A stretch of 37,891 nucleotides of DNA from Bacteroidota bacterium (GTDB lineage Bacteria; Bacteroidota; Bacteroidia; Bacteroidales; B18-G4): contig JAHJRE010000232.1 of NCBI GenBank assembly GCA_018831055.1, positions 1 to 37,891 on the forward strand. Reading direction: 5' to 3'. Positions 1 through 37,891 of the stretch are shown here, piece by piece. The notes beneath the pieces were generated by a model that ran no database searches, was not told where the DNA came from, and worked only from the letters and a program-made list of their open reading frames with translations. Position numbers and translations under genes: made by a program. The stretch's first letter is position 1, and each line of letters begins with the position of its first letter.

Positions 1-44
1 AGCCCCTAGTCCCTAGCCCCTAGCCCCTAGTCCCCAGCAACCTC
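1..44. repeat. Heptamer tandem repeat at left window edge
   Basis: Positions 3-37 are five consecutive 7-nt units of the form CCCCTAG, TCCCTAG or TCCCCAG, and 38-44 is a degenerate sixth unit. The array probably continues to the left of the window. It lies just downstream of the stop codon of the BASS transporter gene. Its C-rich units resemble the CTCCCAG units at 16177-16253, so it is treated as part of the same 7-nt-period intergenic repeat family. Confidence 0.7.
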
Positions 45-63
45 AGCATTACGGCTTCCGTAA

Positions 64-951
64 TCAAATGTTAATTCGCGAACTCCTGTTAATTATGAGT
101 CCGAAAGCAATTGCGCTGAAGAAGGTGAAGAATCCGTAAATAACGGCTGGGATGGCCATCATGGGCTCATTCAGAAAAAGGGCGCTGCTGGCGATGGTGA
201 TAGCGAGAGCGCTGTTTTGGATGCCAACTTCCACAGACAGGGTAATTTGCGTTTTTCTGCCGTAACGTAACCATTTTGCTGCACCATAACCTGCCAGCAT
301 TCCTAAAATGTTCAAAATAAAAGCATAGGGGGCAGTCTTCATGTACAGGGCAGAAACCATCATAGGGTCGCCTCTGCGTGTTCCAAGCATGGCAATGAGA
401 AAAATCACGGCATAGATGGAAGGCAGGATGTACCTCCCCGGTTTTTCCAGTTTCCTGGCTACTATGGGAAAACGGTATTTTGTGAATACACCGAGGGATG
501 TTGGTAAAACCGTTACCAGGAATACATTAAGGATAGTATTTAATACAGGCAACCTGATAACCTCACCTTCGCCCATGAAGGCCTGAAGACCAAGGTATAT
601 TATCAAAGGTACGGAAACAAGCGTCATGATACTGTTTACTGCGGTCATGCTTATGGATAAAGCTACATTTCCGCGCAGGAGATAGGTGATCAGATTGGAT
701 GTAGCTCCACCGGGTGATGCAGCAATAATGATTATACCGGTTTTTAATTCCGGGGGTAGTCCGGAAACTGACGCTATAAAAAATGCCAGCAAGGGTAAAA
801 GGATCATCTGGCAGATCAATCCCAATATCATTCCGCGTGGTTTTATCAGTACCCTCTCAAAATCATTCAGAGAAAGGGATAAGCCCATACCGAACATCAG
901 CAGTCCGAGCGAAGCAGGGAGGATATAAACCGAAAAGAATGACGTTGTCAA
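64..951 (-). CDS. BASS family (bile acid:sodium symporter-like) transporter
   Basis: The 295-residue protein is almost entirely hydrophobic, with about nine or ten membrane segments, and has the layout of the bile acid:sodium symporter (SBF/BASS) family. Early in the protein is the FGMGLSLSLNDF segment, and around residues 76-88 is a small-residue-rich stretch (IAASPGGATSNLI) typical of the family crossover region. It probably carries out sodium-coupled uptake of an organic anion across the inner membrane; the substrate cannot be told. The start is a TTG only 4 bp beyond the lpxB stop, because the next ATG (about residue 19) would remove part of the first membrane helix. This suggests translational coupling as the last gene of the DUF502-surE-lpxB operon. 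Confidence 0.8.
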   Translation of the reverse strand: MTTSFFSVYILPASLGLLMFGMGLSLSLNDFERVLIKPRGMILGLICQMILLPLLAFFIASVSGLPPELKTGIIIIAASPGGATSNLITYLLRGNVALSISMTAVNSIMTLVSVPLIIYLGLQAFMGEGEVIRLPVLNTILNVFLVTVLPTSLGVFTKYRFPIVARKLEKPGRYILPSIYAVIFLIAMLGTRRGDPMMVSALYMKTAPYAFILNILGMLAGYGAAKWLRYGRKTQITLSVEVGIQNSALAITIASSALFLNEPMMAIPAVIYGFFTFFSAIAFGLIINRSSRINI

Positions 952-955
952 GTTG

Positions 956-2080
956 TTATTTGTTAACCTTTAAACATTCGACCATTTTTTCTGCAGCGTT
1001 TGCGGAAGCTCCTTTACCACCCAGTTTTTCTCTGAGAAGTTTGAAATTCCGTAACATACGGGTCCGGTATGTGTTGTCGTAAATCAGTGAAATCAGCTCT
1101 TCGCGGAGATTATCCGGCGTAAGGTTGTATTGTATCAGTTCTTTAACTACCATTTTGTCCATGATCAGATTCACCAGGGAAATATACTTTATCTTAACGA
1201 TACTTCGTGCTATGGAATATGAAAACACATTTCCTTTATAGCAAACGACTTCAGGGACGTTCATCAAGGCTGTTTCCAATGTTGCAGTACCGGATGTGAC
1301 CAGGGCAGCATCAGAGAACCGTAAAAGACTGTGCATTTGCCTGTAAACAATTTTCACACGGGAAGAGCCTGTAATCTTTTCATAAAACTCTTTGGGCAGG
1401 GAAGGGGCTGCAGCGATCACGAACTGGTGATCAGGAAAATCAGAGATGATTTTCAGCATGACCCTCAAAATGGCCGATACTTCCTGGCGGCGGCTTCCCG
1501 GGAGAAGGGCAATAATGGGTTTCTCCTCCAGCCCGTTTCTGCCTGTAAATATTTTGCGGTCTTCTTCGTCAAGGTCTTCCGGCAAAGCATCCAGGAGAGG
1601 ATGCCCGACAAAATCAACAGGGTAATCGTATGAACGGTAAAAATCTTTTTCAAACGGAAGGATCACAAACATCCTGTCGACATCCCTTTTGATCTTATGC
1701 ACTCTGGACTTTTTCCATGCCCATACCTGTGGTGAAATATAGTAAAATACACGAATGTTTTTTTCATGGGCAAATTCGGCAATTCTGAGGTTAAATCCCG
1801 GGTAATCGACAAGTATCAATACATCGGGCTGGTATTCCAGGATGTCGTTCTTACAAAATTTCAGGTTGCGCAATATTGTTTTCAGATTCAGTAGTACCTC
1901 AAGGAAACCCATGAAAGCGAGATCGCGGTAATGCTTAACCAGAAAACCGCCTTGTTCCTGCATGAGGTCGCCTCCCCAACACCTGAAACTTGCCTCCTGG
2001 TCCCTCAGCCTTAACTCTTTCATGAGATTTGAGGCGTGAAGATCACCCGATGCTTCCCCTGCAATAATGTAATACTTCAT
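956..2080 (-). CDS. lpxB: Lipid-A-disaccharide synthase LpxB
   Basis: LpxB (glycosyltransferase family 19) joins UDP-2,3-diacylglucosamine and lipid X to form the lipid A disaccharide at the inner face of the inner membrane. The 374-residue protein shows the family motifs in order: GEASGDLHAS (residues 8-17), VDYPGFN (91-97), YYISPQVWAW (113-122), PGSRRQE (194-200) and TSGTATLET (262-270). The ATG at 2080 is preferred over a TTG five codons upstream because it starts directly at the N-terminal strand of the Rossmann fold. Length matches the E. coli enzyme (about 380). It lies in a minus-strand operon downstream of surE and a small membrane protein gene. Its presence implies an LPS-bearing outer membrane. 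Confidence 0.95.
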   Translation of the reverse strand: MKYYIIAGEASGDLHASNLMKELRLRDQEASFRCWGGDLMQEQGGFLVKHYRDLAFMGFLEVLLNLKTILRNLKFCKNDILEYQPDVLILVDYPGFNLRIAEFAHEKNIRVFYYISPQVWAWKKSRVHKIKRDVDRMFVILPFEKDFYRSYDYPVDFVGHPLLDALPEDLDEEDRKIFTGRNGLEEKPIIALLPGSRRQEVSAILRVMLKIISDFPDHQFVIAAAPSLPKEFYEKITGSSRVKIVYRQMHSLLRFSDAALVTSGTATLETALMNVPEVVCYKGNVFSYSIARSIVKIKYISLVNLIMDKMVVKELIQYNLTPDNLREELISLIYDNTYRTRMLRNFKLLREKLGGKGASANAAEKMVECLKVNK

Positions 2081-2104
2081 AATGTGTGTTGGCAATTAAA
2101 TTGT

Positions 2105-2392
2105 TTACCGTATCCAGTCTTTATATAATGCAAAGAAAGCGATGATCAGAATAAATGTGACGACCAGTATTCCTCTTCCTGTTTTATCAAATTTCAGATT
2201 AACCAGGTAATAGCGCATCACAAGCAGGTTGACGGCAATGCCCAGCAATTCAAAAAATGGAGATCTTCGGGGACTGAATCCCGAAATACCTTCTTCAACC
2301 ACCATCATGATGCCGGAAAGGATGAACCAGGTTAAAACAGGCAGCAGCAAACCCAATACGACACCAAGCATATATGAATTTTTCCTAAGCAT
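2105..2392 (-). CDS. Small membrane protein of unknown function between surE and lpxB
   Basis: This 95-residue protein has three probable transmembrane segments (about residues 8-28, 45-65 and 73-90) joined by short loops, one of them containing SPRRSPFFELLG. No family is recognised. Its start overlaps the end of surE by 8 bp and its stop is 24 bp from the lpxB start, so it is firmly inside the operon. A role in the envelope or lipid A assembly is a guess from position only. The coding call rests on tight packing, overlap, an ATG start and clear hydrophobic periodicity. Confidence 0.75.
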   Translation of the reverse strand: MLRKNSYMLGVVLGLLLPVLTWFILSGIMMVVEEGISGFSPRRSPFFELLGIAVNLLVMRYYLVNLKFDKTGRGILVVTFILIIAFFALYKDWIR

Positions 2393-3158
2393 GGTTTTCC
2401 CAGTGTTTAAAATGTTCCAGGAAGTGGTGAGCCGTTAAGTCGAAATGCACCGGAACCACCGAAACGTAATTATTCCGCAGAGCCCATTCATCGGTTTCCG
2501 GGTGGTCTTCCAGGAGTTCGAAAGTCCCCCGTAGCCAGAAATACTCCTTCTGAGCGGGATCTACCCTCAATTCATAGTCTTCCACCCAGCGTGAGCGGGC
2601 CTGGCGGCAGACTTTGATGCCTTTGATCTCGCTCCCGTTTATTGCAGGGATGTTCACATTAAGGCATATGTCTTTTGGTAGTCCGTCGCTAAGAACTTTC
2701 TCCGTAATTTTTTTAATGAATGCATCACAATGGCTGAAATCTGCATCATGGCTATAATCCAGGAGGCTAAACCCAATTGACGGAACTCCTCCAATAGCGC
2801 TTTCCAATGCTGCTGCCATGGTGCCGGAGTAAACTATATTCACGGCAGAGTTGGATCCATGATTGATGCCGGATACCATAAGATCCGGCTTGCCTTTTAT
2901 CACGAATTGTTCTCCGAGTTTCACACAGTCTACGGGGGTACCGGTGCAGGCATACTTTTCAAATCCATCAATCTTTTCCAACAGTTTGAGCCGTAAAGGC
3001 TCACGGGCAGTAACTGCGTGACCTGTTCCTGACATTGGATGCAAGGGAGCAACTACCTTTACATCTCCAAGCTCACGCATTACCTTTATCAAAGCTTCGA
3101 TACCCGGCGCTTCAACTCCATCGTCGTTCGTTACAAATATAAGCGGTCTTTTCTTCAT
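2385..3158 (-). CDS. surE: 5'/3'-nucleotidase SurE
   Basis: SurE is a metal-dependent 5'(3')-nucleoside monophosphatase linked to stationary-phase survival. The 257-residue protein begins with the diagnostic FVTNDDGVEAPGI segment (Asp12 and Asp13 bind metal). It is followed by HPMSGTGHAVT (about 41-51), which supplies the conserved Ser, and by SGINHGSN near residue 96, which supplies the conserved Asn. Length fits the family (about 250). The ATG is the only sensible start. It sits 9 bp downstream of the DUF502 gene and overlaps the next gene by 8 bp. SurE next to lpxB is an arrangement I recall from other Bacteroidota. Confidence 0.95.
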   Translation of the reverse strand: MKKRPLIFVTNDDGVEAPGIEALIKVMRELGDVKVVAPLHPMSGTGHAVTAREPLRLKLLEKIDGFEKYACTGTPVDCVKLGEQFVIKGKPDLMVSGINHGSNSAVNIVYSGTMAAALESAIGGVPSIGFSLLDYSHDADFSHCDAFIKKITEKVLSDGLPKDICLNVNIPAINGSEIKGIKVCRQARSRWVEDYELRVDPAQKEYFWLRGTFELLEDHPETDEWALRNNYVSVVPVHFDLTAHHFLEHFKHWENHA

Positions 3159-3167
3159 TATATTAAG

Positions 3168-3755
3168 TTATATATTGGTTACACCGGCAGAGATAATGAA
3201 TTTCATGACTTCCGCCGGATTTGTATCTAAAGGTTTAACATGTTCTGCCGGTACAATGAACAGATTGCCCGACCAGGCATAGGAATGGGGGAGATAAACG
3301 GCAACATACTTGTCTTCCAGCCCTAAAATCGATAAATCATTGTTGGTCACAAAACCGATCTTTTGCAAATTGGAATTCTGACTTATCGTTACCAGAACCG
3401 GTTCATTAAAACGTTTCTTCTTTCCAACAAATGCTTCAAGCAAATCCTTAATCGATGTATAAATGATTTTAATTAAAGGTGCTTTCGTAATGAACCTTTC
3501 CACTAAACCGGCAAGGGGTTTGAAAATAAATGATGATCCAAGAAATCCGATCAGGGTTATGGAAACCAGGATGATAAGCAAACCCAGTCCCGGTATGGTA
3601 AATCCCAGAAGGCTCTTGATATACTGCGTCAATAACCCATCAACATAAACAAAGGCAATATAGATAATGTAAATGGTAATGCTGATAGGCGCAAGAAACA
3701 ACAATCCCTGGAAAAAATATCCAAGAAGGGCAGAAGCAAATTTTCGATGTTCCAT
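3168..3755 (-). CDS. DUF502 family membrane protein
   Basis: The 195-residue protein has two strong membrane helices (about residues 10-36 and 48-78). A soluble region follows that contains FITKAPLIKIIYTSIKDLLE and later VYLPHSYAWSGNLFIVP. This layout is that of the DUF502 family, found in many bacteria and of unknown function. It is the first gene of the operon that continues through surE and lpxB. A TAnnTTTG-type -7 box on the minus strand (3770-3777, TATTTTTG) lies 14 bp upstream of the start, which supports an operon start here. Confidence 0.85.
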   Translation of the reverse strand: MEHRKFASALLGYFFQGLLFLAPISITIYIIYIAFVYVDGLLTQYIKSLLGFTIPGLGLLIILVSITLIGFLGSSFIFKPLAGLVERFITKAPLIKIIYTSIKDLLEAFVGKKKRFNEPVLVTISQNSNLQKIGFVTNNDLSILGLEDKYVAVYLPHSYAWSGNLFIVPAEHVKPLDTNPAEVMKFIISAGVTNI

Positions 3756-3769
3756 GATTGAAATTTTTA

Positions 3770-3777
3770 CAAAAATA
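3770..3777 (-). promoter_or_regulatory. Candidate -7 box upstream of the DUF502-surE-lpxB operon
   Basis: On the minus strand these bases read TATTTTTG, a full match to the Bacteroidota -7 consensus TAnnTTTG, placed 14 bp before the ATG at 3755. No clear TTTG -33 box is found at 19 bp spacing; a TTTA occurs at about 16 bp. This is a partial match only. Confidence 0.35.
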
Positions 3778-3852
3778 AGATGTATTCCCCTGGTAAAGAT
3801 AATCCCTTGGGTTCTTTAACCGAAATTGCTTTTAGCTGGGATTGCTTTTGTG

Positions 3853-4446
3853 TTAAAAAAATGAATAGAGCTCTTCATAAAGAGCCTTGACCGGCAATCC
3901 CATAACATTATAAAATGAACCGTTGATCTTTTCAATACCAATATATCCAATCCATTCCTGAATTCCATATGCCCCGGCTTTGTCGTAAGGGTGATAATGG
4001 TCGACATAGTATTCGATTTCTTCCTGCGATAGCTCTTTGAAGTAAACGTCGGTTTCCGTGAAGAACTGATGGGTTTTAACAATAGAACGCAAACATACCC
4101 CCGTGGTTACCACATGTTTTTTCCCGGAAATAGCTTGCAGAGCTTTTATAGCCTGTTCTCTGCCGCCGGGTTTGCCAATCAGTTTTTCATCAACGCTGAC
4201 TACGGTATCGGCCGTAATCAACAGGGTATTATCGTTCAGTTCGGAAGAATCGAAGGCAAGGGATTTCAATAAGCTAAGATACAGCACTGTCTCCCGGGCA
4301 TCAAGGTGTGGAGGGTGGTTTTCTTCTGTTTCCCTTACCTCAACATCAAATTCTATCCCCAGTTCTTTTAATAAAAATTGTCTTCTGGGTGACCCTGAAG
4401 CGAGTATGATCTTTTTTTCTTTAAGCTTATCCTTAAGGCTAATCAT
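3853..4446 (-). CDS. maf: Maf family nucleoside triphosphate pyrophosphatase
   Basis: Maf proteins hydrolyse non-canonical or excess nucleoside triphosphates to monophosphate and PPi. The 197-residue protein contains ASGSPRRQFL (residues 16-25), the phosphate-binding loop, then TADTVV with the catalytic Asp at residue 80, GKP with Lys92, and DKAGAYGIQE near residues 155-164. The KAGAYGIQ segment resembles the dTTP/UTP pyrophosphatase (YhdE) subgroup more than the m7GTP subgroup, which is an inference. Its ATG lies 3 bp after the UbiA gene stop, so the two are cotranscribed. It ends the DUF2520-kdsC-ubiA-maf operon. Confidence 0.93.
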   Translation of the reverse strand: MISLKDKLKEKKIILASGSPRRQFLLKELGIEFDVEVRETEENHPPHLDARETVLYLSLLKSLAFDSSELNDNTLLITADTVVSVDEKLIGKPGGREQAIKALQAISGKKHVVTTGVCLRSIVKTHQFFTETDVYFKELSQEEIEYYVDHYHPYDKAGAYGIQEWIGYIGIEKINGSFYNVMGLPVKALYEELYSFF

Positions 4447-4449
4447 AAC

Positions 4450-5418
4450 TTATAAATCCAAACAGATTAGTTCCATCGATAATATACCCGCCAGCATAAT
4501 GATCTTTGCCAGGTTGCTTGCGGATCTCATGTTTTCAGGTTTTGCAGCTTTACCCAAAAGAACCAGGAGATAAATCATCAGGGGCTGAACCGTTATTAAA
4601 AGGTAAATCATTGTATATCGAAGCCCCCACTGCCATAGCTTAATCTGGGCAAGGGCAAGCAAAAGGATGATAATTACTCCTGTCAGGATGAGTATGGGTT
4701 TCATTCCTTTCATACCCAGAATCACCGGAAGGCTCCTGCTTCCGTATCTTTCGTCACCGATCATATCCTGGACATCCTTTATCCACTCCCGTAATAAGGT
4801 CATTAGAAACGCAAACAAGGCAATTGACCATACCAATGCATTGATGCGTTCAAGACCTCTGTAGACTTCCAGGTAAAGATCGGGCGAATTTCTTAATGCC
4901 ATAAACTCAAACAGCCAAACGATCAGGATTACCAATGCCCCGAGGATGGCAATGATCAGATTCCCCCAAAAGAGCATGGTTTTATATCGTGTTGAATAAA
5001 ACCACAATAAACCTGAAATGGCTGGAAATATAAGTCCCATTTGGAATGACCCGGTTTTCACTGAAATAATAAATCCCATTGCTGTAGCAATCGCATTAAG
5101 CAGAAGGTAGATTTTCCAAACCGTAGCAGGATTCAGTATTTCCCCAACCTTATTCCTTAACTTTCTGTTGATTCGATCAATGTCGGTATCCTGAAGATCG
5201 TTGATCATATATCCGCCTGCAGCGATACAAACTGTACTTATCATAAGAAGCACGAAAATCCAGGGATGCAGTTGCAGTCCTGTACCATAAACGTCGTAAA
5301 TGGAACGGATAACGCAAAACCAGACCAGTAACTGTATTAGCACCAGTATCAGGAGGTTGGGTAGCCTGATGATCCCTGCCCAGGCTTGTACTTTTTTACC
5401 AATGAAATGCGCCATCAT
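4450..5418 (-). CDS. UbiA superfamily prenyltransferase
   Basis: This is an integral membrane prenyltransferase of 322 residues with about eight or nine helices. Both Asp-rich motifs of the family are present: NDLQDTDID (Asn73, Asp74, Asp77, Asp81) and DVQDMIGD (Asp215, Asp218, Asp222). These bind Mg2+ and the prenyl diphosphate. In Bacteroidota, proteins of this kind are often annotated as geranylgeranylglycerol-phosphate geranylgeranyltransferase. Menaquinone or another aromatic acceptor cannot be excluded, and no quinone gene lies nearby. The start overlaps kdsC by 23 bp and the stop is 3 bp from maf. The first ATG at 5418 is followed at once by a second Met, and either may be used. Confidence 0.85.
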   Translation of the reverse strand: MMAHFIGKKVQAWAGIIRLPNLLILVLIQLLVWFCVIRSIYDVYGTGLQLHPWIFVLLMISTVCIAAGGYMINDLQDTDIDRINRKLRNKVGEILNPATVWKIYLLLNAIATAMGFIISVKTGSFQMGLIFPAISGLLWFYSTRYKTMLFWGNLIIAILGALVILIVWLFEFMALRNSPDLYLEVYRGLERINALVWSIALFAFLMTLLREWIKDVQDMIGDERYGSRSLPVILGMKGMKPILILTGVIIILLLALAQIKLWQWGLRYTMIYLLITVQPLMIYLLVLLGKAAKPENMRSASNLAKIIMLAGILSMELICLDL

Positions 5419-5917
5419 TCATCCATTTGTTTTGAACCTTCATTACCTGTTCAATAACATCACGTGCGCAGCCTTCACCACCCTTCAGATGTGATATATA
5501 TATCGATATCCTTTTAATTTCATCGGCTGCATCGGCCGGACAAACAGGAATTCCAACTTCTTTCATGATCTCGTAATCGGGGATGTCATCGCCCATGTAT
5601 AATACATGATCAAGGTCTATCTTATGTTTTTTGATATAATGGTTAAAGACGTCAAGTTTCTTTTCAACGCCCAGGAAAATATCGTTGATATTGAGTGCTT
5701 TAAATCGGTTATGCATGGAGGTTGATTTGCCACCTGAAATGATTACGATTCGGTAACCATTTTTTGCCGCAAGTTGCAGCGCATAACCGTCCTTAACGTT
5801 GGCAGTCCTCAAAGGCTCCCCGCTTTCCTGTAGAATAACAGTGCCATCCGTAAGAACACCATCATAATCAAAAACCAACGTGTTTACGTCTTTAAGGAGT
5901 TCTTTATAATTCTTCAT
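5396..5917 (-). CDS. kdsC: KdsC-type HAD phosphatase (Kdo-8-phosphate phosphatase)
   Basis: The 173-residue protein is a cap-less HAD phosphatase. It has the DxD nucleophile motif FDYDGVLTDG (Asp17, Asp19), motif II in VIISGG with a following Lys, and motif III GDDIPDYEIM. Size and motifs match the KdsC subfamily, which forms tetramers and releases phosphate from Kdo-8-phosphate, the step before CMP-Kdo in LPS core synthesis. It overlaps the upstream DUF2520 gene by 4 bp (ATGA) and the downstream UbiA gene by 23 bp. Other HAD-IIIA phosphatases of this size exist, but the lpxB and hldE-type genes in the window fit a Kdo role. Confidence 0.88.
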   Translation of the reverse strand: MKNYKELLKDVNTLVFDYDGVLTDGTVILQESGEPLRTANVKDGYALQLAAKNGYRIVIISGGKSTSMHNRFKALNINDIFLGVEKKLDVFNHYIKKHKIDLDHVLYMGDDIPDYEIMKEVGIPVCPADAADEIKRISIYISHLKGGEGCARDVIEQVMKVQNKWMNDGAFHW

Positions 5918-6708
5918 ATATTAAAATGGTCTTCAATTTTTCCGGATAATAGTTTGTATACTTCCTGAAAATCCTTGTTATTTCCAAGTTTTTCCAAATG
6001 TTTCCGGATTATTTCGTGGTCTTTTCTTTTGGCAGGACCTGTTTGAACATCACCGGGTTTATAATGCATTGCCTTGGTGGCGGTTTCTTTGATCAGTGGC
6101 TTCAGTAAATTAAAATCCAGATTGTTTTCTTCCAGGATTTTTTCCGCTATGAAATACATGTAATTAGTAAAATTACAGGCAAATACAGCCGCTATATGGA
6201 GAAGAAACCTCTGTTCTGAATTAACGGTTTTCACCTCTTTACTTATCTGTGTTGCCAAACCAATTAGTCTATTAATAACTTCATCATCACTTCCTTCAAT
6301 CAGGATGGGTACTTCATTGAAGTTGACCGGATGATCGGAAGAAAAGGTTTGTAGTGGGTAAAATACCCCGTTATTATTTGATAATCCTGAAAGTGCCGAT
6401 ATAGGGAGAGAACCGGAAACATGGACTGTTATACCCGGGTTTAATGACAATCCTTGCGTTTGCTCCATAAATCCTGCATCGCTCAGACAAAAAAAATAAA
6501 ATTCAGATGGGAGAAGCTGTCTGATATCGCTCACAGGGATAGAATTCCATTGATTGGCAAGTTTTTTGGCTTTGTCCGGGTTCCTTCCATAAACCTGTTT
6601 GATTTTTATGCCTTTTTGGAAAAATGCCTCACCAAGGTGCCTGGCAACATTGCCTGTTCCTATCATGATGACCTCCTGAATGGGCTTGATTTCCGCTTTT
6701 GCTGACAT
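5914..6708 (-). CDS. Rossmann-like and DUF2520 domain protein
   Basis: The 264-residue protein opens with a dinucleotide-binding fold (MIGTGNVARHLGEAF, about residues 15-29), as in NADP oxidoreductases of the F420-dependent or pyrroline-5-carboxylate reductase type. After about residue 140 comes the helical DUF2520 domain, including AAVFACNFTNYMY. The substrate is unknown. It is the first gene of a tight operon with kdsC (4 bp overlap), ubiA and maf, and is divergent from the B12-MerR gene across a 229 bp spacer. Confidence 0.85.
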   Translation of the reverse strand: MSAKAEIKPIQEVIMIGTGNVARHLGEAFFQKGIKIKQVYGRNPDKAKKLANQWNSIPVSDIRQLLPSEFYFFCLSDAGFMEQTQGLSLNPGITVHVSGSLPISALSGLSNNNGVFYPLQTFSSDHPVNFNEVPILIEGSDDEVINRLIGLATQISKEVKTVNSEQRFLLHIAAVFACNFTNYMYFIAEKILEENNLDFNLLKPLIKETATKAMHYKPGDVQTGPAKRKDHEIIRKHLEKLGNNKDFQEVYKLLSGKIEDHFNI

Positions 6709-6937
6709 GCCAACGAAATTACAAATTAATTCGCTACGAAGCTGATCCGGTTTGTTTTTACCTCTTTTACTGTTTAACAGTCATTCGTAAATGTAAATAT
6801 TCTATTCTTTCATGTCTCGAACCGTAACCTGGATTTTATATTGATGTATAAGGAATTGCCGATAAATCCTGAAAACAATACATAACTTTGTTTGTTAATA
6901 GAGTTGATGAAAATATTTAACAAAACATTCACTATTA
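6709..6937. promoter_or_regulatory. Divergent intergenic region with a perfect palindrome and a -7 box
   Basis: This spacer separates the minus-strand DUF2520 operon from the plus-strand B12-MerR gene. It holds a perfect 13-nt palindrome ACTGTTTAACAGT at 6769-6781, which could be an operator. A plus-strand TAACTTTG matching the TAnnTTTG -7 consensus lies at 6883-6890, 47 bp before the MerR ATG. No convincing TTTG -33 partner is seen at 19 bp spacing; a TTG lies at 6856-6858. Confidence 0.35.
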
Positions 6938-7825
6938 ATGTCAGGTTGCTACTCAATTAAGGATCTCGAAAGGTTAACCGGGATCAAAGCTCATACCATA
7001 CGTATCTGGGAGAAGCGATATAATATTGTTCAGCCCGAAAGAACAGAGTCCAATATACGATGTTATTCCGACGAGAATCTGAAGAAATTGCTGAATGTTT
7101 CCATCCTGGTGAAAAACGGCTATAAAATATCCCGCATAGCCGATTTTGAAGATGCTGACATCAATGAGAAGATACTGGAAGTTTCCCGGATGAACAATCA
7201 TCATTCCAATCAGGTAGAAAGCCTGATTGTTTCAATGATTGAACTGGATGAGTCTAAGTTTGAGAAAATTTTAAACACAGCCATTATTAAATTGGGATTT
7301 GAAAGCACCGTGTTTGAAATTATTTCCCCTTTGTTTGAAAAGATCGGAGTACTCTGGCAAACGGGTTCTATTAATCCGGCACAGGAACATTTTATATCCA
7401 ATCTTATCCGCAGAAAACTCTTTGTAGCTATTGACGGACTTTCAACCTATTTTGAACCGGGAGCAAAAAAGGTTACCCTATATCTTCCAGAATGGGAACT
7501 TCATGAGATCGGACTTCTTTTATATGATTATCTGCTCAGAAAACACGGAATTAAAACTTTTTTCCTCGGGCAAAGTTTACCCATTCACGATCTGGTCGCG
7601 GTTTCCCGGGTGCAGGTGCCGGATTATATCCTGACTGTTTTTACATCTTCTCTTCCAGTAGAGGAATTGAATGATTATCTCCTGTATCTTTCTGGAAGTT
7701 TTCCCAATGTCAGTATTCTGGTGACCGGCATGCAAACTGTCCAGGAGGGGGTGAGAATTCCATCTAATGTTCTACGCTTTGATGGGGCAAAGGATTTCAA
7801 GGATAAGATCCTGGACAAACTCTGA
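6938..7825 (+). CDS. MerR family regulator with B12-binding domain (CarH/LitR-like)
   Basis: The protein has 295 residues. Residues 5-70 form a MerR winged helix (YSIKDLERLTG, HTIRIWEKRY). Residues 90-170 match the helical cap of cobalamin photoreceptors, with an exact W-x9-EH signature (Trp140, Glu150, His151). Residues 178-295 form a B12-binding fold with E-x-H-x-x-G (Glu187, His189, Gly192), where His189 would be the lower axial ligand. CarH/LitR proteins bind adenosylcobalamin and repress light-induced genes in the dark. The residue after the Trp is Gln141, whereas CarH of Thermus has His132 there, so light chemistry may differ. The gene is followed by an ECF sigma factor, as in LitR/LitS systems. 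No carotenoid genes are adjacent. Confidence 0.88.
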   Translation: MSGCYSIKDLERLTGIKAHTIRIWEKRYNIVQPERTESNIRCYSDENLKKLLNVSILVKNGYKISRIADFEDADINEKILEVSRMNNHHSNQVESLIVSMIELDESKFEKILNTAIIKLGFESTVFEIISPLFEKIGVLWQTGSINPAQEHFISNLIRRKLFVAIDGLSTYFEPGAKKVTLYLPEWELHEIGLLLYDYLLRKHGIKTFFLGQSLPIHDLVAVSRVQVPDYILTVFTSSLPVEELNDYLLYLSGSFPNVSILVTGMQTVQEGVRIPSNVLRFDGAKDFKDKILDKL

Positions 7826-8186
7826 GTTACTCCTTTATGATTTGATTTCTGCCAAGAACATCCTACCTGATTAATAAAACTACTCTTCTTTCAATAGTCC
7901 GGCTGTTTGAATTCTTTTCCTTGACCTAAAGGTTTATATCCAAAAAGGTAATAAGGTAAATCATTACTTTTGTTAATGCATTGATTTTAAATATATAACA
8001 ATGCATGTGTATAGACGTAATTTAGATTTGTTTTTAGCGAATATAAATAACATAAATACAGCTATTTAAAAAATCTATTTAGAATTATTCAAAAAAAAGT
8101 GTCAAAATACTTGACAAGGGGTATATTTTTTGTTTAACTTTGCCAAAGAATTAATTAAACAAGTTAACCCAAAAAACTTAAACCAT
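7826..8186. other. 361-bp leader between MerR regulator and sigma factor
   Basis: No gene is seen here. The stretch is AT-rich. It contains a TACTTTTG -7-like box at 7965-7972 and, immediately after it, an inverted repeat with 8-bp perfect arms (ATGCATTG at 7976-7983 and CAATGCAT at 7999-8006, 15 bp apart). A better promoter lies at 8111-8142. The inverted repeat is a plausible operator for the MerR protein, which is an inference from position only. Confidence 0.45.
8111..8142 (+). promoter_or_regulatory. Promoter of the ECF sigma factor gene
   Basis: TTGACA at 8111-8116 and TAACTTTG at 8135-8142 are 18 bp apart and fit the Bacteroidota -33/-7 pattern (TTTG, TAnnTTTG). The box lies inside an in-frame upstream extension of the sigma factor ORF, so it places the real start downstream at 8187, giving a leader of about 35-40 nt. 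Confidence 0.5.
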
Positions 8187-8693
8187 ATGAGTACAATAGA
8201 ATTCAATTATATGTTGACGGGGATGGAGAAGCAACTTGAATATTTTGCCAAGAGGCTTACCAACAACGAAGATGACGCAAAAGATCTTTTACAGGAAACT
8301 TACCTCAAAGCCCTTATATTCAGAGATAAGTTTGTACAGACTACCAATTTGAAAGCCTGGTTGTTCACTATTATGAAGAACATCTTCATCAACAATTACC
8401 GTCGAAACGTAAGGGCAAAAATGATTATGGACTCCACCGACAACATGTTTCACATCAATAGCTCTGATGATGTATCTCCCATTACACCGGATTCCCAATA
8501 CTCTGAAAAAGAAATTCTCAAAAGAATATCACAGCTTGAGGATGATCACCGTATTCCTTTTGAAATGCACACCAAAGGATTTAAGTATAAAGAAATAGCC
8601 GAAGAGTTGGATATTTCGATTGGGACTGTTAAGAGCCGTATCTTCTTTGGCCGCAAGAAACTCATGGAATCACTGAAAGACTTCAGAAATTAG
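8187..8693 (+). CDS. ECF-type RNA polymerase sigma factor
   Basis: This is a 168-residue extracytoplasmic-function sigma factor. Region 2 is near residues 15-75 (AKRLTNNEDDAKDLLQETY, followed by LKAWLFTIMKNIFINNYRR), and binds the -10 element and core polymerase. Region 4 is near 115-165 (YKEIAEELDISIGTVKSRI), the -35-binding helix-turn-helix. The frame is open from 8130, but a good promoter overlaps that stretch, so the ATG at 8187 is chosen. No anti-sigma factor gene follows. Its place after a B12-binding MerR regulator suggests that its expression is controlled by that protein. A terminator follows at 8718. Confidence 0.9.
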   Translation: MSTIEFNYMLTGMEKQLEYFAKRLTNNEDDAKDLLQETYLKALIFRDKFVQTTNLKAWLFTIMKNIFINNYRRNVRAKMIMDSTDNMFHINSSDDVSPITPDSQYSEKEILKRISQLEDDHRIPFEMHTKGFKYKEIAEELDISIGTVKSRIFFGRKKLMESLKDFRN

Positions 8694-8717
8694 AGTTAAC
8701 ATTAAATTCATAAACGG

Positions 8718-8748
8718 GCAATGTCGTAATGGCATTGCTTTTTTTTTG
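8718..8748 (+). terminator. Rho-independent terminator of the sigma factor gene
   Basis: GCAATG (8718-8723) pairs with CATTGC (8733-8738) around a 9-nt loop, followed directly by a run of nine T. It lies 25 bp after the sigma factor stop codon. Confidence 0.75.
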
Positions 8749-8852
8749 CTCTCCGGATATTTCGAGAAACTTGAGTAAATTGTACAGAAATTTAGCTGCT
8801 ATCGGTTTAATGCAGATTAATTATATACCGCGAAAAGCTTTTAAACCAAGAC

Positions 8853-9308
8853 TTACGATGGGAACAATCTCCTGAGTAAAGCCTCCCGGTGGTCAAAGAT
8901 CTTTACTACCCTGTTATCAACCGTTAGCCATTCGGCTAGTCGCCCCACAGGGCCTAAAGGTGCCTGGTAGTTTACAATATCCTCCATCTCCGTTTTATTT
9001 CCCGCTTTTCTGAAAATATGCTGGTGGTGCCAAACCTTGAAAGGGCCTGATAACTGTTCATCTACAAAATACCAGGGTTCTCTTACCTGGCTGATCTCGG
9101 TTATCCAGGTTAGTGGAATATTCCACATAGGCTTTACAGTATACCTTATTATAAGTCCTGCATAAATGGCTGGAGGCAAATCCGGGTTCATTATACGGAA
9201 ATTCATCTCCTGCGGAGTTATTCTGGAAAGATTAGCCGGATTGGAAAAAAAGCTCCAGGCTTCTTCAATGCTTAGTGACAATATCTGTTTTCGGGTAAGT
9301 GTTTTCAT
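8853..9308 (-). CDS. SRPBCC family ligand-binding protein
   Basis: The 151-residue protein has the layout of the START/SRPBCC (polyketide cyclase-like) fold: an N-terminal strand TLTRKQILSLS, helix EEAWSFFSNPANLSRITPQE, central strands, and a C-terminal helix ending in DHREALLRRLFP. Such proteins bind a hydrophobic ligand in a deep cavity; the ligand here is unknown. The ATG at 9308 is preferred over an upstream TTG at 9344 because that TTG lies in a -7 box. It points toward the ECF sigma factor gene. Similar SRPBCC proteins accompany LitR-type photoresponse genes in other bacteria, which supports, but does not prove, regulation by the module to its left. Confidence 0.85.
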   Translation of the reverse strand: MKTLTRKQILSLSIEEAWSFFSNPANLSRITPQEMNFRIMNPDLPPAIYAGLIIRYTVKPMWNIPLTWITEISQVREPWYFVDEQLSGPFKVWHHQHIFRKAGNKTEMEDIVNYQAPLGPVGRLAEWLTVDNRVVKIFDHREALLRRLFPS

Positions 9309-9341
9309 TTTATTGTTTCTTAATATCAAATAAATGTTAAA

Positions 9342-9374
9342 CAAAAATAACAGGCTTTTTCTTTGATATACAAA
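9342..9374 (-). promoter_or_regulatory. Candidate promoter of the SRPBCC gene
   Basis: On the minus strand TTTG (9371-9374) is followed after 21 bp by TATTTTTG (9342-9349), a full match to TAnnTTTG. Spacing is 2 bp longer than the usual 19. The ATG at 9308 lies about 33 bp downstream. The rest of the 9309-9495 spacer is AT-rich with no other clear element. Confidence 0.4.
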
Positions 9375-9495
9375 TGTATAGGTTTAATTAATAAAATAAT
9401 GTTTAATAAAAAAGCATAAAAGATAAACAAAATGACTTGGTTATTGTTTAGCTATTATAAATTAGATTTTATTAATTAACTAAAACCTTTTAACC

Positions 9496-12400
9496 ATGAA
9501 AACGATGAATAAAATATCTACTCTTATGATAGCCCTTTTGTTAGGCTTTTCGATTCAGGCCTTTTCACAGGCTCGCGTTCAGGTGATTCATAATTCAGCC
9601 GACCTTGCCACCAAGGTTGTGGATGTTTGGCTTGATGACCAAATGCTGATTGATGATTTCGAATTCCGCACTGCTACTCCATTTATTGATGCACCGGCAG
9701 GAGTGGAGTTCCGCATTGCCATTCTACCCCCAAACAGTACTTCTCCGGATAACCCCATCTGGCAGAATACTTATGAGCTTGAGGATGCCAGGACCTACGT
9801 TTTGGTTGCCAACGGTATTGTAAGCCCTTCCGGATATTCACCGGCTACACCATTTAATATAGATGTATTCCCTTTCGGCCGTGAGGCATCTTCCAAACCG
9901 GGTAACGCTGACGTACTGGTATATCACGGTGCAACCGATGCCCCGGTAGTTGATGTCGTTGAAGTTGCCCTGGGTGCTGGAACCATTGTTAATGACCTTG
10001 CATACAGTGAATTTCAGGGTTATCTTGAGCTTCCAACAGCCGACTTTTCTCTTCAGATCCGTGACATGACCGGTACTCAGGTAGTAGCTCAATATGCAGC
10101 TCCTCTTCAAACACTCGGACTTGTTGACCAGTCAATGATTGTTCTGGCATCAGGTTTCCTGAATCCTGCTTCCAATAGCGATGGTCCGTCTTTTGGATTA
10201 TTTGTTGCTCTCACTGGTGGTGGTTCTCTCATCCCCCTGCCTTCTGAGGAAATTTCCACTGCACGAATTCAGGTTATTCATAATTCATCCGACATCCTGG
10301 CTAAGGAAGTTGATATTTGGGTGAATGGTCAGCTTGCTATTGACAATTTTATGTTCCGTACTGCCACTCCTTTTATCAATGCACCGGCAAACCAGGATGT
10401 GACCATTGCCGTACAGCCAGCTAACAGCAGCAGTGCTTCAAATCCCCTTTGGTCAGACACTTTTATCTTCCAGGGTGGAGAAAGATATATCCTCGTTGCC
10501 AACGGATTGGTTAATCCATCCGGCTACAATCCTTTTGTTCCTTTTGATATTTTCGTTTATAACCCTGCCCGCGAATTTGCCGGAATCCAGGGGTATACGG
10601 ATATCGTATTATTCCATGGTTCAACCGATGCTCCGGTAGTGGATATTTACGAGGGAACCACCAAAACCGTGGTGATCGACAACCTGGAATATGGTGAATT
10701 CAGAGGTTACCTTGAAGTTCCTGCAGGTAATTATTCTTTTGAAGTCCGTGACCAATCAGGTTCGGTTACTGTAGCAACTTACGGAGCTCCATTACTTGAT
10801 CTTGGTATGTCAGGCAAAGCAGTGAGCGTTATTGCCAGCGGTTTCTTTGCTCCGGAGAACAATAGTGAAGGACCTTCCTTTGGATTATTTCTGGCTTCTC
10901 CCGATGGTGGTGAACTTATTGAACTTCCACTAATTGAGGAGCCTTTGGAAACAGCCCGCGTTCAGGTGATCCACAATAGTGCCGATGCTGCTGCAGAAAC
11001 TGTCGATGTGTGGCTCGACGATCAGCTTTTGATCGATGACTTCATGTTCCGTACAGCTACTCCTTTTATTGATGCCCCGGCAGGCGTTGACTTTACCATC
11101 GCGATCCAGCCCGCCAACAGCACAAGTCCTGAAAACCCACTGTGGTCAAATGTCTACAATCTGACCAGCGGTGAAACATACATCCTTGTAGCCAATGGCA
11201 TTGTTAGCCCAACGGGTTATGATCCAGTGCAGCCCTTTAACATCTATGTTTTCACGCCTGCAAGGGAAATGGCAACAGGAATGATGAACACCGATGTAAT
11301 GGTTTTTCATGGCTCAACAGATGCTCCGGTTGTGGATGTAGTTGAAGTTGGCCAGGGTGCAGGAACTATTATTGATAACCTTGCATATGGTGATTTTGCA
11401 GGATATCTGGAACTTCCCACCGCAGATTATTCTCTTCAGATCAGAAATGAAGTAGGTAATACTGTTGTTGCACAATATGCCGCACCTCTTGCAACCCTTG
11501 GCTTAAACGGAGCCGCGATTTCAGTAATTGCTTCAGGATTCCTGAACCCTGCTGCAAACAGTGATGGACCTGCTTTCGGCTTATGGGTTGCTTTGGCTTC
11601 CGGTGGTGACCTCGTTGAATTGCCGGTTGAACCTATCTCAACTGCCCGCGTTCAGGTGATACACAACAGCGCTGATGCTGCTGCCGAAACCGTAGATGTA
11701 TGGCTCGACGATCAGCTGTTAATCGATGACTTCATGTTCCGTACAGCTACTCCTTTTATTGATGCCCCGGCCGGTGTTGACTTTACCATCGCAATTCAGC
11801 CCGCCAACAGCACAAGTCCTGAAAACCCAATATGGTCCAATGTTTATAACCTTATGGGTGGTGAGAAATACATCCTGATCGCTAACGGTATTGTAAGCCC
11901 AACGGGTTATGATCCCATTCAGCCCTTCGATATTTATGTTTTCCCGACTGCAAGGGAAGAGGCAACCGACATGATGAATACCGATGTGTTGGTTTTCCAT
12001 GGCTCCACCGATGCCCCAACTGTTGATGTTTATGAAACCGGTGTGGGTGCCGGCCTTATCGTCGATGACCTCATGTACAGTGAATTCGACGGTTACCTTG
12101 AACTCCCCACTCAGGATTACATCCTGGAAGTCAGGGATGAAACCGGTTCAACTACTGTGGCTAAATATGATGCTCCCCTCGCACTGCTTGGACTTGATGG
12201 TACGGCATTAACCATTGTTGCCTCCGGTTTCCTGAATTCCGGAAACAATTCAAACGGACCGGATTTTGGTCTCTATGTAGCGCTTCCGTCGGGTGGTGAT
12301 TTGCTTGGACTCTCTATTGCCACAGGTTTTGAAGAAAACATTATCAGCGATGCTTCTGTTAATGTATTTCCTAACCCGGCAAGTAACTATGTGAATGTCA

Positions 12401-12606
12401 ACTATGAACTGCTGGCCCAGAATGAAGTTCGTCTGGAAATATACAACCTGCTTGGCAGCAAAATACTGGAACAGGGATTCGGATTTCAGTCAAGCGGTGT
12501 CTACAATCAAACTATAAATATATCCGGACTTACAGGAGGTATGTACTTATTAAGAATTAGTGCTGGAAAAACTCAGATCACTGAAAAGATCAAGGTTGTT
12601 AATTAA
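9496..12606 (+). CDS. Exported DUF4397 repeat protein with type IX sorting domain
   Basis: This 1036-residue protein has a signal peptide (residues 1-25, ending AFSQ) and four tandem units of about 230 residues starting at residues 26, 256, 487 and 717, each opening with AR(V/I)QVIHNS. Within each unit a second half starts at about 138, 368, 599 and 829 with a related motif (HG(S/A)TDAP-VDV). The protein is therefore about eight DUF4397-like, probably beta-sandwich, modules. Residues 955-1036 form a type A T9SS C-terminal domain (VFPNPASNYVNVNY, GGMYLLRI, KIKVVN), so it is likely secreted through the outer membrane and cell-attached. Units 3 and 4 are nearly identical in DNA. Function is unknown; adhesion is only a guess. 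It is monocistronic with its own terminator. Confidence 0.93.
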   Translation: MKTMNKISTLMIALLLGFSIQAFSQARVQVIHNSADLATKVVDVWLDDQMLIDDFEFRTATPFIDAPAGVEFRIAILPPNSTSPDNPIWQNTYELEDARTYVLVANGIVSPSGYSPATPFNIDVFPFGREASSKPGNADVLVYHGATDAPVVDVVEVALGAGTIVNDLAYSEFQGYLELPTADFSLQIRDMTGTQVVAQYAAPLQTLGLVDQSMIVLASGFLNPASNSDGPSFGLFVALTGGGSLIPLPSEEISTARIQVIHNSSDILAKEVDIWVNGQLAIDNFMFRTATPFINAPANQDVTIAVQPANSSSASNPLWSDTFIFQGGERYILVANGLVNPSGYNPFVPFDIFVYNPAREFAGIQGYTDIVLFHGSTDAPVVDIYEGTTKTVVIDNLEYGEFRGYLEVPAGNYSFEVRDQSGSVTVATYGAPLLDLGMSGKAVSVIASGFFAPENNSEGPSFGLFLASPDGGELIELPLIEEPLETARVQVIHNSADAAAETVDVWLDDQLLIDDFMFRTATPFIDAPAGVDFTIAIQPANSTSPENPLWSNVYNLTSGETYILVANGIVSPTGYDPVQPFNIYVFTPAREMATGMMNTDVMVFHGSTDAPVVDVVEVGQGAGTIIDNLAYGDFAGYLELPTADYSLQIRNEVGNTVVAQYAAPLATLGLNGAAISVIASGFLNPAANSDGPAFGLWVALASGGDLVELPVEPISTARVQVIHNSADAAAETVDVWLDDQLLIDDFMFRTATPFIDAPAGVDFTIAIQPANSTSPENPIWSNVYNLMGGEKYILIANGIVSPTGYDPIQPFDIYVFPTAREEATDMMNTDVLVFHGSTDAPTVDVYETGVGAGLIVDDLMYSEFDGYLELPTQDYILEVRDETGSTTVAKYDAPLALLGLDGTALTIVASGFLNSGNNSNGPDFGLYVALPSGGDLLGLSIATGFEENIISDASVNVFPNPASNYVNVNYELLAQNEVRLEIYNLLGSKILEQGFGFQSSGVYNQTINISGLTGGMYLLRISAGKTQITEKIKVVN

Positions 12607-12635
12607 TAAGTCAACAGTCCTGGTGTAACCCGGGC

Positions 12636-12666
12636 AACCCTTCCTCATTCGGGGAAGGGTTTTTTA
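12636..12666 (+). terminator. Rho-independent terminator of the DUF4397 gene
   Basis: AACCCTTCC (12636-12644) pairs perfectly with GGAAGGGTT (12653-12661) around an 8-nt loop and is followed by a T-rich tail. Its 3' end overlaps the stop codon of the convergent minus-strand gene. Confidence 0.85.
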
Positions 12667-13188
12667 TTGGAATTTTTGCCGGCTTTCTTCTTTCAGGAAT
12701 TCGATGGCGTGATTAACGGTGTTATGGTCTTTACCTGCCCAGTTTTCAATTACCCTGGCGGCAAACTCATGTCCGGGGGCCTGGTTATCCACTTGTCCCG
12801 CTGTAGCGTTTATTACCTGGATCACACTTTCCCTTGCATTCTTCACAAGGTCCCATCCCGGAGATGAAATGTATACCTGTTGAGAAAGGTTATGATCAAA
12901 TTCTTCCCTGATAGTGCTCATCAGCTTGCTTCTCATCTCTCCCGCTTTCATATCGGGCTGGTTGATCCGTAAAATCAATCCCGTGGGTTGTATTCTTTCC
13001 AGGAAAAGGATAAGTCTTTCGTATGCCTGTAACTGGATGGGGATGAGGATTTCGCGGCTTGATTTTTTTGCGTCCATGACCCTCCGCTTCAATTCCTGGT
13101 TGAGAAAGGCTTTGATAAGCAGGTAAGCCAGGAGGAGGACTACCAGTGATGGCAGGATGTATTTCAGTATGTCGAGAAATTCTTGCAT
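12664..13188 (-). CDS. Conserved membrane-anchored protein of unknown function
   Basis: The 174-residue protein has one N-terminal membrane helix (about residues 10-29). A soluble, mostly helical domain follows, with ILIPIQLQAYERLILFLERI (46-65), an FDHNLSQQVYIS segment and a C-terminal helical tail. I recall proteins of this layout as a Bacteroidota-specific conserved family (DUF7935-like), but I cannot check it. It would sit in the inner membrane with the bulk in the cytoplasm. It is convergent with the DUF4397 gene and divergent from the aminotransferase gene, 92 bp away. Confidence 0.75.
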   Translation of the reverse strand: MQEFLDILKYILPSLVVLLLAYLLIKAFLNQELKRRVMDAKKSSREILIPIQLQAYERLILFLERIQPTGLILRINQPDMKAGEMRSKLMSTIREEFDHNLSQQVYISSPGWDLVKNARESVIQVINATAGQVDNQAPGHEFAARVIENWAGKDHNTVNHAIEFLKEESRQKFQ

Positions 13189-13280
13189 AGTTTTCAGTTT
13201 TATTTCGTAAAAGTAAACACAAATAAAACAGGGCCATATTGGATTTCTAAAATTTCCTACTTTTGTTTTTCTTTTAACAA

Positions 13281-14498
13281 ATGAAAACTATGACAATGGA
13301 AGTATTAACCGAACGCTTGAGGAACATGTCGGAATCGGAAACTCTGGCGATGACACGCAAGAGCAGGGAGCTGCAATGCCAGGGATTTGATGTGATCAAT
13401 CTGAGTATCGGAGAGCCGGATTTTAATACGCCGGACTTTATCAAGGAAGCCGCGATGAAAGCTATAGCGGAAAACCGTACGCATTATCCGCCTGTTGCCG
13501 GTATACAGGTTTTAAGGCAAGCTGTATCGGATAAACTGAAACGCGACAATAACCTTGATTATCGCCCGGAGCAGATCATTATCTCCGCCGGTGCCAAACA
13601 TTCCATTGCCAATGCCATGCTTAGTATTATCGGGCCGGGCGATGAGGTATTAGTACCTGCTCCTTACTGGGTTTCGTATAAGGAGATTATCAAGCTGGCC
13701 CAGGGAACTCCTGTATTTATTGAGACTTCTATTGATAACGACTTCAAGATTACCCCTGCTCAGCTTGAAGCCAGCATTACTTCAAAAACAAAAGCCATCA
13801 TTTACTCCAGTCCTTGCAACCCGAGCGGATCGGTTTACACCCGGAATGAATTGAAAGGTCTTGCAGAAGTACTTACAAACTATAAAAATATCTTTATCAT
13901 TTCTGATGAGATTTACGAGCTGATCAATTTTGAGGGGAGGCATGAGTCCATTGCTCAGTTCACTTGCCTGAAGGATCAGGTTATTCTGATCAATGGAGTA
14001 TCCAAAGGCTTTGCGATGACCGGCTGGCGTATTGGCTACATGGCCGCACCGGATGTCATTGCCAAAGCTTGCGATAAACTTCAGGGTCAATTTACTTCCG
14101 GGGTCAGCACTATTGCACAATATGCTGCTATTGCAGCCTTACAGGCAGATCCGAAAAATACACCTGAGATTGATTATATGGTAAAAACATTCAGGGAACG
14201 CCGGGATTATGTTCTTGATTTACTGGCTGAAATACCTGGATTCAAGACCAATAAGCCACAAGGGGCTTTCTATGTCTTTATCAATGTTAAAGAGCATTTT
14301 GGGAAACGCATTGATGGAAAGGTGATCACCAATGCATCAGACCTTTCCATGTATCTGCTTGAAAAAGCATGTGTAGCGCTTGTTCCCGGAGATGCATTCG
14401 GCAACCCGAATTGCTTGCGCCTAAGTTATGCTACTTCCAAAGAATTACTCAGGGAGGCTGTCCGCCGGATCTCAGAAGCTATTCAAAAACTGAATTAA
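13281..14498 (+). CDS. Aspartate aminotransferase-type PLP enzyme
   Basis: This 405-residue class I aminotransferase carries LSIGEPDFNTP near residue 41, which binds substrate carboxylate, and SSPCNPSGSVY near residue 175 with the PLP-contacting Asn. It also has SDEIYELI near 210, and NGVSKGFAMTGWRIGY, in which Lys242 is the Schiff-base lysine. This pattern is of the aspartate aminotransferase Ib subgroup, which moves amino groups between aspartate and 2-oxoglutarate; some members act on prephenate or other amino acids. The first of three early Met codons is used; later ones (residues 4 and 6) are possible. A TACTTTTG -7-like box lies at 13258-13265. A heptose kinase gene follows 25 bp downstream. 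Confidence 0.93.
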   Translation: MKTMTMEVLTERLRNMSESETLAMTRKSRELQCQGFDVINLSIGEPDFNTPDFIKEAAMKAIAENRTHYPPVAGIQVLRQAVSDKLKRDNNLDYRPEQIIISAGAKHSIANAMLSIIGPGDEVLVPAPYWVSYKEIIKLAQGTPVFIETSIDNDFKITPAQLEASITSKTKAIIYSSPCNPSGSVYTRNELKGLAEVLTNYKNIFIISDEIYELINFEGRHESIAQFTCLKDQVILINGVSKGFAMTGWRIGYMAAPDVIAKACDKLQGQFTSGVSTIAQYAAIAALQADPKNTPEIDYMVKTFRERRDYVLDLLAEIPGFKTNKPQGAFYVFINVKEHFGKRIDGKVITNASDLSMYLLEKACVALVPGDAFGNPNCLRLSYATSKELLREAVRRISEAIQKLN

Positions 14499-14503
14499 CT
14501 TTG
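14496..14503 (+). promoter_or_regulatory. -7-like box overlapping the aminotransferase stop
   Basis: TAACTTTG matches the TAnnTTTG consensus and its first three bases are the aminotransferase stop codon. It lies 20 bp before the heptose kinase ATG, which would give a very short leader. No TTTG -33 box is seen 19 bp upstream, so the kinase may depend partly on read-through. Confidence 0.3.
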
Positions 14504-14523
14504 TGTAGAAAAACCGAAATGTT

Positions 14524-15537
14524 ATGGCAGCAAAATCAAAATATACAGACCTCCTGGAAGATTTCAGCAAGCTAAAAGTTTTGATCCTGGGCGATGTTAT
14601 GATTGATGCTTATTTATGGGGCAAAGTGGAAAGAATCTCACCGGAAGCACCCGTACCTATCGTTGCTGTGCATAAAAGGGAGGAAAGATTGGGAGGGGCT
14701 GCCAATGTTGCATTGAACGTTAAATCGCTCGGCGCGGTTCCTATTCTTTGCTCTGTAATTGGTAATGATATTAAGGGTGATCTTTTCATTAAGCTTTTGG
14801 AGAAAGAAGGAATGGATACTACCGGTATCATAAAGAGTTCCGGTCGTGTAACAACAACAAAGTTTCGCATCATCGGTAATAATTCACAGATGCTCCGTGT
14901 GGATGAGGAAAGTACAACAGAACTTAATGCAGCTGATACCACAAGCATTGTTACGGTGATCAAGGATATTCTAAAGCAACATAAGATTGATGTTCTTATA
15001 TTTCAGGATTATAATAAAGGGATCCTCACACAGAAAGTTATCCGCAAAGTGATTGAAATGGCCACAGAAAGTAACATTCCAGTTGCGGTGGACCCAAAAA
15101 TCCAAAATTTCAGTGCTTACAAAGGAATAACCCTGTTCAAACCAAACCTGAAAGAGCTAAAGGAGGGATTGAAATATGATTTCAATCACCGCGATATCAA
15201 AGAACTTAACCAGGTTGTCCAGAAACTCCAGGAAAAACAACAGATTCAACATGCACTGATAACAATGTCGGAGGATGGCATCTATATTTCATCGAGGGAG
15301 GGGAACCAAAGATATATTCACAGTATCCCGGCTCATCGCCGTTCTATTGCTGATGTCAGCGGGGCAGGGGATACCGTCATCAGTGTAGCTGCCCTTTGCC
15401 TTGCCAGCCGTTGTATGCCTTATGAGATAGCTGCCATTTCAAACCTGGCAGGCGGCATTGTTTGTGAAGAAATTGGAGTCGTTCCTGTAAAAAGGGAAAA
15501 GTTGATGGCTGAACTGGTAAGATTAAATAACCTGTAA
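14524..15537 (+). CDS. D-glycero-beta-D-manno-heptose-7-phosphate kinase domain protein (HldE/RfaE type I)
   Basis: The 337-residue protein is a PfkB-family sugar kinase. It shows ILGDVMIDAYLWG near residues 19-31, GGAANVALN near 57-65, and the C-terminal PfkB signature SGAGDTVISVAAL with Gly280, Ala281, Gly282 and catalytic Asp283. ISPEAPVPIV after the first motif is typical of the heptose-7-phosphate kinase half of HldE. The nucleotidyltransferase half is absent, as in organisms with separate HldA and HldC. It would phosphorylate heptose-7-phosphate at C1 on the way to ADP-heptose for LPS core. It lies 25 bp after the aminotransferase and converges on a small ORF. Confidence 0.9.
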   Translation: MAAKSKYTDLLEDFSKLKVLILGDVMIDAYLWGKVERISPEAPVPIVAVHKREERLGGAANVALNVKSLGAVPILCSVIGNDIKGDLFIKLLEKEGMDTTGIIKSSGRVTTTKFRIIGNNSQMLRVDEESTTELNAADTTSIVTVIKDILKQHKIDVLIFQDYNKGILTQKVIRKVIEMATESNIPVAVDPKIQNFSAYKGITLFKPNLKELKEGLKYDFNHRDIKELNQVVQKLQEKQQIQHALITMSEDGIYISSREGNQRYIHSIPAHRRSIADVSGAGDTVISVAALCLASRCMPYEIAAISNLAGGIVCEEIGVVPVKREKLMAELVRLNNL

Positions 15538-15545
15538 CGGGATAT

Positions 15546-15749
15546 TCAATTCCTCGTTAAACTAACTCCGAACCAGCGCATTACTTTGTCAGACCAGGCT
15601 TCACGATTCATATCCTTTTTATCTTCCGGGAGGCTGTTTTCAAGATAATTGTTGATAATCCTCTGATGTTCCTCAAAGGGATGTATTAAACCATCTTCCA
15701 GGATGGCGGAAAAATCTCCGGGGTTTCTGTTGAAGTCCAGTTCGCTCAT
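15546..15749 (-). CDS. Small hypothetical protein
   Basis: This is a 67-residue acidic, soluble ORF with an ATG start and no recognised family. It contains the segments DGLIHPFEEHQRIINNYL and WSDKVMRWFGVSL. The composition is protein-like (amphipathic helices, aromatic residues) rather than shadow-like. It occupies the spacer directly after the convergent heptose kinase gene, 8 bp between stops. No promoter or terminator was found. It is called from composition and position only. Confidence 0.55.
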   Translation of the reverse strand: MSELDFNRNPGDFSAILEDGLIHPFEEHQRIINNYLENSLPEDKKDMNREAWSDKVMRWFGVSLTRN

Positions 15750-15980
15750 AGTAGTTTATTTATAGTATTTAGACAAGCATGTATTTCTCTTCGTTGCACT
15801 TGATGAAAGAATATTTTTATCCTTAAAACGACCGTTGTAAAAGCTTGTATCCTTTACTGTATCTGGCGTAAATCAGTGTAACCTTCTACTATCTTAACAA
15901 TGAGAATAAGGCATTGTTCAGGAATAAATACAAAAGAATTGGGTGTTTATTGGGGGATTTTTAAAACAAGACTCAGGGGA

Positions 15981-16253
15981 CAAGCGGCAAGCAACAGGCG
16001 GCAAGCAACAGGCGGCAAGCAACAGGCGGCAAGCTGCAAGCTGCAAGCGGCAAGTTACAAGCTACAAGTTACAAGTTACAAGTTACAAGCGGCAAGTTAC
16101 AAGCTGCAAGCTACAGGTTGCAGCTTGTAGCCTGTAACCTGTACCCTGCCGCCTGTACCCTGCCGCCTGTAGCATGCTCCCAGCTCCCAGCTCCCAGTTC
16201 CCAGCTCCCAGCTCCCAGCTCCCAGCTCCCAGTTCCCAGCTCCCACCTCCCAG
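15981..16253. repeat. 39-unit tandem heptamer array in perfect 7-nt register
   Basis: The 273 bp divide exactly into 39 heptamers without one slip. Units 1-20 (15981-16120) are CAAGCGG, CAAGCAA, CAGGCGG, CAAGTTA, CAAGCTG and relatives. Units 21-28 (16121-16176) are of the complementary type, such as TAGCCTG, TAACCTG and CCGCCTG. Units 29-39 (16177-16253) are CTCCCAG with TTCCCAG variants. The change from CARG-type to CCTG-type units near 16120 gives a degenerate inverted repeat. Short ORFs open through it on both strands are a result of the repeat composition and are not called. The rest of the 15750-16408 gap holds only the porT promoter. Confidence 0.95.
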
Positions 16254-16321
16254 CCCCCCAAATTTCCTTCATTCTCTTTTCTTCCTGAATGTGATCTCAG
16301 ATTTTGCATTCTGCGAATGTC

Positions 16322-16352
16322 TTTAGAAAGCAAAGTAATTTTCGTAAGTTTG
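16322..16352 (+). promoter_or_regulatory. Promoter of porT
   Basis: TTTA (16322-16325) and TAAGTTTG (16345-16352) are exactly 19 bp apart. The -7 box is a full match to TAnnTTTG and the -33 box differs at one base. This puts the transcription start near 16358 and rules out translation starts upstream of it. Confidence 0.55.
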
Positions 16353-16408
16353 CACCGGATTTTTTAAGGCATGGAAATATTTTAACACGCTTGCCGTTAG
16401 TGAGATTA

Positions 16409-17194
16409 ATGAATCGGAAAAATTTGAAGAATTTCAGGATCCCCATAGTATTGCTGTTTGTTTTAGCCCTGTCCGGGATTAATCATGTTAAAGGACAGCG
16501 TCAACCTATGAACCTCCCGGCATATGATTACTCACCGTATCATTTTGGGTTTGTTCTGGCAGTGAATCAGATGAATTTTGCATTGCAGTTAAAGGATAAT
16601 GCCTCCCTGATAACATTCGATTCGGCCATGTCTCCCGATTTTTTTGCCGATTCTGTGCGGATTATGTCGGTCACATCCAAGCCAACCCTTGGCTTCACAA
16701 TCGGTATCGTGTCAAATCTGAGGCTAGGAAAGTATTTCGATCTGCGGTTTGTTCCTTCACTGGCTTTCGGTGAACGCAGGCTCAACTATACTTTCCTGCG
16801 CTATAAGGATGATGCGGTAAGTACCGTGGAATTTGAAAAAAATATTACTTCAACGTACGTTGAATTTCCCCTGCATATTAAATATAAGTCGAAACGGCTG
16901 AATAATGTGAGAGCTTATGTAATTGCCGGAGGTAAATACGTGATTGACCTGGCGACCACCAAGGCCGATAAGGATGAAGAAAAGAACAATACACTGGTTA
17001 AATTAAACAGAAACGATTTCCTGCTGGAGGCCGGTGTAGGTTTCGATTTTTATAACGGCTGGTTCAAGTTCGGCACAGAGATCAAAATGGCTTATGGATT
17101 GACGGATATCCTCAAACGGGAAGATAACATTTATACCGAAGGAATAAAAAGTATGCGGTCGCAGATATTTCAGATTTCTTTTACCTTTGAATAG
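16409..17194 (+). CDS. porT: PorT-like outer membrane beta-barrel protein (type IX secretion)
   Basis: The 261-residue protein has a signal peptide (residues 1-29, a basic start, hydrophobic core, ending VKGQ) and then an outer-membrane beta-barrel pattern. The segment YDYSPYHFGFVLAVNQMNF after the signal peptide is typical of PorT/SprT. Later amphipathic strands (FDLRFVPSLAFGERRLNYTF, STYVEFPLHIKYKS) and a C-terminal Phe (FQISFTFE) fit a barrel. PorT is needed for type IX secretion in Porphyromonas and gliding Bacteroidota. The frame is open from 16304, but a promoter at 16322-16352 makes the ATG at 16409 the start. Three T9SS cargo genes in the window fit this call. Confidence 0.82.
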   Translation: MNRKNLKNFRIPIVLLFVLALSGINHVKGQRQPMNLPAYDYSPYHFGFVLAVNQMNFALQLKDNASLITFDSAMSPDFFADSVRIMSVTSKPTLGFTIGIVSNLRLGKYFDLRFVPSLAFGERRLNYTFLRYKDDAVSTVEFEKNITSTYVEFPLHIKYKSKRLNNVRAYVIAGGKYVIDLATTKADKDEEKNNTLVKLNRNDFLLEAGVGFDFYNGWFKFGTEIKMAYGLTDILKREDNIYTEGIKSMRSQIFQISFTFE

Positions 17195-17212
17195 AGCTTA
17201 ATAACATTGCCT

Positions 17213-17902
17213 ATGAAACCCGCATCCGGTAATCATGAATTATTAAACCACATGGTGGAGAAGGGCTGTCTGAAACAGAAAGTATATAACAATACGTGTG
17301 CGGCACAGAACCTTTTTAAAAAGACTTTCCTGGAAATGAAGAAAGATTATGAAAACGGTGATATTTCCTGTGAAACTCCCATACCTTTTGAGTTTAAAGA
17401 TAAGAGTGAGTTTGAAACCGAACTCCGTTTTGCCGGTGATGTGCTGATTTTCATGATGCATACCAATGTGTTCCAGTTCCCTCGCGATCACTTTATCCAC
17501 AATACTTCTTATGTAAAAGAAGATCCCACGCGTTCCTTTTGCGGGATGATCAGTATCTATAATTTTCTTAGTGATTCCATTCATTACAGGAGGGTGAACG
17601 ATATTGGTTACCTCATCGGGAGGGTTTTTATTAATAAGGATAGTCATTTTTACCTTGATGGAAAACGGGAACTGCGGCTGCTCCCCAATAATTTCACCGA
17701 AATGGTTTTTGATCACGAAAAAGCCAGAGTGATCGTGGAGTCTGCTATCCGTTATACTGTTGATTTCGACCTGCTGGTACCCCCTTATGACCAGGTTAAA
17801 GAGATCTCCGTTATGGAGATCATTTCGACCCTCGATACCATGACCATCAAAACCGGTAAACGCCTTGGCTTTAAATTCCAGGCCGACCAGGAAGAACTTT
17901 GA
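17213..17902 (+). CDS. Conserved-looking protein of unknown function downstream of porT
   Basis: The 229-residue protein has no signal peptide or membrane segment and no motif I recognise. It contains CGMISIYNFLSDSIHYRR (about 109-126) and an IGYLIGRVFINKDSHFYLDG segment that looks like beta strands. A Cys at residue 18 is followed by a second at 28 near the N-terminus. The ATG at 17213 is chosen over a TTG two codons upstream. It starts 18 bp after the porT stop and is probably cotranscribed with it. Element A begins 5 bp after its stop. Confidence 0.7.
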   Translation: MKPASGNHELLNHMVEKGCLKQKVYNNTCAAQNLFKKTFLEMKKDYENGDISCETPIPFEFKDKSEFETELRFAGDVLIFMMHTNVFQFPRDHFIHNTSYVKEDPTRSFCGMISIYNFLSDSIHYRRVNDIGYLIGRVFINKDSHFYLDGKRELRLLPNNFTEMVFDHEKARVIVESAIRYTVDFDLLVPPYDQVKEISVMEIISTLDTMTIKTGKRLGFKFQADQEEL

Positions 17903-17907
17903 TTTTT

Positions 17908-18036
17908 ATCAGTAGTATCAGAAATGATTAATATCAGGTTACAGCCTGTAACCTGTAACCTGCAGCCTGTAACCTGCAGCCTGTAACCAGCAGCCTGTAA
18001 CCTGCAACTTGCTGTTAATCCTCCCCGATAGTGATA
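17908..18036. repeat. Element A: heptamer core between inverted ends
   Basis: The left end contains GTATCAGAAATGATTAATATC (17915-17935, last base shared with the core) and the right end is a degenerate inverted copy (reverse complement CTATCGGGGAGGATTAA). Between them 17935-18011 is eleven heptamers in register: CAGGTTA, CAGCCTG, TAACCTG (repeated), TAACCAG and CAACTTG. The left end matches the reverse complement of the right ends of elements B and C (GAATGATTAATATC), so this is a divergent member of the same family. It lies between the stop codon of the unknown gene and the tRNA-Glu promoter. Confidence 0.65.
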
Positions 18037-18052
18037 ATTTTTAATAAACATT

Positions 18053-18082
18053 TTTGTGGATTCAAAAATTGTATTATTTTTG
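18053..18082 (+). promoter_or_regulatory. Promoter of tRNA-Glu
   Basis: TTTG (18053-18056) and TATTTTTG (18075-18082) are 18 bp apart and both match the Bacteroidota -33/-7 consensus fully. The tRNA 5' end lies 16 bp downstream of the -7 box. Confidence 0.7.
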
Positions 18083-18097
18083 CACTCCCAAAATGCC

Positions 18098-18171
18098 GGC
18101 CCGTTCGTCTAGCCAGGTCAGGACGCCAGGTTTTCATCCTGGTAACAGGGGTTCGAATCCCCTACGGGCTA
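18098..18171 (+). tRNA. tRNA-Glu (anticodon UUC)
   Basis: The 74-nt sequence folds as a cloverleaf. The acceptor stem pairs GGCCCGT (18098-18104) with ACGGGCT (18164-18170), with a G-U pair at position 1-72. The anticodon stem CCAGG/CCTGG encloses the loop TTTTCAT with anticodon TTC, and the T arm is AGGGG-TTCGAAT-CCCCT. The discriminator is A. The 3' CCA is not encoded (CTA follows), so the end must be added by nucleotidyltransferase. It has its own promoter and terminator and sits between repeat elements A and B. Confidence 0.97.
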
Positions 18172-18173
18172 CT

Positions 18174-18208
18174 AAAACCCCCCAGTGCTTTGTGCTGGGG
18201 GGTTTTTA
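18174..18208 (+). terminator. Rho-independent terminator of tRNA-Glu
   Basis: AAAACCCCCCAG (18174-18185) pairs with CTGGGGGGTTTT (18195-18206) around a 9-nt loop, and the stem runs into a T tail. It begins 2 bp after the tRNA discriminator base. The symmetrical A and T runs could let it act in both directions. Confidence 0.9.
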
Positions 18209-18210
18209 TT

Positions 18211-18371
18211 TTATATAAGTATCGGAAAACATTCACACAACGTTACAGGCGACAGGTTGCAAGCGACAACTCAATACTCATCACTCATCAACCACACTAC
18301 CTGCAACCTGCATCCTGCAACCATAGAGCAGGTAACTTGATATTAATCATTCCCGATACTCATTTTATTTT
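18211..18371. repeat. Element B: MITE-like element with heptamer core
   Basis: The left end (AAGTATCGGAAAACATT, 18217-18233) is the inverted partner of the right end (AATCATTCCCGATACTCAT, 18345-18363). The core 18242-18325 divides into twelve heptamers (GTTACAG, GCGACAG, GTTGCAA, GCGACAA, CTCATCA, TACCTGC, AACCTGC and others). The right 66 bp (18306-18371) match element C (36266-36331) at 65 positions, and the left 57 bp (18217-18273) match C (36153-36209) at 51. No transposase ORF is inside, so it would be non-autonomous. Element ends are approximate. From 18372 to 18483 nothing else is seen. Confidence 0.8.
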
Positions 18372-18483
18372 AAATTGACATTTGACCATTGAATGTCTGC
18401 AATTTTCAACCACCAATTATATGTTTATCAATGTCTTTTACTACAATTCATCAATAAAAATCGATATTTCACACGATTTAATA

Positions 18484-18816
18484 TCAATAAGTCATTATCT
18501 CCATCAATCCGTTTTTAATCACACTCAGTTGCTCTGTGCTTATTTCGCCAATCTTTTTTAACATCCTGTCTTTTGAAATTGCCCTAACCTGGAAGGTTAT
18601 GACTTCCGAATCCTGTTCAAGGTTATTGATATTGTTTTTGTTAAGGACGATACATCCTGCATAATTCTTTATTTTGGTGGTCAAAGGGCATACTATGCAA
18701 ATGTGAAGGTTATCATTCATGGTATTACCACTAATAATAACTACAGGACGTATTCCTTTTTGCTCACTCCCCTTTACAGGATTCAAATCTGTCAGGTAAA
18801 TATCCCTTTGCTTCAT
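18484..18816 (-). CDS. MazF/PemK-type toxin endoribonuclease
   Basis: The 110-residue protein matches the MazF/PemK family. It begins RDIYLTDLNPVKGSEQKGIRPVVII in pattern, with the G-x-RP-VVI strand that carries the catalytic Arg, followed by IVCPLTTKI with the conserved Thr, and FQVRAISKDRM with the substrate-binding segment. MazF toxins cut mRNA at short single-stranded sites. Its start overlaps the end of the ribbon-helix-helix antitoxin gene by 4 bp (ATGA), the usual antitoxin-first order. No recognition site can be predicted. Conserved residues are intact, so it is probably active. Confidence 0.9.
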   Translation of the reverse strand: MKQRDIYLTDLNPVKGSEQKGIRPVVIISGNTMNDNLHICIVCPLTTKIKNYAGCIVLNKNNINNLEQDSEVITFQVRAISKDRMLKKIGEISTEQLSVIKNGLMEIMTY

Positions 18817-19055
18817 TCGTCCAGGATTTTAAGATAATCCGATAAACCTTCCTCTGCCATGGTCAGCATTTCTTCATCCCTGGATGCCCTGAGAAATGAA
18901 TGTTTGTATTCAGCCTTTTTCAGTCTTTCAAAATATGACTTTAGAGCTTCTTCCAGGATCCTGTTCCTGGGTACTCCGAATTTCTTTGAATATTCATGGA
19001 TCATACTGACCAATCCTGCCGGCAATGAAGTTGTAAGTACGATGTTTCCTTTCAT
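18813..19055 (-). CDS. Ribbon-helix-helix antitoxin
   Basis: The 80-residue protein has a ribbon-helix-helix DNA-binding region: strand NIVLTTSLPAGL, helix VSMIHEYSKKFG and helix PRNRILEEALKSYFERL. A charged C-terminal tail (about 45-80) follows that would wrap the toxin. Antitoxins of this class bind MazF and repress their own promoter. The ATG at 19055 is chosen over a TTG at 19073 that lies in a -7 box. It is translationally coupled to the mazF-like gene downstream by a 4-bp overlap. Confidence 0.85.
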   Translation of the reverse strand: MKGNIVLTTSLPAGLVSMIHEYSKKFGVPRNRILEEALKSYFERLKKAEYKHSFLRASRDEEMLTMAEEGLSDYLKILDE

Positions 19056-19070
19056 AAAATGAATTTTAAA

Positions 19071-19101
19071 CAAAAATAATAAATAATTATCGTAAATAAA
19101 A
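19071..19101 (-). promoter_or_regulatory. Promoter of the toxin-antitoxin operon
   Basis: On the minus strand TTTA (19098-19101) is followed after exactly 19 bp by TATTTTTG (19071-19078). The -7 box is a full match to TAnnTTTG and the -33 box differs at one base. The antitoxin ATG lies 16 bp downstream of the -7 box. Confidence 0.45.
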
Positions 19102-19142
19102 AATATAAATAAATTTTATGAATATAGGGAGAGATGAACAGA

Positions 19143-19170
19143 AGGTTGCAGGTGGCAGGATACAAGACAA
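19143..19170. repeat. Four-unit heptamer remnant
   Basis: AGGTTGC, AGGTGGC, AGGATAC and AAGACAA follow in 7-nt register. They resemble units of the larger heptamer arrays but no inverted ends are seen. It may be a decayed relic or a chance similarity. Confidence 0.4.
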
Positions 19171-19213
19171 TGATCCATCGCATATAAAATGCAGTTCTCG
19201 AAGTAAAACAAAT

Positions 19214-19258
19214 AAAAAAAACCGGATGATAGTCTAAAAGGCTATATCCGGTTTTTTA
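19214..19258 (-). terminator. Terminator of the lipoprotein gene
   Basis: ACCGGAT (19221-19227) pairs with ATCCGGT (19246-19252), and an inner ATAG/CTAT pairing lengthens the stem. On the minus strand the hairpin is followed by a run of seven T (19214-19220), so it ends the 19271-19912 transcript. The T run on the other side would also allow plus-strand use. Confidence 0.8.
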
Positions 19259-19270
19259 TATCACCGTAAC

Positions 19271-19912
19271 TTACTTTTTCTCCATCTTCAATGGTGGTGT
19301 TTCGCTCTGCCAGTAATCGGCACGCTGAAGGTCTCCGCTGAAATCTATCTCAATGTCTCCATAAAAATTAAGACTTTTGACGGGTGTTGTGCTCATGTTA
19401 TTGTTCGGGCCCCAGTCGAGATCAAAATCATGAAGGTTCCCATTGCTGTCTTCATCGCTGATCCTCAATGAAATATGTGCCATTCCGAAATTAGCCGCTT
19501 TCATCTGGATACATTCATAAATAACCGTGTTTTCTTCAATGGGTTCAGACCAGTTCGCAGATGAAAATCTGATGCTGAATTCATCGTGACCACCTGCATC
19601 CCAGGTGAAGACTCCGTCGTATGCCCAAATCTTCCGGGGATTACCCGAAATCTCATTGTCTACTTTCAGTTCCGCTCCGGAGAATACAATACGAATCTTC
19701 GTTCCTGAAAAGGGTTCAACAGAGGCTGGTGTTATCCCTTCCCAGGTCCCGATCAGCCAATCACCTTCCCAACAAGTTCCTGATTTTGCAGTTGATTCGC
19801 TTTGGTCTTTCTCTGCTACCCGGCCTGCACAGGATATTACAGTAAATATTGTGAGCAGACATGCCAGCATCCAAAACCGTTTTGACCGCAGATTTCTGTC
19901 TTTTCTATTCAT
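19271..19912 (-). CDS. Putative lipoprotein of unknown function
   Basis: The 213-residue protein has a basic N-terminus, a hydrophobic stretch (about residues 13-27) and a lipobox-like VISCAG with Cys28 as the probable lipidated residue. The mature part is rich in Trp, Asp and Gly, with strand-like segments such as KIRIVFSGAELKVDNEI and GDIEIDFSGD that suggest a small beta protein. The segment TWEG after GDWLIG is reminiscent of lipocalin-like domains, but this is weak. No function is assigned. It is followed by its own terminator and preceded 47 bp upstream by the stop of a T9SS cargo gene. Confidence 0.75.
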   Translation of the reverse strand: MNRKDRNLRSKRFWMLACLLTIFTVISCAGRVAEKDQSESTAKSGTCWEGDWLIGTWEGITPASVEPFSGTKIRIVFSGAELKVDNEISGNPRKIWAYDGVFTWDAGGHDEFSIRFSSANWSEPIEENTVIYECIQMKAANFGMAHISLRISDEDSNGNLHDFDLDWGPNNNMSTTPVKSLNFYGDIEIDFSGDLQRADYWQSETPPLKMEKK

Positions 19913-19959
19913 AATTGGTGTTTGTATAGTGAATTTGGTTTTAATGTTTTATGATGAAC

Positions 19960-20787
19960 TTAATGTTTAATGATCAACTTTTTAGAAGATGTAACTCTGT
20001 TTTCTTCAAATGTTTGCAGGAAATATAAGCCTTCAGAAAGATTTTCGGTCGGTAGGATGACTTCCTGTTGCATAGAGGTTTTATACTCCATCACTGTTTT
20101 ACCTGTCAGGTCGATGATTCTAACCAAAGTGACGCCGGATGTGGCAGTGAATGTTAAATGCAGTCTCTTGTTTGCCGGATTAGGAAAAAATTTGAAGTTT
20201 ACTGTTGATTCATCATTTATTCCTGAAGGCGTCATGGATAACTCCAGTTTGTCGACACGGTAAAAAGAACCTGTATTCCCACCGAAAATTGATCCCAGTT
20301 GCATGGCTATAAAGCCTTCATCGGGTGTTTCTCCTGAGTCGTAGGTGATGTTAACACTGAAAGCTGTCCAGTTATCATGACTTTCGAGGGTCTTAAATCG
20401 CCCGAAACCTATCATATCTCCATTTTTCCACATACTGACATTTACCGAAAAAGTATCGTTGCCGATAATGTTTCCCTTTATATACCCATTCAGGGCCGTA
20501 TATCTTTCGCTTACAGGAAAATTCCCATCGGCAAACATGTATCCGCTCATATTGGAAGTCATGACCGGATCATACAATACAAGAAGTTCTGCTGAAAGAT
20601 TTCCTTCATAGGCATCATCACTGGGGATCACATTTAAACACTCTTCCATGGCACCGGTCTGCCATCCGTCGGGTTTCAGGATTCCACTTAGGTCGTTCCA
20701 ATCCTCAAAACCGGGACTCGGAATTTGTGATACGGCTGTTAAAGTTACTCCAGCCAACATTAAAAAAAGTAAAATTTTAGTTTTCAT
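19960..20787 (-). CDS. Exported protein with type IX sorting domain
   Basis: The 275-residue protein has a signal peptide (residues 1-20, ending AVSQ). A domain of about 170 residues follows, opening with PSPGFEDW and holding DGWQTGA, the pattern of a carbohydrate-binding-like jelly roll found in many Bacteroidota exported proteins (PCMD-like, unverified). Residues about 195-275 form a type A T9SS C-terminal domain (FFPNPANKRLHLTF, LSEGLYFLQT, KKLIIKH). It is probably secreted by the PorT-dependent system. No enzyme motif is seen. Confidence 0.85.
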   Translation of the reverse strand: MKTKILLFLMLAGVTLTAVSQIPSPGFEDWNDLSGILKPDGWQTGAMEECLNVIPSDDAYEGNLSAELLVLYDPVMTSNMSGYMFADGNFPVSERYTALNGYIKGNIIGNDTFSVNVSMWKNGDMIGFGRFKTLESHDNWTAFSVNITYDSGETPDEGFIAMQLGSIFGGNTGSFYRVDKLELSMTPSGINDESTVNFKFFPNPANKRLHLTFTATSGVTLVRIIDLTGKTVMEYKTSMQQEVILPTENLSEGLYFLQTFEENRVTSSKKLIIKH

Positions 20788-20815
20788 ACAATCAGGATTT
20801 GATTAATAAATTGGG

Positions 20816-20989
20816 TTAACTGTTATTTTTTGGGATCAAATGTTTCAGTATTTTTTTTATGGCCATGCTCTGGCTTTCCAGTTTCAGGCGTATTGTTTCA
20901 AGCTCCTTTTCCATCATTTCCCGTTTTTCCGGATCTCCTGGTTCAGTTTTCCCGTTAGCTCTGCTTGTTTTGCTTCTTTTTTGTTTCAT
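20816..20989 (-). CDS. Small charged protein, possible coiled coil
   Basis: This 57-residue ORF starts at the ATG at 20989; an upstream TTG at 21052 is less likely. It has a Lys/Arg-rich N-terminus and a heptad-like helix (MMEKELETIRLKLESQSMA) ending in ILKHLIPKNNS. No family is recognised. It lies 28 bp upstream of the T9SS cargo gene on the same strand. The composition is believable for a short coiled-coil protein, but coding status is uncertain. Confidence 0.4.
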   Translation of the reverse strand: MKQKRSKTSRANGKTEPGDPEKREMMEKELETIRLKLESQSMAIKKILKHLIPKNNS

Positions 20990-21142
20990 AACCCAGGTGT
21001 ATCCGTTTCGTAATAAGGAATCCGTGACGAAAATATACCCTGACAGGGGCAATCTCCAATTTTTACGCGATTAAGAAAGTGGTATGAACAGATTCAAAAA
21101 GTGGCAGGTTTGGTAAGTCGCTGTTATAGAATAAATTGTGCC

Positions 21143-22954
21143 TTAGAGTTGCATCAGGAATGGAATAAGATTTTCGTCGGATGAGATATTCAGTTTCTTA
21201 CGCAGACGGTATCGGGTTGATTTGATGCCTTCCTCCGATTTCATGGTAATGGAGGCTATTTCCTTAGTACTCAGATTTAGTTTAAGCAAGGCCGCAATTT
21301 TTATTTCCGATGCGGTAAGGTCTGGGCATTTCTCAAGTAATTTTTCGTAGAATTTATTATGTATGTTCTTGAAGATGGTATCAAACTCCTGCCATGAATT
21401 ATGTTGGGTGTGTAATTCTATTTCCCTGACAATGTGGTTGATTTCCTTTTCAACCATAGGATTTCCTGGTTGGATCCGGCTTAGTTCCTCAAGACGGGTG
21501 ATGATGTGACCCAGTGTTTCATTGATCCTGAGTATTTCCAGGGCTTTTGCGGCAAGTTCCCGGTTCTGGGTTTCCAGTTGTTCCTGCAGGATGATCTTTT
21601 CTTTTTCCTTTAGTGCTTCGCTTTGTTGACGTATGATGATATCCTGTTCAAAAAGTCTTTTTTGACGATTATGGGCTTGAGATTTTAAGCGGTATAACAG
21701 GAAGATCAGTATCAGCAATGTGATTAACGTAACGATGGAGATTGTGAGTAATAAGATATTCCTTCGTTGGGCTGTACTTGTCAATCGAAGGTTTTCCATT
21801 TCACCCCGCATGCTCTGTAGCCTAAAACGAGCTTCAATCTCTTTAATCGCATTTTCTTTTTTTTGGCTGTACAGGATATCACTAACTTTTTTGTGTAAAA
21901 CATTATACCGGTACGCTTCTTCGAATTCTCCTGCAGAGGCTGCCAGGCTTGAAAGGGTCTCATAGGCTTCACTGATCAGGGAATTGTTTTTTAGTTTTTC
22001 CGCGACCGCAAGGGCTTCCATGGCTTTTTCTGTTGCCTGTGCGTTCTGACCGGTACTGTTCAGTGAGCGTGCCAGCTGCAAGGTTGCATTACACCAGCCG
22101 GTCTGTTCATCCAACTCATTATAGTATACGATGGCTTTTTCAAAAGCCAGGATGGCATCTTCGAACCGGTTCATTTTGTTATAGATGGTCCCCAGGCTGT
22201 ATACAGAACTTGCTACCGGCCGGATATCTTCCGACGCAATTCTTATTTCATATCCCTTTAGGTAATAATGTAGCGCTGAGTCCAGCATTTGTTTTTCTTC
22301 ATAAGATGCTCCTATGCAGGTAAGGATAGTTGCCACGCCAAGAGGGTCGCCTGTTTTTTCCCTTATTTGCAAGGCTTCATGAAGATAAAGCAGCGCATTG
22401 CCGGGTTCCTCCAGACGGTTGTAAATGGCTCCAAGGCTGGCAAGTGCTGCAGATTTAAGGCTTTCATCCCCACTGTTTCCTGCAAGCCTGACTGCATCCT
22501 GGTATTCATCGATGGCTACAATGTAATTGCCGTTAAGATCATGTAGTGACCCGGTAGCGAAGTAATAAAAGGCCAGATTTGCGCTGTCTCCTTCTTTTAT
22601 GAGCAGATCTTTGGCTTTTGACAGATAGGTTTCGGAGAGTTGGTATTCATCTTTGTAATAATAAACTCTTCCTTGCCAAAGGAAACTTTTCGCTATACCA
22701 CCGGCATATCCAAGCTCTGTAGCCAGAGTGAGGGATTGTTGCAGATAAAGCAATGCCTTGTCGTTTTCCCGGCTGCAATAGTATTTCCCGATTTTCAGCA
22801 GAAGGTTGACCCTGAGGGTGTCATCAGGCATCCCGGTAAGTTTTTGTTCCAGGATGATTATCTGTTCTGCGTTGCCGGCCCGGCTGACAGTACAGACAAT
22901 GAATACAATGAAGATCGATAGTAGCCAACTTTTCACTGGAGACAAAATATTCAT
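21143..22954 (-). CDS. TPR-repeat membrane regulator with LuxR-type HTH
   Basis: From the ATG at 22954 the protein has 603 residues: a signal-like N-terminal helix (about 8-24), tetratricopeptide repeats over about residues 45-365, a membrane helix at about 398-422, a long charged coiled coil, and a C-terminal LuxR/GerE-like helix-turn-helix (LTASEIKIAALLKLNLSTKE and GIKSTRYRLRKKLNI). This TPR-TM-HTH layout is common in Bacteroidota. Its periplasmic TPR part is thought to sense a protein or peptide and the cytoplasmic HTH to bind DNA. The frame is open to an ATG at 23017, giving 624 residues, but the 22954 start gives a more normal signal sequence. Confidence 0.85.
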   Translation of the reverse strand: MNILSPVKSWLLSIFIVFIVCTVSRAGNAEQIIILEQKLTGMPDDTLRVNLLLKIGKYYCSRENDKALLYLQQSLTLATELGYAGGIAKSFLWQGRVYYYKDEYQLSETYLSKAKDLLIKEGDSANLAFYYFATGSLHDLNGNYIVAIDEYQDAVRLAGNSGDESLKSAALASLGAIYNRLEEPGNALLYLHEALQIREKTGDPLGVATILTCIGASYEEKQMLDSALHYYLKGYEIRIASEDIRPVASSVYSLGTIYNKMNRFEDAILAFEKAIVYYNELDEQTGWCNATLQLARSLNSTGQNAQATEKAMEALAVAEKLKNNSLISEAYETLSSLAASAGEFEEAYRYNVLHKKVSDILYSQKKENAIKEIEARFRLQSMRGEMENLRLTSTAQRRNILLLTISIVTLITLLILIFLLYRLKSQAHNRQKRLFEQDIIIRQQSEALKEKEKIILQEQLETQNRELAAKALEILRINETLGHIITRLEELSRIQPGNPMVEKEINHIVREIELHTQHNSWQEFDTIFKNIHNKFYEKLLEKCPDLTASEIKIAALLKLNLSTKEIASITMKSEEGIKSTRYRLRKKLNISSDENLIPFLMQL

Positions 22955-23060
22955 TTGCAGAAAAAACATCGAAAGGTAGTGCAAATCCGGAAATTGTACA
23001 AGGCTTGCAGGGTGCATATTATGTAAAAAACTGTGAAGAGAGCCACGGAGAAATGAAAAG

Positions 23061-24137
23061 TTATGTGGTAAGGATGTTTAAAAATCTTTCTACATTATCA
23101 TTCGCAATGGTATGGAAGTATTCTTCGCCGATATAAGCACGCAGTTCGATCCCAAAACGTCTTTCATCGGCAACGGTTTCAACCATATAATAATCAGAAC
23201 CGAAGAGAATTTTCTTTCGCAACTTTTCATTTGCCAGCATAATTTTCAGAAGCGGAAAGAATGAAGGGTTATTTAGTGTAAAGGATATATCTGCGTAAAA
23301 ATTGTCGTATTCTTCCATAAGGCTGCGAATGATATTGAACCAGTTGCCTTCTTCCTCAGGATGGCTCATATAACGCTCCCAGTAATATTCCGATCCAAAA
23401 TGTGCAAAACAGATACGGAGGTCCGGGAATTTTGCTATAAGTGACAGATAGTTCAGGGGATGCGTAAAAAGTGAACAAAGTTCTTTCCGTCTTTTTCCTT
23501 TTGTTTCTATAGGTATAGGGGAAAACGACAATAGCTTCATTAGCTCGTTATAACTTCCTTTGAACCTAACCGGATTATAAGGACTGCAATGGGCAATAAC
23601 GGGAAGCTTTCCGGCAGTGCAGTATTCATAAACAGGGAATAATCTCTCATCGGTTGGGAAATATCCAAGGGGAGGATATAATTTTATTCCCTGGAAACCA
23701 TATTCTTCAACGCTTTGACGAAGGATGTCATAATGATTTTCCCGCCTGGGATCAATATGCAGAAAGGGAATGATTTCAGGGTAATCTTTGCATAGTTCAT
23801 AAATATCCTTCAGCTGATCTTCATAGGGTCTGGGCACCGGACCTGCTCCCATAAAAGCCATATCCATTGTCAGCACAATGAAGCGTGTCCCTTCAGGATA
23901 GTATTTTCTGCATTCTTCAAATATTTTACGTTGTGAACCAAGCTTTCCGATTTGAACAAACTTAACATACCGGTCGAACATGTCCTTATCAGTAAATGGG
24001 TTTAGCCGCATAAGAGACCGGCTGACAAAATGGAACCCGACTCTGGTACGCAATACCTTGACTAAAGCTAATGGAAGAAACCGGTTGGGGATATCCTGCT
24101 CGGTAAAAATATGAATGTGACTGTTGTAAAACTGCAT
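23061..24137 (-). CDS. Amidohydrolase-family metal-dependent hydrolase
   Basis: The 358-residue protein has the amidohydrolase_2 pattern: the metal-binding HIH at residues 7-9 (NSHIHIF), IIPFLHIDPR near 118-127, GIKLYPPLG near 145-153 with a possible metal-bridging Lys, PVIAHCSPYN near 173-182, CFAHFGSEYYWERY near 239-252 and the late catalytic Asp in LFGSDYY. It would be a cytosolic TIM-barrel hydrolase or decarboxylase. The substrate is unknown. It is divergent from the LytTR response regulator, 87 bp apart. Confidence 0.85.
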   Translation of the reverse strand: MQFYNSHIHIFTEQDIPNRFLPLALVKVLRTRVGFHFVSRSLMRLNPFTDKDMFDRYVKFVQIGKLGSQRKIFEECRKYYPEGTRFIVLTMDMAFMGAGPVPRPYEDQLKDIYELCKDYPEIIPFLHIDPRRENHYDILRQSVEEYGFQGIKLYPPLGYFPTDERLFPVYEYCTAGKLPVIAHCSPYNPVRFKGSYNELMKLLSFSPIPIETKGKRRKELCSLFTHPLNYLSLIAKFPDLRICFAHFGSEYYWERYMSHPEEEGNWFNIIRSLMEEYDNFYADISFTLNNPSFFPLLKIMLANEKLRKKILFGSDYYMVETVADERRFGIELRAYIGEEYFHTIANDNVERFLNILTT

Positions 24138-24202
24138 ATCCTGTTTTATTTGTCTAAAGGTAACTATAAAAAGCTCTGTAAAGAAAACTTGAATATAATC
24201 CT

Positions 24203-24210
24203 TATATTTG
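24203..24210 (+). promoter_or_regulatory. -7 box of the LytTR regulator gene
   Basis: TATATTTG is a full match to TAnnTTTG and lies 14 bp before the ATG at 24225. No clear -33 box is seen at 19 bp. It argues against the longer open frame that starts at 24111. Confidence 0.4.
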
Positions 24211-24224
24211 TGATAACAAGGTAC

Positions 24225-24920
24225 ATGATCATGATCCTAAAATGCATCATTGTTGACGATGACGAATTGTCGCGCAAAATGTTGGAGAAACTATGCGCTC
24301 AGATTGAAGATCTGGATGTTAAAGGTTTGTTTTCCTGTGCAATGGATGCTTTGAGATATCTTGATGAAAACCTGGTTGACCTGATCTTCCTGGATATTGA
24401 AATGCCGGAAATGACAGGTCTTGATATGCTTTCCGTAAGGCAAGATTTACCCCCTGTTATTTTTATTACCGGTAAAGGACAATATGCCATTCAGGCGTTT
24501 GAACATAATGTTACCGACTACCTTGTTAAACCTGTAAACCTGACTCGCCTGGTTAAAGCAGTGGAGAAGGTTAAACAACAACTTACAAAGCATCAGGAAA
24601 AGGATGTTGATCATATTTTTATCCGTTCCGGTGGCAGGTTCATAAGGCTTAGGTTCAGCGATATCCGGTTTATAGAATCAATCGGTGATTATATTGCCTT
24701 CCACACGAAGAACGGGAAGCATATTCACCATTCGTCACTAAGAAGTATTGAAAAACAATTGAACAATAAGGATTTTGTTAAAGTTCACCGCTCATATATT
24801 GTAAACATCCATCATATTGATGAGATTGAAGATAACACACTGGTGATAGGGGATGAGTTAATACCTGTCAGCCGCTCAAACCGGTCGGTTTTATTCCAAA
24901 AATTGCGTATGCTTGAATAG
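24225..24920 (+). CDS. LytTR-family response regulator
   Basis: The 231-residue protein has an N-terminal receiver domain (CIIVDDDEL with the acidic pocket, LIFLDIEMPEMTGLDML with the phospho-accepting Asp, FITGKG, and LVKPVN with the conserved Lys). A C-terminal LytTR DNA-binding domain follows from about residue 130 (FIRSGGRFIRLRF, IESIGDYIAFHT, VKVHRSYIVNI, IPVSRSNR). Such regulators are normally paired with LytS-type histidine kinases. No kinase is adjacent here; the only one in the window is at the right edge, 13 kb away. The start at 24225 is set by a -7 box; the ATG at 24231 is an alternative. Confidence 0.92.
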   Translation: MIMILKCIIVDDDELSRKMLEKLCAQIEDLDVKGLFSCAMDALRYLDENLVDLIFLDIEMPEMTGLDMLSVRQDLPPVIFITGKGQYAIQAFEHNVTDYLVKPVNLTRLVKAVEKVKQQLTKHQEKDVDHIFIRSGGRFIRLRFSDIRFIESIGDYIAFHTKNGKHIHHSSLRSIEKQLNNKDFVKVHRSYIVNIHHIDEIEDNTLVIGDELIPVSRSNRSVLFQKLRMLE

Positions 24921-24943
24921 CAGACGTGAATTTCGTATATTTG
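24913..24943 (+). promoter_or_regulatory. Candidate promoter of the DUF4114 gene
   Basis: TTGA (24913-24916) and TATATTTG (24936-24943) are 19 bp apart. The -7 box is a full match to TAnnTTTG and the -33 box is partial. It overlaps the end of the LytTR gene and would give a leader of about 110 nt. A second -7-like box (TAATTTTG) lies at 25007-25014. Confidence 0.4.
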
Positions 24944-25060
24944 TGCAGGTCAACGGCATTTTCATGCCATTCATCGAAATTTCAATTCCATAGTAACTTT
25001 TTGCATTAATTTTGATATAAGAGGTGCGGAATCTTATACTAAATCTAATCTTATTTTGCT

Positions 25061-27562
25061 ATGTCGACAAAAAGCCAACTCATTGCATTCCTGTTTGTAT
25101 TTTTTATTCTTACAGGAAGTTTTTTCTCCAGGATAAATGCGCAAAACTATAATTACATGGGAAGCTGGGATAATCTGGGTGTTCCTGATTATCTGCTTCC
25201 TGAAGGAGACAGCGTAAGTTATCCCTTCCTTCAGGCTATATGGATTTCTCTACCGGAGGGAAAATCGGTTCCCATTTTTAATCCTCAATACATAGCTGCA
25301 GGATTTGATATGGATGTGTTTGTCACGGATACTACGGAAATATGGATTTCATATGCTCATGACGGAGCAAAATTCCTGAATGTCATGGGGTATTACACCT
25401 ATGACCTCAATAATCCATCACGTAGTATTCCTGATTCAACCATTACTATCTTTTTTCCGAACCATTCACAGGTGAACAAAGGCGGTGGTTTGCTTCCCGG
25501 GGATAAGATTTATCTTGGGGAGTTTATGCCAAACACAGGGATAGGCTGGGTGATGCTGGCCGATGGTTTCGTGGGGGGAAATGTAACACCCGGGCGTTGG
25601 ACTTTATATTCCAATCAAAACTGGAATCCTGAACCGGATACCAGTATCCGTAAACATACCGTCATTCTGGAAGATACTATTAATGAGTTACTTGTTGTAG
25701 GTATGGAAGACATACGCCGCGACAGTCTTACATCACCTTATGGTGGTTGCGACAACGACTTCAACGATGCGGTCTTTTATGTCACAGCCAGTAATTTCAG
25801 CGCCATAGATTCAGGTAATTATAATTACTTTGATGGACCTCCGGGAGGAGTAACTTCTGGTAATAACGGTGGTGTTGAAAGCAATGGCACTCTGGCTCAT
25901 AAGATTGCCAAACGGAACTTCGAACGAATGAAGAACCGCAGCCCATATGATTACGATGATATGAAAACCCTTCCTTTACTGGCCGAGGAAAGGATGCAGA
26001 AAATTCTGAATCGTGATGCAGAAATGTCGGATCTGATTAGTTTTATCCCCGATTCTACTGTACTTAGTGCCCAGGCTTACGTTTCAACTCCTTACGATTT
26101 ATTAAACATCACCAATGCCGTGGAAGTATTTTCTGCTGATTACTTTACTCCTGAAAACCAAAGAATATCAGCTATCCTGGCAACCCGTACCGAAAACAAG
26201 GTATATGAGCATACCAAGTTTATCTGCGATAGAATGACCGGAGCAGAGTTATTGGATATCGATCACATTATGGTGATGAATCACTGGTTCATTGTTGCCA
26301 GAATGATGCAGCGTGACGGAACAATGGAATATGTTTCCGGATTTACCGCTTATGTTGGTGAAGGTGAATATTTAATTGACAATCACTGGAGTGTTGAGGA
26401 TTTTGAGAATCATGCCAACAATTACAATTTCCAGTTTTGGGCAGCCAATAAATCCATTGTAAGATACCTTATGACGGAAACCCTTGAACTGCTGAACAAT
26501 AATGGGAATGTTTCCTATAAAAACCTCACCAAACCTCCAATTCCACAGGTTTTTGTCAGAAGCGGCAAATATCAGGGAGGGGAGTTGATCCTGGATATTC
26601 AGAATAACAACCATTCCGGAGAGTTGGAGCTTTTTGGCAGCTATACTGCTTCCGAAACCATGCAAAGGGAAAATATAGTATATAATGTTACGCTTACCGG
26701 ACAACCTCGTGAAAAGATCAGCCTGCCAACAGGAGGGATATTTGATATCGGTCTATCTGTTGTCAACTACGGAAACTCTCAGTCAGATGTTATTTATTTT
26801 TCTGATGGTCCCTGGGGTATTGATTATGAAGAAGGCGGCGCTACAACAGCTTATTATGAAGTTTTTCCGGAGTATCCTGTAATGCCGGTGTCGGCTACTA
26901 TTTTTCCCCTCGAACGAAGTGTAAAGATGGAGGGTATGGTAAAGGACTATATTTCGATATACAAAGCCGTTTTGCCGGCGAATGAGCTTCTGGATGCATC
27001 CGGTTATAACGCACTTGAATTTGAAGCTTATGGCAGCCATCAACTGGTGGTAACTATTGTGAAGAATAGCATTGATAACTGGACTGACCAGTTCAGAGCC
27101 ATAGTGAACCTGACCGAAGAGCAGACCATTTATACCTTGCCGTTCTCATCGTTTATCAGTGTTGCCTATCCTGAGTTTTCTGCAGATGATATTGCAAATG
27201 TTGTATTTTCTGTTGTCGGGAACGGTTCACATATGGAAGAATATGAACTTGGTGTGGGCAGCGTGGCTTTTGTTTATAAAGGAGTTTTTGGTGTTGATGA
27301 GCTGAATTTAGGGAATGCCGTTACAGCCTATCCTAATCCTTTCACCAATCATACCTTGGTGCAGTTAAATCTGGAATCTCCAACGGAAGCAGAAATCACA
27401 GTCTTCGACATGACCGGAAGGGAAGTCTTATCTGCCAACCGGATGTTCCGTGAAGGACAGAACTCATTCACCCTGGAAAGAGGAACACTTGAAAAGGGGA
27501 TGTATGTGATGCAGATCAACGGATCCGGTGTTAGGTCTACCCTGAAGCTCATGATCCGGTAA
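25061..27562 (+). CDS. Exported DUF4114 domain protein with type IX sorting domain
   Basis: The 833-residue protein has a signal peptide (residues 1-27, ending INAQ). Residues about 80-245 form a DUF4114-like domain with the characteristic VVGMEDIRRDS followed by CDNDFNDAVFYV (about 218-245), an Asp-rich, probably calcium-binding stretch. Residues 280-560 contain no motif I know. A jelly-roll-like region follows, and residues 755-833 are a type A T9SS domain (AYPNPFTNHTLVQLNL, KGMYVMQI, LKLMIR). It is probably surface-attached or secreted. Function is unknown; ligand or cell adhesion is possible. It has a 140-bp upstream spacer after the LytTR gene, which might regulate it. Confidence 0.88.
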   Translation: MSTKSQLIAFLFVFFILTGSFFSRINAQNYNYMGSWDNLGVPDYLLPEGDSVSYPFLQAIWISLPEGKSVPIFNPQYIAAGFDMDVFVTDTTEIWISYAHDGAKFLNVMGYYTYDLNNPSRSIPDSTITIFFPNHSQVNKGGGLLPGDKIYLGEFMPNTGIGWVMLADGFVGGNVTPGRWTLYSNQNWNPEPDTSIRKHTVILEDTINELLVVGMEDIRRDSLTSPYGGCDNDFNDAVFYVTASNFSAIDSGNYNYFDGPPGGVTSGNNGGVESNGTLAHKIAKRNFERMKNRSPYDYDDMKTLPLLAEERMQKILNRDAEMSDLISFIPDSTVLSAQAYVSTPYDLLNITNAVEVFSADYFTPENQRISAILATRTENKVYEHTKFICDRMTGAELLDIDHIMVMNHWFIVARMMQRDGTMEYVSGFTAYVGEGEYLIDNHWSVEDFENHANNYNFQFWAANKSIVRYLMTETLELLNNNGNVSYKNLTKPPIPQVFVRSGKYQGGELILDIQNNNHSGELELFGSYTASETMQRENIVYNVTLTGQPREKISLPTGGIFDIGLSVVNYGNSQSDVIYFSDGPWGIDYEEGGATTAYYEVFPEYPVMPVSATIFPLERSVKMEGMVKDYISIYKAVLPANELLDASGYNALEFEAYGSHQLVVTIVKNSIDNWTDQFRAIVNLTEEQTIYTLPFSSFISVAYPEFSADDIANVVFSVVGNGSHMEEYELGVGSVAFVYKGVFGVDELNLGNAVTAYPNPFTNHTLVQLNLESPTEAEITVFDMTGREVLSANRMFREGQNSFTLERGTLEKGMYVMQINGSGVRSTLKLMIR

Positions 27563-27606
27563 AATCAGTAAGTTTTGCTTGTTAAAAATAAAATTCAGAT
27601 AAAAGA

Positions 27607-27637
27607 TTTCATGATTTAAAAATAATCTGTACCTTTG
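27607..27637 (+). promoter_or_regulatory. Promoter of rpsT
   Basis: TTTC (27607-27610) and TACCTTTG (27630-27637) are 19 bp apart. The -7 box matches TAnnTTTG fully and is identical to the -7 box of rpsF. The leader before the rpsT ATG is about 35 nt. Confidence 0.6.
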
Positions 27638-27679
27638 CCCCCTCAAAATGAATTTGAGACAGGATTAAACTTAAGATAC

Positions 27680-27931
27680 ATGGCAAATCATAAATCTGCG
27701 ATCAAACGCATCAGGCAAATCGAAACCAGAAAGATCAGGAACCGTTATCATTCCAAAACCATGAGGAATGCAGTCAGGAAATTCAGAAGTTTAACCAGCA
27801 AGGATGAAGCCCTTCAAAGTTTTCCTAAACTGGTATCCATGATCGATAAGCTGGCCAAGAACAGGATTATTCACAAGAATAAGGCTTCTAATCTTAAATC
27901 CAAGCTTGCCAGGCAGATACAGACTATGTAA
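27680..27931 (+). CDS. rpsT: 30S ribosomal protein S20
   Basis: The 83-residue basic protein starts [13 protein letters not shown], the diagnostic S20 N-terminus, and contains [11 protein letters not shown] and [16 protein letters not shown], which match the helical bundle that binds 16S rRNA. The ATG at 27680 is used; the frame stays open 15 codons upstream, but those overlap the promoter -7 box. It is monocistronic, with its own promoter and a strong terminator. S20 is often autoregulated through its leader, but no leader structure is evident here. Confidence 0.96.
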
Positions 27932-27951
27932 AAATATTTCACAGGAATAAT

Positions 27952-27986
27952 AAAAAAAGTCTTACCGGAAGGTGAGACTTTTTTTA
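27952..27986 (+). terminator. Rho-independent terminator of rpsT
   Basis: AAAAAAAGTCTTACC (27952-27966) pairs with GGTGAGACTTTTTTT (27971-27985) with one G-U pair around a GGAA tetraloop. The T run forms the tail. Confidence 0.92.
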
Positions 27987-27999
27987 TTTCCGGGAACTA

Positions 28000-28716
28000 A
28001 TGGATAAAGGTTTATCCATGAAGAAATACGAACCCATATTAAGTATCAAACAATGGGCGGAAGAAGACAGGCCCAGGGAGAAGCTGCTTCTTAAAGGGAG
28101 GAAACATTTAAGCAACGCGGAATTGCTTGCCATTATCCTGGGTTCCGGCACCCGTAAGGAAACAGCGGTAGATATCTCAAAGAAGCTTCTTAACGCCCAT
28201 CAGGGTAACTTGTTTGAGATATCCAAATTAAGCCTGAGGGAACTTACAGAATTCAGCGGGATTGGTAAAGCCAGGGCTGTATCCATTATGGCAGCACTGG
28301 AACTGGCAAACCGCAAGAATTCCTGGGAACCTATACAGCGTAAAGCTATTCATTGCAGCAAAGATGTTTTCGATATTTTGAGCGGGGAACTGAGTGAATG
28401 TCTTTATGAAGAGTTTTGGATATTGCTTTTAAACCGGGCCAATAAAATTCTGAACAAGGTCCGCCTGAGTGAGGGGGGATTATCAGGAACTGTTGCCGAT
28501 CCCAGAAAAATATTCAAGATAGCTATCGAGCATCAGGCTTCTTCGGTCATCCTTTGTCATAATCATCCCTCCGGGAATGTAAAACCCAGCGAATCGGATA
28601 TTAACCTGACAAAAAAGATCGTCACCACCGGGAATATTATGGATATCACCATCCTGGATCATGTGATTATCGGGGAAAGGGAGTATTATAGTTTTGCGGA
28701 TGAAAACATGTTGTGA
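28000..28716 (+). CDS. radC: RadC family JAB-domain protein
   Basis: The 238-residue protein has an N-terminal UPF0758 helix-hairpin-helix region (RPREKLLLKG, LSNAELLAIILGSGT, LTEFSGIGKARAVSI). A C-terminal JAB/MPN domain follows with the metal-binding signature LCHNHPSGNVKPSESD (about residues 185-200; two His and an Asp). It was once thought to be a repair protein; its real role is unclear, though related proteins occur with mobile and defence genes. It stands alone after the rpsT terminator, and a second ATG (codon 7) is also possible as start. Confidence 0.93.
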   Translation: MDKGLSMKKYEPILSIKQWAEEDRPREKLLLKGRKHLSNAELLAIILGSGTRKETAVDISKKLLNAHQGNLFEISKLSLRELTEFSGIGKARAVSIMAALELANRKNSWEPIQRKAIHCSKDVFDILSGELSECLYEEFWILLLNRANKILNKVRLSEGGLSGTVADPRKIFKIAIEHQASSVILCHNHPSGNVKPSESDINLTKKIVTTGNIMDITILDHVIIGEREYYSFADENML

Positions 28717-28747
28717 GAATTCTTAATTTTGAAATTTAAATTTATCA

Positions 28748-29893
28748 ATGTTGAAGATATTGACCATCATCGGTGCCCGGCCTCAGATCATCAAAGCCGC
28801 TGCTTTGAGCCGGGCTATCCGCAATGAATACTCTGGGAGTATCAGGGAAATTATCCTGCATACCGGTCAGCATTACGACCGAAACATGTCGCAGGTCTTT
28901 ATTGATGAGATGGAAATTCCCAGGCCCGATTATAACCTTGAGGTAGGTTCCGGTACGCATGGGGTGCAGACGGGCCGCATGATTATGGGCATCGAAGAAG
29001 TTTTACTTAAAGAGAATCCTGATTATCTTGTGCTCTTCGGAGATACAAATTCAACTCTTGCCGGTGCTGTCGCAGGCAGCAAGCTTCACATACCGGTTGT
29101 GCATATTGAGGCCGGTTTACGGTCGTTTAACAAAAACATGCCGGAAGAGATCAACCGTATCGTTTGCGATCATGCCTCCACATTGCTTTTTTCTCCGACC
29201 ATGACGGGTTTCCATAATCTTGTCAGGGAAGGGTTTAATCCAACGGCCAAACCTCCATATAACATTGATAATCCAGGAATATACCACTGCGGGGATATCA
29301 TGTTTGATAACAGTCTTTATTTTGCTGATCTTGCCGGCCGCAAATCACAAATACTGGATCAAATGGGGCTCAAAGGAGATTCTTTTATCCTGAGTACTAT
29401 ACACCGCGACAATAACACTGATGAGCCCGGCCGCCTGGAAGCGATCATCCGGGGAATCATAGCTGTTGCTGAGATTTTTAGCGGCAGGATCGTGTTGCCT
29501 CTGCATCCGCGGACAGCTAAGATATTGAAGGAAAGGTCCGGACAGGAACCTTATAACAAATTTCTGAACCACGAAAAGATTTTAATTACTGATCCGGTTT
29601 CTTTCCTGGATATTATCCTGCTTGAAAAAAATGCGGAACTTATCATGACTGATTCAGGAGGAGTTCAGAAGGAGGCCTATTTCTTTGAAAAGCCTTGTAT
29701 AATTCTTCGATCTGAAACAGAATGGAAAGAAATTGTAGAAGCGGGAGCCGGCATCGTCACCGATGCTTCGGAGGAAAGGATCCTGGAGGCATATAAAACT
29801 CTGACTGCAAAAAATAATATTGAATACCCCCGGGTCTTCGGTGATGGCCATGCAGCCGGTTTTATCTGTAAAGCAATGCTTAGCAATAAATAA
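28748..29893 (+). CDS. Non-hydrolysing UDP-N-acetylglucosamine 2-epimerase (WecB/WbpI-like)
   Basis: The 381-residue protein is a GT-B fold epimerase with IIGARPQIIKAAALSRAI (about 7-24), LHTGQHYDRNMS, FGDTNSTLAG (about 98-107), HIEAGLRSFNKNMPEEINR (about 119-137), HRDNN and DSGGVQKEAYFFEKP (about 302-316). It converts UDP-GlcNAc to UDP-ManNAc or a related sugar. The RSFNKNMPEEINR and GSGTHGVQTGRM forms resemble the WbpI branch, which works on UDP-2,3-diacetamido-uronic acid, so the exact substrate is open. It is probably for surface polysaccharide. It is followed 11 bp later by nhaA. Confidence 0.88.
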   Translation: MLKILTIIGARPQIIKAAALSRAIRNEYSGSIREIILHTGQHYDRNMSQVFIDEMEIPRPDYNLEVGSGTHGVQTGRMIMGIEEVLLKENPDYLVLFGDTNSTLAGAVAGSKLHIPVVHIEAGLRSFNKNMPEEINRIVCDHASTLLFSPTMTGFHNLVREGFNPTAKPPYNIDNPGIYHCGDIMFDNSLYFADLAGRKSQILDQMGLKGDSFILSTIHRDNNTDEPGRLEAIIRGIIAVAEIFSGRIVLPLHPRTAKILKERSGQEPYNKFLNHEKILITDPVSFLDIILLEKNAELIMTDSGGVQKEAYFFEKPCIILRSETEWKEIVEAGAGIVTDASEERILEAYKTLTAKNNIEYPRVFGDGHAAGFICKAMLSNK

Positions 29894-29904
29894 CGAATAT
29901 TGTC

Positions 29905-31248
29905 ATGGCAGAGAGAAACAGTTCAACCACGAATTTCAATATCACTAACTTCGTTAGGGAAGAATCGCTTGCCGGGATACTTTTGATTGCAGTGACCATT
30001 GCTGCTCTGATCTGGGCGAATTCAGCATACTATGAAGAGTACCACTATCTTTGGCATGAACTGAAAGCCGGTTTCGTTTTCGGGGATTTTAGTCTGGTAA
30101 CATCGTTGCATCATTGGATCAACGACGGATTGATGGCTATTTTTTTCTTTGCTATCGGATTGGAGATTAAAAGAGAAGTGCTGGCCGGTGAGTTGTCAAC
30201 CCTGAAAAAAGCCAGTCTTCCGATTTTTGCAGCCATCGGGGGTATGCTGGTCCCGGCATTGATATATACCTTTGTAAACTCTGGTGATCCTGAATTTGCA
30301 AAAGGCTGGGGCATCCCAATGGCTACAGATATTGCCTTTGCTTTGGGTTTATTGTCGCTTCTCGGTAACAAGGTTAATATAAACCTGAAAATATTCCTTA
30401 CAGCACTTGCTATTGCCGACGACCTGGGTGCGATTCTGATCATCGCCATTTTCTACACCGAGACCATAGAGATCATGGAACTCGTTTATGCGGGCTTCTT
30501 CCTTTCGGTTTTGTTTATTGCAAACAGGATGGGTGTAAGACGCACAACATTTTATGCAATTGTAGGACTGTTGGGTGTTTGGTCATCTTTCCTGTATTCA
30601 GGAGTGCACGCTACCATAGCCGGCGTCCTCATTGCTATGACTATACCCGTGAGGCCGAAAGTCAGAGAAAATGATTTTATCGATGGTTTATCACGCCTTC
30701 TGGATAAATTTAAAAGGGAAAGACCCAATGACTCCACTCTGCTCACTGAAAAACAATCACATCTGATCAACGACATCTGCAAGCTTAGCGATGATTCAAA
30801 TACTCCCCTTCAAAAACTGGAACATGCCCTTCATCCTGTTGTTGCCTATTTCATTTTGCCTGTGTTCGCTATTAGTAATGCAGGAATTCATGTGGAAGGA
30901 AATATTTTGAGCCTTGTGTTTCATCCCATTTCTATCGGCATTATTGCCGGGTTGCTTTTTGGGAAATTTATCGGGATAACCCTGTTCAGCCTGCTTGCCG
31001 TAAAGGCCAAATGGGCAACCCTTCCCAGTGGTGTGACCTGGAAACAGATATATGGAGTGGGCTTTCTTGCAGGAATCGGTTTTACCATGTCGATCTTCAT
31101 TTCCGATCTTGCTTTCGTTTCGGATGAATATGTGCAAATAGCCAAGGTTGGTATAATAGTCGATTCGGTGATCGCTGCGATTATTGGTATGGCAATATTA
31201 ACCTGGAAGAGCAAAACCAAGAAAACGGAACAAAATAAAACAAAATAG
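29905..31248 (+). CDS. nhaA: Na+/H+ antiporter NhaA
   Basis: This 447-residue inner-membrane protein has the NhaA signatures: IGLEIKREVLAGEL (about 87-100), GIPMATDIAFALGLLSLLG (about 136-154) and ALAIADDLGAIL with the paired aspartates Asp172 and Asp173 that bind Na+/H+. GVHATIAGVLIAM and GFTMSIFISDLAF follow. It exports Na+ in exchange for protons in pH and salt homeostasis. The loop at about residues 255-305, rich in charged residues, and the Lys-rich C-terminal tail are cytosolic. It lies directly after the epimerase gene. Confidence 0.96.
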   Translation: MAERNSSTTNFNITNFVREESLAGILLIAVTIAALIWANSAYYEEYHYLWHELKAGFVFGDFSLVTSLHHWINDGLMAIFFFAIGLEIKREVLAGELSTLKKASLPIFAAIGGMLVPALIYTFVNSGDPEFAKGWGIPMATDIAFALGLLSLLGNKVNINLKIFLTALAIADDLGAILIIAIFYTETIEIMELVYAGFFLSVLFIANRMGVRRTTFYAIVGLLGVWSSFLYSGVHATIAGVLIAMTIPVRPKVRENDFIDGLSRLLDKFKRERPNDSTLLTEKQSHLINDICKLSDDSNTPLQKLEHALHPVVAYFILPVFAISNAGIHVEGNILSLVFHPISIGIIAGLLFGKFIGITLFSLLAVKAKWATLPSGVTWKQIYGVGFLAGIGFTMSIFISDLAFVSDEYVQIAKVGIIVDSVIAAIIGMAILTWKSKTKKTEQNKTK

Positions 31249-31273
31249 TATCTCAAACTAAATACTGTTTTTT

Positions 31274-31750
31274 ATGGATTCAAAACAAGCTCACCCTCTG
31301 ATTAAAATTTTGAAATCAACGGAAAGGATCCTGATCTCTGTTATCATGATCATATTTTTTGCCATCCTGATCTTTGCTTTTATCGATATTATTTATGTGA
31401 TCATCCAGAAAATTATTGAGCATCCCATCCTGATCATTGATGCCGATAGTTTGATGGAACTTTTCAGCCTCTTCCTGATCATACTATTGGGACTGGAGCT
31501 TTTGGAAACCATCAAAGCATATCTTATGGAAGATGTTGTACATGTTGAACTGGTTGTGCTGGTTGCCATTATAGCGTTATCAAGGAAAGTTATCATCTGG
31601 GATTTTAATAAGTACTCCTACACAGAGCTGATCAGCCTTTCCGGGATGATCCTTGCACTTAGCATTTCATACTACCTGATCAAACGTGCCGATCTGGTTA
31701 TTAAAATACCCCGAAAGAAGAAAAAGGAAGATATAGCGGAACAAGAATAG
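31274..31750 (+). CDS. PsiE-like membrane protein
   Basis: The 158-residue protein has four membrane helices and the conserved PsiE (phosphate-starvation-inducible E) core LMELFSLFLIILLGLELLET (about 61-80), with HVELVVLVAIIALSRKVIIW (92-111). PsiE family function is unknown. The C-terminal KIPRKKKKED is cytosolic. It lies 25 bp after nhaA and 2 bp before the ferritin/VIT1 gene, so it is likely cotranscribed with both. Confidence 0.85.
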   Translation: MDSKQAHPLIKILKSTERILISVIMIIFFAILIFAFIDIIYVIIQKIIEHPILIIDADSLMELFSLFLIILLGLELLETIKAYLMEDVVHVELVVLVAIIALSRKVIIWDFNKYSYTELISLSGMILALSISYYLIKRADLVIKIPRKKKKEDIAEQE

Positions 31751-31752
31751 AT

Positions 31753-32628
31753 ATGACAAAGCCAGATGCCCATATTCTGTCGTTTGTATTAAAGTCACAG
31801 AAAAACGAGATTACCGAGTATTACGTTTACTCGCGGCTTTCCCGGAGGATAAAGAACAGGGAGAATGCTGAAATTCTGCAGAAAATTGCTGAAGAAGAAA
31901 AATCCCATTACCATTTCTTCAAGCAAATCAGTGGTAGGAGTTTGCAACCAAATTTCGTTAAAGTCGCATGGTTTTACTGGATCACCCGATTGTTTGGACT
32001 TACCTTTGGGTTAAAGCTGATGGAGAGAGGAGAAGGGCAAGCCCAGGATGATTATAGCCGATATCGCGACAAGATACCCGGGATGGAAAACATCATTGAA
32101 GATGAGACAGATCATGAAAATCAGTTGATACGATTGATCCATGAAGAAAAACTTGATTATGTAGATTCTATCGTTCTGGGACTGAATGACGCCCTGGTTG
32201 AATTAACAGGAACTCTTGCCGGATTGTCCTTTGCTCTTCAAAACACACGTCTTATTGCATTAGCAGGACTAATTACGGGTGTTGCGGCTGCTCTTTCCAT
32301 GGCATCTTCGGAATACCTCTCGAAAAAAGATGAGCCGGGCGGAAACAATCCTATACGGTCGGCACTATACACTGGCCTGGCTTACATCTTCACGGTGATT
32401 ATCCTGATCCTGCCTTATTTATTGCTTGAGCATTACCTGCTTTCTCTGGGATTGACAGTTACAGGAGCAATACTTATAATTGCGGCATTCAATTATTATA
32501 TATCTGTTGCAAAAGGATTATCTTTCAGAAAGCGATTTCTGGAAATGGCAGCCATCAGTCTGGGAGTGGCTCTTCTGAGTTTTGGTATCGGTTATCTGAT
32601 AAAAATCTTCCTTGGAGTGGAACTATAA
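31753..32628 (+). CDS. Ferritin-like/VIT1 (CCC1) fusion metal transporter
   Basis: The 291-residue protein has two parts. Residues 1-130 form a ferritin/rubrerythrin-like four-helix domain with the metal-ligand pattern EITEYYVY and EEEKSHYHFF, then EDETDHENQ. Residues 135-291 form a VIT1/CCC1 membrane domain with LGLNDALVELTGTLAG (about 138-153) and SMASSEYLSKKDE, and five helices. This domain pair occurs in bacterial iron/manganese exporters (MbfA-like), in which the ferritin domain oxidises or collects Fe2+ and the membrane part exports it. The start is 2 bp after the PsiE-like gene. Confidence 0.88.
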   Translation: MTKPDAHILSFVLKSQKNEITEYYVYSRLSRRIKNRENAEILQKIAEEEKSHYHFFKQISGRSLQPNFVKVAWFYWITRLFGLTFGLKLMERGEGQAQDDYSRYRDKIPGMENIIEDETDHENQLIRLIHEEKLDYVDSIVLGLNDALVELTGTLAGLSFALQNTRLIALAGLITGVAAALSMASSEYLSKKDEPGGNNPIRSALYTGLAYIFTVIILILPYLLLEHYLLSLGLTVTGAILIIAAFNYYISVAKGLSFRKRFLEMAAISLGVALLSFGIGYLIKIFLGVEL

Positions 32629-32658
32629 GGAAAATGGTTAAAATTCAATACAAAGGCA

Positions 32659-32689
32659 TTTGGATAAATAAAAAAAATCCATACCTTTG
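32659..32689 (+). promoter_or_regulatory. Promoter of the rpsF-rpsR-rplI operon
   Basis: TTTG (32659-32662) and TACCTTTG (32682-32689) are exactly 19 bp apart. Both boxes match the Bacteroidota housekeeping consensus without mismatch. It is the best promoter in the window. Confidence 0.88.
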
Positions 32690-32733
32690 CACTCCGTTTT
32701 TTAAAATTAATAATTCAATATTTAAACAGATCT

Positions 32734-33087
32734 ATGTCAAATCAGTATGAAACCGTTTTCATTGTAACTCCCGTCTTGTCTGAAGATCAGATGAGGGAAG
32801 CGGTTGATAAGTTCAGAAATTTTCTGAAGGATAACAAGGCTGAGATCGTCCATGAAGAAATATGGGGACTGAAGAAGCTGGCGTATCCTATCCAAAAGAA
32901 ATCGACAGGATTTTACCATCTTTTTGAATTTCAAGCAGAAAGTGAACTCATCGACAAGCTGGAAGTTACTTTCAGGCGTGATGAGCGTATCCTTCGTTTT
33001 CTCACGGTTAAACTGGATAAGCACGCCGTTGCCTACAACGAGAAAAAACGCCAGAAGGCGAAAGAAAAGAAAGAAGCAGAAGCTTAA
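32734..33087 (+). CDS. rpsF: 30S ribosomal protein S6
   Basis: The 117-residue protein has the S6 fold and conserved segments: [16 protein letters not shown] at the start, [25 protein letters not shown] (residues about 37-60) and [16 protein letters not shown] Lys/Glu-rich tail ends the protein. S6 binds the central domain of 16S rRNA together with S18. It is the first gene of the rpsF-rpsR-rplI operon, 44 bp after a perfect-consensus promoter. Confidence 0.98.
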
Positions 33088-33107
33088 GAAATTTAAATTA
33101 TCAATTT

Positions 33108-33377
33108 ATGGCAGACAATTCTTCAGAAATCAAGTATTTGACCCCGATAGCGGTTGATACCAAAAAGAAAAAATATTGCCGTTTCAAGAAAAACCGTATT
33201 AGGTATATCGATTATAAGGATGCGGATTTTCTCCTGAAATTTGTGAATGAGCAGGGAAAGATACTTCCCCGCAGGATAACCGGCACATCTACCAAGTATC
33301 AGAAAAAGGTTGCCCAGGCAATTAAAAGGGCAAGGCATCTTGCCTTAATGCCTTATGTTGCAGATATGTTAAAATAA
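33108..33377 (+). CDS. rpsR: 30S ribosomal protein S18
   Basis: The 89-residue basic protein has the S18 signature: [20 protein letters not shown], then [21 protein letters not shown] and [13 protein letters not shown]. It binds S6 and 16S rRNA in the platform. It is 20 bp after rpsF and 12 bp before rplI. A 5' GGAGG-like stretch (aaggagg, 33376-33382) just after it lies 8 bp before the rplI start, unusual in this window. Confidence 0.98.
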
Positions 33378-33389
33378 GGAGGAGCGATC

Positions 33390-33836
33390 ATGGAAGTCAT
33401 TTTAAAACAAGATATTCCCACCCTGGGATATAAGGATGATGTGGTAAAGGTAAAAGATGGGTACGCCAGGAATTTTCTCATTCCGAAAGGTTTAGCCATT
33501 TTAGCTACGGAATCGAGCCGCAAGGTGGTTGCCGAAGTTAAACGCCAAAAAGCCTTCAAAGATGAAAAGATCCGCAAGGAAGCGGAAATCATGGCCGAAG
33601 CCCTGAAAAAGGTGAAACTTACCATTGGTGCAAAGGCCGGTACATCCGGAAAAATTTTCGGTTCGGTAAATAATGTTCAGATTGCCGATGCACTCAAGGA
33701 AAAGAACTATGATATTGACCGCAAACGTATCCTGGTTGACGGTGAATCCATCAAGGAAATCGGAAGCTATAAAGCCAAAATAAACCTGCACAAGGAAATC
33801 TCTGTTGAGATTGAATTTGAGGTTATTGCCGAGTAA
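33390..33836 (+). CDS. rplI: 50S ribosomal protein L9
   Basis: The 148-residue protein begins MEVILKQDIPTLGYKDDVVKV, the L9 N-terminal 23S rRNA-binding domain, with DGYARNFLIPKGLA completing it. A long helix (about 40-75) follows, then the C-terminal domain (GKIFGSVNNVQIADAL). It is the last gene of the operon and is followed by a strong terminator. The GGAGG element 8 bp upstream is a rare clear Shine-Dalgarno-like site here. Confidence 0.98.
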   Translation: MEVILKQDIPTLGYKDDVVKVKDGYARNFLIPKGLAILATESSRKVVAEVKRQKAFKDEKIRKEAEIMAEALKKVKLTIGAKAGTSGKIFGSVNNVQIADALKEKNYDIDRKRILVDGESIKEIGSYKAKINLHKEISVEIEFEVIAE

Positions 33837-33859
33837 GCTTCTGGTATAAATAAAGATTT

Positions 33860-33900
33860 ATCCTGTCTGGTATAAAATTAAAACCGGGCAGGATTTTTTA
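33860..33900 (+). terminator. Rho-independent terminator of the rpsF operon
   Basis: ATCCTGTCTGGT (33860-33871) pairs with ACCGGGCAGGAT (33883-33894), with two G-U pairs, followed by five or more T. It partly overlaps the stop codon region of the convergent gtrA gene at 33898. Confidence 0.88.
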
Positions 33901-34302
33901 TATGCCCTGATTAAAGGTAATAAAGAAGTTTGCAAGGAAATTCCAGACCGTTACAACTCCTATGGCAACCAGCTTGGCGAGATAAAAATTCCATTTAAGC
34001 CTGGAAACTATCAGATATAAAATCAGATTATTGATCCCCAGTCCGATCAGTGAAATGACCAGAAATTCACCGTATTCGAGCGCAATATCCGGATTGGTAC
34101 TTTTAAAAGTCCAGATACGGTTAAATACATAGTTTGAAGTGGCTGCCAGGGTGAATCCGATAGAATTGGAAATGTATTTCTGTACTTTAAAGATCTCCTT
34201 GAAAATGTAGGTAAACCCATAATCCACAAGGAGTCCCGAAAATCCCACTGCTCCGAACTTGAGGAATTTCAGCAGGAATGTTTTTGTGAGAAAATCCAGC
34301 AT
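33898..34302 (-). CDS. GtrA family membrane protein
   Basis: The 134-residue protein has four membrane helices and the GtrA signature FGAVGFSGLLVDYGFTYIF near the start and NYVFNRIWTF near the middle, ending with VWNFLANFFITF. GtrA-type proteins help flip undecaprenyl-linked sugars used in surface polysaccharide modification. The ATG at 34302 is used; an upstream TTG at 34323 lies in a -7 box. Stop converges with the rplI terminator. Confidence 0.88.
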   Translation of the reverse strand: MLDFLTKTFLLKFLKFGAVGFSGLLVDYGFTYIFKEIFKVQKYISNSIGFTLAATSNYVFNRIWTFKSTNPDIALEYGEFLVISLIGLGINNLILYLIVSRLKWNFYLAKLVAIGVVTVWNFLANFFITFNQGI

Positions 34303-34320
34303 TGCCTTTAATGAAAGGCA

Positions 34321-34352
34321 CAAATATAATGAATGTTTGCTAAGGACTACAA
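34321..34352 (-). promoter_or_regulatory. Candidate promoter of gtrA
   Basis: On the minus strand TATATTTG (34321-34328) matches TAnnTTTG, and a partial -33 box TTGT (34349-34352) lies 20 bp upstream. It overlaps the end of the preceding peptidase gene by a few bases. Confidence 0.35.
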
Positions 34353-36113
34353 TTGCACGATCAGCACTTTCTTCTCTCCGTTACGCATAACATCGACAGT
34401 GATAATCTGACCGGGTTCAAGCTTTTTCAAACGGTTCATGTAATCATAGATATTTCCGACCGGATTTCCGTCTATGGCAGTAATTATATCCCCCTTCAAC
34501 AATCCGCATTTTTCGGCCGGACCGTCTTTTTTTACTCCTCCGACGCCAAGCCCGTCATTGGCAGATGATGTGAAATCGGGCATGATGCCCAGAGTGACCT
34601 TCAGGTTCATGTAGTTATTGGTACGTTCTTTGGGGCCTGATTCCCGGAAAGTCAGATCTTCCTGCCGGTTATCAATTGCCATGATAAGGTCGTAAGCCAT
34701 TTTGGAAACCATCTCCTGTCCTTCAAAGTTTATGAATTCAACATCATCCTGGGGGGTATGGTAATCGGAATGAACGCCTGTGTTGATGAAAAATACCGGG
34801 ATATTCTCTGCATAAAATGCAGCATGATCGGAGGGGCCATAGCCTTCCGGAGAATAGGATAAGGCGAGTCCATATCGGTTTTGAAGCTTATTTAGTATCT
34901 CTTCCGCTTCTGCTGATGTCCCTGTTCCACCCACCATCACGCTCTTTTTTTCAGGATCAAGCCTTCCGATCATATCGAAATTGATCATAGCCTTTATGGT
35001 AGTTTTGTCTACAGGACTATGCTGAACAAAGTATTTTGAGCCCAGGAGTCCCATTTCCTCAGCGCTGAATGCAACAGCGATAACGCTTCTTTTCAGGGAT
35101 GCGCGGTTAATTTGCAGTTCCTCGGCAATTTCAATGACCCCTGCTACACCGGAGGCATTATCATCGGCCCCGTTGTGCACAGCGCTTGTATCAGGCACCC
35201 TGGAACCTGAGCCGGGACCACCCATACCCAGGTGGTCGTAATGAGCGCCAATGACGATATATTCATTTTTCAGGACGGGATCACTCCCTTCTACCATACC
35301 CATCACATTAGCTGTTTTAACCTTTACCTGGAGGATGTCGGTTTCTGCTTTCAGATGGTAAGGTATTTCAAAAGACAGTGGTTGTTTTGTTGATATAATT
35401 TGATTTTCAATATCTTCAATTGTTCTTTTCCCGGATTGCAAAAGGCTGTCAGCCATATCTCTTTTAAGCTGTATGACCGGTATCCCGGCACTTGCCCCGG
35501 CCCGGTCGTAATAAATGCTCACCAGTTTGTCCTTATCATCCCATTGTTTTCCTGAGACCAGGATGACCCCGGCGGCTCCATGGTCTTTGGCCGTTATCAC
35601 TTTGTCGCGGTCTCTGCCGTAACCGTAAGGATTATTCGGATCCGGTTCCCCTCTTATCATCATTACCCATTTACCGGAAACGTCGATCCCCTCAAAGTCA
35701 TTCCAGGATACAGAATCATTTTGGAAATCAAATCCATAACCGGCAAACACTACCCGGGCCTCCAGTTTATTGCCGGAGGAAAACGCAAAAGGAGTATAAT
35801 CTTCCCCAACTTTCAATGATTTACCCTGTATTTCCAGCGAGTTGTCTTCTCCCAGGATGACATCAGCTACAACTTCGAATTCCTGGAAATATGAACCGTT
35901 AACCGGCATTAAGCCCGCTTCATGGAATTGCTCTGCAATATAGGCCCGCGATAACGAATCTCCCATCGTTCCAGGCTTCCTGCCTGCCAAATCATCGGAG
36001 GCCAGATAACCAACATGGTCCCGGAGCTCGGAAGCGGTTATCTGAATGTTATTTTGCGAAAAACCTGATAATACAGAGAAAACGAGAGTGATAAGAAAAA
36101 TAATTCTATTCAT
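34347..36113 (-). CDS. M28 family aminopeptidase with PA and PDZ domains
   Basis: The 588-residue protein has a signal peptide (1-19, ending GFSQ). Residues about 100-235 form a protease-associated (PA) domain. Residues about 265-485 form an M28 zinc peptidase with IGAHYDHLGM, VHNGADDNASGVAGV, SAEEMGLLGSKYF, FDMIGR and SDYHTPQDD, which together supply two-zinc ligands and the catalytic Glu. Residues about 500-588 form a PDZ domain (GLGVGGVKKDGPAEKCGLLKG in pattern). It is probably a periplasmic aminopeptidase. It stands alone, with gtrA downstream and element C upstream. Confidence 0.93.
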   Translation of the reverse strand: MNRIIFLITLVFSVLSGFSQNNIQITASELRDHVGYLASDDLAGRKPGTMGDSLSRAYIAEQFHEAGLMPVNGSYFQEFEVVADVILGEDNSLEIQGKSLKVGEDYTPFAFSSGNKLEARVVFAGYGFDFQNDSVSWNDFEGIDVSGKWVMMIRGEPDPNNPYGYGRDRDKVITAKDHGAAGVILVSGKQWDDKDKLVSIYYDRAGASAGIPVIQLKRDMADSLLQSGKRTIEDIENQIISTKQPLSFEIPYHLKAETDILQVKVKTANVMGMVEGSDPVLKNEYIVIGAHYDHLGMGGPGSGSRVPDTSAVHNGADDNASGVAGVIEIAEELQINRASLKRSVIAVAFSAEEMGLLGSKYFVQHSPVDKTTIKAMINFDMIGRLDPEKKSVMVGGTGTSAEAEEILNKLQNRYGLALSYSPEGYGPSDHAAFYAENIPVFFINTGVHSDYHTPQDDVEFINFEGQEMVSKMAYDLIMAIDNRQEDLTFRESGPKERTNNYMNLKVTLGIMPDFTSSANDGLGVGGVKKDGPAEKCGLLKGDIITAIDGNPVGNIYDYMNRLKKLEPGQIITVDVMRNGEKKVLIVQL

Positions 36114-36140
36114 CCTGACTTAGTTTATGTAAAAAATGAT

Positions 36141-36334
36141 TTTATTTTTTATGAGTATTGGGAAACATTAACACAAAGTTACAGGCGACAAGTTGCAAGC
36201 GACAACTCATCACTCACCCATCACTCATCACTCATCACCCACTCCCACACTACCTGTAGCCTGTAACCTGCATCCTGCAACCATAGAGAAGGTAACTTGA
36301 TATTAATCATTCCCGATACTCATTTTATTTTTTT
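36141..36334. repeat. Element C: MITE-like element with heptamer core
   Basis: The left end ATGAGTATTGGGAAACATTAA (36151-36171, one base over the core of 20) is the inverted partner of the right end TTAATCATTCCCGATACTCAT. The core 36178-36282 is about fifteen heptamers (GTTACAG, GCGACAA, GTTGCAA, CTCATCA, ATCACTC, TGTAGCC, TGTAACC, TGCATCC, TGCAACC), with one slip near 36220. The right 66 bp (36266-36331) match element B at 65 positions. The core is longer than in B, mostly by extra CTCATCA-type units. It fills the 256-bp spacer between the M28 peptidase and SDR genes. No ORF is inside. Confidence 0.82.
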
Positions 36335-36369
36335 GTTTTCAACCCGGGTATTACATAGTTGCAACAAAA

Positions 36370-37191
36370 TTACAAGTTTTCCGGTAAAGAAATGCCTGTG
36401 AGATTTTCACTCAGATTCCATAGGTTTTTTGCGGCTTCCGGGTTATAAGAAAAAGGGGAAGACTCAGTGATTGATTTATTGGTAAAATATTTGCCGGTAA
36501 CACCGTTAATCTTGTCGCTATGCGCCAGGAATACTGAGGTTCCGGCTCCTTCCTCGACGCTTGCTCCACTGATGCCAAAACCTTCATAAAGTAGCTTCGT
36601 CGAAATTACTCCCGGATGCAGGCAATTTACACTGATGCCCATTTCTTTCACCTTTGAGGCCAGTTCATAAGTGAATAAAATATTACTCAGCTTCGATAAA
36701 GCGTATGCGCTGTAATCCATGTATGAGTTGATTTCCTGGATGTCGGCGAAATCGATTTTAGGACTGTTACGGTGAGCAATGGAGCTTACTATAATGATCT
36801 TGCCCTTCTCCGACTTCTTTAGCATATCAAGTAAAAGTAAGGTTAGACTATATACCGATAAATGATTTACAGCAAAGGTCATTTCATAACCATCGCGGGA
36901 AAAGTTTTGTTTTCGCTGATAGGTCCCGGCATTATTGATCAGTATGTCCAGATGGTCGAAACGTTTATGTAGCATACCCGACATTTCGCGGATGGATTTC
37001 TGTGATGACAGGTCGGATAAAATCAGAGTGAGGTCTCGGTTTCCTGTCTTTTCCCGTATTTCTTCCAGGGTTATCTCTCCTTTACGACGATTCTTGCCAT
37101 GTATGATCACATGATAACCCAGCAAGGCAAGTTCTGTAGCAGTCTGTTTTCCAATACCATCGGTAGATCCGGTAACGAGAGCGATTTTCAT
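36370..37191 (-). CDS. SDR family oxidoreductase
   Basis: The 273-residue classical short-chain dehydrogenase has the cofactor motif TGSTDGIG (residues 7-14), DLSSQ near 60 for adenine binding, NNAG (86-89), Ser137 in VSSIAH and the catalytic YALSK (Tyr163, Lys167). A basic residue pair after the first Gly-rich loop (HGKNRRK) suggests NADP(H) preference. The layout resembles retinol dehydrogenase 13/14-like proteins, but the substrate is unknown. It stands alone in the minus direction. Confidence 0.92.
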   Translation of the reverse strand: MKIALVTGSTDGIGKQTATELALLGYHVIIHGKNRRKGEITLEEIREKTGNRDLTLILSDLSSQKSIREMSGMLHKRFDHLDILINNAGTYQRKQNFSRDGYEMTFAVNHLSVYSLTLLLLDMLKKSEKGKIIIVSSIAHRNSPKIDFADIQEINSYMDYSAYALSKLSNILFTYELASKVKEMGISVNCLHPGVISTKLLYEGFGISGASVEEGAGTSVFLAHSDKINGVTGKYFTNKSITESSPFSYNPEAAKNLWNLSENLTGISLPENL

Positions 37192-37453
37192 AGTCGTAAT
37201 GAGTTCTTACCTGTTAATAACAACCTGAAATCGGGCTTTGTTCATAATTTTTCAATTTGAATCGAAGGCGAAAAGGCCTGAAAAAAAAGATAATTCCTGA
37301 GGCCTGAAAAAAAAAGTGTAGGTGTTAATAAAAAAAACGTAGTTTTTTCTTGATTTTTTGTTTATTTTTTTTGAATATTTGTAAGTGACATAAAGATTTG
37401 GTTTTGTTTGTTTTTTTGGCCGCCTGAAAAGGCGGCTTTTTTTTTGGGGAGGT
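37192..37453. other. AT-rich spacer with direct repeats, no gene seen
   Basis: This 262-bp spacer contains GGCCTGAAAAAAAA twice, at 37275-37288 and 37301-37314, 26 bp apart, and a related CGCCTGAAAA at 37421-37430 in the hairpin. It is rich in homopolymer A and T runs. No ORF, tRNA or full promoter is seen; an AATATTTG (37373-37380) differs at one base from the -7 consensus. Confidence 0.5.
37419..37445 (+). terminator. Plus-strand terminator with no plus-strand gene upstream
   Basis: GCCGCC (37419-37424) pairs with GGCGGC (37431-37436) around TGAAAA, followed by nine T. It is a strong intrinsic terminator on the plus strand, but both neighbouring genes are on the minus strand. On the minus strand the hairpin would be followed by A, not T, so it cannot serve the kinase gene. 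Confidence 0.75.
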
Positions 37454-37891
37454 TTATCCTATTACGTTAATGGTAACATCGACCCTTGTACCGGAAGGTT
37501 GACCATTATCAGCGTGCAGATCGGTAATACTAAAGTTTATGTTGAATTTTTTATACTTCCCGAAAAGTTCCATGTACTGCCGGATCATCTTAAGCCCCAG
37601 ACCGGTTGATTCTTTGCTGTATTCGGCAGCCTTTGCTCGTCCAACCCCGTTGTCGGTTACGGTAATGCTGAGGTTATCATCCGTGCCTTTAATGCGGATT
37701 CCTATATAACCTTTACCTTCTTTTCTATAGATGCCGTGCTTAACGGCATTTTCGGCAAAGACCTGAATGATCATCTTCGGAACAGGCAATTCCATATCTG
37801 TTTGTTCATCCGTTTCAATGGAATAATCGAATTTATCACCAAAACGGAACTTTTCCAGTTCCAGGTATTCTTTCACGAAAATAATTTCATC
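37454..37891 (-). CDS. LytS-type sensor histidine kinase, C-terminal part (cut by window edge)
   Basis: The reading frame is open to the window edge, so the N-terminus is missing. The visible 145 residues begin DEIIFVKEYLELEKFRFGDKF, the segment that joins the His_kinase dimer helix to the ATPase domain in the LytS family. The ATP-binding boxes follow: N box ENAVKHG, G1 DNGVG and G2 GLGLKMI. The last residues TRVDVTINVIG close the domain. Such kinases signal to LytTR response regulators. Sensor and membrane parts are outside the window, as may be its partner gene. Confidence 0.92.
   Translation of the reverse strand, partial: DEIIFVKEYLELEKFRFGDKFDYSIETDEQTDMELPVPKMIIQVFAENAVKHGIYRKEGKGYIGIRIKGTDDNLSITVTDNGVGRAKAAEYSKESTGLGLKMIRQYMELFGKYKKFNINFSITDLHADNGQPSGTRVDVTINVIG

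Follow-up and report, generated by a model that had tools for sequence, protein, structure and literature searches.

The locus raises the question of whether two similar heptamer-rich stretches, elements B and C, are copies of one mobile element or owe their likeness to something else. Both lie in the window, the 37,891 nucleotides of contig JAHJRE010000232.1 from an uncultured Bacteroidota bacterium. A sequence-only reading had taken them for a MITE-like mobile element, and this was supported here by multiple copies, exact ends, 8-bp target-site duplications (TSDs), intergenic placement and sites without the element. It is highly probable that the two belong to a family of non-autonomous DNA transposons (MITEs) with a heptamer minisatellite core.

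Elements B and C and their family in the genome

B and C matched with E = 1.4e-47, far beyond chance. Their right 66 bp (18306-18371 and 36266-36331) differed at exactly one base, as had been claimed, while a recount of the left 57 bp gave 50 identical positions rather than 51. The ends were inverted repeats of the ATGAGTATCGGGAA type, again in agreement with the first description, and the difference in core length was confirmed and consisted mostly of whole heptamers. The extent originally given for B, 18211-18371, reaches into the target duplications; that B and C still agree past CTCAT is due to similar AT-rich target sites, outside the element proper. Both elements are 150-175 bp in length with no gene inside, and a third copy, absent from the sequence-only reading, is located just left of B (Table 1). 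Adjoining B on the other side is a minus strand gene pair (18484-19073) which, from translation only, resembles a MazF/PemK-type toxin and a ribbon-helix-helix antitoxin.

Table 1. Positions of the three element copies in the window and of their parts
Feature	Positions	Strand	Remarks
Element B, complete MITE copy (terminal inverted repeats, heptamer core)	18214-18364		
B left target duplication, TTATTTTA	18206-18213		8/8 identical to 18365-18372
B right target duplication, TTATTTTA	18365-18372		
B left terminal inverted repeat	18214-18235	+	
B right terminal inverted repeat	18343-18364	-	
B interior: left heptamers, ACTCATC/CAACCAC spacer, complementary right heptamers	18236-18342		fold z -2.9
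Element C, complete MITE copy	36150-36324		
C left target duplication, TTATTTTT	36142-36149		8/8 identical to 36325-36332
C right target duplication, TTATTTTT	36325-36332		
C left terminal inverted repeat	36150-36171	+	
C right terminal inverted repeat	36303-36324	-	
C interior, longer heptamer core	36172-36302		fold z -4.4 (DNA), -5.1 (RNA)
Third, more diverged copy	17910-18036		TSDs ATTTTTAT (17902-17909) and ATTTTTAA (18037-18044), 7/8

Further copies were plentiful. In the genome to which the window belongs (4.19 Mb), the B/C query matched 61 pieces, a family of ∼60 loci, and the end pattern ATGAGTATCGGGAANNATTAA at up to three mismatches was found 86 times, compared with no matches for the reversed control. 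Pairing of the ends yielded 35 complete copies of 95-238 bp, all short and without a transposase ORF, bounded by inverted repeats of 18-22 bp, (T)ATGAGTATCGGGAATnAT, in which the terminal base of the element is mostly T or A. An AT-rich TSD of 8 bp was located one base outside ATGAG...CTCAT and is perfect in B and C. When the two flanks of each copy were compared with flanks paired at random, 6.11 of 8 positions matched against 3.87 (z = 9.8), at 8 bp and one exact offset; a 10-bp window at offset 0 and a 12-bp window at offset 1 also scored, solely by containing those 8 bp. The target 8-mers are 94% A+T, and TSD preservation rises with preservation of the ends (Spearman -0.37, p = 0.03).

Four loci of this genome (L046:2113, L070:2042, L081:1765 and L084:1380) have family ends and partly non-heptameric interiors that resemble each other pairwise, and may represent an earlier version of the element. 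Another small repeat, CACAATAGATTTATGAA...CTATTGTGGTTTATATTAA, which is also an inverted repeat, directly adjoins a family copy in two places, at L043:2190-2306 and immediately to the left of L093:2004.

None of the 35 copies was inside a gene by a simple ORF-based gene call, the apparent overlaps being only at ORF edges. Among the 31 copies with both neighbours seen, the neighbours were co-directional at 19, divergent at 11 and convergent at one. C is flanked by genes that, judged by sequence, encode a peptidase and a short-chain dehydrogenase. G001, of the same genus, and three further relatives (G004, G006 and G008) keep this gene pair with no element between its members; the gap is roughly 36-90 bp in these genomes as against 256 bp here. 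Absence was judged by gap length and missing ends, as the relatives' intergenic DNA is too diverged for an empty target to be read at base level. Conservation of this pair in relatives also argues that the contig of the window is correctly placed in its family, as opposed to being stray assembly DNA. Upstream of the orthologous peptidase gene of another genus (G003, L257:640-1010, reverse strand) there is a GGTCACT-type heptamer array without MITE ends.

The heptamer core and its folding

In the genome of the window the core consists of purine-rich heptamers followed by an ACTCATC/CACCCAC spacer and then by complementary heptamers. Of the 25 internal indels of at least 3 bp relative to a single young copy, 14 were exact multiples of 7, and several of the others were of 6, 8, 13 or 15 bp; 10 of the 21 copies with the ACTCATC spacer had lengths equal to 1 modulo 7. 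Tandem arrays in 246 kb sampled from the same genome had a period of 7, 14 or 21 in 30 of 40 cases, in a sample that was centred on the elements and is hence not a whole-genome count; their units are diverse (GCTCCCA, CGATCTT, TCTCATC and GTTTAGG). Few tandem arrays of any kind were present in the smaller samples taken from other genomes. Arrays of unrelated units with period 7 or a multiple were also seen outside MITE ends, in the window at 1-38 and 15980-16258 and elsewhere at L046:3427-3515, L055:2896-2942, L072:1846-1902, L091:647-678 and L094:2905-2996. Given such unrelated arrays outside the family, a core of heptamers is no exclusive trait of the element. The literature already describes an over-representation of heptamers in bacteria and the idea of slippage related to the polymerase footprint (PMC4692102).

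Two explanations without transposition have to be weighed against these data. The first takes B and C for plain heptamer minisatellites, alike merely because slippage led to similar sequences; the frequency of heptamer arrays of many sequences in this genome is in its favour. It leaves unexplained the sharp inverted ends, the TSDs and the presence of the same ends without heptamers elsewhere, and the TSD test contradicts it, so we consider it extremely unlikely. The second is a conserved cis-regulatory RNA or bidirectional terminator, duplicated and kept for its function, which would agree with the strong folding of the elements and with the intergenic position of all copies. As an account of their origin it is already contradicted by the TSD test, the target duplications being exact at 8 bp; moreover, merely 1 of 31 copies is between convergent genes, where terminators would sit, and the same ends enclose unrelated interiors. 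The region with B has no Rfam match to the element, a scan of 15500-18900 (B and the third copy) giving tRNA alone above the gathering score. This explanation is very unlikely.

Folding was a property of the interiors themselves. After removal of 24 bp from each end, interiors folded better than dinucleotide shuffles, with a mean z of -2.4 for the 35 copies here and -3.8 for 24 copies from other genomes, compared with -0.2 and -0.4, respectively, for neighbouring DNA; copies within a genome are related and these numbers are thus not independent.

Distribution and the search for a transposase

BLAST with the element against 98 relatives returned no full copy, only short heptamer-like pieces, and the end pattern at one mismatch was present in none of the other 392 genomes of the same order (393 scanned). 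An exact scan of genome contigs for the end located it in two other Bacteroidota MAGs, JAPLED (Lac Pavin; G099) and CAIPJU (Umea; G100). At up to two mismatches the end was found in 47 of 146 genomes around G100, where the singletons include some chance matches. Paired elements in this group are mostly 81-400 bp and have the same 8-bp TSD at the same offset (z = 8.5). Their interiors are unrelated in sequence to the heptamer interior: G100, G105 and G146 have CCCCTCCTTTTGAAGGAGGGG and AAAATCAATTGATTT...CCCC palindromes, G099 and G145 have GGACTTTAGTCC and CCCCGGACTTAAGTCCGGGG palindromes, and G146 also has a minimal form of 81 bp. Capture of dispersed host repeats as a source of the palindromic interiors was dropped for G099 and G100, since in the loci fetched from these two genomes nearly all of the palindromes are no more than 350 bp from an end. 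Viral contigs gave 21 matches to the end pattern, none with well-matched paired ends. Horizontal entry into the lineage of the window would be the simplest account of this patchy spread.

Interiors thus fold better than shuffles both here and elsewhere, which suggests that the sequence changes and the self-complementary design stays, be it through selection or simply through the manner in which such interiors originate. One set of ends may travel among distant Bacteroidota, with the interior replaced outright yet remaining a self-complementary dyad and the folded interior itself under selection; we offer this tentatively, as possible rather than probable. If true, selection on the folded interior would act through mobility or through an influence on nearby genes, and its shape alone would be conserved.

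The sequence-only reading had also called for a search for a transposase with the same ends; none was found in the fetched loci or by transposase family searches. An 8-bp duplication together with short terminal inverted repeats is a pointer to a DDE enzyme among IS families, and the enzyme of this family is presumably of that type. DDE_Tnp_1 genes were present in eight of nine genomes, with no such ends nearby, and a search for DDE_Tnp_IS1595 (PF12762) in 15 genomes gave one fragment below the cut-off, providing no ground for calling the family IS1595-derived. The DDE searches covered these two families, whereas duplications of 8 bp are also produced by the IS66, ISL3 and IS256 types; draft MAGs, moreover, often miss multicopy IS.

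Among end pairs 0.45-3.5 kb apart in the loci scanned for them, the only candidate for an autonomous copy was a 1249-bp element in G124 (L226:1063-2312) with family ends, a perfect 8-bp TSD and a broken IS200-like Y1 gene (Pfam Y1_Tnp, E = 6.5e-19). A decayed element with family ends in G109 (L242:1272-2256) also holds a broken IS200-like Y1 gene, and palindromes flank the gene in both. These broken genes, and the palindromic interiors in several genomes, would suit an element of the REP/RAYT type, with an IS200-like Y1 transposase as its mover. The G124 gene was rejected as the family transposase: its relatives with an open frame, 65% identical, share the gene and the adjacent palindromes and not the ends, so that it reads as a nested passenger. 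The genome of the window has one distant Y1 gene, which lacks the ends, and the combination of terminal inverted repeats and an 8-bp TSD is against a REP/RAYT architecture. To our knowledge, IS200/IS605-type transposition gives no target duplication and has no terminal repeats of this kind, and the REPIN/RAYT family likewise has no such inverted repeats and no TSD. Movement by a Y1 enzyme is therefore very unlikely indeed.

For B and C as copies of a MITE, the following course may be proposed. A founding element would have arrived by horizontal transfer, and a transposase supplied in trans would cut and join the inverted-repeat ends, inserting the element at AT-rich intergenic sites with duplication of 8 bp of target. 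The interior is a long imperfect dyad, built in this genome from heptamers, which lengthen and shorten mostly by whole units, probably via slippage or unequal recombination, as seems to be the case for other arrays of the genome. After insertion, the element would be a hairpin-forming spacer, rare between convergent genes, and could conceivably affect expression. The analysis defines exact ends, a target rule and a range of hosts for what is apparently an undescribed family of very small mobile elements of uncultured Bacteroidota, in which an array of heptamers that varies in length is carried by a mobile element into intergenic sites. A testable question follows from it, namely why interiors that share ends but no sequence are self-complementary.

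Comparison with known systems

Several described repeats share part of this architecture. MITECca01 of Cardinium is likewise a Bacteroidota MITE (∼240 bp) with many copies in one lineage, but its parental IS982 is in the genome and a tandem core is not described (PMC9769881). The heptameric repeats of Nostoc and Xanthomonas resemble the core in being intergenic and length-variable with 7-bp units, and differ from the family in having no bounding inverted repeats or TSDs and in being of a G-rich quadruplex type (PMC4692102). REPINs and RAYT-associated REPs are also small, gene-less, hairpin-forming intergenic elements moved in trans (PMC3116915, PMC2817692), with the difference that the mover is a Y1 enzyme.

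The nearest precedent, in kind and not in descent, is BrickBuilt/MITEPgRS (464) of Porphyromonas gingivalis, MITEs whose inverted-repeat ends enclose a variable tandem array (PMC4596501). Both systems are from Bacteroidota and are intergenic, with a tandem core in inverted ends, no ORF and a parent known by its ends alone; BrickBuilt/MITEPgRS is likewise multicopy, with about 20 copies (PMC4596501). The BrickBuilt/MITEPgRS unit is 23 or 41 bp rather than 7 bp, the ends are GAGACCTTYGCA / GAGACCTTTGCA (IS5-like; Table 2 of PMC4596501) as opposed to ATGAGTATCGGGAAT here, and the TSD varies in length whereas it is fixed at 8 bp in the present family (PMC4596501). Replaceable interiors in other orders, as seen here, are not described for BrickBuilt/MITEPgRS (PMC4596501).
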